Positions 1 to 64,000 of a DNA stretch of 64,000 nucleotides are shown here, piece after piece. Under the pieces are notes generated by a model. That model made no database searches and was not told the DNA's origin. It saw only the letters and a program-made list of their open reading frames with translations. The translations under genes were made by a program, and so were the position numbers. The first letter of the stretch is position 1. The number at the start of each line of letters is the position of its first letter. This stretch comes from Candidatus Zhuqueibacterota bacterium (GTDB lineage Bacteria > Zhuqueibacterota > Zhuqueibacteria > Oceanimicrobiales > Oceanimicrobiaceae): positions 1-64,000 of the forward strand of contig JAJDAG010000037.1 of NCBI GenBank assembly GCA_029262005.1. The letters are read 5' to 3'.

Positions 1-155
1 CATTTGCAACCATCATACCTACCAACTTCATCTTAAGTTTGCCAATCATGTGCCTGCATTCGTCGGAGGAGTTAGGGATTATAGCATGGGGTGGCGGCTT
101 AAAGGTGCCACCCCATCGGGTTATTGAAATATGCTAACCAAAAAATCTTTGACAA

Positions 156-662
156 TTACTTTTTCGTGGTTTTTTTTGTTTCGCTTTTTTCTTTCATATA
201 AGCGAGTATTTTGTCCCACTCAGCCTTAAAGTCTTCAAGGTCAATATTCGCGCTATTCACGACAGTGCTCCAATGCCGTGTGTAAGCAGCTCTTGCAACA
301 GCTTCTTGAATCTCCACATCGCTTGCACCGAACATTCTTGCGCTCGCTGTGTGAACATGGACGCAATAAGTACATGGAATTTGTGATGCTACTGCCAGCC
401 CAATGAGTTCAGCATATTTGGGGGGAATAACTCCTTCGGGCCCGTCCATAGCCTTCATCCATTCCCACACCCCGGCAAGCGCATGCTTTGGATACATTTT
501 CATAAATGAGGGAAAGGTTCCAAAAACTTCCACCATTTCGGCCTGAGCTTTTTGAGATGGGTCTGTTTGGCTCTCTTGAGCAAGCAGGGGCGTTGAAAGG
601 ATAAAACCGGCAATGATGGCGACCGCGACTGCACCCTTCGTTAGTCTCATGGTCTTATTCAT
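156..662 (-). CDS. Carboxymuconolactone decarboxylase / AhpD-like family protein, secreted
   Basis: N-terminal signal peptide; PCTYCVHVHTASARMFGASDVEIQEAVARAA matches the CMD/AhpD CxxC-xxxH region. Confidence 0.8.
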   Translation of the reverse strand: MNKTMRLTKGAVAVAIIAGFILSTPLLAQESQTDPSQKAQAEMVEVFGTFPSFMKMYPKHALAGVWEWMKAMDGPEGVIPPKYAELIGLAVASQIPCTYCVHVHTASARMFGASDVEIQEAVARAAYTRHWSTVVNSANIDLEDFKAEWDKILAYMKEKSETKKTTKK

Positions 663-769
663 GACACTTCTCCTTTTTGGTTAAGAGTTATATGTTTGTG
701 AGATTCTGCTGTTCTTTCGTGTAGTCCTGCAACTGTTAATTTCTGTAGTCCGGCTGCAATATTGGGTTA

Positions 770-1585
770 TTAGGATTGGTCATCCTCAAGAAACTCTAGA
801 ATAATTGTGTTTACAAGTTTAGGCTTTTGACGCAAAAGTGGATGTTGTGTTTTCGGGACAATGCAAAGCTGTGAGTTAGGTATGGACTGAAAAAGTTCTA
901 TTGTGTGCTCAAGCAGAATGGCGTCTCTATCAGCAGCTAAAACAAGCACTGGCATTGTGATAGTACCTAATTTATTTTTTGTAAGGTTTGGGTCGGTCAA
1001 CAATAGGTTTTGCAGCTTCTCAAAAAAGATCGGCCAATGTTCGGGATTAGGAGATAGCCTTTTGTAGCGCTCAATAGCGAATGGCCAAAATGTATCGGCT
1101 GTGGACTTTAGAAACATATCTCTAAGCTCATCCGTTAAGCCATTCGAACGAAAAAATGCGCCGATAGTGACGAGTTTCCTCACACGTTCAGGGTATGTTG
1201 TTGCCAAGTGCAGGCCAATTACTCCGCCCATACTCCATCCAACAACATATACTTGTTTTATGTCTAAATGGTCGAGTAATTTCACGACATCAAGAGCCAT
1301 TAACTCATTAGTTAGTGGCTGTTCCGAATCTGTTGTTCGGCCATGACCGCGACAATCAGGGATGATCAAATGAAAATTTTTTGACAAATCAGCAATCTGA
1401 TTTTCAAAATGATCTATAGCGCCGGTTGCACCATGAAGAAGCAACAACGGTTCCCCGGAGCCATGAATCTCATAATACATGTCAATATCATTTACACGAA
1501 CATTGTTACCTTGTCCGAGTAAAGGAATCGGCAGTAACCAAATACACAGTAGCAGTGCTGAAATGGAGTTAATCTTAATCCTCAT
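770..1585 (-). CDS. Alpha/beta hydrolase, secreted
   Basis: Signal peptide; LLLHGATG, nucleophile elbow GWSMGG, C-terminal TQHPLL His region. Confidence 0.85.
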   Translation of the reverse strand: MRIKINSISALLLCIWLLPIPLLGQGNNVRVNDIDMYYEIHGSGEPLLLLHGATGAIDHFENQIADLSKNFHLIIPDCRGHGRTTDSEQPLTNELMALDVVKLLDHLDIKQVYVVGWSMGGVIGLHLATTYPERVRKLVTIGAFFRSNGLTDELRDMFLKSTADTFWPFAIERYKRLSPNPEHWPIFFEKLQNLLLTDPNLTKNKLGTITMPVLVLAADRDAILLEHTIELFQSIPNSQLCIVPKTQHPLLRQKPKLVNTIILEFLEDDQS

Positions 1586-1730
1586 CGAAACCTCCCTTGC
1601 TATTCCATATCCTGTAAGTCCTCAAGCAGTTACAGAAAAGATAGCAAATGCCGCGAGATTTGTCTCCTACTCAGAAAACAAAAAATGACACTGAGGAAAC
1701 ATTGTGGTTGTGAAAGAAAGGGTGGTCAGG

Positions 1731-4700
1731 TTATTGAGATGATTTTAGAAGTTGTTTCTTATATGCGGATGGTGTTGCGCCAAACTGCTTCTTGAATGCG
1801 CGATTGAAATGGGAGAGGTTATTGAACCCAACACTGTAGGCGACCTCTGAAATGTTACCAGAGTTCGCCTCCAGCATTTGAGCAGCCCGTTGCAGGCGTA
1901 TGAGAAGAACAAAGTTGCTGGTGTGCTCGGCGATGAGTGCTTTTAGTTTTCTATTGAGATGGACTTTACTTATATGCATCTCGGCGGCGAATTTCTCTGC
2001 CGAAAAATCAGAATCTTCCATGTTGTTCAGAACAACAGCTTTGGCTCTATCGAGAAATTCCTGGTCGCGCGAGGGAAAGTCAATTTTCTCAGGCTCTACT
2101 TTGACTACGGTGATTTGTTTTCGAAATTTCTCTTGCAGTTTCTTTCTTTGCTCAATCAGCTTTCTTAGACGAACGTTCAGCTCTTCGTGACTGAACGGTT
2201 TGGTCAAGTATGCATCTGCGCCTGTTTCCAAACCTTCGATTTTGCTCTTGTCTGAGCTTTTCGCGGTCAGCAGAATGACCGGAATGTGAGAGGTGAGTTC
2301 ATTGGTCTTGAGTTGTCTGCAGAATTCAAAACCATCGACTTTCGGCATCATGACGTCGCTTACGACGATATCGGGCAGAATATCACAGGCTGTTCGCAGC
2401 CCTTCTTCGCCATCGGCTGCTTCGAGAACCTGATAATCACCATTTAGCGCGTCGCGCAGGTAATCGCGCATGTCCTTGTTATCATCTATCACGAGAACGG
2501 AGAGTGCCGCGTCGGAGTTAGCCTTCTGTTTACTTCCTGCCTGAGATTTCTCGTTCGTGAATTCAGGATCGACTTCATATTCTTGACAGAGAACATTGCT
2601 GCATGCGTCCGGCTCAGCCTTCTCTATAATATCATCGTCGTGAAGATGATCCTTGCCCAGTGGCAACGAAATCAGGAACTCCGTACCGGAATTGATTTCG
2701 TTTGTGACTTCAATTGTGCCTTTGTGAAGCTCGACCAGTTCTTTGGTGAGTGCGAGGCCGATTCCGCTGCCAACATCACCATCTTTTTCACTTGTGCCAA
2801 CCTGGTAGAATTGGTCAAACACATAAGGCAAATGCTCAGCCTGGATTCCTGTACCCGTATCTATTACACTGATCTGCAGGTAGTCGGGCCTACCATGAGG
2901 GCCCAAATCCGTCGAGAGCCGGACGTTAATTCTACCACCCTCCGGGGTAAATTTTAATGCGTTGGCGACCAGGTTGATGATCGCTTTCTCAAACTTCTCA
3001 CTATCAAAATAAACCATCAAAGGTGAGCTGCCGTTCCCACCATCACTTATTGCCTCGAAGTCCAACGAAATTTTACGCTCTCTTGCTAACGATTCAAATG
3101 AGGACAACACCCCCTTCATAAAATAGATGATATCACCCTTCCTGGCTTCCAGCTTGAGTTTACCCGCACCCAATTTCGAAAGATCGAGAAGCTGGTTGAT
3201 GAGCCGCAGCAAACGCTTGCCATTGCGTTCCATCATCGCATATTGTCGCTTACGGTCTCCAGCATATCTACCCGCTCTCAATCTTTGCAGAGGGCCCAAA
3301 ATCAAGGTGAGCGGTGTGCGGAATTCATGAGAGATGTTGGCAAAGAAGCGAGATTTCATGCGGTCGAGCTCGTGGAGTTTCTCCGCCTGCGTATGTTCCA
3401 GTTCCAGACTGTGCTTCAACTGCTGTCGGCTGAATTCATAGCGCTGCAGGCCATAAAGAAATCCCAAAAAGGTAAGACCATAAATTGCATAAGACCACCA
3501 GGTCTCCCACCAGAACGGCGGGATGCTGATCGCCAAAAATGCGCCCTCCTTATTCCAGACGCCATCGTTGTTGCAAGCCTGGACTCGGAAAATATAATCG
3601 CCTTTGCCCAGATTGGTGTAAAACGCCGCTCGCCGGGTGTCGGAGTAAATCCACTCGCTATCGTAGCCTTCAAGCTGATACTTGAATTTCACACGCTCCG
3701 GGACGGTGAAACTACAGGCCGTATATTGAAATTCGAGGTCTCTGTTATGAGCGCCGAGTTGTAAGGGAGAAGAATCTATTTCAATGACACTATCCCCATT
3801 GGCAATAATTGTTTCGATATGCACAGGCGGCGGTTCGGCATTAACGGGCATGTTTAGCGGATCCACCGACACGATACCAGCAATGGCTGCGAACCAGAGT
3901 CTGCCGTCCCGGCTTTTCCACGCGACCGGTTGACGCCGGCCATTGCACTCTGCCTCGCGCATGCCGTCGAGGTGATTATAACTTTGGCAGTTGAGGGTAC
4001 CCGCGCCCACATTTGCCAGCCTGTTTAAGGAATCCTTGCTGACGCTGAACACACCGCGATTGCCGCTGAACCATAGATGACCCAAATCGTCTTCAAGAAT
4101 CGAGAACAGGCGGTCAAATGCCAGCTTATGATCTGCGGAGGTATATTGAAAGAAGTCGCCGTCGGCAAAGCGATACAGACCCTCGCCATCACTGCCGATC
4201 CAGAGAACGCCTCCTGCATCCTCATACAACGCATTTACACCATCTGAGTAAAAACCGTCTTCCTGACCAATCCTGATGGGTTGGATGGATTTTCCGGGCT
4301 TATTATCATGTAATTTGAAAAGTCCATTCTTTCTCGTTCCGAACCAGACTTCTTGGTTTTTTTTCTCCATGATGCAAATGATATCGGAAGCACCGGTCGC
4401 AGGCAAAAGAGTCCTGTATATCTCAGTTTTTGTTCCGTCAAAGTATGCCAGGTTTCCGACATTTCCCCCCACCCATACATGCCCTCGCTGATTTTCAAAA
4501 AGAGCGTTTATTTTGAGAGGAACCAGACCAGTGTGTATAAGCCTGTTGTTTTTTAGAAAACTAAGTCCACGACTATGACCAACCCAAACACCCGTTCCTC
4601 TGGATGGCGTCAGTGATAAAAGTTCACCAAGAGCATCAGTTTCTTTGAAAACAACAAGTTTCTGGCTTTCTAATCGGGCTATACTGCCATCTCTAAATCC

Positions 4701-5792
4701 CATCCAGATATTGCCATCTGAATCCTCGCAAACAGTATGTCCGAAATGGTTCCTTAGGCCTTCGTTCCGGCCAAATGTCACAAATTTATTATCCGATAAT
4801 TTGACTAATCCACCACCTCCTGCAAACCACAGACCTCCCTCATTGTCCTCCATTATTCTATTGAAATAGTTATTATCAGTTGATAAGCCATTTTCAGTTG
4901 TTAAGCTATCAAAACTATCGTGTATATAATTATATCTGTATATGCCCTGACCTTCTGTGGCAAACCATAAATTGCCATCATGATCTTCGTGAAGTGCTCT
5001 TATGACCATAGCGCTGGGAAGTCTTGAAGAATTAGACTTCAGGAACTCCTTGTCTACAAATTCATACAACCAACCCTTCTCCCCCCGAAAAAAGATCTCT
5101 CCGGATGCGCGCAGACAGTTGGCCGTGGGCAAGTCAAATGAGGAGGCAATTTTGTATATGGAGCCACCACTAACAATCAATTCTCCAGGAATATACTCTG
5201 GGAGTTTTTCATCTGAATTTTTAAAAACTTTTGTAATTGTTGCCTCCCTTATGCTCGTATCTTGTATGCTTGCATCTTGCTCAAAGCCATTATTTCGATA
5301 ATAAGTTTCACCTTTATCTGTGGCAAACAATATGTACTTTTTCTGGTTGTTTACGAGCACATGCGTCACCACCTTACTAAGGAGCCCATCTTTTGTCGTA
5401 TAGTTTGTGAATTGTTTGCCATCAAATCGGCTGACTCCACCGCCCTGGGTGGCGAACCAGAGATGACCGTTCCAGTCCTCGTCAATATCCCAAACAAAAT
5501 CTTCTCCGAGTCCCGGATATTCACTTCTCCTGAATATCTTAAATCTAACGCCATCGAAGCGGGCAACGCCTTCCTGGCTGGCAATCCAGATATAGCCATC
5601 CGATGATTGAAATACGTCCTTCAGATCATTCATAGGAAGACCGTCTCGGGCTTTATAGACTCTAATATCGTATTGGGTAATGCGTTTATTGGGGTCAAGC
5701 GCATGCGCTTCGTTTTGCCAGACAAAGAGATTACACATGAAGACAAAGAGTAAGGCAGGTGTGTTCCTCTGTAGTGCTATTCTTGTATTCAT
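1731..5792 (-). CDS. Hybrid two-component system (HTCS): beta-propeller sensor, Y_Y_Y, TM, histidine kinase, receiver, AraC-type HTH
   Basis: Repeated W(F/I)A/G propeller motifs, FFANISHEFRTPLTLILGPL H-box, GSGIGLALTKELVELH, receiver VLVIDDNKDMRDYL, AraC HTH ISEVAYSVGFNNLSHFNRAFKKQFGATPSAYKK. Confidence 0.95.
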   Translation of the reverse strand: MNTRIALQRNTPALLFVFMCNLFVWQNEAHALDPNKRITQYDIRVYKARDGLPMNDLKDVFQSSDGYIWIASQEGVARFDGVRFKIFRRSEYPGLGEDFVWDIDEDWNGHLWFATQGGGVSRFDGKQFTNYTTKDGLLSKVVTHVLVNNQKKYILFATDKGETYYRNNGFEQDASIQDTSIREATITKVFKNSDEKLPEYIPGELIVSGGSIYKIASSFDLPTANCLRASGEIFFRGEKGWLYEFVDKEFLKSNSSRLPSAMVIRALHEDHDGNLWFATEGQGIYRYNYIHDSFDSLTTENGLSTDNNYFNRIMEDNEGGLWFAGGGGLVKLSDNKFVTFGRNEGLRNHFGHTVCEDSDGNIWMGFRDGSIARLESQKLVVFKETDALGELLSLTPSRGTGVWVGHSRGLSFLKNNRLIHTGLVPLKINALFENQRGHVWVGGNVGNLAYFDGTKTEIYRTLLPATGASDIICIMEKKNQEVWFGTRKNGLFKLHDNKPGKSIQPIRIGQEDGFYSDGVNALYEDAGGVLWIGSDGEGLYRFADGDFFQYTSADHKLAFDRLFSILEDDLGHLWFSGNRGVFSVSKDSLNRLANVGAGTLNCQSYNHLDGMREAECNGRRQPVAWKSRDGRLWFAAIAGIVSVDPLNMPVNAEPPPVHIETIIANGDSVIEIDSSPLQLGAHNRDLEFQYTACSFTVPERVKFKYQLEGYDSEWIYSDTRRAAFYTNLGKGDYIFRVQACNNDGVWNKEGAFLAISIPPFWWETWWSYAIYGLTFLGFLYGLQRYEFSRQQLKHSLELEHTQAEKLHELDRMKSRFFANISHEFRTPLTLILGPLQRLRAGRYAGDRKRQYAMMERNGKRLLRLINQLLDLSKLGAGKLKLEARKGDIIYFMKGVLSSFESLARERKISLDFEAISDGGNGSSPLMVYFDSEKFEKAIINLVANALKFTPEGGRINVRLSTDLGPHGRPDYLQISVIDTGTGIQAEHLPYVFDQFYQVGTSEKDGDVGSGIGLALTKELVELHKGTIEVTNEINSGTEFLISLPLGKDHLHDDDIIEKAEPDACSNVLCQEYEVDPEFTNEKSQAGSKQKANSDAALSVLVIDDNKDMRDYLRDALNGDYQVLEAADGEEGLRTACDILPDIVVSDVMMPKVDGFEFCRQLKTNELTSHIPVILLTAKSSDKSKIEGLETGADAYLTKPFSHEELNVRLRKLIEQRKKLQEKFRKQITVVKVEPEKIDFPSRDQEFLDRAKAVVLNNMEDSDFSAEKFAAEMHISKVHLNRKLKALIAEHTSNFVLLIRLQRAAQMLEANSGNISEVAYSVGFNNLSHFNRAFKKQFGATPSAYKKQLLKSSQ

Positions 5793-6025
5793 TTTGATAT
5801 GGGTGAATGGTCAATATCTTCGATTATGTGCCTGTTGCCATATCCAACCTTGATTTGAATCTGGTTCATCGAAAATTTGCTTTTCCCACCATCATGGCAG
5901 TTTCGCGAGCACTCAGAGTCAGAAGAGTGGGGGAGTGGAAAGTGTGTGGAATCAATATAAAACAGCACATTAACAATGTCAAAGAAAAAAAGGAACTGGG
6001 GTCGATCCACAAACCCCGCGCACTA

Positions 6026-6057
6026 CCCCCAACGCCCAATAACACCCCAACCAACCC
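6026..6057 (-). other. Predicted G-quadruplex motif on the minus strand, upstream of the HTCS gene
   Basis: Plus-strand C-runs ccccc(6026-6030)-4nt-ccc(6035-6037)-7nt-cccc(6045-6048)-6nt-ccc(6055-6057) fit G3+N1-7 on the minus strand; more C-runs at 6014-6017, 6076-6080, 6097-6100. Confidence 0.5.
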
Positions 6058-6338
6058 AGCCCGCGCAGCGTTTTACCCCCAAAGCGCAACCAATTTCCCC
6101 AGGGGTGCACAATAAAAGTACAACCGGGCACACTCGAAAACCGTGCGGCCAGTCTCTCGCGACAACTGCTCACCTTTCCGCGCCAACTGTTCTGTCGGAA
6201 AGAATAAATTGTTCTCAAGTCTTCTGCTCCGCGCTCATCCATTAGATTTAATTCGCAGATGTTATGTTTATGACAAAAACCGAGAGCATGTTATGAAACG
6301 TCCCTGATTTTCACAGACTTTTGATACTGCCAAAATGG

Positions 6339-6653
6339 TTAGAACGCCGAACCATTCCACTGAAACACGCCCAAATCCAAATAACCCTTCGCGCTAAAAA
6401 CAACACCTTCTGCCTCAAGCATTGCCTGTTGCAGTTTTCGTTTTGATTCTTCAGGCAGCGAACTTTTCCCCTGTGCGCTGATGACGCGGTGCCAGGGCAT
6501 GTCCGGTACGGATTGTCGGTTCAGTGCCCAGCCCACGGCACGTGCCGCGTGTGGTTTTCCCGCCATTGCTGCGACCTGGCCATAGGTGGCCACTTTTCCT
6601 TTTGGAATTTGCTTAATTATTTTATAAATTTCTTGATAGAATTCTGATGCCAT
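6339..6653 (-). CDS. Alkyltransferase-like (ATL) protein of the MGMT family
   Basis: KGKVATYGQVAAMAG and PWHRVI where MGMT has PCHRVI; start placed at MASEFYQEI. Confidence 0.85.
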   Translation of the reverse strand: MASEFYQEIYKIIKQIPKGKVATYGQVAAMAGKPHAARAVGWALNRQSVPDMPWHRVISAQGKSSLPEESKRKLQQAMLEAEGVVFSAKGYLDLGVFQWNGSAF

Positions 6654-6796
6654 ATCTCGCTTTCTTTGTTTTAACAATAATATGCGTTGCGTTCAACTTA
6701 GTCAAGGACATTCGACTGTGGCGAACAACAGAACGCTGATACGCGTCGATTCAGTGAGCAATCCAATCATTTGAGACCCCATGCTAAGTCCATTTT

Positions 6797-8197
6797 ATGG
6801 CTCAATTTAAGTCGGAACCCAAACCCTGCCTTTATCGCTTAACCCGGGCAGTCATTAAGCTGTCAATGCAGGTCTTTTTTCGCAAAATTGAGTTGCGAAA
6901 TGGTAAATCAGTTCCAAAACAGGGTCCTGTTCTTTTTGTCGCCAATCACCCGAATTCCATCATGGACGCTTTGGTCATGGGCGTGGTGACCAGGAGAAAA
7001 GTCAATTATATCGGCCATGCCGGCTTGTTTTCAAACAGGCTGAAGAGTTGGTTTTTGCGCAGCACCGGCGTTATACCGGTTTACCGGCGCGAAGATGCTT
7101 CTGAGAAGATGCAGCAGAATGTATCGATGTTCGCGGCATGTTTTCGCGCACTGGAAAACGGTGAAACCATCGGGATTTTTCCAGAGGGTACAAGTGATAT
7201 GGTACGCAAGGTGAAAAAGGTTAAGACCGGCGCTGCAAGAATAGTGTTGGAGGCAGAGAGACAAAACGAGTACGCGCTCGGGGTGACCGTGCTGCCCATT
7301 GGTTTATACTTTTTTTCGCGCAGCCGATTTCGCAGCAAGGTGTTGGTGAACGTGGGCAAGCCCATTGCATTGCAGGATTTTTTCAGGATGAACAAGGAGG
7401 ACAATGTCAAAGCGGTGCAGGCGCTGACATTGAAAATTCAGCAAAATCTTGAAAAGATTACGGTCAATATCAAGCATGAAGAATTGGATGAATTTGTGCG
7501 TGACATAGAAGTACTTTACCGGGAAGAGCTGATACATGAAACGCTTGGCATTTCACAAGCTTCAAAAGAAACCGTGGCGGAGTTCTATCTAATACAGAAA
7601 ATCGCTGATTGCGTTGAATATTATTATGAACATGATATTGATAAAGTACAAAGTGTTCGTGAGCGAATCAGGCATTATAATCGCAAGCTCAATCGATTAC
7701 ATCTTAAAGACGGGATGCTTAAGGGGAAGATTTCGTTTGGCCCTTTACTCAAGGGAAGTTTGGTTGACCTTTTGACTTCGGCGCTTGGTTTGCCGTTGGC
7801 ATTGTATGGCATGTTAAATAATTTTTTGCCCTATTTGCTGACAGAGTTTGTTGCCAGGAAATTTGTTGATGATCGCACTAAAATTTTGTCGGCTCTGCTC
7901 ATCGGCGGCAGTGTTGCATTCGCCTTTTTCTACGCGCTCCAAATTTCGTTGGTCTGGTGGCATGCCGGCAGCTCTTTGGCTGGGTTGTATTTTTTGAGTT
8001 TACCACTTGCCGGCTTCTTTGCCCTTGCCTATATCAGGAAAGTGCGCAGTGAGCAACAACGTCTTGGTTTAACATTTTTTCTGTTTACCAACAGACAGCT
8101 TTTAGGCAGGATGCGCCGCGAGCGGCGAGAGTTGATTGCTGAGCTCAATGCCATTCGTGATGACTACATACAAAAGACAGGCCTGGACTTGGCTTAG
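6797..8197 (+). CDS. 1-acyl-sn-glycerol-3-phosphate acyltransferase (PlsC-like)
   Basis: NHPNSIMDAL (NHX4D) and FPEGTSD motifs; C-terminal hydrophobic segments. Confidence 0.9.
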   Translation: MAQFKSEPKPCLYRLTRAVIKLSMQVFFRKIELRNGKSVPKQGPVLFVANHPNSIMDALVMGVVTRRKVNYIGHAGLFSNRLKSWFLRSTGVIPVYRREDASEKMQQNVSMFAACFRALENGETIGIFPEGTSDMVRKVKKVKTGAARIVLEAERQNEYALGVTVLPIGLYFFSRSRFRSKVLVNVGKPIALQDFFRMNKEDNVKAVQALTLKIQQNLEKITVNIKHEELDEFVRDIEVLYREELIHETLGISQASKETVAEFYLIQKIADCVEYYYEHDIDKVQSVRERIRHYNRKLNRLHLKDGMLKGKISFGPLLKGSLVDLLTSALGLPLALYGMLNNFLPYLLTEFVARKFVDDRTKILSALLIGGSVAFAFFYALQISLVWWHAGSSLAGLYFLSLPLAGFFALAYIRKVRSEQQRLGLTFFLFTNRQLLGRMRRERRELIAELNAIRDDYIQKTGLDLA

Positions 8198-8201
8198 ACA
8201 A

Positions 8202-8267
8202 AATTGTCGGTTTTTTAAAACCTGTGCTCTCTGTGCCTCTGTGGCTGATGCATAATTCAGGTTAGAA
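8202..8267. repeat. Dispersed repeat copy A (inverted relative to copy B at 26458-26515)
   Basis: Reverse complement ttctaacctgaattatgcatcagccacagaggcacagagagcacaggttttaaaaaaccgacaatt matches 26458-26515 with 2 substitutions and an 8-nt indel. Confidence 0.85.
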
Positions 8268-8532
8268 GTTGATTTTTGGGTTAGAGAAAATATCAGGTTT
8301 GCATTATGAGTGTTTTGTCAATCATGAAGCCAAGCTCTTAAAGTGAAAAGAAACCGATAATCACTCTGTCAGCCATAATTAATACCCTGATGGCGAACTT
8401 AAAAGCTGTGCTGACTTGATGATTCCCCGGGTTGTGTCTGCCTGGAATTATTGCACAGGACAAGGTGTGTGTTGTTAGGTTGACAATTTGTTTTCAGCGC
8501 ATCGTAAATAGAATCAACTTTGAGGAAACTTA

Positions 8533-9297
8533 ATGGACGAAGGCATCACGAAGCTACTTGGCATGGTCAACACAACTACGATTCAGTCCATATTAAGCGA
8601 TCTCAGTCACACTGTCGCCATCGAGCGGTTGGGGCCGTTGATCAGCAAGCGAATTTCCTGGCAAGGTGCTCAGGACAGCCCCCAAATCGCCTTGACTTTC
8701 GATGACGGGCCTCAATCCGTTTACACGCCGCAGTTACTGGACGTTCTGGCTGCACATGATGTGAAAGCTACTTTTTTTCTCGTAGGGCGGCATATCGAAG
8801 TGAATTATGAACTGGCACAGGAAATTGCAAATTCGGGTCATGAGTTGGCTAATCACACTTTTACCCATCCTTTGATGTGGCGTTTGCATGATCAGAAAAT
8901 GGTAATTGAGATCAACAAAACGGATCATTTGTTACGCAGCCTGAACGGCTGCAGGCCCCGGTATTTGCGGCCGCCAATGGGTTTGTTTACGAAGCGCGTT
9001 TTGGATATTGTTGAGCACACCGGCTACAAAACGGTTGTTGGTGATGTTTATCCGCGCGATCCGGATTTGCCAGGTAAAGAGCGCATTGTCAAGCGTGTTT
9101 TGAGTCGGGTGCGCAATGGCTCGATTATTATTTTGCATGACGGCGGCAATACGGAAAGTGTCGATCGCAGCCAGACTGTAGGGGCGGTGGCGCAAATCAT
9201 CCCGGCGTTGAAAGACAGGGGATATGAGTTTGTCACACTCACTAAACTGCTGGCCAAACCAGGCCCAATGCAACAGGAACCCGGAAACAATGCTTAG
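8533..9297 (+). CDS. Polysaccharide deacetylase (NodB homology) family protein
   Basis: LTFDDGPQSVYTPQLLDVLAAHDVKATFFLVG and HELANHTFTHP motifs. Confidence 0.92.
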   Translation: MDEGITKLLGMVNTTTIQSILSDLSHTVAIERLGPLISKRISWQGAQDSPQIALTFDDGPQSVYTPQLLDVLAAHDVKATFFLVGRHIEVNYELAQEIANSGHELANHTFTHPLMWRLHDQKMVIEINKTDHLLRSLNGCRPRYLRPPMGLFTKRVLDIVEHTGYKTVVGDVYPRDPDLPGKERIVKRVLSRVRNGSIIILHDGGNTESVDRSQTVGAVAQIIPALKDRGYEFVTLTKLLAKPGPMQQEPGNNA

Positions 9298-11068
9298 AAG
9301 TGGTATGCAACAAATGCAGAGCCGGAGTCTGTTTCGGCCAGCAAATGCCGGCCATCGACCATCGCCACATTTTTGGAGTCCTGTGGTTGTACTCTCAGTA
9401 TTTATCTGTTTGACAAGCTGCGCCAGGCAGATCGCACCCAGCGGCGGGCCTCCGGATAAAAAGCCCCCCACGCTTGTGCAGGTGACACCGGAGAACAATT
9501 CGACACTTGTTCCGTTTGACCAATCCATTGAATTTGAGTTCAGCGAAAGCATGAACCGGAAGTCTCTTGAGAAAGCGCTTTTCATTACGCCCAGGCCGGA
9601 GCGTCCCGCCAAATACAAATGGAAAGGCCGCAGGTTGCGCATCGACATCGGCGATTCTTTAAAGGCGAACAGGACCTACGTTATCACTTTGGGAACAGAT
9701 CTGAAAGATGCACACGGTAACCCGTTGGCCCAATCCTACACACTGGCTTTTTCCACCGGCGCGGAAATCAGTGATGGCAAAATTGATGGGCAGGTGTTCA
9801 ACGCGAACAAGCCAAGAGGCGTGCTGATTTGGGCATATATTCTCAATGAAACAGGCGCACCGGATCCGGTCAGGGACAACGCCGACTATGTGACTCAGGC
9901 GGATGAACACGGGCTGTACAAACTGTCCCATTTGTCGGCCGGTAAATACCGAATTTTTGCCATTGAAGATAAGGACGGCAACCGATTTTTTGAAGAGGGC
10001 GGAGATGGAATTGGCATTCCGCAGCAAGATATTTTGTTGGCTTCCGACAGTGTTGAGGTGGAAAATATCAATTTCAAAGTTTCAATCAAAGACACACTCG
10101 GGCCTGCGCTGAGTTCTGTTCAGGCTGAAAACGACACCCATGTTCACCTCCGATTTGATGAAACGCTTTCCCGGCAGGCAGCAGAAAAGTCAGGAAACTA
10201 CCTGATTCGTGCCGGCAACAAAGGCACCGGTGACGCTCTGCAAGTTCGATTGGCTTATGTTAATCCGCTTGATTCGTTGCAGGTGCGCCTGGTAACAGAT
10301 GCCCAGCAGCGCGGCGCGGAATATTCGGTTATAATTAAAAACGTAACGGATAAATCAGGCAACCCTATGGATGAGAATTACGATCGAGACGTTTTTTTTG
10401 CCTCGGCATTGCCCGACACATTTAAGCCAAGCCTGCTGAAAATTTTTCCTGGTGATAGCGCCAGGGCTGTACCGGTGTCCTCAGCACTAATTTTTTACTT
10501 CAGCGAAGCAATGCGGCAGGCCACGTTTGAGCGAAATTTTGTTATGGCCGACACAATGGGGAATCATCTCCGGGGTGCTTTCGATTGGCCAACCCCGGCC
10601 TCGGTTCGCTTTCAACCTGAACAAGATCTGGTTAGCCTGAAACGTTATCAGGTTTCCATACCCCTTGATTCTGTTTATGATATTGCCGGAAATTCGATTG
10701 CAGACAGCCTGCTTGAAATGCATTTTACAGCTATTAATATTGATACGCTTTCTTCGATTTCCGGCATGGTGTCTGACCCGGATTCAACTGGAACTGGATG
10801 GATTTTTATGACAGCGAAACAAAAAGGCCGTAGCAACATTTCATACCAAATAAAACTGGCAGCACCGGCCCCTTATAAATTCAAAAATATTTTGCCGGGG
10901 CAGTACACCATCGAGGCATTTCGGGATGGTGATGGCAATGGCAAATACAGTTTTGGCAACGCCATTCCTTTCACGCCATCTGAGCGATTTGTGATTTATG
11001 CTGACAGCATCAAAGTACGGGCAAGGTGGCCGAATGAGGGAAATGATATTGTGTTTCCGCGACCATAA
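9290..11068 (+). CDS. Ig-like domain lipoprotein
   Basis: Lipobox LTSCARQIAPSGGPPDKKPPT; repeated PxxNS/FSE(A/S)M Ig-like motifs; ATG at 9290 overlaps the end of the deacetylase ORF. Confidence 0.75.
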   Translation: MLRSGMQQMQSRSLFRPANAGHRPSPHFWSPVVVLSVFICLTSCARQIAPSGGPPDKKPPTLVQVTPENNSTLVPFDQSIEFEFSESMNRKSLEKALFITPRPERPAKYKWKGRRLRIDIGDSLKANRTYVITLGTDLKDAHGNPLAQSYTLAFSTGAEISDGKIDGQVFNANKPRGVLIWAYILNETGAPDPVRDNADYVTQADEHGLYKLSHLSAGKYRIFAIEDKDGNRFFEEGGDGIGIPQQDILLASDSVEVENINFKVSIKDTLGPALSSVQAENDTHVHLRFDETLSRQAAEKSGNYLIRAGNKGTGDALQVRLAYVNPLDSLQVRLVTDAQQRGAEYSVIIKNVTDKSGNPMDENYDRDVFFASALPDTFKPSLLKIFPGDSARAVPVSSALIFYFSEAMRQATFERNFVMADTMGNHLRGAFDWPTPASVRFQPEQDLVSLKRYQVSIPLDSVYDIAGNSIADSLLEMHFTAINIDTLSSISGMVSDPDSTGTGWIFMTAKQKGRSNISYQIKLAAPAPYKFKNILPGQYTIEAFRDGDGNGKYSFGNAIPFTPSERFVIYADSIKVRARWPNEGNDIVFPRP

Positions 11069-11178
11069 AGGTTGAGAGCCTGGTGTCTTTTGTTAAAAGT
11101 TGGTCTAAGACGACCGCAAAAATTCAATTTCCAGAATAGCTAACCGAGCATCTATTTTTCAATGAATCAACTCGATTT

Positions 11179-12591
11179 ATGAAACCAAATATTCTCAACA
11201 AAATTCCATTTGTATCTTCATCATCAACTAAAGCGCAAAGCAAGGGCATCCAACCTGCGCAATTGATTTTGCTTAGTTTTTTGGTGATTATTGTTGGTGG
11301 CACGCTGCTGCTTATGTTACCGCAAGCAACGGTCAGCGCGCCATTATCTTTTGTTGAAGCCTTGTTCACGTCAACTTCCGCCACCTGTGTTACGGGGCTG
11401 GTTGTGCGCGACACAGGCGCCGAGTTTACTCGTTTTGGCCAGGTTGTTATTCTCTGCCTCATTCAACTGGGTGGACTCGGAATCATGACGCTATCGACCT
11501 TTTTTGTTTATCTTGTTGCCGGCCGCTTGAGTTTGACCGGCCGGGACATTGTTCAGGACACCTTCAGCCAGCGTCCTATGGCAGAACTGGCGCATTTGCT
11601 CAAATTGGTTTTTGTGACCACCATTGCAATTGAAGCAAGCGGTGCGCTTCTCCTCAGTTTGAGATTTATGGCAGACTACGAGCTGAAGCAGGCCATTTAT
11701 TTGGGTGTTTTTCACTCGGTTTCTGCATTTTGCAATGCCGGCTTTGCACTTTTTGCCGACAGTTTTGTCGCTTATCGTGATGATCTGTTTGTAAATGGCG
11801 TGCTCACTGTTTTGATCATTTTGGGAGGACTTGGTTTCATCGTCGTGTTTGATCTATTCAGGAATCGTAAGACCTTAGGTGATCGCTATTGGCAAAAATT
11901 GCAGTTTCACACGCGGGTTTCACTATTTGCAACCGCTGTTCTGCTCGCCGGCGGATTCTTCTTTTTCATGGTGCTGGAATACCGAAATACATTGGATGGA
12001 TTCTCATTGATGCAAGGTGCCATGACTTCATTATTCCAGTCGGTGACTGTGCGCACAGCCGGGTTTAACACGGTGGAAATTGGTTCCTTATCAAATGCTG
12101 CGTTGTTTTTTATGATGATACTGATGTTTATCGGCGCCTCACCCGGCTCCTGCGGTGGCGGCATAAAGTCGACAACTTTTATTGTGTTGATGGCCTCGGT
12201 TTGGGCACGATTCCGCCTGCGGGAGGATGTCAATCTTTTTTACCGCCGTATGCCTGATGCAGTGGTATCTCGCGCCATTTCCGTGGTCTTTTTTTCCAGC
12301 CTCATTATCGTGCTTTTTACTCTGTGTATCCTGATTTCAGAATCAACAGGCACAGCGGCAGGAAGCAATCGCGGCATGTTTGTGGAATATCTCTTTGAAA
12401 TCGTCTCTGCTTTTGGTACTGTTGGCTTAAGCACCGGCGTAACATCCGGATTAAGTCCGACGGGCAAACTCTTGATTACGTTGTTGATGTTTATTGGGCG
12501 TTTGGGGCCGCTAACGATTTCACTGGCTGTGCAGCGCCGGGGGCATGTTGGCAAATTTAGGTATGCAAATGAAAATGTTCAGGTAGGTTAA
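11179..12591 (+). CDS. TrkH/KtrB family potassium uptake protein
   Basis: Multi-TM; FTSTSATCVTGLVVRDT, SVTVRTAGFNTVEIG, GASPGSCGGGIKSTTF, GTVGLSTGVT selectivity-loop repeats. Confidence 0.95.
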   Translation: MKPNILNKIPFVSSSSTKAQSKGIQPAQLILLSFLVIIVGGTLLLMLPQATVSAPLSFVEALFTSTSATCVTGLVVRDTGAEFTRFGQVVILCLIQLGGLGIMTLSTFFVYLVAGRLSLTGRDIVQDTFSQRPMAELAHLLKLVFVTTIAIEASGALLLSLRFMADYELKQAIYLGVFHSVSAFCNAGFALFADSFVAYRDDLFVNGVLTVLIILGGLGFIVVFDLFRNRKTLGDRYWQKLQFHTRVSLFATAVLLAGGFFFFMVLEYRNTLDGFSLMQGAMTSLFQSVTVRTAGFNTVEIGSLSNAALFFMMILMFIGASPGSCGGGIKSTTFIVLMASVWARFRLREDVNLFYRRMPDAVVSRAISVVFFSSLIIVLFTLCILISESTGTAAGSNRGMFVEYLFEIVSAFGTVGLSTGVTSGLSPTGKLLITLLMFIGRLGPLTISLAVQRRGHVGKFRYANENVQVG

Positions 12592-12592
12592 A

Positions 12593-13264
12593 ATGATCAG
12601 AAGGCAAAAAAAGACGTTTGCAATTATTGGTTTGAGCACTTTTGGGCAGTATATGGCCCGGTTTCTGGCTGAACGCAAGTTCGATGTGATTGTCGTTGAC
12701 AACGATGAGAGCCGGGTTGAACGGGTGAAATCCTTTGTAACGAAAGGTATTATTGCCGACGCCACTGACAAGCCAACGCTTGAACGTCTGGGGTTAAAGG
12801 ATGCTGATGCGGTTATTGTCAGCCTGGGCGAGTTTATCGACGCCAGTCTGCTGGTCTTGCTTTATTTAAAGGAAATTGGCGTCGATGAAATATATGTGAA
12901 AGTGTTGACCGAGGATCATGCCAAGATTGTCAATTTAGTTGGTGTAACCGAAATCATTTTTCCAGAGAAAGACAGCGCTTTCACAATGGCTCAGAGAATT
13001 GACAACTGCAATGTGCTTGATTTTATCCCCCTGGTTGAGGGGTACAGCATAATCGATTTGGCGCCGCCTGCGAGCTTTTCCGGAAAAACGCTTGGTGACT
13101 TGGATCTCCGCAACAAATACGGCGTACAAGTTATTATTATCAAACAGGCAACTCCGGACAATGTGGTTGTTGTGCCAACCGCCGGCCATTGTATTAAGCA
13201 AAGTGACATCCTTATAGTCCTGGGGCGCAACGAAGATCTTGAGCAGCTTAAATCACTGGAATAG
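12593..13264 (+). CDS. TrkA/KtrA family K+ uptake regulator (RCK N and C domains)
   Basis: IIGLSTFGQYMARFLAE Rossmann motif, IIADATDKPTLERLGLKDADAVIV; directly after trkH. Confidence 0.93.
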   Translation: MIRRQKKTFAIIGLSTFGQYMARFLAERKFDVIVVDNDESRVERVKSFVTKGIIADATDKPTLERLGLKDADAVIVSLGEFIDASLLVLLYLKEIGVDEIYVKVLTEDHAKIVNLVGVTEIIFPEKDSAFTMAQRIDNCNVLDFIPLVEGYSIIDLAPPASFSGKTLGDLDLRNKYGVQVIIIKQATPDNVVVVPTAGHCIKQSDILIVLGRNEDLEQLKSLE

Positions 13265-13352
13265 GAATGAAATGATAGTATTGGTTCGAAAGCGTTGGGG
13301 AATACGAAACATCCAATTTGTTGATTTATTAATTTGAAGGTCGAGGTGGAAA

Positions 13353-14639
13353 ATGGACTTTACATCAAGTAAAATGTGGCGTAATGCGGTAGCTTGTTTT
13401 AGCCTGGTTCTCGTTGTTACCGCTGTGGCAGGTGCAGATAACAGTTCAAAAAATACTGATTACCTTACTGCGCTCGAAGTATTTAAGCACAAGGAGTTTC
13501 GTGCTGTGTTTGCTCGTGAGCTAGACAATTACATCTGGCTTTATCCGGATGCAGCGAATCTGGATGAAATACATTTGAAGCTTGCTACTATCTATCAAGA
13601 AGACAAGCGGGTAGATGATGCATTCTTTACCCAGATGCAAATTCTTTACCTTTACCCAACTTCAACCGCCGCTGTGACGGCCCTGGACAGGGTGAAATTA
13701 ACTTTTGCAGCTCACAAAAAATATGGACGGATGCGGACTAGGATTGAGCCGATTCTTACGCCAAATGTTCAAGGTTTAAGTAGAGAAATGGCTTTTAACG
13801 CGTTTCTGCGTGACATGGTTGCCCTGCAATTTGAAGTTATTCGTAACCAACTGGTTTCGTCATGCCGGCAATATCTGCGTGCTTACCCAAATTCAACATT
13901 GGCTGATGAAGTGCTTTTTTGGCATGCTGAACTGTTGGCCGAAGGCGACAAACCGCGCGAAGCGTTGGCTGAGTACTTGAAGTTGACTTATTTACACGGC
14001 TCAAGCCTGTACGTTACTTCCAGCAAACTTAAGATGGCGGAGCTTTTTACTTCAAAGCTTGATGAGCATCAAAAGGCCATTTTGACATTCGAAGAATTCC
14101 TGCTGGAATTTCCCGACGATCCGCAAGCAGGGCAGGCTCAGTACCGAATCGGCCAGATACTCGAGAAGCGCAAAAAACGGTATCTCGAAGCGCTCAATAG
14201 CTACACTGCGGTAGCTGAAAGATATCCTAAAAGCGTTGAGGCAGTGCCGGCGTTGTTTGATGCAGCTAGACTTTATGAGGATAAATTTCAGGAATATGAC
14301 CAGGCTATACGCATTTACACTGAAGTCGTCCGTGATTTTCCGGAAGATATGAAAGCGCCATACGCTATGGCCGAAGCAGCCCGAATATATGAAAAAGAGC
14401 TGAACGATTATTACAACGCGGCCAATGTCTACTACAAAGTTTTTGGCTTGTACCCTGAAAGCAAGATCGCACCGCGATCTCTTTTTTCTGCGGCGCAAAT
14501 TACTGAAAAGCGTTTGAATGATTCGACCAAGGCAATCGATTATTACAGACTAATTGTAGATAAATATCCTGACCACAAGTTAGCTAAGAAGGCTGATAAA
14601 CGCGTCGTGAAGTTATCGAAAGTCATGCTGGTGCGGTAA
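13353..14639 (+). CDS. Tetratricopeptide-repeat protein (TolA-binding YbgF-like repeats)
   Basis: Signal peptide; repeated A(I/L)xxYxxVxxxYPxSxxAPxAxxxAA TPR units. Confidence 0.85.
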   Translation: MDFTSSKMWRNAVACFSLVLVVTAVAGADNSSKNTDYLTALEVFKHKEFRAVFARELDNYIWLYPDAANLDEIHLKLATIYQEDKRVDDAFFTQMQILYLYPTSTAAVTALDRVKLTFAAHKKYGRMRTRIEPILTPNVQGLSREMAFNAFLRDMVALQFEVIRNQLVSSCRQYLRAYPNSTLADEVLFWHAELLAEGDKPREALAEYLKLTYLHGSSLYVTSSKLKMAELFTSKLDEHQKAILTFEEFLLEFPDDPQAGQAQYRIGQILEKRKKRYLEALNSYTAVAERYPKSVEAVPALFDAARLYEDKFQEYDQAIRIYTEVVRDFPEDMKAPYAMAEAARIYEKELNDYYNAANVYYKVFGLYPESKIAPRSLFSAAQITEKRLNDSTKAIDYYRLIVDKYPDHKLAKKADKRVVKLSKVMLVR

Positions 14640-14733
14640 TGCGTGAAACTAGAATGGTCTTTTCATGCGTTGTGTAAGTTGGCGCGTGTTTCGCGGATAA
14701 AGGCCGGCACTGACAGAATAAGTCGATTAAATA

Positions 14734-14773
14734 AAACAGTCCCGATGTTCCAATGAACGTCGGGACTGTTTTG
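14734..14773. terminator. Bidirectional-looking intrinsic terminator hairpin
   Basis: aaaacagtcccgatgttc-caat-gaacgtcgggactgtttt; 18-bp stem with one G:U, flanking A and T runs, between convergent genes. Confidence 0.85.
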
Positions 14774-14812
14774 TTTAAAGTTGGATGATGCTAGATAGCT
14801 GCAAACGCCTTA

Positions 14813-16630
14813 TTATTCCACATGATTGGCTGCAACTGCTCCGCCGGCCTCGGCCATTAGTTTGGCAAATTCCTCCGGTACCATGTGCACAAGTTCATCG
14901 GTAAAGCGGCGGTATTCCTGACCATTTTTATCGATGAGAATGATGGTCGGTACACCCCGAACCTGATAGTGATTACGCAGGTTTGTAACCATTTCAGAAT
15001 CCTCTTTCGTCAAGTCAGCTTTTAGTGTGACAAAACCAGCCGACGCATCTACCACAGCGATTGCTCCGAAAATGTCATGATCAATTTGTTTGCAGGGCAA
15101 GCACCAGTCGGCATAAAAATCTATTAGAATTGGTTTGCCTGAAGCTTTGGCCTCGGTGACCTGGACTTCATCATAGGCTTCCCAGCTAACATGGGGTGCG
15201 TTGGCCGACAACCATGCATCGGTCGCGTTCCAGGCGCCATAGGAAATAAGGGCGATACCAACGATTTTTTTTATACCGCCAAACCAGGCAAAACTTGCAG
15301 TGGATTTATCGATGAAGCCAACCAGCAAACCACCAAGAATTAAGCTGACAGAAAGGAGCGCCACATATATTTTCTGCGGAATGAGTGAGCTGATAAAGTA
15401 GATGGCAATGGCTATCATAACAACGCCGAATACTTTCTTAACCCAGTTCATCCATTCACCTGAGCGCGGCAGGTTTTTCACCGAGCCGGAAAAAGTGCCG
15501 AGAATCAGAAACGGCAGTCCCAGGCCAAGCGAGAGTACAAAAAACAGGAGGAAACCGATGAACGGATCTCCTTGTACAGCTACATAAGTTAACAGGCTGA
15601 GCACAAATGGTCCGATGCACGGTGCTGCCACAATACCCACAGTCAAACCCATGAACAGCGAGCCAAACACACCTTGTTTGGAGCCGCCCGCCAGGTTGTT
15701 CAGGAAAGTTGGTACGCGAATTTCAAAGGCGCCAAACATGCTGGCCGCAAATGCGAGAAAAACCACGGCAATGCCAAGCGTTACCATTGGATTTTGCAAA
15801 GATGAACCGAGAAGGCCGCCGGTCATGGCAGCAACAACACCCAACGCCGAGTAGGTTAACGACATGCCTAAAATATAAACCAGCGCCAGAAAAAATGAAC
15901 GACTCATTTTTCCGGAAGACTGCCCAACGAAAAAGCTTATTGTAATGGGGATAATCGGATAAACGCAGGGGGTAAGATTGAGTGCGAGTCCCCCAAGAAA
16001 AATGAATCCAAGCGCCAGCAGCAGGCCGCTTCCTGAAATCAGCTTGCCGATTTCATTACCACTCTGTGCGCGCTCGCCTGCAAGTGCAGACAATTTGCCG
16101 GCATGGCTGGCGAATTTGTCCTGATTAATCTGGCTAATGTTTGTTCCTGCTGCCACCACCGGAACTGCGATTTGGAAAGCCTGCCCGGTTGGAGCCAGGC
16201 AGGACATGTCGTTGCATGCCTGATAATTGAGTTTGCCGGAAAGCAATAATTCACCCGTTTGCAGGTCTTCAGCCTGCACATCAGCCCAAATCACAGATGT
16301 GCCTTCGTAAACAGAGAGGGGTGTTTCCGAGAAAGCGAACTTGCGCGATTCGCCAGCGGGGTAGGCGGGTTCACCAAACTGAACATCCTTTGCTTCAGTA
16401 AACGTCACGGCGGTAGGAATAAGAAATTCTTCGCTGGGCACATGCGAATTGATGTGCCATTTGCCGTGTAGCGTAAACTCAACCCCTATTTTGAATTTGT
16501 CCCCGGGCCGTATTTTATCGACAGATAGAAATGCGTCCACGCTGAGCACTTTGGGCGTATTTATTTGCGGCTGTGCCATGCCTGGGAGTGCAAAGAAGGC
16601 GAAGACCATCGCCAGTTGAACAATTCTCAT
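14813..16630 (-). CDS. dsbD: Thiol:disulfide interchange protein DsbD family
   Basis: N-terminal DsbD-alpha-like domain, CcdA-like TM domain (LTPCVYPIIPIT, APCIGPFVLS), C-terminal thioredoxin FYADWCLPCKQIDHDIF. Confidence 0.92.
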   Translation of the reverse strand: MRIVQLAMVFAFFALPGMAQPQINTPKVLSVDAFLSVDKIRPGDKFKIGVEFTLHGKWHINSHVPSEEFLIPTAVTFTEAKDVQFGEPAYPAGESRKFAFSETPLSVYEGTSVIWADVQAEDLQTGELLLSGKLNYQACNDMSCLAPTGQAFQIAVPVVAAGTNISQINQDKFASHAGKLSALAGERAQSGNEIGKLISGSGLLLALGFIFLGGLALNLTPCVYPIIPITISFFVGQSSGKMSRSFFLALVYILGMSLTYSALGVVAAMTGGLLGSSLQNPMVTLGIAVVFLAFAASMFGAFEIRVPTFLNNLAGGSKQGVFGSLFMGLTVGIVAAPCIGPFVLSLLTYVAVQGDPFIGFLLFFVLSLGLGLPFLILGTFSGSVKNLPRSGEWMNWVKKVFGVVMIAIAIYFISSLIPQKIYVALLSVSLILGGLLVGFIDKSTASFAWFGGIKKIVGIALISYGAWNATDAWLSANAPHVSWEAYDEVQVTEAKASGKPILIDFYADWCLPCKQIDHDIFGAIAVVDASAGFVTLKADLTKEDSEMVTNLRNHYQVRGVPTIILIDKNGQEYRRFTDELVHMVPEEFAKLMAEAGGAVAANHVE

Positions 16631-16752
16631 TTAAGTTTCTCCATCCGTTTGTGAGTGCAATTCATGCACACAATACTGCAAAACTTGCACACTTTACGTA
16701 TTGAAATTTTCTTTGATCCAGAGTTGCGGTATGTCGTTACCCAGAACGATTG

Positions 16753-17616
16753 CTAATTCTGTGTAGAAACAATCACATTTTTGGGTGGTGCCGGCGGCGT
16801 TGTGTCGCCTCCACTCTCAGCAGTTAGAACGATGTTTTTTGACGTTAACTGCTGCCCTGAGCTGATGCTTATATTTTCCGACCAGGTTTTATACCCGGGC
16901 TTGGAGCATTCAAGCGTGTAGCTTCCGCTTTGAATTGAATTAAAAGTGTAAACCCCTTGCGACCCGGATTTTATTTCATAGCGGATACTATTTCCTTCTT
17001 TCAACCTAAGTGTTGCATCGCTGATTGCGTTGCCGGTGTTGTCGGCTGTGACTTTGCCACTAATTGAAGTGGTTGGTGAACCTGAGCCACTGGTGTAAGT
17101 CAACTTCAGATTCTTGAAATAAGTTTCATCGGGCGGCGTCAGGCTTTGATTTGAAGAACCCTTTTGAAAGGCAATCTGCGTCCATTTGCCCGGCGGTTTT
17201 CCCGAGCTGTTCGAGTTATCCTCGGTGAATTCTATAAATACTTTATAAGCTCCATCCGGAACCACTGCACCTGATACATCGGTGCAATCCCAGGTAACAG
17301 CATGGGATTGATGATTTTTTAATGTCGCACTTGTCGTGGCATCTACAGTGTTGCTTTTTGATGCCGCGGTCCACTTTATCAAGTGCTTAATCCGTTTTTT
17401 TGCCCAGACTTTTATGGACTTTACGAATTGCCCGTTAGCATTTTCTATCCAAATTGCGCCAATATGCTTTGGATCATATTTCCCTTTGTATGTTACTGTT
17501 GTTACCTGAATATTCGCCGTACCGTTGGTCGGGGTAGGCGAATTCATGGCCGATGCGGCTGCTGTGAGCAGGATTATAAACGCGACGCTTGTTATGGCTA
17601 ATGATGTTGGTTTCAT
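16753..17616 (-). CDS. DUF2271-like domain plus carboxypeptidase-regulatory-like domain, secreted
   Basis: Signal peptide; VTYKGKYDPKHIGAIWIENANGQFVKSIKVWAKKR; SGKVTADNTGNAISDATLRLKEG...YTLECSKPGYK. Confidence 0.7.
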   Translation of the reverse strand: MKPTSLAITSVAFIILLTAAASAMNSPTPTNGTANIQVTTVTYKGKYDPKHIGAIWIENANGQFVKSIKVWAKKRIKHLIKWTAASKSNTVDATTSATLKNHQSHAVTWDCTDVSGAVVPDGAYKVFIEFTEDNSNSSGKPPGKWTQIAFQKGSSNQSLTPPDETYFKNLKLTYTSGSGSPTTSISGKVTADNTGNAISDATLRLKEGNSIRYEIKSGSQGVYTFNSIQSGSYTLECSKPGYKTWSENISISSGQQLTSKNIVLTAESGGDTTPPAPPKNVIVSTQN

Positions 17617-18040
17617 AGTTTGCGCCCTTTAGTATAACAATTTCCTGGGTGTGGATCAAGACTTAGAATTTTTGAAGTTCACGCAAAAAACATGCCCTAA
17701 TTAAAAACAGAATGTTATCTCGAGCATGCACCGGCAGAGATTACAAAAAATGCAGGAATATGGAACTCAATTTGCCCGTTAAATCTGAGGGGTGAATGTG
17801 TAAGAGATGTACTTCTTACTCAATATTTGAGGGGAACTTTGTTACTTGGAAAAGTGTTGGTCAGGGGTATTGAAATTACGATTCTGAATTCCTTTTCCGT
17901 AAGGTGAGACATGTTGAAGCGTAATTCCCCGTGAGGACATAACGCGGTTTTTGGGTGCTGATTTTGCATTCAGTGAAGCGGCATGACATTTGCAAAACGC
18001 CTGCGGCTAGTTGTCAGATTTTCATTCAGATCATTTTAGC

Positions 18041-18394
18041 ATGGAGCAAGTTGTGAAGAAAGGAATATTCATTATGTGTCTTGCTGTTTTTGGTTTGGCT
18101 TTCACAGCTTGTGATGGATTTTTTCCGGCTGTTTCAAAACCTTCAGTGCCTGATGACCACACCAAAAGTATCAAAGGCGTTTTTCACAAGGAAGACCCCG
18201 AGCACCCATTCTATGAGAGCAGTGGTTGCACCGATTCAGACTGCCACAAGGATGATCTGGATGGTGGCGTTGCCTTGTATGAGGGGGTACAGCATGTGAT
18301 TCCATCCTGCTTTCAATGCCATGAAACTTTATGGGAAGATGATACAGAGCCGGATGAGACTGCGGTGCAGTTGTATCAAGCCATAATCAAATAA
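18041..18394 (+). CDS. Small c-type cytochrome-like lipoprotein
   Basis: Lipobox FTACDG; CTDSDCH (CX4CH) and CFQCH (CXXCH) haem-binding motifs. Confidence 0.65.
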   Translation: MEQVVKKGIFIMCLAVFGLAFTACDGFFPAVSKPSVPDDHTKSIKGVFHKEDPEHPFYESSGCTDSDCHKDDLDGGVALYEGVQHVIPSCFQCHETLWEDDTEPDETAVQLYQAIIK

Positions 18395-18409
18395 TGGAGA
18401 AAATTAGCA

Positions 18410-18919
18410 ATGAAGAACTTTATTTTGAGTATTGTTGTTACTTTAATTTTTGCGGCACCCGGTCTGACTCGGGAGAAAACATCGACAGCAACTGATTTTA
18501 AACGAGTGACAACAACTGGCAAGAAAATGCAACTTTCCGACTATCGCGGCAAAGTTGTCATTCTCGATTTTTGGGCGAGTTGGTGCGGCCCCTGCAGAAA
18601 GGAATTCCCATTTCTTGTCGATCTGTTTCAAGATGTGAATAAAGGTCACAAGGAAAATATTCTGGAGGTGGTTGCCGTTAATCTGGACGATCATGCCGGA
18701 GATATGAAAAAGTTCCTGTCAGAACTCAAAATGAAAGTTCCGTTTGATATTGTTCGTGACACAAAGGGGCAATTGCCTGCGGCGTATCAGGTGGAGGCGA
18801 TGCCGACTACAGTTATGATTGACAAGAAGGGTGTTGTTAGGTTCCGGCATACCGGGTTTAAGGAGAAGTCCAAAGTCAAATATTTAGAGGAAGTGGCAGG
18901 ACTGATTAAAGAGAAGTAA
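18410..18919 (+). CDS. TlpA-like thioredoxin family protein, secreted
   Basis: Signal peptide; VVILDFWASWCGPCRKEFPFL; AMPTTVMIDKKGVV. Confidence 0.92.
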   Translation: MKNFILSIVVTLIFAAPGLTREKTSTATDFKRVTTTGKKMQLSDYRGKVVILDFWASWCGPCRKEFPFLVDLFQDVNKGHKENILEVVAVNLDDHAGDMKKFLSELKMKVPFDIVRDTKGQLPAAYQVEAMPTTVMIDKKGVVRFRHTGFKEKSKVKYLEEVAGLIKEK

Positions 18920-18929
18920 AGGAGCACAT

Positions 18930-19142
18930 ATGAAAGTCTACACATTTGTACTTATCATTGTCGCAGGCCTTGGGTCAAGTTGTGTCGTGGTTCAACCATG
19001 GGAACGCGGTGAACTCGCCGATCCTATTATGATTTTTGATGAAAATCCCATCGATGCCGGTGCAAGCGAGCACCATATTGACTACCGCGAAGGGTCGGTT
19101 GGTGGAACCGGTGCACAGAGTGGAGGTTGCGGTTGTGGTTAA
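18930..19142 (+). CDS. DUF4266-like small lipoprotein
   Basis: SSCVVVQPWERGELADPIM and Gly/Cys-rich tail GGCGCG; sits between TlpA-like and DUF3570-like genes. Confidence 0.75.
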   Translation: MKVYTFVLIIVAGLGSSCVVVQPWERGELADPIMIFDENPIDAGASEHHIDYREGSVGGTGAQSGGCGCG

Positions 19143-20274
19143 GTTTTGCACAAGCCTATTGGCTATATGCCTGTGTTTTAGTCCCGTTGCTTATGGTCAG
19201 GATTTACCTGAGAGTGAGTTGCAGGTAAATTTGAATTCATATTTTGATAGCTTTGATGTTAAGATTGTTTACCCAATGGTATCCTATACCAGAAAGTTGA
19301 CGGAGTCATCTACTATCAATGCCCGCTACTTAATTGATGTTATTAGTGCCGCGTCCATGAAGAGTCATTTTGTTGTGGACGGCGTTACATCTGCTACCGA
19401 GCGGGAAGATGGTGGCGGGGATGACACACCGGATGAAGTGCGCCAGGAAGTGGGGCTCGGCATTACGCATTTGTTGGCCGGGGGAACGCTGTCAATGAAT
19501 TTGTTGCACAGTTCGGAACACGATTATCGCTCAGTGACAATTGCCGCAAATTATACGCGCCCATTTGCAAAAAAGAACACGTATGCCCAAATTGGTTTTG
19601 TACGTAGCTGGGATAAGGTTTTTCCGCAGATTCGGTTGTGGAAAAAAAATAAAGACGTTTACACCACCAGTTTAAATATGACTCAAGTTCTAAGTAAACA
19701 TTTTATCGCACAGGCAATCTATTCCTATAGTTTTGCTGATGGCTTCCAGTCTGATCCTTACCAGGTCGTGCAGATAATTCAGGGCGACGAATTTATCAAT
19801 CTGGAGCCGATACACCCGCAGCAACGAACCCGCCAGGCCCTTGGTTTGCGATTCAACTACAAAGTTGATCGCAGAACCGCAGTGCATATCGGCGCTCGGC
19901 ATTATTGGGATGACTGGGATGTTTCATCTTTTACTTTGTCGCTGTCGCTGCTGCAGCATTTTGGGGATGAGGTCAACGCGGAGATTGGGTTCCGAAATTA
20001 CGTTCAAAACCAGGCCTATTTCTTTAAGCAAAAGTATGATACGCCTGAAGAATTCATGACGGTTGACAGCAAACTGGATGAAGGCTTTTCGAATGAATTT
20101 CAGTTCAAGTTGAGTTTGGAGGGGAGCAAAGTCCCGCTGGTAAACAGTGATAAGGTTCAACTTAATGTCAAATTCAACTATTACCGTCGAAAAACAGCAA
20201 CACCGAATTGGCATCGCAGAACGAAACAACTTCATGCCTACATCATGAGCTTGGGTGTCCGTTACCGATTTTAG
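19135..20274 (+). CDS. DUF3570-like outer-membrane beta-barrel protein
   Basis: GTG start at 19135 preceded by ggagg (19122-19126), overlapping the upstream stop; VNLNSYFDSFDVKIVYPMVSYTRKL...SASSMKSHFVVDGVTSATERE-like region; C-terminal aromatic RYRF. Confidence 0.75.
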   Translation: MVKFCTSLLAICLCFSPVAYGQDLPESELQVNLNSYFDSFDVKIVYPMVSYTRKLTESSTINARYLIDVISAASMKSHFVVDGVTSATEREDGGGDDTPDEVRQEVGLGITHLLAGGTLSMNLLHSSEHDYRSVTIAANYTRPFAKKNTYAQIGFVRSWDKVFPQIRLWKKNKDVYTTSLNMTQVLSKHFIAQAIYSYSFADGFQSDPYQVVQIIQGDEFINLEPIHPQQRTRQALGLRFNYKVDRRTAVHIGARHYWDDWDVSSFTLSLSLLQHFGDEVNAEIGFRNYVQNQAYFFKQKYDTPEEFMTVDSKLDEGFSNEFQFKLSLEGSKVPLVNSDKVQLNVKFNYYRRKTATPNWHRRTKQLHAYIMSLGVRYRF

Positions 20275-20302
20275 TCATAATGTAAATTCAGGAAAAGGTG
20301 TT

Positions 20303-20980
20303 ATGAACAGAAGAAGTTTTTTGCAGCAAAGTGCTTTACTGGCATCTGGTATCGTGTTGGGCAGTTGGAATTCAAAGGGATTGCTGGCTGCCAATTCGGC
20401 ATCGATGCAACTCTCCGTAGACGTGCTGACAACTGAGCCGGTTCGTGCAGTTGGATTAATTGAGGCTCTAATTCAGAACTCAAATCTCTCCCTGAAAAAT
20501 TTGGTCTATACCGACTACCAGTTATTGGGTGACTATGTTGGTGATATTGTCGTAACAACCAACGGGCAATTGCTCGACTATAAAAAGCAAAATGGGGACT
20601 TTGCGCAAAACATCGCTGAGATCTCACAATCGTTGGGGCTGCCTGCACAGGTGCAAAATCCGTCACGGCTAAGAATCGCAACCGCGGTGCCTGGTCAGAA
20701 GGCAGAAAAAATTCATATTTTCCACAAAAATACGCTGCTGGCGGAGTTGGATATCCGTGAAAATAACGAAGTAATAGACATTCCTGCATCTCACGGGAAC
20801 CTACAGTTGTCTGTTCAAAATGGTCGTGCTAAACTAAGAACGGCCTCCTGCAAGCACAAAACCTGCGTCAAGATGGGAAGTATTGCAAGGCCGGGCGAGC
20901 AGATTGTCTGTATTCCCAACGAGATACGAATCTCAGTTAGTGGCATACGCTCGAGTGGGGTCGATTCTTTGGCATTCTAG
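20303..20980 (+). CDS. NusG domain II-like protein with twin-arginine signal
   Basis: MNRRSFLQQSALLASG Tat-like signal; CKHKTCVKMGSIARPGEQIVCIPNEIRI matches NusG_II-type Cys motif. Confidence 0.75.
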   Translation: MNRRSFLQQSALLASGIVLGSWNSKGLLAANSASMQLSVDVLTTEPVRAVGLIEALIQNSNLSLKNLVYTDYQLLGDYVGDIVVTTNGQLLDYKKQNGDFAQNIAEISQSLGLPAQVQNPSRLRIATAVPGQKAEKIHIFHKNTLLAELDIRENNEVIDIPASHGNLQLSVQNGRAKLRTASCKHKTCVKMGSIARPGEQIVCIPNEIRISVSGIRSSGVDSLAF

Positions 20981-21301
20981 TCTTGTTTCATGTGTATTCC
21001 GCGTAACTCACGTTTTTTAGCAGGGATGCTGTAAGAGGGGGCACCGACAAGATCATGGTTGCGAAATTCTGAAATGACGCAGTCTCCGATGGCGCAATCG
21101 TCCTCTCTGATTTTTGATTACTCCTTTCTTTCTCTTTATCCCAATTTTGCTCCCAGCTCACCTTGCTCATTCATCATGCCGCCTTTTTTCGGTTACAAGC
21201 TTCATATCACCGTTCAAATTAGCACTTTGATCGAAGGTCGAGAATTCTTAAATTATTACCTTGATTTAATGTTTAATTGATTTGACTGGTGGAGGATGTA
21301 A

Positions 21302-22039
21302 ATGGAGGTTTTTTTACACGGCGAGACTTGGGTTGCTTTGCTGACTTTGACTTTCCTGGAGATTGTACTGGGAGTCGACAACATTATTTTTATCTCAATC
21401 GTCTGCAACAAATTGCCTGAAGCCCAACAGGGCAGGGCTCGCACTATCGGACTCAGCCTCGCTCTGATTTTCAGAATTTTGCTGCTTCTGACCATCACCT
21501 GGATAATCGGTTTTTCCAAACCTCTTTTCTCTATTGTGGGCTTCGAGGCCAGCGGCAGGGATATGATTTTGGCGCTGGGCGGCCTGTTCTTGCTGGCGAA
21601 AAGCACCATTGAGATACATGAGAAGATGGAAGGCCTTGCTCATGAAACGAAAGCGCGGGCGCTGGTATCGTTTGCAGGAGTGATTTTTCAGGTCATCGTG
21701 ATGGACTTGATTTTTTCACTGGACTCGATTCTCACTGCGGTCGGGCTGACAGAGCAAGTGCTCATTATGGTCATTGCTGTCATCATTGCCCTGTTGATAA
21801 TGATGGCGTTTGCAGGCCGAATCAGTTCTTTTATTCGTGAGCATCCAGCCCTTGAAGTACTGGCGCTGTCTTTTTTGATCCTCATTGGGTTCATGTTGGT
21901 TTTAGAGGGGCTTCATTTTCATGTTCCCAAAGGGTACATCTATTTTGCAGTTATTTTTTCCTTGCTCGTTGAGCTTGTAAATATGCGGATGCGGCGGAAA
22001 GGACAACCGGTGCATTTAACCAAGCGATATGAAGCCTAG
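21302..22039 (+). CDS. TerC family membrane protein
   Basis: LEIVLGVDNIIFISI and VMDLIFSLDSILTAVGLT TerC signatures. Confidence 0.95.
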   Translation: MEVFLHGETWVALLTLTFLEIVLGVDNIIFISIVCNKLPEAQQGRARTIGLSLALIFRILLLLTITWIIGFSKPLFSIVGFEASGRDMILALGGLFLLAKSTIEIHEKMEGLAHETKARALVSFAGVIFQVIVMDLIFSLDSILTAVGLTEQVLIMVIAVIIALLIMMAFAGRISSFIREHPALEVLALSFLILIGFMLVLEGLHFHVPKGYIYFAVIFSLLVELVNMRMRRKGQPVHLTKRYEA

Positions 22040-22095
22040 CAATCGCATGTGAAATGTGATGCGGTTGGTGCTGTCTTACATTAATTTGTGCGAAG

Positions 22096-24300
22096 ATGCA
22101 TAATTTTCCTGGCAATATTAGAATTTCGCTTTGGGCCGGCTTGTTGTGTCTCCAGCTTGCGCTGGTTGCATCTTCGGTTTCCGCCTCAGAAGCTCCGCGC
22201 ATTGGGCTCGCGCTCAGCGGCGGCGGTGCCAAGGGTTTCGCCCATATTGGCGCGCTGAAAGTTCTTGAGGAGGCTGGGCTGCGAGTCGATTTTGTGGTTG
22301 GAACAAGTATGGGCGGGGTTATTGGCGGTCTGTACGCATTGGGTTATTCAGTTGCGGAGCTTGAAAAACTCGCTTTGGAAACAGACTGGGTCGGTATGTT
22401 TTCAGATCACGTCAGCAGGCGTGATCTGAGCATGGTGCAAAAACGGCTGGATGGCCGCTATGTGGCGGAACTGCCCATCAAGAACAAACGCGTGGAGTTT
22501 CCGTCAGGGCTGGTGGCCGGGCAAAATGTGGCGAGATTGCTTTCCCGTCTCACTCTTTCAGCACACAACATAAATGATTTTCGCAGCCTGCCCATTCCTT
22601 TTGCCTGCGTTGCCACAGACATCGTGACAGGAAAAGCCGTGCTGTTAGACAGCGGATTTTTACCTGAGGCCATGCGAGCCAGTATGGCCCTTCCTTCAAT
22701 TTTTACGCCGGTTAAACTTCAGGGGCACTTACTGTTAGATGGTGGTTTGGTGCGTAATTTTCCAGTTCAAGATGTCATTGAACTCGGTGCGGATTTGGTA
22801 GTGGGGATCGATGTAAGTGAGCCTTTGTATGATGAGGGAGAGCTGATCTCATTCCTCGATATTATTGACCAGGCCTTAAGTTTTACAAGCGCTTCCTCTA
22901 CTGTTGAGCAGCGCAAGTTGTGTGATGTGCTCATTTCGCCGGATATCGACGGTCTTTCCACTTTGGGTTTTGGTAACATTCAGGATATTATTGCCCGAGG
23001 TGAACGTGCGGCACGTGCTGTGCTCCCGCAAATTCTCGCGCTTGTGGAGTTGGGGCAACAAAGACCAGAAGGCCGTGTCCCTAAATTACAAACAGCCCCT
23101 TTTGATTCTATCTACATCGAATCAATCCGTATCGATGGGCTTGAACGCTCTACGCAGAAAGTCATTGAAACCGAATTTGGATTTTCTGTGCCTGCCTGGG
23201 CGACGTTGTCCGATATTGAAAGGGCGACTGACAGGGTTTACAGTTCCCTGCTTTTTGACCGCGCTATCTATAAACTGGAAGAGCTGGACGGCCGGATTGA
23301 ATTGGTCATCACGGTGGTTGAGCGCAGCGAAGATCTCTTTCGGTTTGCCTTGCGCTACAATTCTCAGACCGAGGCCTCGGTGCTGCTGGGTGCTGTTTTT
23401 CGCAATGTAACAAAGAACAATTCGTTTCTTAATATGGACTTGGAACTTGGTCAGGAAGTGCAATTTGATGTAAGTTATCTGCAACACATAGGCTGGCGTC
23501 CGCGGGTCGGGTTGATTGCCAGGCTTAACTATAATGACAGTTTTCTTGATTTGTTTGAGGCAGGGCAGCGGCAGGCGCAGCTCAATATAACCTCGCTGGC
23601 GGCGGAGGTTTTGTTTGGGTCCGTACTTTCTACGAAGCTGTCTCTGGCAGCCGGCATCAGAACAGAGACCGTAGTGGGAGAGACCAAAATTGCTGCGTCA
23701 GACACATTGGTCTTTCGCCGGAGCCTGGCAACGCTCGTTAACACGCTTCGTATTGATACGTTCGACCGGTCGGATTTTCCCACACGCGGCATTGCCTTGA
23801 CTGCTCGCAATGATGTTGCTTTTAAGGGCGTGGGAAGCAGAGCTGGATTTTCGCGGCACTTAGCTGATCTACGGGTTGTAATCCCTGTGCATTCAAAACT
23901 CTCTTTGCTGGCTGAGTCCATGGTGGGATACACCAGAGGAGACGATGTGCCGCTAAACTATTCGTTTGTGCTTGGTGGCATGGAAACCTCCACTTTATTT
24001 ACCGGCGTTGAATTCGTGCGGTCTTCTTTTTTGGGTCTTAAACATCAGGAACGTATAGGCAGAAATTTACAATTCTGGCAAGCGGGCATTCAGATCGAGC
24101 CGTGGAACCGGTTCGTTTTTATTGTGCGAGCGAACGCAGGGGACACGCTTCAACGTTGGACATTTGTTGCAAATAAGTGGAAATGGGGACTGGGATTAAC
24201 TGCCGCAACGTTAACGCCGCTTGGCCCGGTGGAAATTACTCTAGCCGGCGGAGACCAGCATGATTTTCAGACATATTTGAATGTGGGGTTTAAGTTCTAA
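22096..24300 (+). CDS. Patatin-like phospholipase with POTRA/BamA-like C-terminus
   Basis: GLALSGGGAKGFAHIGALKVLEEAGL, GTSMGG, LLDGGL; long beta-barrel-like C-terminus ending GFKF. Confidence 0.93.
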   Translation: MHNFPGNIRISLWAGLLCLQLALVASSVSASEAPRIGLALSGGGAKGFAHIGALKVLEEAGLRVDFVVGTSMGGVIGGLYALGYSVAELEKLALETDWVGMFSDHVSRRDLSMVQKRLDGRYVAELPIKNKRVEFPSGLVAGQNVARLLSRLTLSAHNINDFRSLPIPFACVATDIVTGKAVLLDSGFLPEAMRASMALPSIFTPVKLQGHLLLDGGLVRNFPVQDVIELGADLVVGIDVSEPLYDEGELISFLDIIDQALSFTSASSTVEQRKLCDVLISPDIDGLSTLGFGNIQDIIARGERAARAVLPQILALVELGQQRPEGRVPKLQTAPFDSIYIESIRIDGLERSTQKVIETEFGFSVPAWATLSDIERATDRVYSSLLFDRAIYKLEELDGRIELVITVVERSEDLFRFALRYNSQTEASVLLGAVFRNVTKNNSFLNMDLELGQEVQFDVSYLQHIGWRPRVGLIARLNYNDSFLDLFEAGQRQAQLNITSLAAEVLFGSVLSTKLSLAAGIRTETVVGETKIAASDTLVFRRSLATLVNTLRIDTFDRSDFPTRGIALTARNDVAFKGVGSRAGFSRHLADLRVVIPVHSKLSLLAESMVGYTRGDDVPLNYSFVLGGMETSTLFTGVEFVRSSFLGLKHQERIGRNLQFWQAGIQIEPWNRFVFIVRANAGDTLQRWTFVANKWKWGLGLTAATLTPLGPVEITLAGGDQHDFQTYLNVGFKF

Positions 24301-26441
24301 TGCAAAAATCAAATTTGAAGTGTGAGCCTGGTGGAACGGGTGCAGCGCGTAAATTTATGAGTGTGCTTGCAACGATGGTTTTTTTGAACCTCGGTTGTTC
24401 AACCCAATCTGGGGACTTGAGCGACGAGCAGTCACTGGTGACTCTGAATTCTTGGTTATATCGCCTCGCAGATTCTCCTCTGGATTCACTTGGCAGACCG
24501 GAGTGGGGCTATTCCGTTCTTCATCAAGCACACCCGGCAAGCCAATTGTTAGGTTTTGAGAATGAAGAAAACAGCCATTTCTTGTGGCTGCAGACCACCC
24601 TGCCACATGGAAACTGGTCCAGCCCCAAACTCTATTTGCCGGTTGTTCACTCTGCTTTTGAAGTGTATTTGGACTCGAATCTTGTCTACACCAGTGGTGA
24701 GATAGGCGCATCCGGTGAAAATGTTTTTCAAAGCATGCGTTGGCATTTGGTTTCACTCAACCCGGACTGGCTCGGCAAAAGGCTCTCCCTAAGAATTTTT
24801 TCTGAGCACTCTGATCTTATCGGCATTCACTTGATGAATGACGGGGTGATGGTCGGAAATGAGTTTGACGTCATTCGTTTTCTGGTCAGGGCAAATGCTG
24901 ATAGCATCATCCTCGGCTTCTTTTTTATTTTCGTCGGATTGTTTTCCATGTTTGTTTTTTTTAGGCGTTGTCGTCGCTGTGAATATTTTCTGGCGAGTTT
25001 CGGTTTGACGGCAGTTTCCATTGGCATTTTTTATGTCGTACAGGATCGTACATCACAGTTGCTTGTGCCGGATATACATTGGCGATATTATCTCGTCATC
25101 ATTTCATTTTACTTCTTTCCGGTTGGTCTTTTTGCATTTGTGGAACATGCCGTTGAGTGCCATCATCGTCGGATTATGCGGGCGCTCTGGATTTTCCATC
25201 TTGTGATTGCTTTGGCGGTAATTTCTTTGGATTTGGTTGGCTTGATGTCTCTGCCCATGATGCAGTTTTATTATCCGTGGATATTTATTGCCACTATCCT
25301 CATCGCATTTGCAGTGAGCATGCATTCTGCAATTGACGGCGACACGAGCGCACGCGTGTTTTTTGCCGGCTTCATGCTTTTTGGACTATTTGGCCTGATT
25401 GACCTGTTGCGAGCCTTGCACATTTTCACCAGTGTTCCTTTTATTTCGCATTGGGGAATGTTTATTTTTTTACTCTGCCTCGGTTATCTTCTCGAGCGCA
25501 AGTTTGCCAAGGATCAGGACAAGTTAATGGCTTATTCGCGCGATCTGGAACTCATTTCAAGCAACCTGAGATGTTCGACGGGAAAACTTCAAGAATACAG
25601 CCAGACTCTGGAGCAGAAAGTGTCCGACCGCACGCGCGATGTTGATGAGAAAAACAGAGAATTGCGCCGGACACTACAGCAGCTAAGGGAGGCACAGAAT
25701 CAACTCGTTTTAAAGGAAAAAATGGCTTCTCTGGGCGATCTGGTTGCTGGTGTGGCGCATGAAGTCAATAACCCCATTGGCGCAGTAAACAGTGCCGCCG
25801 ATGTGTCGAAACGTTGCGTGCTCAGAATTCAGAACATGCTGGCAGCCGCGGCTTCCCTTGAAGCGCTTAAGAGTGAACCAAAGTTTGTTAAGGCAGTCGA
25901 GCTACTTGCAGAGAATACCCGGATCCTTGGCATGGCAGGCGAGCGCATAACCCGCATTGTGCGTAGTTTGAAAAATTTTGCACGTCTGGATGAAGCAGAG
26001 CGGCAAAAGGCAGATATTCACGACGGGCTTGACAGTACATTGATTTTGCTCCACTATGAGATGAAAAATCGTATTCAGGTTGAAAAAGACTACGGTTCTA
26101 TTCCCATGATTCACTGTTTTCCAACCCAGTTAAATCAGGTCTTTATGAACATTCTGAAAAATGCATCACAGGCCATTGAAGACAAGGGTACGGTTAGAAT
26201 CAAAACCGCCATTAAAAATGGTCGCGCGGTGATCGAAATTACGGATAGCGGTAAAGGCATTTCGCAGGATAAGCTGCAAAGTGTCTTCGATCCTGGATTT
26301 ACTACAAAAGGGGTTGGAGTTGGAACAGGGTTGGGTCTCTCTATCAGTTACAATATCATTCAAAAGCACAAAGGAAAGCTCGAAGTGGAAAGTGAAGTTG
26401 GGCAGGGCACAACATTCAGAATAATGTTGCCTGTAGAATAG
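24300..26441 (+). CDS. 7TM-DISM-type sensor histidine kinase
   Basis: N-terminal lipobox, about 7 TM helices, KMASLGDLVAGVAHEVNNPIGAV H-box, HATPase GVGTGLGLSISYNIIQKHKG; ATG overlaps upstream TAA. Confidence 0.9.
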   Translation: MQKSNLKCEPGGTGAARKFMSVLATMVFLNLGCSTQSGDLSDEQSLVTLNSWLYRLADSPLDSLGRPEWGYSVLHQAHPASQLLGFENEENSHFLWLQTTLPHGNWSSPKLYLPVVHSAFEVYLDSNLVYTSGEIGASGENVFQSMRWHLVSLNPDWLGKRLSLRIFSEHSDLIGIHLMNDGVMVGNEFDVIRFLVRANADSIILGFFFIFVGLFSMFVFFRRCRRCEYFLASFGLTAVSIGIFYVVQDRTSQLLVPDIHWRYYLVIISFYFFPVGLFAFVEHAVECHHRRIMRALWIFHLVIALAVISLDLVGLMSLPMMQFYYPWIFIATILIAFAVSMHSAIDGDTSARVFFAGFMLFGLFGLIDLLRALHIFTSVPFISHWGMFIFLLCLGYLLERKFAKDQDKLMAYSRDLELISSNLRCSTGKLQEYSQTLEQKVSDRTRDVDEKNRELRRTLQQLREAQNQLVLKEKMASLGDLVAGVAHEVNNPIGAVNSAADVSKRCVLRIQNMLAAAASLEALKSEPKFVKAVELLAENTRILGMAGERITRIVRSLKNFARLDEAERQKADIHDGLDSTLILLHYEMKNRIQVEKDYGSIPMIHCFPTQLNQVFMNILKNASQAIEDKGTVRIKTAIKNGRAVIEITDSGKGISQDKLQSVFDPGFTTKGVGVGTGLGLSISYNIIQKHKGKLEVESEVGQGTTFRIMLPVE

Positions 26442-26457
26442 TTTGATTGCGGGAAAG

Positions 26458-26515
26458 TTCTAGCCTGAATGATGCATCAGCCACAGAGGCACAGAGTTTT
26501 AAAAAACCGACAATT
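26458..26515. repeat. Dispersed repeat copy B (left half of an inverted-repeat element)
   Basis: ttctagcctgaatgatgcatcagccacagaggcacagagttttaaaaaaccgacaatt, inverted copy of 8202-8267. Confidence 0.85.
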
Positions 26516-26619
26516 AAACCTTGAAAAATATAAGAATCCTCATTGCTCTTAAAATTTTTCTTTATTGCGAGCATTTGTTCTAAGTTCTGTATCCTCAATG
26601 TGCTCTGTGACTCTGTGGC
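26480..26619. repeat. 140-bp element bounded by 17-bp imperfect terminal inverted repeats
   Basis: gccacagaggcacagag (26480-26496) vs ctctgtgactctgtggc (26603-26619), 16/17 complementary. Confidence 0.75.
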
Positions 26620-26972
26620 AAAATTTATGAATAGAGCAGACTAAAGCGGAAAGTCGAATTGATAAATCCCCCGGTATGGAAAAAATGACTTGATAATGAA
26701 AAGGGTAATTACATATATTTCTGCTGGGTAAATTCAAAGCCGCACCGTACTACTTGATTTTCTATAAACCGCCAGGCCCTCGGTTTCTTTGGGCTGTCCT
26801 GTGGCGAGGCGAGGGAATCCAGCCAATTCGTACTTGCAATGTCACGCACACTAATGGAAAGGAGGGAAGCGCATCTGTGATGATTGCTTGGTCTTTTATG
26901 AATAGCGCCAACTGAATCATCGCCTGTTTTTATGGTATTTGCACATAGTTAAAAAAACGGAGGGTTACTTTT

Positions 26973-29900
26973 ATGAAGATTCGACTTGGATTTTTTGCGA
27001 TTTGTTGCACGGCGATGCTGTTTTCGGCATCTCTTTTTGCTCAGGGTGTGACAACCGGCGCTATGAATGGTCTGGTTGTTGACACTTCAGGTGAAGCGTT
27101 ACCCGGCGCAAATGTTGTGGCTGTCCATGATCATAGCGGAACGCAATATGGCACCGCAGTGAGAACAGGAGGTGCTTTTACAATACCCAACATGCGGGTT
27201 GGCGGACCTTATACAATCACAGTTTCATTTATTGGTTATAAAAGTTTAGTACAAAAAGATGTGTTTATCAGCTTAGGGCAAAACTTACGGCTTGATTTTA
27301 AAATGTCTGAGGAAGCCCTGGCGATGCAGGAAATTGAAGTTACAGCCGAGCAAAATAAGATCTTAAACAGCGATCGGACAGGTGCGGCTACTTTTATAAG
27401 CACAGATCAGGTAACACAGTTGCCTTCGGTTAACCGAAGCACAAAAGACCTTGTGCGTTTAGACCCACGCAACGATGGCAATCTAAGTTTCGCCGGCCGA
27501 AACTGGTTGTATAACAGCATTTCAGTGGATGGTTCGTACTTTAACAATCCATTCGGCCTGGATGACCCGTCGCCGGGTGGCCAGAGCAAGGCCGAACCAA
27601 TACCGTTTGATGCTGTTGAACAAGTGCAGGTTTCGGTTGCACCCTTTGATGTTCGCCAGAGTGGTTTTACCGGTGCGAACATCAACTCAGTAACCAAAAG
27701 TGGGTCTAATGAATTAAAGGCTTCAGCTTACAGTTTTGTTCGCAATGAAGACCTGCTTGGCAACACGATCAAAGGCAATGAGGTGAATGCTAATCCCGAC
27801 CTGAGCTTCAATCAATCGGGTTTCACCTTGAGCGGTCCAATCATTCAGAACAAACTGTTTTTCTTTGTTAATGGTGAACTTGAGCGACGAGATGATGTCG
27901 GAACGAACTTCCTGGCCAACACCGACGCCACCCAATCATTTGGTGAATCACGCGTGGATGCAACGACCCTGCAAAGAATTAGTGATCGTCTGCGCGACGT
28001 GTATGGTTATGAAACCGGACCGTTTCAAGATTATATACATGAGACCAATAATGAGAAATTACTTCTGAAACTCGACTGGAACATCAATGAGAATAACAAC
28101 TTGATGTTCAGATATAACTTTCTGGATGCAAGGCGTGAGCAGGGTCCGCACCCATTTGTTCTCAGCGCCAACCAGTCAGGTCGCGGACCGAACGAGAGCA
28201 GTTTGCCTTTCAAAAATTCCGGTTACAGGATCAACAACGAATTACATTCTTTTGTTGCGGAACTCAACAGCCGCTCAAGCAATTGGGCGAATCGTTTTTT
28301 TGCCAGCTACAACCAATTTCGTGATTTTCGCCAACCGTTCAGCGCTCCTTTTCCAACCGTTGAGATTGCAGAAAATGGCCAAACTTACACTACCGCTGGT
28401 CATGAGCCATTCTCCATTCATAATATCCTGGATCAGGACGTCTTGCAGGTAACCAATAATTTTAGTCTGTTCTCAGGCAGGCATGTGCTTACACTTGGTA
28501 CCAGTTTCGAATCATATTCTTTTTTCAACTCATTCAATATTTTTCGGCATGGTATCTTCTTTTTGCCGGATGCGCTTGACTTCATCGGTGGAACCACGTT
28601 TTCATCGTTGGATGATTTTTTCCGTCGCACAAATCCGGGTCCAGATGGTATTGCAAACACTGCTGACGATCCTGCTGACTTTTACGACTTTAATTCACTG
28701 ATTGGCACCGGACCGTTTAAAGGCGAGGAAATCGACGTTGGCCAACTTGCGTTTTACGTTCAGGATGAATTTTTGGCATCCGACAAACTAAGTCTGACTT
28801 ACGGTTTGCGGGTAGACCTGCCAATGTACTTTACGGATCCTGTAGAAAATCCATTCTCGACATCATTGTCATTGCTAGACAAAGACGGCGATGCTGAAAC
28901 CGTTAACCAGGCGAGCCTGCCCGGGGCGTCTCCTCTGTATTCGCCACGTGTGGGCTTTAATTGGGATATTAACGGTGATCGTTCAACCCAGCTTCGCGGT
29001 GGCACTGGTATTTTCACCGGTCGCGTGCCATTTGTCTGGATCGGCAATGTCATCTCAAACCCGGGAAACAATCCCAATTTGTTTCCTACTGTGGCAGCTG
29101 CTGATGTGCCTGGTTCGCATAAAACCAGTGACGATTCAATTTTGCAGCAGTCCTTTGACTTGAATGCCATGGATCCTGACTTTAAGTGGCCGCAAATCTG
29201 GAACACAAACATCGCAGTTGATAAAAAACTCCCATGGAATCTGTTGGGAACTCTGGAAGTTCTGTATGGAAAAGATTTGAATGCGGTGGTTGTTAGAAAC
29301 GCAGATCTCAAAGTAAATACGACCACTAAAATTGCAGGTTCAGACGGTCGGCCTTATTATGGCGGCGTCGGTGCGAATGAGCTCAATTCATTTTTTCCAG
29401 GCTCTGGTGAAGGGGTTTACGTCATCGACAATACCAATGCCGGATATAACATTAATCTGACGGCGCAGTTGCGCAAGCAGTTTGATTTCGGTTTGAACGC
29501 GAGCCTGTCTTATAGTTTTACTGAGGCGAAAAATAAATTCAAATCGACTGAAATTGCCAGTGTACTGTTTTCGGAAAGTCCGGTTCAAGGGAATCCGAAC
29601 AGGCCGAACACCAGCTATTCCGAGTTTGGCAACCGGCATCGTATCGTTGGTGGCGGAATGTACAGCCACAAGTGGTCAAAGAGTATGGCCACGCATTTTG
29701 GCCTGTTCTTTGAGGTAGCCGAGGGCAATACGTTTAATGGTAAGGGTGGAAACAGATATTCCTACACTTATGCGGGTGATGTTAACGGAGATGGTTTCTC
29801 TAATGACCTCATCTACATTCCCACCGATGCAACGAGTTCAAGTGAGATTCGTTTTGTGGACACAGCAACCCAGACAGCCGCACAACAGGCACAAGCATTC

Positions 29901-30290
29901 GAGGCATTCATCAAACAGGATGACTATTTAAGCTCAAACCGCGGTAAAATTGCCGAGAGATTCGGAGCTGCAAATCCATGGTTCAGCAACATTGATTTAA
30001 GAATTCTGCAGGACTTTTCTATTGATGTTGGCAGCAAAGCTCATCTGTTTCAAGTGAGTCTTGATGTCCTGAACGTCGGCAATCTGATTAGTGGCGGAGA
30101 GTGGGGCGTGCGCAAAGTTGCAAGCTCATCGGCAACCACACCGCTGAAGCTGGTTGACATGCAGGATGATGCAAATGGCGACAAAGTGCCGGGATTTAAC
30201 TTCGTTGGACCGGACAAAACATTTATAAATGACCCAGGTCTCAGATCACGCTGGCAGATTCAGCTTGGTGTAAAGTATTTATTTAATTAG
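26973..30290 (+). CDS. TonB-dependent receptor with carboxypeptidase-regulatory-like N-terminal domain
   Basis: Signal peptide; GLVVDTSGEALPGANVVAVHD; plug VNRSTKDLVRLDP; long beta-barrel; directly preceded by ggaggg. Confidence 0.93.
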   Translation: MKIRLGFFAICCTAMLFSASLFAQGVTTGAMNGLVVDTSGEALPGANVVAVHDHSGTQYGTAVRTGGAFTIPNMRVGGPYTITVSFIGYKSLVQKDVFISLGQNLRLDFKMSEEALAMQEIEVTAEQNKILNSDRTGAATFISTDQVTQLPSVNRSTKDLVRLDPRNDGNLSFAGRNWLYNSISVDGSYFNNPFGLDDPSPGGQSKAEPIPFDAVEQVQVSVAPFDVRQSGFTGANINSVTKSGSNELKASAYSFVRNEDLLGNTIKGNEVNANPDLSFNQSGFTLSGPIIQNKLFFFVNGELERRDDVGTNFLANTDATQSFGESRVDATTLQRISDRLRDVYGYETGPFQDYIHETNNEKLLLKLDWNINENNNLMFRYNFLDARREQGPHPFVLSANQSGRGPNESSLPFKNSGYRINNELHSFVAELNSRSSNWANRFFASYNQFRDFRQPFSAPFPTVEIAENGQTYTTAGHEPFSIHNILDQDVLQVTNNFSLFSGRHVLTLGTSFESYSFFNSFNIFRHGIFFLPDALDFIGGTTFSSLDDFFRRTNPGPDGIANTADDPADFYDFNSLIGTGPFKGEEIDVGQLAFYVQDEFLASDKLSLTYGLRVDLPMYFTDPVENPFSTSLSLLDKDGDAETVNQASLPGASPLYSPRVGFNWDINGDRSTQLRGGTGIFTGRVPFVWIGNVISNPGNNPNLFPTVAAADVPGSHKTSDDSILQQSFDLNAMDPDFKWPQIWNTNIAVDKKLPWNLLGTLEVLYGKDLNAVVVRNADLKVNTTTKIAGSDGRPYYGGVGANELNSFFPGSGEGVYVIDNTNAGYNINLTAQLRKQFDFGLNASLSYSFTEAKNKFKSTEIASVLFSESPVQGNPNRPNTSYSEFGNRHRIVGGGMYSHKWSKSMATHFGLFFEVAEGNTFNGKGGNRYSYTYAGDVNGDGFSNDLIYIPTDATSSSEIRFVDTATQTAAQQAQAFEAFIKQDDYLSSNRGKIAERFGAANPWFSNIDLRILQDFSIDVGSKAHLFQVSLDVLNVGNLISGGEWGVRKVASSSATTPLKLVDMQDDANGDKVPGFNFVGPDKTFINDPGLRSRWQIQLGVKYLFN

Positions 30291-30318
30291 ACACCGCGTT
30301 TAGCCGGGTTTAAATATG

Positions 30319-30357
30319 AAATCCCGCAAGCTCATGGCGAGTTTGCGGGATTTTTTT
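30319..30357. terminator. Intrinsic terminator after the TonB receptor
   Basis: aaatcccgcaagctc-atggc-gagtttgcgggattttttt hairpin plus T run. Confidence 0.85.
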
Positions 30358-30421
30358 GTAATGCGTGCAAGCCGGTATGGAAATGTTACTTTTGCTACTG
30401 TCGAAGACCTCACCCGATAAA

Positions 30422-30982
30422 TTATTTATGTTTCGCTTGTCCTGTCTTTGTCTCGGTTACCAATTGAGGATGTTGCTTGCGAAAATTCTCAGCAATCATG
30501 CAGTTCCAGCATACCGGCAAATGGGTCTTCAGTACAGAGGGAAGCGTCTCCACCGGAATCTCGCTCCATTCTACGATAGAGTCGTCCAGACTTCTCAAAG
30601 CTGGTTTGTGGTCATGCCAGTGGATGCCAGCAAATGCTTTCTTGCAAAAAACACAGGTTTTATCGCTGTACCAATTGGCCAGAATGTTTTGTACCATGCA
30701 TGCTGCCGGGCGGTTTTCGATTTGCTGGAGACATTCTTGCCCACAGTTTTGTTTTTCAGGCCAGCGCGTGCAATTACTTAGCCTGATTTCATTGTCCCCC
30801 AGAACGCTGCTTATGGCTGCTGAGCCGGAATCAACCTTGACCCCGACCGGTTCCTGTGTTTCCGGGCAGCTTACAAGCATCTTGCCACGATATCTGAAAC
30901 TACCCCTGATGGCAAGTATAATAAAATAGAGCATTGCAATCAGGAAGACGGCGCCTATGAAAAAAATAACAGTATTTGTCAT
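30422..30982 (-). CDS. Uncharacterised single-TM Cys-rich protein
   Basis: N-terminal TM; CPETQEPVGV...CTRWPEKQNCGQECLQQIE...CVFCKKAF...HWHDHKPAL...CWNC. Confidence 0.65.
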   Translation of the reverse strand: MTNTVIFFIGAVFLIAMLYFIILAIRGSFRYRGKMLVSCPETQEPVGVKVDSGSAAISSVLGDNEIRLSNCTRWPEKQNCGQECLQQIENRPAACMVQNILANWYSDKTCVFCKKAFAGIHWHDHKPALRSLDDSIVEWSEIPVETLPSVLKTHLPVCWNCMIAENFRKQHPQLVTETKTGQAKHK

Positions 30983-31095
30983 TGGGTTTGCCTCCATTTC
31001 GCAAGAGTGGACTTAAAACCAGGTGCCTTTTTAACAGCCGGCGGTCGACACCACATGTGGCCACCGGTTGTTTTCCTGCCAGGTGTTCTTCAAAA

Positions 31096-31659
31096 TCATT
31101 CTTTGCTCAAAGTGACCAGTTGATGCTGGTTTAAAAGTTCAATAAAAGCTTCGGGTGCTTTCCTGAAAGTCCTTTTGCATTTATCGCATTCAAAGTAATA
31201 GGTTTCGCCAAGCATTTTGGTCGTTAGCTTTTCAGCGATTGCCTGTTGCATTGATACCGGCGCGTAACAAACCGGGCAGATTGCATCGGACTCATCGGTC
31301 GAAATAACAGTTTGTTTAGATGCGTGTAACTCTGCAATAAAATGACCCAAAAGTCGATTTTCTTCGTCCGTCATTTCGATGGGCGGCATTTGTGATGCTT
31401 CAATAAATGTCAGGTGTGCCCGGACGAACATGCTGTCGTTGGCCAAAAGTGGGTTGGTCAAATCGGGTGCATCGGCCTCAACCGCTTCATCGCCAATGTA
31501 GTGACAAGTGTTGCATTTGTTGTCTTCAAATATCTGTTTGCCTTGCATAGCGACTTTGGAAAATCCGTTTGTTTCAACCTTTTTCGTTTGCCCGCAGCTC
31601 AGCACGAAGCCAACAAGTACACTGAGACCGGCTACAATAAAGAGTGTTTTGTTAATCAT
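31096..31659 (-). CDS. c-type cytochrome with C-terminal YHS/TRASH-like domain
   Basis: Lipobox/signal; CNTCHYIGDEA haem motif; MPPIEMTDEE; CPVCYAPV...YYFECDKCKRTFRKAPEAFIELL. Confidence 0.7.
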   Translation of the reverse strand: MINKTLFIVAGLSVLVGFVLSCGQTKKVETNGFSKVAMQGKQIFEDNKCNTCHYIGDEAVEADAPDLTNPLLANDSMFVRAHLTFIEASQMPPIEMTDEENRLLGHFIAELHASKQTVISTDESDAICPVCYAPVSMQQAIAEKLTTKMLGETYYFECDKCKRTFRKAPEAFIELLNQHQLVTLSKE

Positions 31660-31761
31660 GGTAACCTCCTGTGTCGGTTTTGATTCAGTCAGAGGCCTGC
31701 TGTTACTACCAGCTTGCGCACCTGTCTGTGTTGATAGATTAACTTCATCCTTGTATCGTAT

Positions 31762-33063
31762 TTAAGATAGAATCCGTCGTTTCTTGGCAGCGGCCTCCAA
31801 TTCAGATCGAAAATCAGGGTGGGCAATTTCGATCAATGCCTCTGCCCGTTCCCGCAGGCTTTTCCCATGCAGGTTAGCGATGCCGAATTCAGTGGCAACG
31901 TAATGTACATCTCCACGGCTGGTGACAACACCGGCACCCTCTCTTAAGTGGGGTACGATGCGCGAGATGCCTCCCTTTTTTGCTGTCGATGGCAGGGCGA
32001 TTACCGGTTTGCCGGCGTTGGCCCGGGCGGCGCCACGGATGAAATCGACTTGCCCGCCAAATCCTGAATAAATTGTATAACCAATTGAGTCTGAGCAGAC
32101 CTGCCCCGTAAGATCGACCTCCACCGCAGAGTTAATAGCGACGATGCCATCATTTTGGGCCACGATAAACGGGTCATTCGTGTAGTCGACCTGGTGCAAT
32201 TCGAACAGCGGGTTATTATCAATATATTGGTAAAGTTCCTTACTGCCAAGGATGAATGTGGCGATTACTTTTCCCGGGTGTAAGGTTTTAAAACGATTGG
32301 TAACGATGCCGGCTTCAATGGCATTCATCACGCCATCCGAAACCATTTCTGTGTGAATACCCAAATCTTTGCGGTCGTGCAGTAAAGATAAAACGGCATC
32401 CGGAATGCCGCCAATACCGAGTTGCAACGTCGTTTTGTCTTCAATAAGCGGCATGATGTGTCGGGCAATTTGCTGCTCAACGTCTGAGGACACTCTGGTG
32501 TCCAGAGTTGGCAACTCACAGGAAGACTCCACAAATTTATCTATTCGCGAGACGTGCAAAAAGCAATCTCCCAGTGAGCGCGGCATCTTGTCGTTGACTT
32601 GTGCGATCACCGTTTTTGCAGTTTCCGCCGCTGCTTTTGAGGCCGCTGTTTCAACGCCGAGAGAAAGAAAACCATGTGTATCTGGTGGCGATGTTTGAAT
32701 AAACGCCACATCCAGTGCAATCTGTTCACGGAACAGCCGCGGAATTTCATACAAAAAAATAGGAAAGTAGTCCGCCTGCCCTTCGTTGACAGCACGGCGA
32801 TCTGCCGGCCCGACAAAAAGTGACTTATGTCGGAAATGTGCGGCGACCTCTGGTTTTGTCAACGGATCGTCTCCCATAAGCAAAAGGTGGAACACTTTTA
32901 CGTCCTCGAGTTCCTGATAACGATCTGCCAGTGCGGAAAGAAGGGCGTATGGTGTTGCCGCGTTTCCTGAACTAAAAAGACTGTCCCCACTCTTAACGAG
33001 TGTGACCGCTTCAGCGGCACTGACAGTTTTATTTTTGTAATCTTCGAACCATTTCATACCCAC
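31762..33063 (-). CDS. Acetyl-CoA hydrolase/transferase family (4-hydroxybutyrate/butyrate CoA-transferase-like)
   Basis: GIGGIPDAVLSLL, SDGVMNAIEAGIVT, EVDLTGQVCSDSIG, GFGGQVDFIRGA motifs. Confidence 0.9.
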   Translation of the reverse strand: MGMKWFEDYKNKTVSAAEAVTLVKSGDSLFSSGNAATPYALLSALADRYQELEDVKVFHLLLMGDDPLTKPEVAAHFRHKSLFVGPADRRAVNEGQADYFPIFLYEIPRLFREQIALDVAFIQTSPPDTHGFLSLGVETAASKAAAETAKTVIAQVNDKMPRSLGDCFLHVSRIDKFVESSCELPTLDTRVSSDVEQQIARHIMPLIEDKTTLQLGIGGIPDAVLSLLHDRKDLGIHTEMVSDGVMNAIEAGIVTNRFKTLHPGKVIATFILGSKELYQYIDNNPLFELHQVDYTNDPFIVAQNDGIVAINSAVEVDLTGQVCSDSIGYTIYSGFGGQVDFIRGAARANAGKPVIALPSTAKKGGISRIVPHLREGAGVVTSRGDVHYVATEFGIANLHGKSLRERAEALIEIAHPDFRSELEAAAKKRRILS

Positions 33064-34166
33064 TCGTGCTCCTTAAGTTCAATATCCAGAAGTTCTGAGA
33101 GCGGTTTTAGTGCGACTTTACCCTCAAACAAATATGTGCCGCTTCTTAGACAAGAGAATTTTTTTAACGCGCTGGGCATGCCAAGTTTGGCGACCTGGAG
33201 CACCCATGGTAGAATGGAGTTGTTTAACGCGTGGGAGGCGGTGCGTGCTACTGAGGCGGTTATATTTGGCACACAATAGTGAATGACGCCGTGTTGTTTA
33301 AAGATAGGCGATGAAAGTCGTGTGGGGCGGCTGGTTTCGAAACAACCACCCTGATCGATTGAAACATCGATAATAACAGAACCGGACTTCATCTCTTGCA
33401 CTTTTTCCTGAGAAACAAGGTGTGGTGTTTTTTTTCCACGTACCATAATCGCGCCTATTAGAACATCAGCAAATCGCACAGCGCGTTCAATTAGCAATGG
33501 TGTCACAATTGAAGTTGCCACGCGTTTACCCAACATCAACTCCAACTGGCGTAACTTGTTGACCGCTTTGTCCATGACCAGTACTTGTGCACCCACGGCT
33601 GCGAACGCTCTGGCGGCATTGTTGCCGACAACGCCTGCACCCAGGATCACAACGTTTGCAGGCGGAATCCCCGCAAACCCGGTGAGTGAAATACCGCGTC
33701 CGCCATGATTGCTTTCAAGATAGCGCCCGGCAATTTGCGGAAGCAGTGCTCCGGCAATTTCGCTCATGGCCATGAGGATGGGTTGACCAACTTCCGGTTG
33801 TTGGACATATTCATAGCCGAGTGCGGTTACATTGTGTGTAAGAAGTTGTTCAATCACGGGTCGTTTGGCCAGACCCAAATTTAAAAAGGAGAACAAATTT
33901 TGGCCTGAATCGAGAAAAGCGCTTTCGTCTTCAGTGGGAGACTGCACTTTTACGATCAGCTCTGAGCGTCGAAATACTTCCTGGTGAGAAAATACAAGGT
34001 CCGCACCAACTTCCTGGAAATGATGGTCGCTGAATCCACAAGATAATCCCGCTCCACTTTCTACATAAACTCTGTGACCTTCATTGGTCAGGGCATAAAC
34101 ACCGACCGGGGTCAGTGCGATCCGGCGCTCCTCAACTGCGACTTCGTTTGGAATACCGATATTCAT
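33054..34166 (-). CDS. ald: Alanine dehydrogenase-family protein (AlaDH/PNT)
   Basis: MNIGIPNEVAVEERRIALTPVGV; VVILGAGVVGNNAARAFAAVGAQVLVMD; SVIIDVSIDQGGCFETSRPT; CVPNITASVARTASHALNNSILPWV; start set at 34166. Confidence 0.9.
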   Translation of the reverse strand: MNIGIPNEVAVEERRIALTPVGVYALTNEGHRVYVESGAGLSCGFSDHHFQEVGADLVFSHQEVFRRSELIVKVQSPTEDESAFLDSGQNLFSFLNLGLAKRPVIEQLLTHNVTALGYEYVQQPEVGQPILMAMSEIAGALLPQIAGRYLESNHGGRGISLTGFAGIPPANVVILGAGVVGNNAARAFAAVGAQVLVMDKAVNKLRQLELMLGKRVATSIVTPLLIERAVRFADVLIGAIMVRGKKTPHLVSQEKVQEMKSGSVIIDVSIDQGGCFETSRPTRLSSPIFKQHGVIHYCVPNITASVARTASHALNNSILPWVLQVAKLGMPSALKKFSCLRSGTYLFEGKVALKPLSELLDIELKEHEWV

Positions 34167-34462
34167 GCGGTTCCTCCAGACTATTAATGTTGCTGCTAGT
34201 TTCTTATTGTGCAGGTTGAGCAAGCAATATGCCAGTCTGAGGATGTTAGTAATATTAATGGTTTAGGGGGCATTTTGTCATTTTTTTTATAGGAAATATC
34301 CTATTAGTTGGAATTTCACTCTCCTGGATTCTTACTTTTAGTGGAGTCGCAAGGGCATTGCCAAAATCGATTTATACATAAACCCGTGCGGATTTCCTTG
34401 ATGGAAGGGTCAAAAAAACCATATCATTTTTTTGATTTTCCCTGATGACACAATATCTTCGA

Positions 34463-34500
34463 TGTCTTACATGACATCATCGTTTATGTCTTAATTGACA
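34463..34500. promoter_or_regulatory. Tandem TGTC-N6-GACA palindromes, candidate operators
   Basis: TGTCttacatGACA (34463-34476) and TGTCttaattGACA (34487-34500), 24 bp centre to centre, in the ald/hydB divergent intergenic region. Confidence 0.5.
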
Positions 34501-34755
34501 GCGCGTCTTCTTATCTTCGGGAACCAACCCTCCGGTTTATAATTTCTGGGAAAGTGGCCATGATTTTTCGTATCTGCTTTGACTCGGCTGGTTTGATATT
34601 TATTTTGGTATAAATAATGTATGAATCATTTATAGATTCATAATTCATTGATTTTACGTTACTTGTGATTGTGTTTGTTTCTCTCCGTAAGTGATTTTCC
34701 AAGCAAGTAACTTGACAAGCATGTGAATTGTTACAATATGACCATTTGATTGGCA

Positions 34756-34772
34756 TTGGCACCTTTTTTGTT
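34756..34772 (+). promoter_or_regulatory. Sigma54-like -24/-12 promoter candidate for the hydrogenase operon
   Basis: TTGGCACCTTTTTTGTT approximates YTGGCACG-N4-TTGCW with correct GG-to-G spacing; the -12 GC is GT; about 54 bp upstream of ATG 34826. Confidence 0.4.
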
Positions 34773-34825
34773 AAAGAGAGTGTGAAAGTGGGCTCGAATT
34801 AACAAATTCAAGAAGGTAACCGTCT

Positions 34826-35944
34826 ATGAAACGCGAGGACCCGCCCGTTATTCTGGATAGCAAGCACCTTGGGCTTTTGCTTGAAAGCCTGAAAAAATCC
34901 GGTTACTTAACCGTCGGCCCTACTGTTCGGGATGGCGCGATAGTTATCGATGAAATCGACAAGGTTACGCAGTTGCCCGTTGGCCTGACTGACACACAAG
35001 AAGGGGGAACCTACCGATTACAGAGCCGAAAAGATGCAGCATTTTTCGCATACAACGTTGGCCCGCATTCCTGGAAGAAATTTCTTTTCCCGCCTGAACA
35101 GCGGTTGTGGACTTTAAAGAAAAACGGTACAAAGTTTCAGTTTGTGGATATCGCTGATAATACAACGCGTTACGCGTTTATTGGTGTCCGCGCTTGTGAA
35201 CTCCAGGCAATGTCCATTCAGGACAGAGTTTTTCAAAATGGCCATTTTCAAGATTCACATTATATGAACGTGCGAAAAAATATATTTGTGGTCGCGGTTA
35301 ATTGCACGCAAGCCGGCGGCACCTGTTTTTGCACCTCAATGGGAACCGGGCCTGAAGCGGATACAGGTTATGATCTTGCTCTAACCGAAGTGATTACCGG
35401 GAGTTTGCATTATTTTGTTGTCAGGAGCCAAAGCCGCAACGGGGCGAAAGTCCTTGAGGCGCTCCCGCACAAGCCTGCTACTGCAGCGCAATTGAAAACA
35501 GCCAATGAAATGATAGCCCAGGCCGAGCACGAAATGGGGCGTTCCCTTAAAACACATAATCTAAAAACCCTGCTGTATGAAAACTACGAGCACCCTCACT
35601 GGGAAGCGGTCGCATCCAGATGTTTGACCTGCGCGAATTGCACAATGGTCTGCCCGACATGTTTTTGCTCAACGGTTGAAGATGTCACGGATTTGACCGG
35701 GGAAAACGCTGAGCGATGGCGCAAGTGGGATTCCTGTTTTTCCCAGGAGTTTTCCTATGTGCATGGTGGCAGCGTTCGGGTTAGCGCTAAATCCCGATAC
35801 AGACAATGGTTGACCCATAAGCTTGGTACCTGGGTTGAGCAGTTTGGTACCTCTGGTTGTGTCGGCTGTGGACGCTGCATCACCTGGTGTCCGGTGGGCA
35901 TTGACATAACAGAAGAGGTACGCAGAGTAACCAATGGAAAATAA
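34826..35944 (+). CDS. hydB: Group 3b-type [NiFe] hydrogenase / sulfhydrogenase beta subunit (4Fe-4S)
   Basis: [17 protein letters not shown] and [22 protein letters not shown]; operon context. Confidence 0.88.
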
Positions 35945-36018
35945 GATGATGATGGTTGTAAATCAAACCGGCACGCTGTTTTTCTGCAATATTTTGTCAC
36001 CCAACAAAGGAGGGTACC

Positions 36019-36474
36019 ATGCAAACCATGAGAACTTATCTTGAAGAACACCCCTTCTTTGAGGGCCTCAGAGACGAGCACCTTGAACTCTTGTCAGGTT
36101 GTGCCAAAAACATTCGTGTAGAATCCGATGAATATTTTATTCGCACCGGCAAGGAGGCCAATTATTTTTATTTAATCAGACATGGAAAAGCAGCGCTCGA
36201 ACTTTATCACCCGAATCGTGGCCCAATCATCGTGCAGACCATGCACGCCGGCGAAGTGCTTGGCTGGTCCTGGTTGTTGCCACCTTTTCAGTGGCATTTC
36301 GATGTGAGAGCAGTTGAGTTTATGCGCCTCGTTGCACTGGATGGCGAATGTTTGCGCACAAAATGCGAGGAAGATCATGAACTCGGTTATGAAATACTGA
36401 AGCGGTTTACCCACATCATTACAGCGCGTTTGCATGCAACCAGAATTCAGTTATTGGACCTTTATAATGGCTAA
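36019..36474 (+). CDS. Cyclic nucleotide-binding-domain protein without HTH
   Basis: [47 protein letters not shown]; ends after the C-helix, no DNA-binding domain. Confidence 0.82.
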
Positions 36475-36480
36475 CGGAAA

Positions 36481-37332
36481 ATGCGGGATAGCAAAATGAA
36501 TCATGCCGATAATCCATTGTTGCCAAGAGAATTCCGTGTTAGTAAAATCGCCAGAGAGACGCATGATAGCTTTACCATGGAACTGGATCCCGCTAAGGGA
36601 GCAAAGGCGTTGCACTTTGCCTCGGGTCAATTTAATATGCTATATGCTTTCGGCGTTGGCGAGGCGCCAATCTCAATCAGTGGCAATCCCGGCAATCCCC
36701 GGACTTTGACACACACAATCCGTGTAGTTGGTCCAGTGACCAAAGCGCTGCACGGTTTGGGGATCGGAGACTGGGTCGGCGTCCGTGGCCCTTTTGGCAC
36801 AAACTGGCCAGTCAGAGAATCAATGGGCAAAGACATCGTTATTGTAACCGGTGGTATTGGGTTGGCACCGCTGCGACCGGCCATGTACGAAATAATGGAA
36901 AATCGGGGCAAGTTCGGCAACGTGGTTTTGCTCTATGGCGCCAGAACACCAAATGATATTCTTTACGAGCGCGAAGTGAAGAAATGGCGTTCTCAATTTG
37001 ATCTCCACGTGAATGTGACCGTTGATCGGGCAGCGGGTAAATGGAAAGGAAATGTTGGGGTGGTCACCACGCTCATACCCAATGTTCATTTTGATCCGTA
37101 CCAGGCGACTGCCTTGATTTGTGGCCCGGAAGTGATGATCCGGTATACGGTAATTGAGCTTCGGAAACGCGGCGTTGCTAGTGAAAATATTTTCGTTTCC
37201 ATGGAACGTAATATGAAATGTGGTATCGGCCACTGTGGCCATTGCCAACTGGGTCCACACTTTGTTTGCAAGGATGGCCCGGTCTTCCGTTACAATCAAG
37301 TCAAGCGGTTACTCGATATCAGAGAGGTTTGA
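36481..37332 (+). CDS. hydG: Hydrogenase gamma subunit, FAD/NAD(P)-binding oxidoreductase
   Basis: [46 protein letters not shown] [2Fe-2S] motif. Confidence 0.88.
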
Positions 37333-37333
37333 A

Positions 37334-38128
37334 ATGCCTGCTAAGCCTGATGCCGGAACACCCGGTAAAAAAAAACCAAAGCTTGCTGTTTGGAAATTCG
37401 CTTCTTGCGATGGTTGTCAATTGAGCCTGCTGGACTGCGAGGATGACCTGCTGGCAGTAGCCGGCGCTGTTGAGATTGCAAATTTTCCGGAAGCCTCACG
37501 AGCAGTTGTCAAAGGCCCGTACGATGTGTCTCTTGTGGAAGGTTCTATTACCACAACGCATGATGCCGAGCGCATTCATCAAGTGCGTCGCGCTTCGAAA
37601 TTTTTAATCACTATTGGCGCCTGTGCCACCTCAGGTGGAATTCAAGCGCTGAGAAATTTTCAAAATGTTGATGATTATGTGTCCATTGTATATGCATCTC
37701 CACAATATATCTCAACGCTGAAGACTTCCACACCCATTGACGAACATATTCATGTAGACTTTGAACTGCGTGGTTGCCCTGTTAATAAACATCAACTTAT
37801 CGAGGTACTTAATGCCTTTCTTAACAACCGGAAACCCAACATCCCGAAGCACAGTCTGTGTGTTGAGTGCAAGCGAAAGGGACTGCCCTGTGTGATGGTT
37901 GCTCAGGGAATAGCCTGTCTTGGCCCAATCACCCAGGCTGGCTGCGGTGTGCTTTGCCCATCTTACAACCGGGGCTGTTATGCCTGTTTCGGTCCGATGG
38001 AAACACCAAACGTACCATCTTTGATGGATTGGTTGGAGCAACTTGGTGTTGACAAGGCTGACATTGTTAGAGCCCTGCAAACTTATAATGTAAACGCCAA
38101 AGCGTTTCGAAAAGGAAGTTTGGCATAA
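37334..38128 (+). CDS. hydD: [NiFe] hydrogenase small (delta) subunit
   Basis: [41 protein letters not shown] at 37334 immediately after the hydG stop. Confidence 0.9.
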
Positions 38129-38210
38129 AACCCATGAAAATCAGATTTTGGTTCAACTAACAATTTCTCAAATCTGAACACCAAATTAATCAAACAGGAA
38201 CCGTTCAGCC

Positions 38211-39524
38211 ATGGTTGCACGCAATAAGAAAAATAACGGTACCAGAACCATAAAAGTCGATTATCTCGCCCGTGTGGAAGGCGAAGGTGCATTGCATGTT
38301 AAGCTAAAAGACAATCAGCTTAAGGATGTAAAACTAAAGATTTTTGAACCGCCGCGCTTCTTTGAGGCATTTTTGCGCGGACGCGATTTCCGTGAAGCAC
38401 CTGACATCACAGCGCGAATATGTGGTATTTGTCCCATTGCTTATCAGCTTGGCGCTTCTCAGGCCATGGAGGAGGCTTGCGGTGTAAAAGTGACCGGGCC
38501 GCTCCGGGATTTGCGGCGGCTTATTTACTGCGGTGAGTGGATAGAAAGCCATGTGCTTCATGTTTTCATGTTGCATGCCCCTGATTTTCTCGGCTACGAA
38601 GATGCGATTCAATTGGCCAAAGATTATCCCGATGTCGTGCAACGGGGCCTCAAAATGAAGAGAATCGGCAACGACATTATGACTTTGCTTGGCGGCCGGG
38701 AGATTCATCCAATCAACATTAAAGTGGGCGGATTTTACAAAGTTCCAACAAAAAAGAAGCTGCAAACACTGGTCAGTGATTTGCAGTGGGGGCTTGAGGC
38801 AGCCATTGAAACCGTCAAACTCGTTTCAACATTTACTTTTCCAGATTTGGAGCCCGATTACGAATTTGTCGCTTTACGCCATCCGAATGAGTACGCTATC
38901 GCTGAAGGGCGGCTCGTTTCAAATAAAGGCATTAATGCGCCCATAAAGCAATATGATGATTATTTGTTCGAGGAGCATGTGGCGCATTCAACGGCTTTGC
39001 ACACACATGTGCGGGAGCGAGGTGCTTGTTTTTTGGGCCCGCTGGCCAGATATGCACTTAATTATGACAAACTTTCAAAAACAGCTCGAGAAGTTTCGAA
39101 AAATGCCGGTTTGGGAAAATCATGCTCCAATCCGTTTAAGAGTATCATCGTTCGCTGCGTGGAAACGGTATATGCTTTTGAGGAAGCGCTGCGGCTCATC
39201 GCAGGTTACCAAATGCCGGATATGCCGGCCGTTGACGTGACACCGCAGGCAGGAACCGGTTACGGCGCCACCGAAGCACCACGCGGCATCTGCTATCATC
39301 GCTACACAATTGATGCTGCCGGTCTTATTCAGGATGCCAAAATTGTGTCGCCAACCGCTGTGAATCAGAAACAGATTGAGAATGATTTACGGGAGTTTAT
39401 TCCGGCGAATTTGCATTTGCCGGATGACAAATTACAGTGGCAATGTGAACAGGCGATCCGTAACTACGATCCCTGCATTTCATGTTCGACACATTTTTTG
39501 AAATTAACAATAGAGCGGCAGTAG
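38211..39524 (+). CDS. hydA: [NiFe] hydrogenase large (alpha) subunit, group 3b-like
   Basis: L1 motif [22 protein letters not shown]2 motif [18 protein letters not shown]. Confidence 0.93.
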
Positions 39525-39559
39525 CCTGGTCATCGCTCTCTAATCAGACACCTGTGGCA

Positions 39560-40042
39560 ATGATTGAAAAAAAACTGACTTTAATCGGTGTTGGCAATCG
39601 CTTTCGGCGGGATGATGCTATTGGTTGTGTGCTTGGAGAGCATTTGCATCATGCGTTTCTGCCCATGGCAAACTTTATCGAGACCACTGGCGACGGTGCG
39701 ACGATTCTTGAATTACTGCGGGACAATCAGACTGTTTTCGTTTTTGACGCTGTCTCGTCCGGTGCGAAACCTGGTACAATTTTCAGGTTTGCGGCGCATG
39801 AGGAACCGCTGCCGGCAAAGTTTTTCAATTATTCAACCCACGCTTTCAGTTTGGCAGAGGCAATTGAACTTGGCCGGACCATGAATATTCTTCCCGAACG
39901 TCTATTTGTTTATGGTGTTGAGGGTAGTGATTTTTCCGCCGGGCAGGGACTGACTTCCCAGGTCGAAGCCGTCATTGAAAATGTCTGCTGTTCTGTCTTG
40001 GAAGATGTTGAATCGTGCAGAGCCGACTCGTGTGCAGACTGA
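39560..40042 (+). CDS. Hydrogenase maturation protease
   Basis: LIGVGNRFRRDDAIGCVLGEHL; DGATILELL; STHAFSLAEAIELG; internal start at 39560 chosen. Confidence 0.88.
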   Translation: MIEKKLTLIGVGNRFRRDDAIGCVLGEHLHHAFLPMANFIETTGDGATILELLRDNQTVFVFDAVSSGAKPGTIFRFAAHEEPLPAKFFNYSTHAFSLAEAIELGRTMNILPERLFVYGVEGSDFSAGQGLTSQVEAVIENVCCSVLEDVESCRADSCAD

Positions 40043-40064
40043 ATTTTGTGAGTGAAACATGAGC

Positions 40065-40097
40065 AACTCCGACAGAGTGCCAAACCCTGTCGGAGTT
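40065..40097. terminator. Hairpin terminator between convergent hydrogenase operon and T9SS protein
   Basis: aactccgacag-agtgccaaacc-ctgtcggagtt, 11-bp perfect stem. Confidence 0.75.
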
Positions 40098-40132
40098 CTA
40101 TCTTTATGCCAGGTACTGGCCTTGCCTGATTT

Positions 40133-41092
40133 CTACTTCAGCAAAGTCATTTTTCTCACATCTACAAAATTCCCGGCCTCTATTCTGTAATAATACAAGC
40201 CATTTGGTAGATGAGAGGCGTTAAACTGAAATGCATGCGTTCCTGCCTGATAATTTTTACCATTGGCAAGTGTTGCAACTTCTTGTCCGGTTAAATTAAA
40301 AACCTTGAGTGACACGCTTGCCGCCTCGGGAATGGTGAAACGGATCTGCGTGGCCGGGTTGAAAGGATTTGGGTAATTCTGTGATAGTGCGAAACCGGAC
40401 ACTGCACGATTTCGTTGCTGCACACTTGTGACCATCGATGTTACTTCTACCAGATCCAGGAGCACAGCATCGCCCTGAGCAAATGTGGCTGAAACATGTT
40501 CACGAAAAGCAATGTAGATCGAAGAGTCTGCAAACGCGCTCAAGTCCACGGACTTTTTTTGCCACTCAGTTCCGCTCGTCCCGTCGAATGTCAAAAAAAC
40601 CAGCGTGGTGTCAAAATAACGCATGCTGTCTGCGCCCGTTGTAGAGATCAAAACATCGATTTGTTCTGGGAATTCTCCGAAAGTTTTGACCGAAAATTTC
40701 AATGAATCACCAACCTCAATTCCCACAATCTGTGGTGTGATTAGCCACTGGTCGGTTCTTTGGTCTGTGGTGAAGTTGGTGTCGGCATCTCCAGTAGCCC
40801 ACGATGCGTAGGCAAACATCTGCTCACCGCCAGGGGCCTCTTCCGGCACAGGTCCAAAGAATTCCATGCCCAGTATGGTTTCACCGACTTGTCCGCTGGT
40901 CCAGCCTTCAGCGTCAAATTGTGTGATTTTACTCCAACCCTCAGGAGGGAAGGTGTCTCCCTCGAAAGACTCGAGGGCCAGCAGGCCACGCAGTGTGTCC
41001 AGGATTCCAGCGGTTAGTTGGGTGTTTATGAGAAAGCTGATTGCCAGCAACAAAAGAGCGCTCGTGCAATATGAAAACAAACGTTTTTTCAT
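40133..41092 (-). CDS. Choice-of-anchor-type secreted protein with T9SS-type C-terminal sorting domain
   Basis: Signal peptide; ESFEGDTFPPEGWSKI; FALSQNYPNPFNPATQIRFTIPEAASVSLKVFNLTGQEVATL...GLYYYRIEAG. Confidence 0.88.
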   Translation of the reverse strand: MKKRLFSYCTSALLLLAISFLINTQLTAGILDTLRGLLALESFEGDTFPPEGWSKITQFDAEGWTSGQVGETILGMEFFGPVPEEAPGGEQMFAYASWATGDADTNFTTDQRTDQWLITPQIVGIEVGDSLKFSVKTFGEFPEQIDVLISTTGADSMRYFDTTLVFLTFDGTSGTEWQKKSVDLSAFADSSIYIAFREHVSATFAQGDAVLLDLVEVTSMVTSVQQRNRAVSGFALSQNYPNPFNPATQIRFTIPEAASVSLKVFNLTGQEVATLANGKNYQAGTHAFQFNASHLPNGLYYYRIEAGNFVDVRKMTLLK

Positions 41093-41145
41093 GAAATAAA
41101 ACTCCGATATTTTTCAATGCGTCTTTACGAATATTTCTGCTTATG

Positions 41146-41799
41146 TCAGGCCAGACGCCGGGCCAGTTGCAGCAAAACTTTATTGTTGATTTCGTGCCCT
41201 CCTTTAAAGGGCATCAAATGATAATCGATTTTGTGTTCTTTCAGAAATTTGGCGTGTCGTTCTATTCGGTCACGGGTGGCGTACATATCCTGCTCACCGT
41301 AGACAATTGTAATATCAATTGACCTGAACCTTTCAAGTTGCGCTTTCGTGTCGATTTCATGTGGTATATCCCCTGCCCAAAGAACAAGCGCGTCAGCCGG
41401 GGTATTCCCTTGGTTAAGCCAACGGCAAATAGTAGCAGTTCCTTGTGAAAAACCCATGGCCACAAATTTGATCTCATCGCGTTTAATTTCGGAAAAGACC
41501 CGAGAGCAGACAGCATCCAGATAGTGAACATAATCGTGAATTTCATGCTGGCGGGCTTCTTTGGTCATCCAACTGGCGCCAATGCGGCCGGAAACACCTT
41601 TCAGGTAGAATCGCGACAATCCTTCCGGAACAACAATGAGGTTTTCGCCGTTGTCCAGCGTGTCGAAATATCGGATAAAATCAGCGGCAAGATAACCGTA
41701 TCCATGACACACCAGCCAGACACGCTTCAGGCCCGGGCCTGGTTTGCCAATTGTACAAAACCGGGCCGTGCGCTTGACTTCAATTGAGAATTCCTGCAT
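41146..41799 (-). CDS. Phospholipase/carboxylesterase-like alpha/beta hydrolase
   Basis: WLVCHGYGYLAADFI, MGFSQGTATICRW, KGGHEINNKVL. Confidence 0.82.
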   Translation of the reverse strand: MQEFSIEVKRTARFCTIGKPGPGLKRVWLVCHGYGYLAADFIRYFDTLDNGENLIVVPEGLSRFYLKGVSGRIGASWMTKEARQHEIHDYVHYLDAVCSRVFSEIKRDEIKFVAMGFSQGTATICRWLNQGNTPADALVLWAGDIPHEIDTKAQLERFRSIDITIVYGEQDMYATRDRIERHAKFLKEHKIDYHLMPFKGGHEINNKVLLQLARRLA

Positions 41800-41802
41800 G
41801 GG

Positions 41803-42087
41803 TTAATCTTCGATAACCACGCCGCGCCAAAAAGCAACATAGCCCTTTATATTCGCTGCGGCTTCTTTTGGTTCCGAATAATACCAGGCCGCATCAACAT
41901 TTACTTGTCCTCCGACCTTCAGGTGGAAGTAATTTGCCGTTCCTTTCCAGTGGCACTCTGTCACGGTTTGACTCTTTTCAAAAAAATCTTGTTTCATCGA
42001 TTCCGGTGGAAAATACGAATTGCCTTCAACCAGTTCCACTTTGTCGCTTTCTGCCAGAACCTGACCGTTCCAGATTGCTTTTGCCAT
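41803..42087 (-). CDS. DUF427 family protein
   Basis: MAKAIWNGQVLAESDKVELVEGNSYFPPESM...TECHWKGTANYFHLKVGG..AAWYYSEPKEAAANIKGYVAFWRGV. Confidence 0.9.
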   Translation of the reverse strand: MAKAIWNGQVLAESDKVELVEGNSYFPPESMKQDFFEKSQTVTECHWKGTANYFHLKVGGQVNVDAAWYYSEPKEAAANIKGYVAFWRGVVIED

Positions 42088-42373
42088 ACATAATCTCCTG
42101 TGAACTTTATGTGAACCGGAGCTATTCTTTATCCCGATTGTGATGACCTCGTCTAAATTGCAAATAGCAACATAGTAAATCATTGCGTCAAATTCAACCA
42201 GGATTTGTTGGACCATTAGAAAGCAGAGTACAAAATTTTAGTTTTGCCTTTTGCCGCAAATAATCTTATTATTATTTCCATTCAGATTGAAAATAGCGCC
42301 GAAGTTGATTGTTTTGTTGCCTAAATTCGCACGGGTTAATTTTTGAATAAACACAAATTTGAAAAGACATAAT

Positions 42374-43021
42374 ATGAAGAAATACCATCAGTCTATTGTG
42401 AGCATTCCCTTTTTTTTAGTTACAGTATTATCTTGTGAGAGCCAGATTGCAGTCGATGACCTCAGTCGAGCCCCGGTCTTTGCAGCAGAAGACAAGCTGT
42501 TCGCCGATGTTTTTAAACCGCTGGATGGCGTTTGGCACGGTACATTTACTGTTTACACAGATGTTCGCGGCCAAATCGATGAGAACGTCCGTCCGGAACA
42601 GTTTGCAGCCGGCTTGTTTGATAGTCTTCCTTTGGGCGATGAACTCGAGATTGCAGTCAGGCAGGAATATGTTTCGGAGTCGCCCTATTTTCAGAGGGTT
42701 AAAATCCGGGACGAGTACCGCGATGGAAATGGGACTTTACGTATCGTAGAAAGCCATGGTGTGAACAAAGTTCAAGATGGAAAAATGTGGTGTGTGGTAA
42801 AGAAACCGGACGAGACTGTCATTCACTCCGGTAGCTTGGAGGGGATTGACACAATTATCTGGCAGCGTAATTTGCACTCACCATTGAAAATCGAATATTT
42901 CAGGGAAACGGTTATCACCAACGAGTACACAATAATTGGCTGGGGCTACTACGGTGATGACGATCCCGACTTGAGTCCAAGGCGATGGTTTAAGGGAATC
43001 TGCCGGCGGGTTGAGAAATAA
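42374..43021 (+). CDS. Hypothetical lipoprotein
   Basis: Lipobox VLSCES; coherent 216-aa ORF without a family I can name. Confidence 0.55.
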   Translation: MKKYHQSIVSIPFFLVTVLSCESQIAVDDLSRAPVFAAEDKLFADVFKPLDGVWHGTFTVYTDVRGQIDENVRPEQFAAGLFDSLPLGDELEIAVRQEYVSESPYFQRVKIRDEYRDGNGTLRIVESHGVNKVQDGKMWCVVKKPDETVIHSGSLEGIDTIIWQRNLHSPLKIEYFRETVITNEYTIIGWGYYGDDDPDLSPRRWFKGICRRVEK

Positions 43022-43197
43022 AAGCGCTTTAACCGGAGTTCTGGGGTGTGGAGACAGTTAATCCTCTACAAAAAAAATGTTTCTATTCGCCATTTGCAGT
43101 ACGCCCGAGTCAAATTGTCGCGGGCGTCTTTTATGTAAACCGTGCATCAGTCACATAAATGGGAATCCGTGTCTAATCCGGGTTTACCTGGTTCGTC

Positions 43198-43217
43198 TCT
43201 GCTCTACTCATAAATTT
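43198..43217. repeat. Partial copy of the 26.5 kb dispersed repeat
   Basis: tctgctctactcataaattt matches the reverse complement of 26621-26640 at 19/20. Confidence 0.5.
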
Positions 43218-43550
43218 ACAATTTAAGGTCAAACATTTTGCACCGGCTTGTCACTCAGGAGGCGTCTTGTTGGCTTGGCAAACCACTGTAAATTAACAAG
43301 ATTTCTCCTGAATGACAAGGGGCACAGATTCGGTGTTAAGTAAAACAATGGCCTCAGAAGTGTTTACCCAACAGGTGAACCGTTTCGAGCTCAAAACGAT
43401 TCTTAACACAGAATCCGGGAAGGGTATTGTGCATTATTCAGATTAGATAAAAAATATCAAGGCGCCCCTTAAAAACATAAGATTCTCTAATCGAACGGGG
43501 TGGAGCTACGGCTAAAATATTGCTAAGATTAGCCCTGAAGTCGCTATCTT

Positions 43551-45500
43551 TTAGATCAAAGTCACATCACTCACAACTTCAAGCATTGCCGGCCCTTCGT
43601 GATTTATGATTTTTTGCAAAGCTTCATCCAGTTGTGCGCGCTCAGTTACTCGAATGCCAAGTGCGCCACAATTCCCGGCAAATTTTGCAAAATCGGGATT
43701 GTGTAAAGAGGTCTGCCATACATCCCATTGCCCGGCCCGTTGCTCTTTAGAGATTTTTTCGAGTTCACAATTATTGAGCAAGATGTGCTTAATGGGCATT
43801 TTGTATTTTACCGCAGTTGTTAATTCCATTGCGTATTGGCCGAAGCCACCATCTCCGGTGATCGCGAAAATTGGGCGATGTGGTGACGCCGCCCAGGCAC
43901 CCATAGCAGCCGGGTAACCAAAACCGATGGAACCAAGGTAGCCGGACATCAAAACCGATTGTTGCGTGCACTCAAAATAGCGTCCAAATGAGTAGGTGTT
44001 ATTGCCGACGTCAACTGCGATGACGGCGTTTTCTGGCACGTGGCGGTTCAGGGCGTCAAAGATGGCTGCTGAACTCACACCTTTGCCTCGGTCATCTTGC
44101 AGGCGACTTTGTTTTTCCTCTCGCCAGATTTCCCATCTGTTTGCCACTTCTTGTGTCTGATTTACATTGTTCATTTTTTCGCTAAGACGCTGTCCCAGCA
44201 GATTGACAACAATGCTTATTTCACCCCAAACCGGCACTGTCACCGGATGAAATTTGCCAAGCGCCATGGCTTCAATATCAACCTGGATTGTGGGTTTGTA
44301 TGAAGCGATACCGGTGTGATTTGAAAAGGAAGCGCCTAGCACCAGCAGCAAGTCCGCTTCGTTCATGAACCAACTGGCGATGGGGGTGCCGCTGCGTCCG
44401 AGTACGCCGCATCCAAGTGGGTGTTTGTCTGAAATCAGGCCTTTCCCCTTAAAGGTCGTAATCACTGGAATGCCGAAATTTTCAGCCAGACGGGTGATGG
44501 CAGGCATGTTAAAACGTGCGCCGTGACCAACGATAATCACGGGACGCTTTGCTTTATGCAGCAAATTTACAGCGTCGTCCATTGCACATTCAGAGGGTGC
44601 TATTTGACGAACGGGGAGGCGGCCGTCCGGCCCTCCGGCTTTGGCCTCTTCCGCTGCGGGCAGCGTTTGTATTTCATCCGGAAAAATCAGTTGCGCTACA
44701 TCGTTTTTGAGAATGGAATTTTTGATAGCAAGGTTCATCAGTTCGACATGCTTGCTGCTGTGCAAAACCGTTTGACTGTACTCGGCCACTGCTGAGAACG
44801 CCGCCGCCAAATCAACTTCCTGAAAAGTGCCTGGTCCGAGGACTTGTGTGTCTACTTGTCCGCAGAGCGCCAAAATAGGAGCGCGGTCAACTTTTGCATC
44901 CCATAGTCCGGTTAGGAGATTTGTTGAACCGGGGCCGGCAATGCCAAGACAGGCGGCTGGACGCCCGGTTAGTTTTGCGTAGCCTGAGGCGGCAAAAGCC
45001 GCAGCCCCTTCATGACGAACACCAAAATATTTGAGTTTTTTTTGTTTTTCCTGACGGCGCAGAGCATCAGCCAGACCCAGGTTGGAGTGACCGACCATAC
45101 CGAAAACGGTGTCAACGCCCCAGTTGACCATGGTTTCTGCCATAACGTCGGTGACGGTGCGCACGTGTGGCTTTTCAACCTCCAGACCGACATAAATACC
45201 GTCATCTCGAACTTCGACCGGAAATGTTTCCAGGCCATCTTCATGGCTGCCTGGTGACCTGCCGGTACAAGGATGGAAGTCCCAGCCGTGCCAGGGGCAG
45301 CGCAGCCAGCCTTTTTCGATTGAACCCTCACCAAGTGGGCCGCCCTGATGCGGACAGGCGTTTTCGAGGGCCGAAATTTTTCCTTCAAAGTGCGTCATGG
45401 CCAGGCCTTTGTGACCGGCCACTACTGTTTGAACCCGTCCTTCCGGCAGCTCGTCTTTGTCAAGGACTTTGTACCATTTCAAGTTTTGATTGTCTGTCAT
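43551..45500 (-). CDS. Rieske [2Fe-2S] domain fused to ThDP-dependent enzyme (acetolactate synthase/pyruvate oxidase family)
   Basis: Rieske CPHQGGPLGEGSIEKGWLRCPWHGWDF, then ThDP domains: FGVRHEGAAAFAASGYAKLTGRPAACLGIAGPGSTNL and GDGGFGQYAMELTTAVKYKMPIKHILLNN. Confidence 0.92.
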   Translation of the reverse strand: MTDNQNLKWYKVLDKDELPEGRVQTVVAGHKGLAMTHFEGKISALENACPHQGGPLGEGSIEKGWLRCPWHGWDFHPCTGRSPGSHEDGLETFPVEVRDDGIYVGLEVEKPHVRTVTDVMAETMVNWGVDTVFGMVGHSNLGLADALRRQEKQKKLKYFGVRHEGAAAFAASGYAKLTGRPAACLGIAGPGSTNLLTGLWDAKVDRAPILALCGQVDTQVLGPGTFQEVDLAAAFSAVAEYSQTVLHSSKHVELMNLAIKNSILKNDVAQLIFPDEIQTLPAAEEAKAGGPDGRLPVRQIAPSECAMDDAVNLLHKAKRPVIIVGHGARFNMPAITRLAENFGIPVITTFKGKGLISDKHPLGCGVLGRSGTPIASWFMNEADLLLVLGASFSNHTGIASYKPTIQVDIEAMALGKFHPVTVPVWGEISIVVNLLGQRLSEKMNNVNQTQEVANRWEIWREEKQSRLQDDRGKGVSSAAIFDALNRHVPENAVIAVDVGNNTYSFGRYFECTQQSVLMSGYLGSIGFGYPAAMGAWAASPHRPIFAITGDGGFGQYAMELTTAVKYKMPIKHILLNNCELEKISKEQRAGQWDVWQTSLHNPDFAKFAGNCGALGIRVTERAQLDEALQKIINHEGPAMLEVVSDVTLI

Positions 45501-45600
45501 AATTCATTCCTGCGGTTATGGTTAAGAAACAAAAAAAGAATCGGTGCTCTGCGTGCAATGAACGCTTGACAACTTTTGTTGCTTTGAGTAAAATACGTTC

Positions 45601-48600
45601 CTAATACTCAAATTCTTTGTAGTTAATTTTGAAGAACAAGGCGTAGAGAATCGGTACGAATCCCAGAGTCAAAACGGTTGCGAACAGCAGACCAAATAAA
45701 ATTGTCACGGCCATGGCCTCAAACAGTGGGCCGCCGCCAAGCCATAACGGAATCAGTCCGCCAACGGTGGTGGCAGTCGTCAGCAGAATTGGCCGCAGCC
45801 GGCGTTGCGCAGCTTCAATAACGGCCCGCGCCGGCATCAACCCGTTTTTCTCAATTTCAATTTTGATGCGATCTATGAGGACGATGGCGTTGTTTATGAC
45901 GATACCTGACAGTGCAATAACGCCCAGTAAGGCCATAAAACCAAGCGGCAACTGAGTAACGAACAGGCCAATGATAACGCCAATCAGGCCCAACGGAATT
46001 GTTAGAATAATGATGGCCGGCCGTCTGAAAGAATCGAACTGACTCACCAGTAAAAAGATGATTATGAGAATGGCGATTGGCACTTTGGCGACAATTGATG
46101 CGTTCGCTGCACCTGAAGTTTCGAGTTCGCCGCCTTGCTCATATTTGCTGCCGGCGGGCCAGGTTTTGCTGTCTGTTTTCAACCACTTTCCTAGCTCATT
46201 TGCAATTTTAATGGCATTATAACCGGGCAGTAAATTCGCTTTGATGGTCACGGTTTTGAGTCTGTCTCGCCGCAAGATTTTGGCCGGTTGGAACGCGACT
46301 TCGATGTCCGCGACCTGCTTAAGTGGCACAGCTCGACCTGTTCCCTGCGCATAAATATTGTGGCTTTCGAGTTTGCCAAGATCTTTGCGGTCCGCGGCTA
46401 CGGACCGCAGCACAACCGGTATAACCTCCTCACCTTCGCGGTAATCTGTGGTTTCTATTCCGCTCAATATAGTCTGTAACGAGATGGCGATATCCTGACT
46501 GGTCAACCCGGCCCGTTGCGCCCGCGGCTGGTTGATTTTGACCAGGAGTTTCTTATTTCTTGGCCCCCAGTTATCTTGAATTGCAGTCATTCCGGCGACC
46601 GCACTCATTTGGTTGCATACTTTGTCGACCAGGTCAAACACTTTGTCAATTTCTTTTCCGGAAATTCTTACCTGAACCGGAGCTGCTACGGGTGGCCCGA
46701 GAAGCAGTGGGGCAATGGTTGTGGCAACATCGGGAAAATTGTTAAAGCAAAACTCTTGTAACCTGGGTACAAGTTCTGATTCCATTTGCCAGCGGTCTGT
46801 CACATTGAGCAGCAGATAGGCGTAACTCGGGCTCTGCGGTTCCTGGTTCAGGGATAAGTAAAACCGCGGCGGCCCACTACCAATAAATGAAGCGAAATCC
46901 ACCACCCCGTTCTTGGTGATACCCGCATTCGGGTCTGATTCTGCTTGCAATTCCGCCTGTATAAATGTCTCTATTTCGGCGACCATCTCCTCGGTTTTTT
47001 GGATTGGCGAACCGATGGGCAGTTTGAGTTCAGCAAACATAACGGGTTTATCATTTGACGGAAAAAAGATTGCCGGAATATAAGGCACCAATTGCAACAC
47101 AGCGAAGAAAATCACCAGTGTCACCGCGGTCGATAACACCGGGTGGCGCAAGGCCAAAAGCAGGCTGCGTCTGTATGCCTGGTAAAAACTCGATTCATAG
47201 GATTTTTCTTCCCCTTTTTTGATTTTTTTAATTTTTAAGAATAAGACACAGAGAAGTGGCGTCAAAGTCAGAGCCAAAATCCAGGAGCTGAGCAAGGTAA
47301 TTGTGACAACTTTAAATATCGGTGCGGTGTATTCGCCGACATCTGATTCAGCCAGATAAATAGGCAAAAAGGCTGCCGCCGTAGTGAGTGAAGATGTCAG
47401 GAGCGGGATACGCAGTTCAGCGGCAGAGTCCACGGCTGCTTGAATGCGTGGCTTTCCTTCAGCCATTTGCACCATGATGGATTCTGACATCACAATGGCA
47501 TTGTCCACCAGCAAACCCAAAGCGATGATCAGTGAAGCAAGAGACATTTGATCTAATCCGATGTCAAAAAATCCCATAACCATCAATGCCATTATAATCG
47601 CCATTGGGATAAGACTGGCGATAACCAGGCCGGTTCTGAAGCCGAGAAAAATCAGCATGGTTAAGATAACAATTCCCACTGCCTGAAGTAGATTGCTGAC
47701 AAAATCATTGACTTTCTTGTTGACAAAATCAGGCTGAAAATACAGGATGTCAAATTCCACGCCAATGGGATAAGTCGCTTTCAGGCGTTGCAGCATTTCA
47801 TTTACCGCATCTCCAAGACTGATGATATTCCCACCTTCGCGCAGACTGATTGCCAGCGTCAAAGCGGGTTCGCCGTTGTAAGTGACTTTGGTTGTAGGCG
47901 GATCGATGTAGCCACGTTTGACTTCCACCACGTCGCCGAGATAGACGAGATCATCTTTTCCCGGCAGTTTTATCACTGTTTGTTTCAGTTCATCTATTGA
48001 TTCGAAATTACCGCTTGGTTCCAGAACAATTTGCTCATCACTGGTGAAAATTTCCCCACCTGGAAAGATGATGTTACGGGCATCCAGGATGCTTTTAAGC
48101 TGGCCGGGCGAGATGCCCAGTTCGGCCAGACGCGCGTTGTTGAATTCTACAAACACGCGTTCTTTTTGTGCGCCCGCAATGTCAACTTTCGCTACTTCTT
48201 CGATGAGAAGAAGTTCGTTCCGGGTGTCATCGGCAATTTCTTTAAGCTCGGCATAAGTGTAACCTTCGCCGGTGATGCTGATAAGCGTTCCGAAAACATC
48301 GCCGAATTCATCATTAACAGTGGGGCCTATAATGCCCGAAGGTAGCTGTTCTCTAACGCGGTCAACTTTGCGGCGCAACTTATCCCAAATCGGCTGCATC
48401 GCATTGTACTCGCCTTTAATATTAACAAAAATGATAGAAATACCCGGCTTGGAGACACTGTTAATATAGTCAATCTCGGGCATCTCCTGAATGACTTTTT
48501 CCATTTTGTCTGTTACCAGTTGTTCCACGCGCTCCGGACTGGCGCCGGGAAAAATGGTCTGAACCATAGCTGTGCGAATTGTAAAGCCCGGATCTTCTGC

Positions 48601-48702
48601 TCTAGGCATCGCATTGAAAGTGAGTATGCCACTGATCAGAATCAGAATCAATGCCATAGCAGTGATTCGTTTTTTTTCGATGGAAAGTTTTGTTATGTTC
48701 AT
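45601..48702 (-). CDS. RND efflux transporter permease (AcrB/MdtB-like)
   Basis: 12-TM RND architecture; FPGASPERVEQLVTDKMEKVIQE; GLLVDNAIVMSESI; SGIVINNAIVLIDRI. Confidence 0.95.
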   Translation of the reverse strand: MNITKLSIEKKRITAMALILILISGILTFNAMPRAEDPGFTIRTAMVQTIFPGASPERVEQLVTDKMEKVIQEMPEIDYINSVSKPGISIIFVNIKGEYNAMQPIWDKLRRKVDRVREQLPSGIIGPTVNDEFGDVFGTLISITGEGYTYAELKEIADDTRNELLLIEEVAKVDIAGAQKERVFVEFNNARLAELGISPGQLKSILDARNIIFPGGEIFTSDEQIVLEPSGNFESIDELKQTVIKLPGKDDLVYLGDVVEVKRGYIDPPTTKVTYNGEPALTLAISLREGGNIISLGDAVNEMLQRLKATYPIGVEFDILYFQPDFVNKKVNDFVSNLLQAVGIVILTMLIFLGFRTGLVIASLIPMAIIMALMVMGFFDIGLDQMSLASLIIALGLLVDNAIVMSESIMVQMAEGKPRIQAAVDSAAELRIPLLTSSLTTAAAFLPIYLAESDVGEYTAPIFKVVTITLLSSWILALTLTPLLCVLFLKIKKIKKGEEKSYESSFYQAYRRSLLLALRHPVLSTAVTLVIFFAVLQLVPYIPAIFFPSNDKPVMFAELKLPIGSPIQKTEEMVAEIETFIQAELQAESDPNAGITKNGVVDFASFIGSGPPRFYLSLNQEPQSPSYAYLLLNVTDRWQMESELVPRLQEFCFNNFPDVATTIAPLLLGPPVAAPVQVRISGKEIDKVFDLVDKVCNQMSAVAGMTAIQDNWGPRNKKLLVKINQPRAQRAGLTSQDIAISLQTILSGIETTDYREGEEVIPVVLRSVAADRKDLGKLESHNIYAQGTGRAVPLKQVADIEVAFQPAKILRRDRLKTVTIKANLLPGYNAIKIANELGKWLKTDSKTWPAGSKYEQGGELETSGAANASIVAKVPIAILIIIFLLVSQFDSFRRPAIIILTIPLGLIGVIIGLFVTQLPLGFMALLGVIALSGIVINNAIVLIDRIKIEIEKNGLMPARAVIEAAQRRLRPILLTTATTVGGLIPLWLGGGPLFEAMAVTILFGLLFATVLTLGFVPILYALFFKINYKEFEY

Positions 48703-48783
48703 ATGCTTATGGCTGTTAGAAATTGGTTGTCAATTTTTGATTTTGAATTCAGAAGTGATCTTAATTGTAAATTCGACATGCCT

Positions 48784-49863
48784 TTACAACTTGACCTTTT
48801 GCCCATCTTTAATTTTGCTCACACCGGCAGTGACAATCAAGTCGCCGTCTGCTAAACCGGATAGAATTTCCAGGCCATCGGCGGTAAATTCGCCGAGCTG
48901 CACACTGACCCGCCGAGTGAAGGCTGTATCGCCGGCCGTGGGCTCGACCACGAAAACGAAGCGACCCTGACGATCTTCACCCACCGCCACTGATGGGATG
49001 GTGATTTGTTCGCGCGGAACGCCGCTCTGGAAGCTGAAAGTAACTTCCGCCGCCATGCCCGATCGAATGCCGGCACCGGTATCTGTAAGGCGCACCGTAG
49101 CAGGATAAGTCGTTGCGAATGCGGTTGATGTAATGCCAACTTCGCGCACGATGCCATTATATTTTTTATCCGGAATGGCGTCGAATGTGACTTGGACCCG
49201 GCTGCCTTGTTTTACGGCGGCTATCAGGATTTCCGGAATGGCAACGTCAACTTCAATCTCCGAACCTGAAGTTAGCATGATAATGCTCTGCCCGGCCATT
49301 ACGTTCTCATTGGCTTCAATATGGACCGAGGCGATTGAGCCTGAGGCAGGGGCTTTGAGCCTTGTGTAACTTAAGTGCAGCCGTGCCAGTTCATGCTGTT
49401 TTTCCGCTGCCTTAACGGCTGCTTTGATAGACTCAGATGAAGCGCGTGCGCCATCCAGATCACTTTTGGAGGCGTTGTTGTTCTCATAGAGTCCGCGAAC
49501 GCGTTCGTAGTCAGCATTTGCTTTTTGCAGACCGGCGCCGGCTTGATTGAGAGCAGCTTCTGCTTGTTGCACCTGGAGCTGATAATCTTTTGGGTCAAGA
49601 TAAGCGATGAGTTGGCCCATTCTTACTTTGTCGCCCACTTTAATCGGGACGGCCAAAACAGTTCCTGAAACTTTGAAGCTCAAATTGGCTTCAACGCCTG
49701 AACGAGCAGCACCTGAAAAGCTTCTCTGGCGATTACCGCCGGTTGTAAAGACCTGTACATAACGAACCGGGCGCAGGACTTCTTCGGTTGCCGGCTCATC
49801 GCTTTGACAGGACGTAAGCAGACAAAAAAGTGTCAAGGCGACACCGATGATTAATTTATACAT
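48784..49863 (-). CDS. RND efflux periplasmic adaptor (HlyD/AcrA-like)
   Basis: Lipobox LLTSCQS; lipoyl-like halves GQLIAYLDPKDYQLQVQQAEAALNQA and RLKAPASGSIASVHIEANENV. Confidence 0.93.
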   Translation of the reverse strand: MYKLIIGVALTLFCLLTSCQSDEPATEEVLRPVRYVQVFTTGGNRQRSFSGAARSGVEANLSFKVSGTVLAVPIKVGDKVRMGQLIAYLDPKDYQLQVQQAEAALNQAGAGLQKANADYERVRGLYENNNASKSDLDGARASSESIKAAVKAAEKQHELARLHLSYTRLKAPASGSIASVHIEANENVMAGQSIIMLTSGSEIEVDVAIPEILIAAVKQGSRVQVTFDAIPDKKYNGIVREVGITSTAFATTYPATVRLTDTGAGIRSGMAAEVTFSFQSGVPREQITIPSVAVGEDRQGRFVFVVEPTAGDTAFTRRVSVQLGEFTADGLEILSGLADGDLIVTAGVSKIKDGQKVKL

Positions 49864-49962
49864 GATTTCTCCGTTTCACGATTTGATGACTGATGAATTA
49901 GTTGGTTCTATGTTGATCTGTGTGGATCCATTCGCTATCGATGCCGCGTCAAGATAAGTATT

Positions 49963-50044
49963 GGCCACGGACTTCCACGGATGAAACACAGATGTTAGTG
50001 ATTTGAAAGAAAAAGTTCGTGAAAACCTGTGTGAACCCGTGGCC
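49963..50044. repeat. Intergenic inverted-repeat element
   Basis: ggccacgg (49963-49970) and ccgtggcc (50037-50044), with weaker cacagat/ctgtgtg complementarity inside. Confidence 0.5.
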
Positions 50045-50170
50045 GTAAAAACAATACCGGGCTTTTACCTCACAAGGTAAATGACCAATAGCGCAGTCTC
50101 TGAATTACTCTATAGATAGTTACTTTTCGATTGCGACTGTGAAAGCGGCTGCGGCGCTGAATGGCAGTTA

Positions 50171-52552
50171 TCACTCCGATGTTTTACCATGTTTTTGTAG
50201 TCGCTTTATCCACGCATCCCGTTCATCGGTCAAGGCGAAAAGATAGAATTTTCCGCTTGAACGCTCCACTTCCGCGAGGTCAATTAGAAAATCATAAATT
50301 GCGTTTGCAGCACCGAGCTTTGCAATGAGCGCTGCATTTTGAGCGTCGAGGAGGTCAAGGATGCTGAGGGCACCCCGGGTGTATGCATCTGTTACCAGTT
50401 CCAGGTTTTTCTGTGCTGCATTGGCAGCGTCGCTGGAGAGTTTGATGCCTGCCCGCGAGGCCCCGGCAATGTGCAAGGCCGAACGAATGCGCTGTTCAAT
50501 TTTTTCAAGAACGGATTGCCGATCGGCTTTTAATGCCTGCAATTCCTTGCCGGCTCGTGTTTTTTGTGCAAACCGGCCGCCGCCTTCAAACAGGGGCAGA
50601 GAAAGATTGAGCGCGATGCTCCAATTGCTCTTGTCTGCTTGTGGAAAACTAAAGGGTATTTCCGCTGATAAAGCCGGGCTCGATGTGCCGGCCCCGCCTT
50701 CCTTAAATATCCTGCCGATATCCGCCTGCAGCGCCAGTGCCGGCGACCAGAAGGCTCTGTTTGCCGAGGCCAGTTCGCGCTGCTTTGCAGCAATGACAGC
50801 ATCGAGAATGGCAATTTCGGGCGATGAACTCAACCCTTCTTCAACCATAAACTGGCGTGTTCGTTTAAATGAAACCGGGTCGTCCATAAAGTCGAGCAAT
50901 TCGTGGCGGCTGGTTGCCAGCGCCGGATTGTTTAGGTCTACTTCCCTGGTGGCGAAAGAGGCTTCCGGTGGTGCATGCAAAACACGATTGAGGGCGATTT
51001 CCGCCAAATTTCGTTGCGCGTTTGCTTGAATCACATCTTTGCGATCCAGGGCAACTTCACTTTCCCAGCGAAATACTTCTGAGCGACCCGAGTAGCCAAT
51101 GGCTTCGCGCACTTGCGCCAATTCCAGGTTGGATCGGGTTCGCCGCAAATTTTCTCTTTGCACACGCTCGAAAGTCTTGGCGCGTAGAACATTCAAAAAT
51201 GCATTGGCGCCTTCTTGCGCAATGTTGAGTCGCATCTGTTCCAGTTCATGAGTGCGCATTCTCTGAAGATGGTTTTGAATGGCCCGGTTGCTCCAGGCTT
51301 TTTCTGAATAAATCAGTTGGCTTGCCACTGCTGAGCCTTGCCACGTGCGTTGCGCCTGGGCGCCGAAGCTGGCCTCAGCCCTGTCTTTGTCGATAAGCAT
51401 GGCCCGGGATGAAATAGATATCTGCGGCAGGAGCAGGGCCAAAGCTTGCCGAACTTGCTGGTTGCCTGCGGCAAGTCGTTTTTTCTCTGCCTGCAGATCC
51501 AGATTTTTGTCAACAGCCTCACGCATAACGCCTGTCAAGCTTAAGGTTCTGGCTGTATGCGCCCGATGCTCATTAATCAGTTCAGCTTCAGTTAGAATAG
51601 TGAATGGCGGCGATACACCAATGTCTCGCGCAACTTCCATATTGATCATTAACCGTTCACCAATTGCAAAGGAGACAGGCAGCTCTTCCGGCTTTTCACC
51701 CAGCAGAATTCTCTGAAAATTAAGTGCGATTCGCCGCGTAATCTTGGGGAAGAATCCGTGAGTCAAAGTTGCCATGATGCCGCGTTTGAGGTTTTCTACT
51801 CCGAATGTCGAAAAGCTTGGAATTTTTTTCTGTCTCAGCACCGCGACCAGGCGGTCAAAATCGCCAGGGGGAATATGCATTAGTGGCGCCAGATAAACAG
51901 CTTCTGTATTATCGTTTAAGAAGCGCAACGCTGAGTCAATGGATTTTTCCACAGGCACAAGCCTGGCCTGGACTTTGAGTGGCGCCAGAGCGACCTTAAT
52001 TCTTGAATTGAATTGTGGAATCGATTCGTCAATAAGATGGTTGACAAGAACGGTGATGTTTGTGAACGGTACAATTTCACGAAAAATCTTAATGTCGCGG
52101 GCGATGTGTGACGGTAAAGATAAATAGTTCAGGTTAGCAATGCCGCTTGCGCCATTTTTCGCCGGCAAGCCCTGAAGCTCGGCGTCAATGACAAACGGTG
52201 CGATGACCGGCTTGGGCAGCGCACCACGGTTGCTGATTTCCCCGGAGGCAATGACACCCATGGCTATGACGAAATCGACTTCGGGATCGGTTAGTGATTT
52301 GTCGATGGCTGCGCGAATGCCGGCCAGTGTCCAGTCTGCTGCAATGATTTTGTCTTCGGGAAAGCGGACATCAAATTCGCCTTCCGTCAGTTTTATAATT
52401 TCGGTTTTTGTCATTTTTTGGATTTCATCATTGCGTTCCCACGGCCCGTCGATGACAATACCAACGTTAACAGTTTTTTGTTGTGCTGTAGCAGATTGAA
52501 AAAAGGCGAGGCAGAGTGCCAGCGCGATGTATTTATCGATTGAGGGCTTCAT
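50171..52552 (-). CDS. TolC-family outer membrane protein with N-terminal ABC_sub_bind-like domain
   Basis: N-terminal half: VNVGIVIDGPWERND..VDFVIAMGVIASGEISNRG..PVIAPFVIDAEL; C-terminal half: two OEP-like coiled-coil repeats VTDAYTRGALSILDLLDAQNAAL. Confidence 0.88.
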   Translation of the reverse strand: MKPSIDKYIALALCLAFFQSATAQQKTVNVGIVIDGPWERNDEIQKMTKTEIIKLTEGEFDVRFPEDKIIAADWTLAGIRAAIDKSLTDPEVDFVIAMGVIASGEISNRGALPKPVIAPFVIDAELQGLPAKNGASGIANLNYLSLPSHIARDIKIFREIVPFTNITVLVNHLIDESIPQFNSRIKVALAPLKVQARLVPVEKSIDSALRFLNDNTEAVYLAPLMHIPPGDFDRLVAVLRQKKIPSFSTFGVENLKRGIMATLTHGFFPKITRRIALNFQRILLGEKPEELPVSFAIGERLMINMEVARDIGVSPPFTILTEAELINEHRAHTARTLSLTGVMREAVDKNLDLQAEKKRLAAGNQQVRQALALLLPQISISSRAMLIDKDRAEASFGAQAQRTWQGSAVASQLIYSEKAWSNRAIQNHLQRMRTHELEQMRLNIAQEGANAFLNVLRAKTFERVQRENLRRTRSNLELAQVREAIGYSGRSEVFRWESEVALDRKDVIQANAQRNLAEIALNRVLHAPPEASFATREVDLNNPALATSRHELLDFMDDPVSFKRTRQFMVEEGLSSSPEIAILDAVIAAKQRELASANRAFWSPALALQADIGRIFKEGGAGTSSPALSAEIPFSFPQADKSNWSIALNLSLPLFEGGGRFAQKTRAGKELQALKADRQSVLEKIEQRIRSALHIAGASRAGIKLSSDAANAAQKNLELVTDAYTRGALSILDLLDAQNAALIAKLGAANAIYDFLIDLAEVERSSGKFYLFALTDERDAWIKRLQKHGKTSE

Positions 52553-52714
52553 GTGTTTTCTTTCTTTGCAAGTGGCATTTTTTTTGAAGGTGAATTGTAC
52601 ACTCGGGGAATATTAACGAATTGTCTTTACAAGATCAAGTGTTTGTGGCGTACGGTTTGGTTATTATCGCCGGGACAGGCTGTGCAAAAATTTGTTTTCA
52701 AAAGGAGGTGAATC

Positions 52715-52858
52715 ATTGTCAACGATATCGGAGAGGTTTTGCTTGATTCTGAAACTACAAATTGTGTAATTCCAGGTGAGGGCGTGCCTTGTCCTGATTC
52801 AGCAGTTGTGATGCACAAGAAGTTTAGGAAATCAAGGCGACTATGGCCGCAGGCTTAA
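52715..52858 (+). CDS. Possible 47-codon small ORF with strong Shine-Dalgarno and non-canonical ATT start
   Basis: aaaggaggtg (52701-52710) precedes in-frame ATT to TAA: (I/M)VNDIGEVLLDSETTNCVIPGEGVPCPDSAVVMHKKFRKSRRLWPQA. Confidence 0.25.
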   Translation: MVNDIGEVLLDSETTNCVIPGEGVPCPDSAVVMHKKFRKSRRLWPQA

Positions 52859-52916
52859 CAGGAGCGTCACATTTTTGGGGAGATAATAATTGAACGCGCA
52901 GACGATGAATTCTAAG

Positions 52917-53252
52917 TTAGAGTAGCTTACCCAATGGACCTAGATCGATGTTGAGTTCTTCGTCCATGAGACCAAAATGTTCTTTCAACTCCTCCATTTT
53001 ATCTTCCAGACGCATCAAGGTAAGCCCTAATATTTCCACTTCCTCAGAAGAAAGACTCTCGTTTTCTACTCGACGAAGTGCCTGTTTCTCAAGCAGCTTT
53101 CTAATCAACTCAATCAAAGTTAAAACCAGTTTACCCAAACCTTGTTCAACTTTATCCGGATCAAGGTTAATTTTTGGTGGCAAAGCTGTGCCTGGGTCTG
53201 TATCTTGTAATTTTATTTCTGTCAAATTTTGGCAATCTTTGGACTTTTCCAT
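52917..53252 (-). CDS. gvpK: Gas vesicle protein GvpK
   Basis: INLDPDKVEQGLGKLVLTLIELIRKLLEKQALRRVENESLSSEEVEILGLTLMRLEDKMEELKEHFGL. Confidence 0.93.
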   Translation of the reverse strand: MEKSKDCQNLTEIKLQDTDPGTALPPKINLDPDKVEQGLGKLVLTLIELIRKLLEKQALRRVENESLSSEEVEILGLTLMRLEDKMEELKEHFGLMDEELNIDLGPLGKLL

Positions 53253-53284
53253 TTGATCTTCAATTATCCTTTTTTAGCGAAACG

Positions 53285-53908
53285 TCACTTCCTGGCGAAA
53301 TGCGGTATATTGTCAAAAGGCAACCGATGAATCAAGAATCTAGGTACGATGCTTTCTGGTAAGTATTTATCCACTCTGTGCAACATACCCATGAACAGGA
53401 TTCCTGTTTCAGCCATTTTTAAAGTTTGATCAATTCTTTGTGCAATAAATCGATCCCGTTTCTCTAATAGACTCTTGCCGGCCAGCTGGTACTCCTTTAT
53501 GACCTTATTTTTTTCAATCTGACTTTTGGTTTTGAATATCCTTTGCAAATAATCATACTCTTTTAAAAGCAGCTCTCTATCTTCCGTGCCTTGTATCCCG
53601 GCACCCCGAGACATGAGGTCAACAAGTAACTTGTGGTTCAAACTCCCTTTTTGAGCTAAGTCGGATACGATTTCTTCTTCACGGCCGCATACGGGTAGAC
53701 CATCTTGGTACAATTTTACGATATTCCAATCGACATCTAAATCATCGAATCTTTCAACGATTCCATCCCACATGGCTTTAATAGCATCGATGTGCTCTTC
53801 ATATTTTTTATCCGGGTATTTCTTTTTAAATTCGTTTTTAAGAAATTCCGCCATCGAACCCAAGTCGGCCTCTGTGTGAATAATAGGCACGTATATTAAA
53901 TGGCGCAT
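53285..53908 (-). CDS. Uncharacterised gas-vesicle-operon protein
   Basis: 207-aa ORF overlapping the response-regulator gene by 13 nt; C-terminal KRDRFIAQRIDQTLKMAETGILFMGMLHRVDKYLP. Confidence 0.75.
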   Translation of the reverse strand: MRHLIYVPIIHTEADLGSMAEFLKNEFKKKYPDKKYEEHIDAIKAMWDGIVERFDDLDVDWNIVKLYQDGLPVCGREEEIVSDLAQKGSLNHKLLVDLMSRGAGIQGTEDRELLLKEYDYLQRIFKTKSQIEKNKVIKEYQLAGKSLLEKRDRFIAQRIDQTLKMAETGILFMGMLHRVDKYLPESIVPRFLIHRLPFDNIPHFARK

Positions 53909-54291
53909 CTGGACTGAACCTTTTCTTTGACCGCCTCTTTGAAGAGGGAATCAATAAAATCTAAGTCGAATGGTTTGGTGACATAATCGTAAGCACCCAG
54001 GCTCATCGCTTCTCGGGCAGTACCTATTTCGCCATAGCCGGTAAACATGATTACTGCGCCCTGGTCGTTTTTATCGATTTCTTTGATTCGCCGCAAGGTC
54101 TCAATACCATCAACATCAGGCATTTTTATGTCCAATAAAACAATGTCCGGATTTTCTGATTCAAAGAGCTGAAGGGCCTCGTCTCCGCTCTGTGCCAGAG
54201 CCACCTGGTAATCAAGGAAACTCAATGCGTCATTAAGAAAATCTAAAATATCCGATTCGTCATCTACAACTAACACTTTTATTTTTCTCAT
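53896..54291 (-). CDS. Single-domain response regulator (CheY-like)
   Basis: KVLVVDDESDILDFL, DIVLLDIKMPDVDGIETL, GAYDYVTKPFDL. Confidence 0.93.
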   Translation of the reverse strand: MRKIKVLVVDDESDILDFLNDALSFLDYQVALAQSGDEALQLFESENPDIVLLDIKMPDVDGIETLRRIKEIDKNDQGAVIMFTGYGEIGTAREAMSLGAYDYVTKPFDLDFIDSLFKEAVKEKVQSRCAI

Positions 54292-54305
54292 ATCTAAACC
54301 TCCCT

Positions 54306-54782
54306 TTACTTTTCTTTTTTTAAGGGATGCAAGGTAATTTCCATGATTTCGTTATTAAGTAAAAACTGTATGTTACCCGGGTCAATTTGAAATGGAATTA
54401 ATACCTCTTTAATAAATTTTCTTTTGCCTGATACGGTGCTGCCTATGGCCTCGATTATAAAGACATCGCCCTCAACGTTGACCTGGACATCTTCTTTTTT
54501 ATGGACGCCTGGTATTTCGGCTATCACCATGGCCAATTCAGCTTCCTCAAATACCTCCGTATTGGGTTCTTGAACCTTGTCAACCAAAAGTGTCTTTTGG
54601 TACCTTGCAAATTTGGGTTCCGGCACAAAGACCCAGGCTTTGGGTTCGTTTGTCCTGGGTCCCGATTTGCGTGCTGATTGCTGTATGGCGTCAAAAGAAC
54701 TTTGGCTCCTGAAATCACCTTTTTCAGCTTTCCTGCGGAGATTTCTGGATGTTTTTATGTCTTTATACCCTTTGACACGCAT
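54306..54782 (-). CDS. Hsp20/GvpH-like protein
   Basis: [33 protein letters not shown]...[31 protein letters not shown] alpha-crystallin-like. Confidence 0.8.
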
Positions 54783-56904
54783 GTTCTAAAGCTTCTTTGA
54801 AATAGCTCATTTCGATTTTGAATTTGCGCAAATCAAATTTCTCATCATCATGGGACGCCACCATTTTGCGTATGGCTATCATTGATGCCACGCGACAGAT
54901 TGCCTCGATATCGGCACCAACTAATCCTTCGGTTTTCGTAGCTAAAAGTTTAATATTTATATTTTTAGCCAAAGGTTTATCCCTGAGATGCACTTTGAAT
55001 ATTTTTTCCCGGGCCTTAACATCAGGGGCCGGCAGCTCAACCAGATAGTCAAACCGGCCCGGCCGCAGTACTGCGGGGTCAATGATGTCCACGCGGTTGG
55101 TTGCCGCTAACACCACCACATCCTTTAGTCCTTCAATGCCGTCCAACTCTGTCAATAATTGGCTGATCACCCGCTCGGTCACGTGAGAATCGCTCCCCCC
55201 AGATCCCCGAACCGGTGCAATCGCATCGATTTCGTCAAAAAAAAGGATACAGGGAGATGCCTGACGTGCTTTTTTAAACAGTTCTCTGACGCCCTTCTCG
55301 CTGTCGCCTACCCATTTTGACAATAGCTCCGGGCCCTTGATGGAGATGAAGTTGGTCTCGCTTTCGGTGGCCGCCGCTTTTGCCAGCAAAGTCTTTCCAG
55401 TTCCGGGGGGGCCGTAAAGCAAAATGCCTTTAGACGGGCTTGTCTTCGAAATTTCAAACAGTTCGCCATACTTGAGAGGCCATTCGATGGCCTCAATCAA
55501 CTGCTGTTTTACCTCTTCTAAACCACCAACTTGCTCCCACTTCACATTCGGCACTTCCGTGAAAACTTCTCGTATGGCTGAGGGTTCCACGTCTTTAATG
55601 GCGTCTTGGAAATGCTGCATGGTTACTTCCAGTTCCAACAGAGTTTCATAGGGTATCGAATCCATCTCAAACTCAATTTTAGGAAATAACATTCGCAAAG
55701 CCTGCATGGCAGCTTCCCGGCACAAGGCTGCTAAATCAGCTCCTACAAATCCGTGCGTAACTTCTGCCAATCTGGTTAAATCCACATCTTCCCCAAGAGG
55801 CATCCCGCGTGTGTGAATTTCTAAAACCTCCTGCCGCCCATTTTTGTCGGGAATTCCAATGGTTATTTCGCGGTCAAAACGTCCCGGACGTCGAAGCGCC
55901 GGGTCAATGGCGTTAGGAATATTCGTAGCGCCGATCACGATAACATTCCCTCGATTCGATAATCCATCCATTAAAGCTAAGAGCTGTGCAACGACGCGCT
56001 TTTCCACATCCCCTACAACCGACTCCCGTTTCGGGGCAATGGCATCAATTTCATCAAGAAAAATAATGCTGGGCGCCTCCTTGCTTGCTTGCTCAAAAAT
56101 TCCACGCAGTTTGGCTTCGCTTTCGCCATAAAATTTATGAATGACCTCCGGACCATTGATTGCGAAAAAGGAGGCTTCGGTCTCGTTGGCTACGGCTCTC
56201 GCAATTAAAGTCTTTCCAGTACCCGGGGGACCCAACAGTAAAACACCTTTGGGTGGATCAATGCCTAGTCTGTCGAAGATTTGTGGATACTTAAGCGGCA
56301 GCTCAATCATTTCCCGAATTCGCTGGATTTCCTTATGAAGTCCACCAATATCCTCGTAGGCAATTTTATGACCTGTTCGCTGCTCGCCTTCCCCGGTTTT
56401 TATCTGTATCAAGGTGCCGGGCTGGACGATCACGACGCCTTGGGGCACCGCATCCAGCACTGTAAAATCCTGAGAGCGGGAACCCACGAGATTAGCACGA
56501 ATCTGATCCCCTCTAACCAGAGGTAACCCTTCAATTAAGCGGCCTATATATCTGCTGTCTCTTTCCTTTTGTCCCCCTGGGAGAAGAGTTTGAGGATCCA
56601 GTATAATTTTGCTTGCCGCCTTGAATGGTACCTTTCGCAGTTTTACCCTTTCATCCAATCCAACTTTAGCATTTTCCCGCAACAGACCGTCCATTTGGAT
56701 TAACTTTTTCCCGCGATTGTCTGCGTAGGTGGGCATTAACTTTGCTACCGTCGTTCTTTTGCCATTAATCTCCACAATGTCCCCAACTTCGGCCCCAATT
56801 TCTTTCATATCTTGAGGATCGATTCGGGCAATACCTCGCCCGACATCTTTAGGCAAAGATTCAGAAACTCGCAACGCCTTGTAAGCGTTTTCTTTCATAT
56901 TCAT
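54763..56904 (-). CDS. CDC48/p97 (VAT)-type double AAA+ ATPase
   Basis: CDC48-N-like start; two AAA modules: [22 protein letters not shown] / [15 protein letters not shown] and [22 protein letters not shown] / [15 protein letters not shown], with arginine-finger [10 protein letters not shown] and [10 protein letters not shown]. Confidence 0.95.
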
Positions 56905-57814
56905 TTCCTAAAAGACATTTAAATTTTCGTAAATGTTCAAGACCCCGAACCTGATTGTCTTGCTCGGGAATCTCATCGACTCTAAATTCAGTAAACGTAT
57001 CGCGTACTTCTGCTATGTAGCGCTGCTGTTCTTCCGACTTTCTTCTGCAAACGCGACAGTTGGATTCGTCGGTGACCAAAACCCGATTGATCAGAATTTG
57101 CTTTGCCGGTATCCTCTGTCGACTTAATGCGGTGATAAGTCGCCTGGTTTCATCGATAACGATTCTTTCCGGCAAAGTTACCACCACAAAATGACATTGC
57201 TGCGGGTCTTGAAATAAAGCATACAATTTCTTAATTGATTTTTTCATGTTAAAAAGAAAATCATCCGTGCTATTCGTTTGGCTCCGGCCAGAGAATCGGG
57301 ATACAAAATAGATATACTTCAGACGCAGCTTGGCTAGAATTTTAATCCAGTGATCCAGCAACTCAGGCATTTCCAAAAGTCTTAATGCGTGTCCTGTTGG
57401 AGCGGTATCGAGAACATAGCGGTCAAATTCATTTGCTTCTATAAAATCAAGCATCTTAATCAATGCTATCACTTCGTCAAGACCGGGTATGCTCAAGGTG
57501 CCAATATCTTCAAGGTCTGTTTCATCTAAATAAGTAGCTGTGCTCAATATCTCTTTAATATGTTGACCAAATTCTTCCTTGAAACTAAGCAGGTTTTTGT
57601 CGGCGTCAATTTCAATGGCAGATAGAGAATCGAGCCCGGAGACTTTTTTAATCCGGTTTCCAATCGTTTGATTCAGACAGTCAGAAAGAGAGTGAGCCGG
57701 ATCTGCGGAAAGCAGGAGCGTTTTTTCTTCAATAAGTGCATATTGGATGGCGGTAGCAGCAGCACAGGATGTCTTGCCCACGCCTCCTTTTCCGCCAAAT
57801 ATCGTTAATGTCAT
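56861..57814 (-). CDS. ArsA/GET3-like ATPase
   Basis: [22 protein letters not shown] deviant Walker [50 protein letters not shown]. Confidence 0.9.
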
Positions 57815-58335
57815 TTATCAAGCCTAATCTCGAGAATTCCATTTTTAAAAGCATAAAACAAAGAATCCGGCTTTACTTTTGCCGGGAGTAAAATTTCCTT
57901 TTGATATTTTCTCTTAGGGTTCTGTGCGCTGATAGTAAGCATATCGCCCTGCAAATCTACCTTCACGTCCTTTTTTTGTACACCCGGCATTTCTACAATC
58001 ACCTGGACGATTTTTTCTTCATCGAATATGTCTGACATGGGCTCGCGAATTTCTTCTACGACCGGGCCTTTGGGGGTCTTTTTTATGTTTCCAAATGTTT
58101 CAACTTCAGGTGTCCCACCCAGGCCGGTTTTTACTGAGAAGCCATAGACACCTTTTAGATCTTTTAGTGCGCCTTCTCCGGTAAACTCTTTTGTACCTTC
58201 AACAGTTGATTGGCCCTTTTCTGCCATTTCAGAAACCAATTCTACCAGATTTCCAATACCTTTGAACAGGCCGCCGAGACCCAAATCTAAATTTATCTGG
58301 GGCTCTTCTTCTTTTCTTTTGTTTTTTTTATTCAT
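57811..58335 (-). CDS. gvpH: Gas vesicle protein GvpH-like (Hsp20 family)
   Basis: LGGLFKGIGNLVELVSEMAEKG; VIVEMPGVQKKDVKVDLQGDMLTISAQNPKRKYQKEILLPAKV. Confidence 0.85.
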   Translation of the reverse strand: MNKKNKRKEEEPQINLDLGLGGLFKGIGNLVELVSEMAEKGQSTVEGTKEFTGEGALKDLKGVYGFSVKTGLGGTPEVETFGNIKKTPKGPVVEEIREPMSDIFDEEKIVQVIVEMPGVQKKDVKVDLQGDMLTISAQNPKRKYQKEILLPAKVKPDSLFYAFKNGILEIRLDK

Positions 58336-58661
58336 TGTGTCATCCTCTTATTTAATATTCTTTTATTTACTATTTCTATATTGTCTTCTATTCTATTTAG
58401 CCGATCCCTGAGCCGCTGATTGTCTTCTTGAAGCTCTTTGGCTTGGGTTGAGAGATACGAGTCATTCTCCCACCAGTTAATCCCCATTTCCATGGCTTTG
58501 TCTACTGAGGCCACCAATAATCTAATTTTGATTTTAAGCAGCTCAACATCAGCCAGGTAAATGGAAATATCACCTGCGATGACAATCCCTTTATCTAAAA
58601 CCCGTTCCAGGATGTCGGCTAAGTTGGTACTGTCAACACTATGGGTTATTTTGTCAGCCAT
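58332..58661 (-). CDS. gvpJ: GvpA/J/M-family gas vesicle protein, GvpJ-like
   Basis: TNLADILERVLDKGIVIAGDISIYLADVELLKIKIRLLVASVDKAMEMGINWWE plus C-terminal coiled coil. Confidence 0.88.
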   Translation of the reverse strand: MADKITHSVDSTNLADILERVLDKGIVIAGDISIYLADVELLKIKIRLLVASVDKAMEMGINWWENDSYLSTQAKELQEDNQRLRDRLNRIEDNIEIVNKRILNKRMTQ

Positions 58662-58718
58662 TCCTTCACCTTCTTGTCTATTGATAAAAATCTTTCGACA
58701 GATTGAAATTATTTGAGT

Positions 58719-58904
58719 TTACTTACGTTCAAGTCGTTTTTTTAACAACATTTCCTGGCGCTCTATGCGCTCTATGCGCTCTTGTTCGTTTTTCCTTTCT
58801 CTGTCTTTTTGAACCAGCCTTCCACAGACTTTCGGCGCTGAATGCATAGATTTAATGTTTTTGCGTGTCCTGATTTGTAAAGAAGTGATAGGCTTCATCA
58901 TCAA
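58719..58904 (-). CDS. Small basic protein in gas vesicle operon
   Basis: 61-aa ORF between two gvpJ-like genes; 4-nt overlap with the upstream ORF; C-terminal ERIERIERQEMLLKKRLERK. Confidence 0.5.
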   Translation of the reverse strand: MMMKPITSLQIRTRKNIKSMHSAPKVCGRLVQKDRERKNEQERIERIERQEMLLKKRLERK

Positions 58905-59137
58905 GCGATCTCCATGTTTTCGGTGTTTTTATAATTTCCCAAACGAAGATCTTCAATACTCTCAATAGCTGTGATCAGCACTCGTAAATCTATGTACACT
59001 AAATCGATGTCAGCGACCGAGATGGTAATGTCTCCGGCAATGACCACACCTTTATTTAACACTCTGTCCAATATATCGACAAGGCTGACGTGTTTTGTGC
59101 TGCTTGTAATATCACTGGAAGTGTGGACCCTGTGCAT
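58901..59137 (-). CDS. GvpA/J/M-family gas vesicle protein, GvpM/J-like
   Basis: VSLVDILDRVLNKGVVIAGDITISVADIDLVYIDLRVLITAIESIEDL. Confidence 0.85.
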   Translation of the reverse strand: MHRVHTSSDITSSTKHVSLVDILDRVLNKGVVIAGDITISVADIDLVYIDLRVLITAIESIEDLRLGNYKNTENMEIA

Positions 59138-59148
59138 ACTGAGAACCC

Positions 59149-60000
59149 TTAAATAATAGCGAAACTGTTCGGCGGCCAGGCTCGATCTTCAAATGTGAAG
59201 CCATCCGGCTCATGTCGCTTTTGCAGCCTTTTTAACTGATCTAAAAATCCTATTAGCTCTTTTTTTTCTACTAAAAAAGCCGCTCTAAGCACCAGTTCAC
59301 GATCACCGGATTTCTTTTCGATGATTTTATTTAAACATGCGTCCTCAGCAACGGCTTCCAGTTTCCAGTAGCTTGTTTGAGTAACCTCTCCTATGTGCGC
59401 CACCATTTTCTCCTCACCGGCATATTCCTGCTTTTTTTTCAAGATGTAGGCCAAACCAGGAGATTTGATATCTGATTTCTTTTCAGGAGTATTACTTTTT
59501 TCGTCTGCGCTTTTTATATAATTTTTTAGATTTTCTTTTTTGCAAAATATTTTGACCTCTATTTCCATCTTTCCAAACAACTTATTCAAAATGTTAATAA
59601 ACTTCTCATAGTTGTCTTTCACCATCTCTTTGACCCGGGCTTCGCTTTTAAAAATTGTACAAAAGTTCATCGGGAGGAGGTTGTGATCCTGCATCAGAAG
59701 TTCTATTTTCTCTTCATGAGCCCGAACGCGGCGGTCAATCCATTGCAATTCCTCAGCTTCAATTTTTTCATGAATGCGCTCAGGGTTAAATTCCGTCAAT
59801 GATACCCGACTGACAACCGCTGTCAAGTTTTCATACGGAACGGTATAAATGGGAAATCGGTTGTCGATGCCGAGAAGCATCCTATCCACTAATTTAACGT
59901 TATCCTGCCTCGAAAGAATACAGTACACGTAAATCCCGATGTCCTCTTCCCAATATTCGCCTTTGACGGGCACATGGCTAACAGTCTTTACTGCGGTCAT
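59149..60000 (-). CDS. Gas vesicle protein GvpF/GvpL family
   Basis: IYVYCILS...AVVSRVSLTEF...LLPMNFCTIFKSEARVKEMV; AAFLVEKKELIGFLDQLKRLQ. Confidence 0.88.
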   Translation of the reverse strand: MTAVKTVSHVPVKGEYWEEDIGIYVYCILSRQDNVKLVDRMLLGIDNRFPIYTVPYENLTAVVSRVSLTEFNPERIHEKIEAEELQWIDRRVRAHEEKIELLMQDHNLLPMNFCTIFKSEARVKEMVKDNYEKFINILNKLFGKMEIEVKIFCKKENLKNYIKSADEKSNTPEKKSDIKSPGLAYILKKKQEYAGEEKMVAHIGEVTQTSYWKLEAVAEDACLNKIIEKKSGDRELVLRAAFLVEKKELIGFLDQLKRLQKRHEPDGFTFEDRAWPPNSFAII

Positions 60001-60083
60001 TTACTTTCTTCCATATCTCTGAATATTCGATAACACCAAATTCAGTTTCCCACCCGTCTTCCATTTTTCCGACTGAATGATCT

Positions 60084-60329
60084 TTACTCGACGATCTCTC
60101 CCTCGCTTTCCTGTATGGCTGTAATTTTTTCCACTATTTCTATTTCTTGCGCTTTGTATTCCTCTTCGCCAATTTCGTCCAGTTCGTACCTCAGTTGCAG
60201 CTCCAACAATTTTCTTTGCCAGTGTTCTTTATCACTCAATTCTTGATCGACATATTTTTGCAGCTCTTTGAAAATCCCTAATAACCCTTTGAAGGGTAAA
60301 ATTAATATATCATCCACCAGAAAAGCCAT
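60084..60329 (-). CDS. gvpG: Gas vesicle protein GvpG
   Basis: MAFLVDDILILPFKGLLGIFKELQKYVDQEL...LLELQLRYELDEIGEEEYKAQE. Confidence 0.9.
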   Translation of the reverse strand: MAFLVDDILILPFKGLLGIFKELQKYVDQELSDKEHWQRKLLELQLRYELDEIGEEEYKAQEIEIVEKITAIQESEGEIVE

Positions 60330-60345
60330 GCCGAAGTCTCCAAGA

Positions 60346-61116
60346 TCAGTTCAGTTGCAACTCAGCAAGATTGATAACGATTTCAATAAAGTTATAAGGC
60401 GGAATCGGGCCGACATATTTAATTTTCAACCGTCCGTTGTTGATTTCACCAAGTTTCTGCACCGTCTCGTCAATAAATTTTTCCTGATTTTTATCTGCCA
60501 AAAATGCGGCATTAAAAATCATTTTATCGCCAATAATTTTGTTCGTCTTGTACTGGGTGTAGAGAGTTTTAAATTGGCTTAGTAGTTCTTCTCCTTCCCG
60601 CTCTCGTTTTTGCTCGAGGGCTTCTTCCACCAATTTCCCGATTTCAATTCTTTGAAAATAGGTGCTCTCCGGTGGCTGCGAAGCCAATTCGCCTCTCAAT
60701 TTCAGTATGTTGTCATTCTGTTGCAGGATTTCCTCATAGCCGATTTCACCGTTCCAAAATACTTTCAAACCCAGTTCTCGCTTTCCATTCATGGCCGCCA
60801 AATTTTCTTTAAACTCAGCATATCTCTTTTCCAAAATCGTCTGCACACTGGTTTCATCTTTGGCAATGGTGCCAAAGCGAACAGGCAGCGGAGTCAGATT
60901 TTTAGACATGGCCTCTTCAACCACTCGCTGATGTGCCAGATAATGGTCGCTAATAAAAGAATAACTGACTATGGGCGAATCGCTAACCACGATGCCAATA
61001 TCTTTATAGTGCAGGCTGCGCACTTGTGAAAGCGTTTTACCGATGTTCTTCGACTTAAAGTCTTGACTTTTCTCTCCCTCAACAATACAGTAAATATACT
61101 TGCCTGTCTCTTCCAT
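60346..61116 (-). CDS. Gas vesicle protein GvpF/GvpL family
   Basis: KYIYCIVEGE...DIGIVVSDSPIVSY...LTPLPVRFGTIAKDE; AAFLADKNQEKFIDETVQKLGEINNGRLKIKYVGPIPPYNFIEI. Confidence 0.93.
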   Translation of the reverse strand: MEETGKYIYCIVEGEKSQDFKSKNIGKTLSQVRSLHYKDIGIVVSDSPIVSYSFISDHYLAHQRVVEEAMSKNLTPLPVRFGTIAKDETSVQTILEKRYAEFKENLAAMNGKRELGLKVFWNGEIGYEEILQQNDNILKLRGELASQPPESTYFQRIEIGKLVEEALEQKREREGEELLSQFKTLYTQYKTNKIIGDKMIFNAAFLADKNQEKFIDETVQKLGEINNGRLKIKYVGPIPPYNFIEIVINLAELQLN

Positions 61117-62166
61117 TTAACTATCCACACAATCTTTGTTATTTGATTCGTCATTAACTAAAACCGTGTCTCTGATAACTTGCTCGCTAAAAGAGAAACG
61201 ATAGTTCTGACAAAAGGTCTCTAAGACGTGATAAGCCTTGGCAATAATTTTGAATTGTTCTTCCGCTTCAGGATTTTCACTGATTTTATCTGGGTGGTAC
61301 TTGACAACTAAAGTTCGGTAGGCGGACTTTATTTCCGTCATAGTTGCTTTGCAGGGAAGCCCTAATGTTTTTCTGGCTTCTTCAATCAATTCAAAGTCTG
61401 TTAAGGTGAGTTTTAAGTTGACGAAGCTGTAGGGAGGCAGTGGGCCCACATATTTGAAGTTGAGCTGTCCTTCATATTTGCCGGCTAATTTATTAACCTT
61501 TTTATCAAAGTCAGGCTCGCCTTTTTTGCTCACCAAAAAAGAGCCGTTGAAAATCATGTCTTCGCCCAGTAATTTGCCGTGGGAAAAATTGTAATTGCCA
61601 TTTCGAAGTGTATAAAGAATGTCTGCATTATAGATTTTTTCTTTAGAGGAAACGGCTTCGTGGATGACTTTACCCATTTCAATTCTGGCCAGGAGATTAT
61701 CTCCTTCAGAACCAGAACTAAGCGCATTTTTCAGTTCGACAACTTTTTTGTCTGTGCCGGCAATTTCTTGAATCCAGTTTTGTTTGTTGCCAACGGCTTG
61801 CACAACCAATTCTACTTTTCCTTTTACTCTGTTCAGAACCGATTTGAATTGAATATAGGCGCGTTCCAAAATCATTTTAACGTCTTCATCACTTTCAGCA
61901 ATGTTTCCGAATTTCATCGGTGCCACTGTGAAGTTTTTCATAACCGTTTCATTTACTCTTTGGTGCGCAACGATCAACTCCCTTAAGTGATTCTCTTCAA
62001 GCCGATCAAATTCCACAACAGGATGGTTGCTGACCACCGCTGCAATGTCATTAAAGTGCAGAGTGGTGACTTCATTGCCTGACCCACCAATTCCAATCGC
62101 GCCGAAATTCTTTTTTTGGCTGGCCCCAATAACGCCATAGATATATTTGCCTTGTTTTTCTTTCAT
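61117..62166 (-). CDS. GvpF/GvpL family protein fused to C-terminal DnaJ J domain
   Basis: GvpF/L: KYIYGVIGA...VAPMKFGNIAESDEDV...LNFKYVGPLPPYSFVNL; J domain: ARKTLGLPCKATMTEIKSAYRTLVVKYHPDKISENPEAEEQFKIIAKAYHVLE with HPD. Confidence 0.93.
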   Translation of the reverse strand: MKEKQGKYIYGVIGASQKKNFGAIGIGGSGNEVTTLHFNDIAAVVSNHPVVEFDRLEENHLRELIVAHQRVNETVMKNFTVAPMKFGNIAESDEDVKMILERAYIQFKSVLNRVKGKVELVVQAVGNKQNWIQEIAGTDKKVVELKNALSSGSEGDNLLARIEMGKVIHEAVSSKEKIYNADILYTLRNGNYNFSHGKLLGEDMIFNGSFLVSKKGEPDFDKKVNKLAGKYEGQLNFKYVGPLPPYSFVNLKLTLTDFELIEEARKTLGLPCKATMTEIKSAYRTLVVKYHPDKISENPEAEEQFKIIAKAYHVLETFCQNYRFSFSEQVIRDTVLVNDESNNKDCVDS

Positions 62167-62288
62167 TTTTCAATTAACCTGAATAATTCACAAATAGTCA
62201 TTTCAGAGAGCAAGTGCCTTTTGCGAGTTTTCAAAGATATGCGTGCTGGACATCCCCCTGATTTGTTCGCTGGACGCTTCACAAATCT

Positions 62289-62360
62289 TCCCCCTTCGAA
62301 GGGGGGATTAAGGATCTCCCTTTGCAGAGCCTGCCCTGAGCTTGCCGAAGGGGAGACAGG
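62289..62360. repeat. Intergenic palindromic repeat pair inside the gas vesicle operon
   Basis: cccccttcgaaggggg perfect palindrome (62290-62305) followed by gcctgccctgagcttgccgaagggg, a REP-like motif common in bacterial genomes. Confidence 0.75.
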
Positions 62361-62402
62361 TTTTCGCTCATCCACAGATTCCATACTTTTCATTCTTTTT
62401 TA

Positions 62403-62792
62403 TTAGAATTCTGCTTTTTTCGCTTTCACTTCCACAACGCCCTTGCCACGGCAATCTAAGCATGAAAGTTGGCTTGAGCTTCTGCCGGTGCCGCGACATT
62501 TGGAACAAACCTCGACAGGTTCTTTGACCAGAACGACCCCTTTTCCCTTGCAGGAAGTGCAAGTAACGGTACTTCCTGAATGGCCCACGCCGCTGCCTTG
62601 ACAGAAAGCACACCTGACGACCGAACCTTCGATGTGATTTTCACCTTCGCCGCGGCAAACTGAACACTTGCATTTAGTTCTCGGGGTAAATCCCGTGCTT
62701 CTGCAATAACCGCACTTGTAAACGCCGTCTTTCATAACTTCACCGACACCGCCCAGTCTTTTACCTTGCCACTTATACGTTTCCCAGTCCAT
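62403..62792 (-). CDS. DnaJ-type zinc-finger (CXXCXGXG-repeat) protein
   Basis: Six motifs: CGYCRSTG, CSVCRGEG, CAFCQGSG, CTSCKGKG, CSKCRGTG, CLDCRGKG. Confidence 0.88.
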   Translation of the reverse strand: MDWETYKWQGKRLGGVGEVMKDGVYKCGYCRSTGFTPRTKCKCSVCRGEGENHIEGSVVRCAFCQGSGVGHSGSTVTCTSCKGKGVVLVKEPVEVCSKCRGTGRSSSQLSCLDCRGKGVVEVKAKKAEF

Positions 62793-62805
62793 TGTTTATA
62801 TCCTT

Positions 62806-63339
62806 TTAAATTTTAGTTAATGACACTTGTGGTTTGACCCAATCTTTTGAGCTTAATTCTTTGATTTTAGGCGATTGCCAATTTTGACCGCTAACATCCC
62901 AACTCTTTAGCCGACGTCGTCTCTGTTTGGCCTCTGCTTCCTTTTGCAATTTTTCCATAGCACTTGAAATTTCCTCACAGGTGAATTTACCTTTGGCTCT
63001 CCTAAGCAGTTCATCTTTTCGGCCCTTAGTATTAATAACTTTGGACTTCAGCAGATACGTTAAGCCTCTGTATTTTAGAAGAGTGAGAGCTTCTCGCGCT
63101 TGTCTCCGTTGTTTTTTTTCTTCTATTACTCGCTGCTTTTCAGCTTCTTTTTCTTCAAACCAGGCATTAATTTTTGATTCATCAAAAGACCGAGCAGGCT
63201 TCTTTCGTATTCCCAAAGCCTTTGCCCACTCCTCGGCCCGAATCTTCTTCGCTAAAGCAAAGGGTTTTAATGTTAACTTTGTTTCTCTGGTGTCATGCTT
63301 CTTCGGAAAAGCAAAGGGTTTAAATATTAATTCTGCCAT
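62806..63339 (-). CDS. Uncharacterised basic protein with SAP-like motif
   Basis: LKYRGLTYLLKSKVINTKGRKDELLRRAKGKFT resembles SAP helix-extended-helix; N-terminal duplicated KPFAFPKK/KPFALAKK. Confidence 0.6.
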   Translation of the reverse strand: MAELIFKPFAFPKKHDTRETKLTLKPFALAKKIRAEEWAKALGIRKKPARSFDESKINAWFEEKEAEKQRVIEEKKQRRQAREALTLLKYRGLTYLLKSKVINTKGRKDELLRRAKGKFTCEEISSAMEKLQKEAEAKQRRRRLKSWDVSGQNWQSPKIKELSSKDWVKPQVSLTKI

Positions 63340-63378
63340 GTTCGATTTCCAGGTAAGTGGTTAATGCAAGTCAGCCAA

Positions 63379-63699
63379 TTAATAATCAAACTTTAACGTC
63401 TTCCATTCTTTGCCTTCTATCTTTGCGTTGCTGGCTGGAATTTCAACATTTCTTTCTACTGTTTTTCTAGCATCGGTTGAGTCTTCCTTAAGCACCGTAA
63501 TTTCAAGCTCAATTTCTTTCAATCGCCCATTATTTCTTTCGAGCCTTTTCTGCAATACTTTCTTTTCTTTTTCCAACCTGTCCTTCTCACTATTGAGCAT
63601 GAAAAGTCCAAGGTAATTCGATTTCTGGCCTTTTGGAATAGACCGAACTTTAGTAGTCTGACTTGTTCGTATGTTATCTAATCCAGCAATATCTGGCAT
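63379..63699 (-). CDS. Gas-vesicle-operon coiled-coil protein
   Basis: YLGLFMLNSEKDRLEKEKKVLQKRLERNNGRLKEIELEITVLKE heptad-rich; collinear with gvp genes. Confidence 0.65.
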   Translation of the reverse strand: MPDIAGLDNIRTSQTTKVRSIPKGQKSNYLGLFMLNSEKDRLEKEKKVLQKRLERNNGRLKEIELEITVLKEDSTDARKTVERNVEIPASNAKIEGKEWKTLKFDY

Positions 63700-63731
63700 T
63701 GGGATATCCTCCTTTAATAATAGGTCCGATT

Positions 63732-63986
63732 CTACACTGCTTCCTTTCGCGGCCGCATACTCTTTCGGCTGTACCCGACGACCTCTAATTCCTGGCTCAC
63801 CTTAACTTCGTAAACAGCAACCATTTCGTCTAACGCGACTCTCCGCATATATTCAGACTCTTCTATCGTTTCTACTAATGCTTCCCAACCGTTTTCGCTG
63901 GGATTGACTTCAACGACCCGCCCGCTCTTTTCCAAAACGGTTTCAAAAAACTTAAGAACGACTTGTGTAACTTTGGCAATACTCAT
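63732..63986 (-). CDS. gvpO: Gas vesicle protein GvpO
   Basis: GRVVEVNPSENGWEALVETIEESEYMRRVALDEMVAVYEVKVSQELEVVGYSRKSM. Confidence 0.88.
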   Translation of the reverse strand: MSIAKVTQVVLKFFETVLEKSGRVVEVNPSENGWEALVETIEESEYMRRVALDEMVAVYEVKVSQELEVVGYSRKSMRPRKEAV

Positions 63987-64000
63987 GAGATAATCCTCCA

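Follow-up and report, generated by a model that had tools for sequence, protein, structure and literature searches.

GvpA is very hydrophobic, and how it stays soluble and reaches the growing gas vesicle is described as an open question (PMC10903477, PMC11445434). GvpF is a reported GvpA binder and a presumed chaperone (PMC7688916, PMC11445434). The zinc domain of DnaJ contributes to substrate binding to DnaK, and ZnJ2/BSD2, a stand-alone DnaJ-type zinc finger, is a holdase in Rubisco assembly (PMC5818400). ZnJ2 prevents aggregation without DnaK and has no synergy with DnaK/DnaJ/GrpE (PMC5818400). A zinc finger alone therefore need not feed Hsp70. The small, open-licence sample of gas vesicle literature examined linked neither Hsp70 nor a DnaJ-type zinc finger nor a J-domain GvpF/L to gas vesicle (gvp) clusters.

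The window analyzed here is a 64,000-nucleotide stretch of DNA that makes up most of a 71,737-base contig from a genome related to candidate division KSB1. It encodes a small protein with six DnaJ-type CXXC motifs in the company of gvp genes, and this protein and its six-motif relatives are termed ZF6.

The gas vesicle cluster around ZF6

The window ZF6 gene lies in a minus-strand gvp cluster that spans contig positions of about 52,900 to 69,560 and so reaches past the window end. The genes are listed below with the basis of each assignment in brackets.

63732..63986, minus strand, GvpO (Pfam)
63379..63699, minus strand, Orf106, 106 aa (homologues encoded ahead of ZF6 in Chloroflexota and in a single planctomycete cluster)
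62806..63339, minus strand, charged protein of 177 aa directly upstream of ZF6 (open reading frame list)
62403..62792, minus strand, window ZF6 (type I), 129 aa, six CXXC motifs, J domain absent (open reading frame list, Pfam, alignment, tree)
61117..62166, minus strand, GvpF/L-J, a fusion of GvpL_GvpF and a C-terminal J domain, 349 aa (Pfam, relatives, model)
61219..61371, minus strand, J domain of GvpF/L-J, HPD present (Pfam)
60346..61116, minus strand, GvpF/L without J domain (Pfam)
60084..60329, minus strand, GvpG (Pfam)
59149..60000, minus strand, third GvpF/L (Pfam)
58901..59137, minus strand, GvpA-family protein, GvpM/S-like (Pfam/NCBIfam)
58332..58661, minus strand, GvpA-family protein, GvpJ-like (Pfam/NCBIfam)
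57811..58335, minus strand, putative GvpH-like small heat-shock protein (named from sequence; counterparts in related clusters)
56861..57814, minus strand, putative ArsA-like ATPase (named from sequence; counterparts in related clusters)
54763..56904, minus strand, putative Cdc48-like double AAA+ ATPase (named from sequence; counterparts in related clusters)
54306..54782, minus strand, putative second small heat-shock-like protein (named from sequence)
52917..53252, minus strand, putative GvpK-like protein (named from sequence; counterparts in related clusters)

The 177-aa charged protein has no Pfam or NCBIfam match. An earlier note on this DNA had placed the zinc finger gene immediately upstream of GvpF/L-J. 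It is upstream, but across a 236-bp gap that holds a palindromic repeat. A terminator scan between the two genes found none, and the RNA fold of the gap was nothing unusual (z 0.08). The gap contains, at 62289-62351, the palindromic CCCCCTTCGAAGGGGG and one CCTGAGCTTGCCGAAGG element, the latter being the only copy within the window. A second six-motif paralogue (type II) is encoded in the same cluster outside the window, beside a GvpN-like ATPase at contig positions 66506-66841 (L009:8507-8842). No Hsp70 gene was found in the cluster, and the only one found in that genome lies outside it. The origin of window ZF6 as a broken-off piece of the only host DnaJ was rejected, as a complete DnaJ with the J and zinc domains in one 394-aa frame exists elsewhere in the genome on contig C90.

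Genes for Cdc48-like ATPases resembling 54763-56904 were seen in gvp loci of the KSB1 phylum, Chloroflexota, Planctomycetota and ANME-1. A short N-terminal [RK]DIK[TS] motif is common to unrelated gvp-cluster proteins (54306-54782 of the window, L010:14270-14776, L010:7775-8062, L024:5994-6173 and L024:6175-6540) and could be a docking peptide.

Motifs and predicted structure of ZF6

Window ZF6 has 13 Cys residues, and all but one of them belong to the six CXXC motifs, whose first residues are 27, 43, 61, 78, 96 and 111. Translation of the gene gives the following motifs.

62691..62714, minus strand, motif 1, CGYCRSTG (middle Gly missing)
62643..62666, minus strand, motif 2, CSVCRGEG
62589..62612, minus strand, motif 3, CAFCQGSG
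62538..62561, minus strand, motif 4, CTSCKGKG
62484..62507, minus strand, motif 5, CSKCRGTG
62439..62462, minus strand, motif 6, CLDCRGKG

The protein had been described as carrying six CXXCXGXG motifs. All six CXXC cores are present, but the full pattern is exact in five and imperfect in the first. This departure is within family variation because the middle Gly of motif 1 is not invariant. An alignment of 19 ZF6 sequences from three phyla shows no variation in the 12 motif Cys or in the Gly that closes each motif. Beyond these 19, each of 11 more Planctomycetota ZF6 sequences has six motifs, and six is the number in all 30 relatives placed in the ZF6 tree. A chance origin of the six motifs is ruled out because 20,000 shuffles of the window ZF6 residues gave at most two (mean 0.03); the shuffles and the invariance in relatives also rule out a low-complexity origin.

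Pfam DnaJ_CXXCXGXG (PF00684) scored 37.0 bits on window ZF6 and passed its cut-off of 32.7, and among solved structures the closest in sequence is 1exk, a DnaJ zinc domain (E = 6e-4). The Pfam scan of the protein found no J domain (PF00226), as had been claimed. Neither window ZF6 nor GvpF/L-J has a Pfam match to the DnaJ C-terminal substrate-binding domain or a detectable G/F region. Compared with a class A DnaJ, window ZF6 lacks the HPD-bearing J domain and the C-terminal domains and has six motifs in place of four. BSD2_CRD (PF25436) scored 14.5 bits, under its cut-off of 27.

The Anti-TRAP profile (PF15777) scored 25.7 bits on window ZF6 and 43.7 bits on the paralogue at 66506-66841. Anti-TRAP has a two-motif zinc unit, and ZF6 could in principle be a regulator of gvp expression that is anti-TRAP-like or senses redox state or zinc. 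This role is highly improbable, as window ZF6 falls under both curated cut-offs (32 bits for Pfam and 65 bits for NCBIfam RtpA, NF058604, with which it scored 29.9 bits) and carries six motifs per chain, not two.

The predicted model of window ZF6 has strands flanking the motifs at residues 23-26, 51-54, 57-60, 86-89, 93-95 and 119-121. Among relatives, the connectors between motifs 2 and 3 and between motifs 4 and 5 are nearly constant at 10 residues, and the other connectors are variable. The flanking strands and these near-fixed connectors therefore argue against a single nested hairpin. Two sets of motif pairings, 1-2/3-4/5-6 and 2-3/4-5/6-1, are both compatible with the predicted model and the connectors. 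Judging by sequence, the six motifs would presumably bind three zinc ions per ZF6, a number of four-Cys sites for which the 12 invariant Cys would suffice. Foldseek comparison of the metal-free model with solved structures returned weak matches, the first being BSD2 (6ekb, weak) and anti-TRAP (3ld0, 1.2 A over 30 columns).

Distribution of the ZF6 family

Profile searches over 1,121 whole genomes found ZF6 in 22 genomes from four phyla, comprising 2/82 genomes of the KSB1 phylum, 8/400 of Chloroflexota, 2/247 of Halobacteriota (ANME-1) and 10/392 of Planctomycetota. ZF6 proteins mostly scored 83-168 bits and canonical DnaJs scored about 46 bits or less. Examination of the surrounding DNA showed that gvp genes adjoin ZF6 in all 22 genomes. 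The sole other GvpF/L-bearing genome among the 82 of the KSB1 phylum belongs to the same family as the host and also has ZF6. Searches of viral contigs and of plasmids found no ZF6 relatives. ZF6 is apparently an undescribed family that is restricted to gvp clusters in the genomes searched.

One candidate member was rejected. The protein encoded at L072:10579-11127, a lone six-motif Halobacteriota protein, scored 53.6 bits and has no gvp genes nearby. It is a different protein, in which a two-motif unit with an RDRDG linker is repeated three times almost unchanged. In one ANME-1 locus, the gene directly after the six-motif gene encodes 59 aa with just one two-motif zinc unit (L024:5994-6173), and a degenerate counterpart is present in L071.

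The GvpF/L-J fusion

A GvpF/L protein with a J domain had been reported next to the zinc finger gene, and Pfam bears this out: GvpF/L-J scored 191 bits with GvpL_GvpF and its C-terminal, HPD-bearing J domain scored 61.4 bits with PF00226 (cut-off 27.8). The predicted structure has a mean pLDDT of 88. Foldseek aligned the GvpF/L part of the model with solved GvpF (6l5d) at a TM of 0.83 by target length and the tail with J domains, among them that of 5nro_B, which was solved bound to DnaK (0.9 A over 52 columns). The J domain of GvpF/L-J is real.

Long C-terminal tails were screened for in 262 GvpF/L frames from gvp loci. The J-fused proteins form one group of 34 in the GvpF/L tree, with a support of only 55 at the base and 99 at an inner branch. 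HPD is present in 30 members and invariant in the 20 fusions that were aligned. The four HPD-less members are encoded at L177:11442-12527, L183:1459-2541, L185:9628-10650 and L187:2573-3820, and three of these four genomes keep an Hsp70 gene in a gvp locus.

Two types of ZF6

Type I ZF6 is set apart as a clade in the ZF6 tree (support 97/99) and consists of window ZF6, the proteins of three Chloroflexota genomes and that of a single planctomycete. Most of them start with MxW.. or a similar sequence, and their first connector is short. Two of the Chloroflexota type I proteins (L069:3425-4222 and L070:9783-10439) carry a C-terminal extension of about 110-130 aa. The co-occurrence with the J-domain GvpF/L on which the earlier note had staked its case was seen in all five type I genomes, and an Hsp70 gene is on a gvp contig in four of them. 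The same co-occurrence holds for Chloroflexota, where GvpF/L-J is present in 8/8 ZF6 genomes vs 18/48 gvp genomes without ZF6 (p = 0.001, with kinship ignored and contigs fragmentary). The 56 Chloroflexota gvp genomes divide into 8 with both genes, 18 with GvpF/L-J only, 30 with neither and 0 with ZF6 only, and a degenerate J tail is found in 4 of the 30 with neither. The gene order Orf106 - ZF6 - GvpF/L-J - GvpF recurs in this phylum.

Type II ZF6 also occurs with GvpF/L-J in the KSB1 phylum and Chloroflexota. GvpF/L-J was not found in the gvp loci read of 11 type II genomes (9 Planctomycetota and 2 ANME-1), and 21 genomes (18 Chloroflexota and 3 archaea) have GvpF/L-J without ZF6. The two genes are therefore separable in evolution.

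These patterns bear on the idea that ZF6 is a BSD2/ZnJ-like holdase that binds directly, and independently of Hsp70, to hydrophobic Gvp subunits or to intermediates of their assembly, with the company of GvpF/L-J reflecting shared cluster history. The 11 type II genomes are consistent with such an activity, as are the first Foldseek matches to anti-TRAP and, weakly, BSD2 and the prevention of aggregation by ZnJ2 without DnaK (PMC5818400). This reading is nevertheless rather unlikely, as the type I members, among them window ZF6, were found only with GvpF/L-J and mostly with an Hsp70 gene on a gvp contig.

Small modular zinc proteins are often docking units. ZF6 might be a non-chaperone, structural or scaffold protein of the vesicle or of a Gvp assembly complex, in which the zinc modules serve only as docking surfaces. 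The setting of type II ZF6 in Planctomycetota would suit this role: its neighbors are GvpN/GvpA or GvpJ-like genes, and a cluster can contain as many as four copies of it (G919). A scaffold is improbable, however, given that the motif is DnaJ-type and that type I tracks the J/Hsp70 set and not just the shell genes.

Hsp70 genes in gas vesicle loci

A search of 22 genomes located Hsp70 on gvp contigs, and the scan was then extended to all fetched gvp loci. Ten Chloroflexota or archaeal genomes have an Hsp70 gene in a gvp locus, seven with an HPD-bearing fusion and three with a degenerate J.

Hsp70 genes in gvp loci: L026:8831-10606, L202:13123-14913, L205:8994-10679, L064:2987-4501, L066:5218-6489
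Further Hsp70 genes in gvp loci: L070:2615-4144, L194:7676-9304, L177:5393-7255, L183:6367-8124, L189:7538-9292

Hsp70 was found in 0/40 gvp genomes without the fusion vs the ten with J-fused or degenerate-J GvpF/L (p = 2e-4, kinship ignored). The association was marginal when HPD-bearing fusions alone were set against all others (p = 0.05). The Hsp70 gene directly follows GvpF/L-J in three archaea. The planctomycete locus L257 has a further, partial Hsp70 beside its gvp genes along with GvpF/L-J and type I ZF6, and one cluster in G609 combines a Cdc48-like ATPase, Hsp70, GvpF/L-J and type I ZF6.

Proposed function

Window ZF6 is proposed to be a gas-vesicle-specific, zinc-stabilized holdase or assembly chaperone that works beside a J-domain/Hsp70 arm, with a probability of about one half. 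This proposal builds on direct observations, namely the sequence and its motif conservation, the exclusive gvp location among the genomes searched, the presence of GvpF/L-J and in most cases Hsp70 wherever type I was found, and the J fold and HPD of the fusion. The GvpF/L domain of the fusion would capture newly made, highly hydrophobic GvpA-family subunits, and the tethered J domain would load them onto Hsp70. Several Chloroflexota clusters, a single planctomycete cluster and some archaeal ones would supply a dedicated Hsp70 for this step, and the window genome would use the general DnaK. ZF6 would do in trans what the zinc finger of DnaJ does in cis, and would hold the client or aid its handover into the growing shell. 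We infer the zinc occupancy, the client identity, a physical contact of ZF6 with the J/Hsp70 arm and the order of action.

Several points count against a chaperone team. ZF6 and GvpF/L-J are separable, and the window genome has the 236-bp gap and no cluster Hsp70. Three relatives that keep a gvp-locus Hsp70 have lost HPD, type I comprises five genomes, the statistics ignore kinship, and the ZF6 model is zinc-free with weak solved matches.

The earlier note had regarded the two proteins as a split DnaJ dedicated to gas vesicles. The dedication agrees with the gvp-only location, the presence of GvpF/L-J in 5/5 type I genomes and Hsp70 on several gvp contigs, but "split DnaJ" fits only loosely because neither piece has the DnaJ C-terminal domains and the pieces are evolutionarily separable; a G/F region is also missing, and the host has its complete DnaJ. 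More tentatively, some gvp clusters may encode a complete private Hsp70 machine, whose parts would be a dedicated Hsp70, the GvpF/L client binder with its fused J domain, and type I ZF6 as the detached six-motif zinc finger. DnaJ functions would then be split over genes and rewired to one client, the shell protein, and the window genome would keep the J domain and zinc finger and borrow the general DnaK.

Comparison with known systems

Window ZF6 shares CXXCXGXG motifs with the Cys-rich domain of class A DnaJ (PF00684), but it has six motifs instead of four, is a stand-alone gene without J and C-terminal domains, and belongs to a family found only in gvp clusters among the genomes searched. 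Anti-TRAP (RtpA) resembles ZF6 in its two-motif zinc unit and in the match of the ZF6 model to 3ld0; it differs as a TRAP regulator of about 53 aa with one zinc unit, compared with six motifs per chain in ZF6. GvpF and GvpL are encoded side by side with ZF6, which lacks a GvpF/L domain, and the J domain on the neighboring GvpF/L is an addition not found mentioned in the gas vesicle literature examined. A cluster-encoded zinc finger accessory family and a J-domain/Hsp70 arm would make the question of GvpA delivery directly testable, and the added parts may matter for gas vesicles transplanted as imaging reporters.

Chloroplast BSD2/ZnJ2 is likewise a stand-alone, J-less DnaJ-type zinc finger that serves one hard-to-assemble complex, Rubisco (PMC5818400). 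BSD2/ZnJ2 has four motifs, whereas ZF6 has six, is found in a prokaryotic gas vesicle setting and occurs together with a J-fused client binder, to which several genomes add an Hsp70. For bacteria and archaea, ZF6 would provide a counterpart to the pairing of BSD2 with Rubisco, in which a detached DnaJ zinc finger serves a single assembly line.
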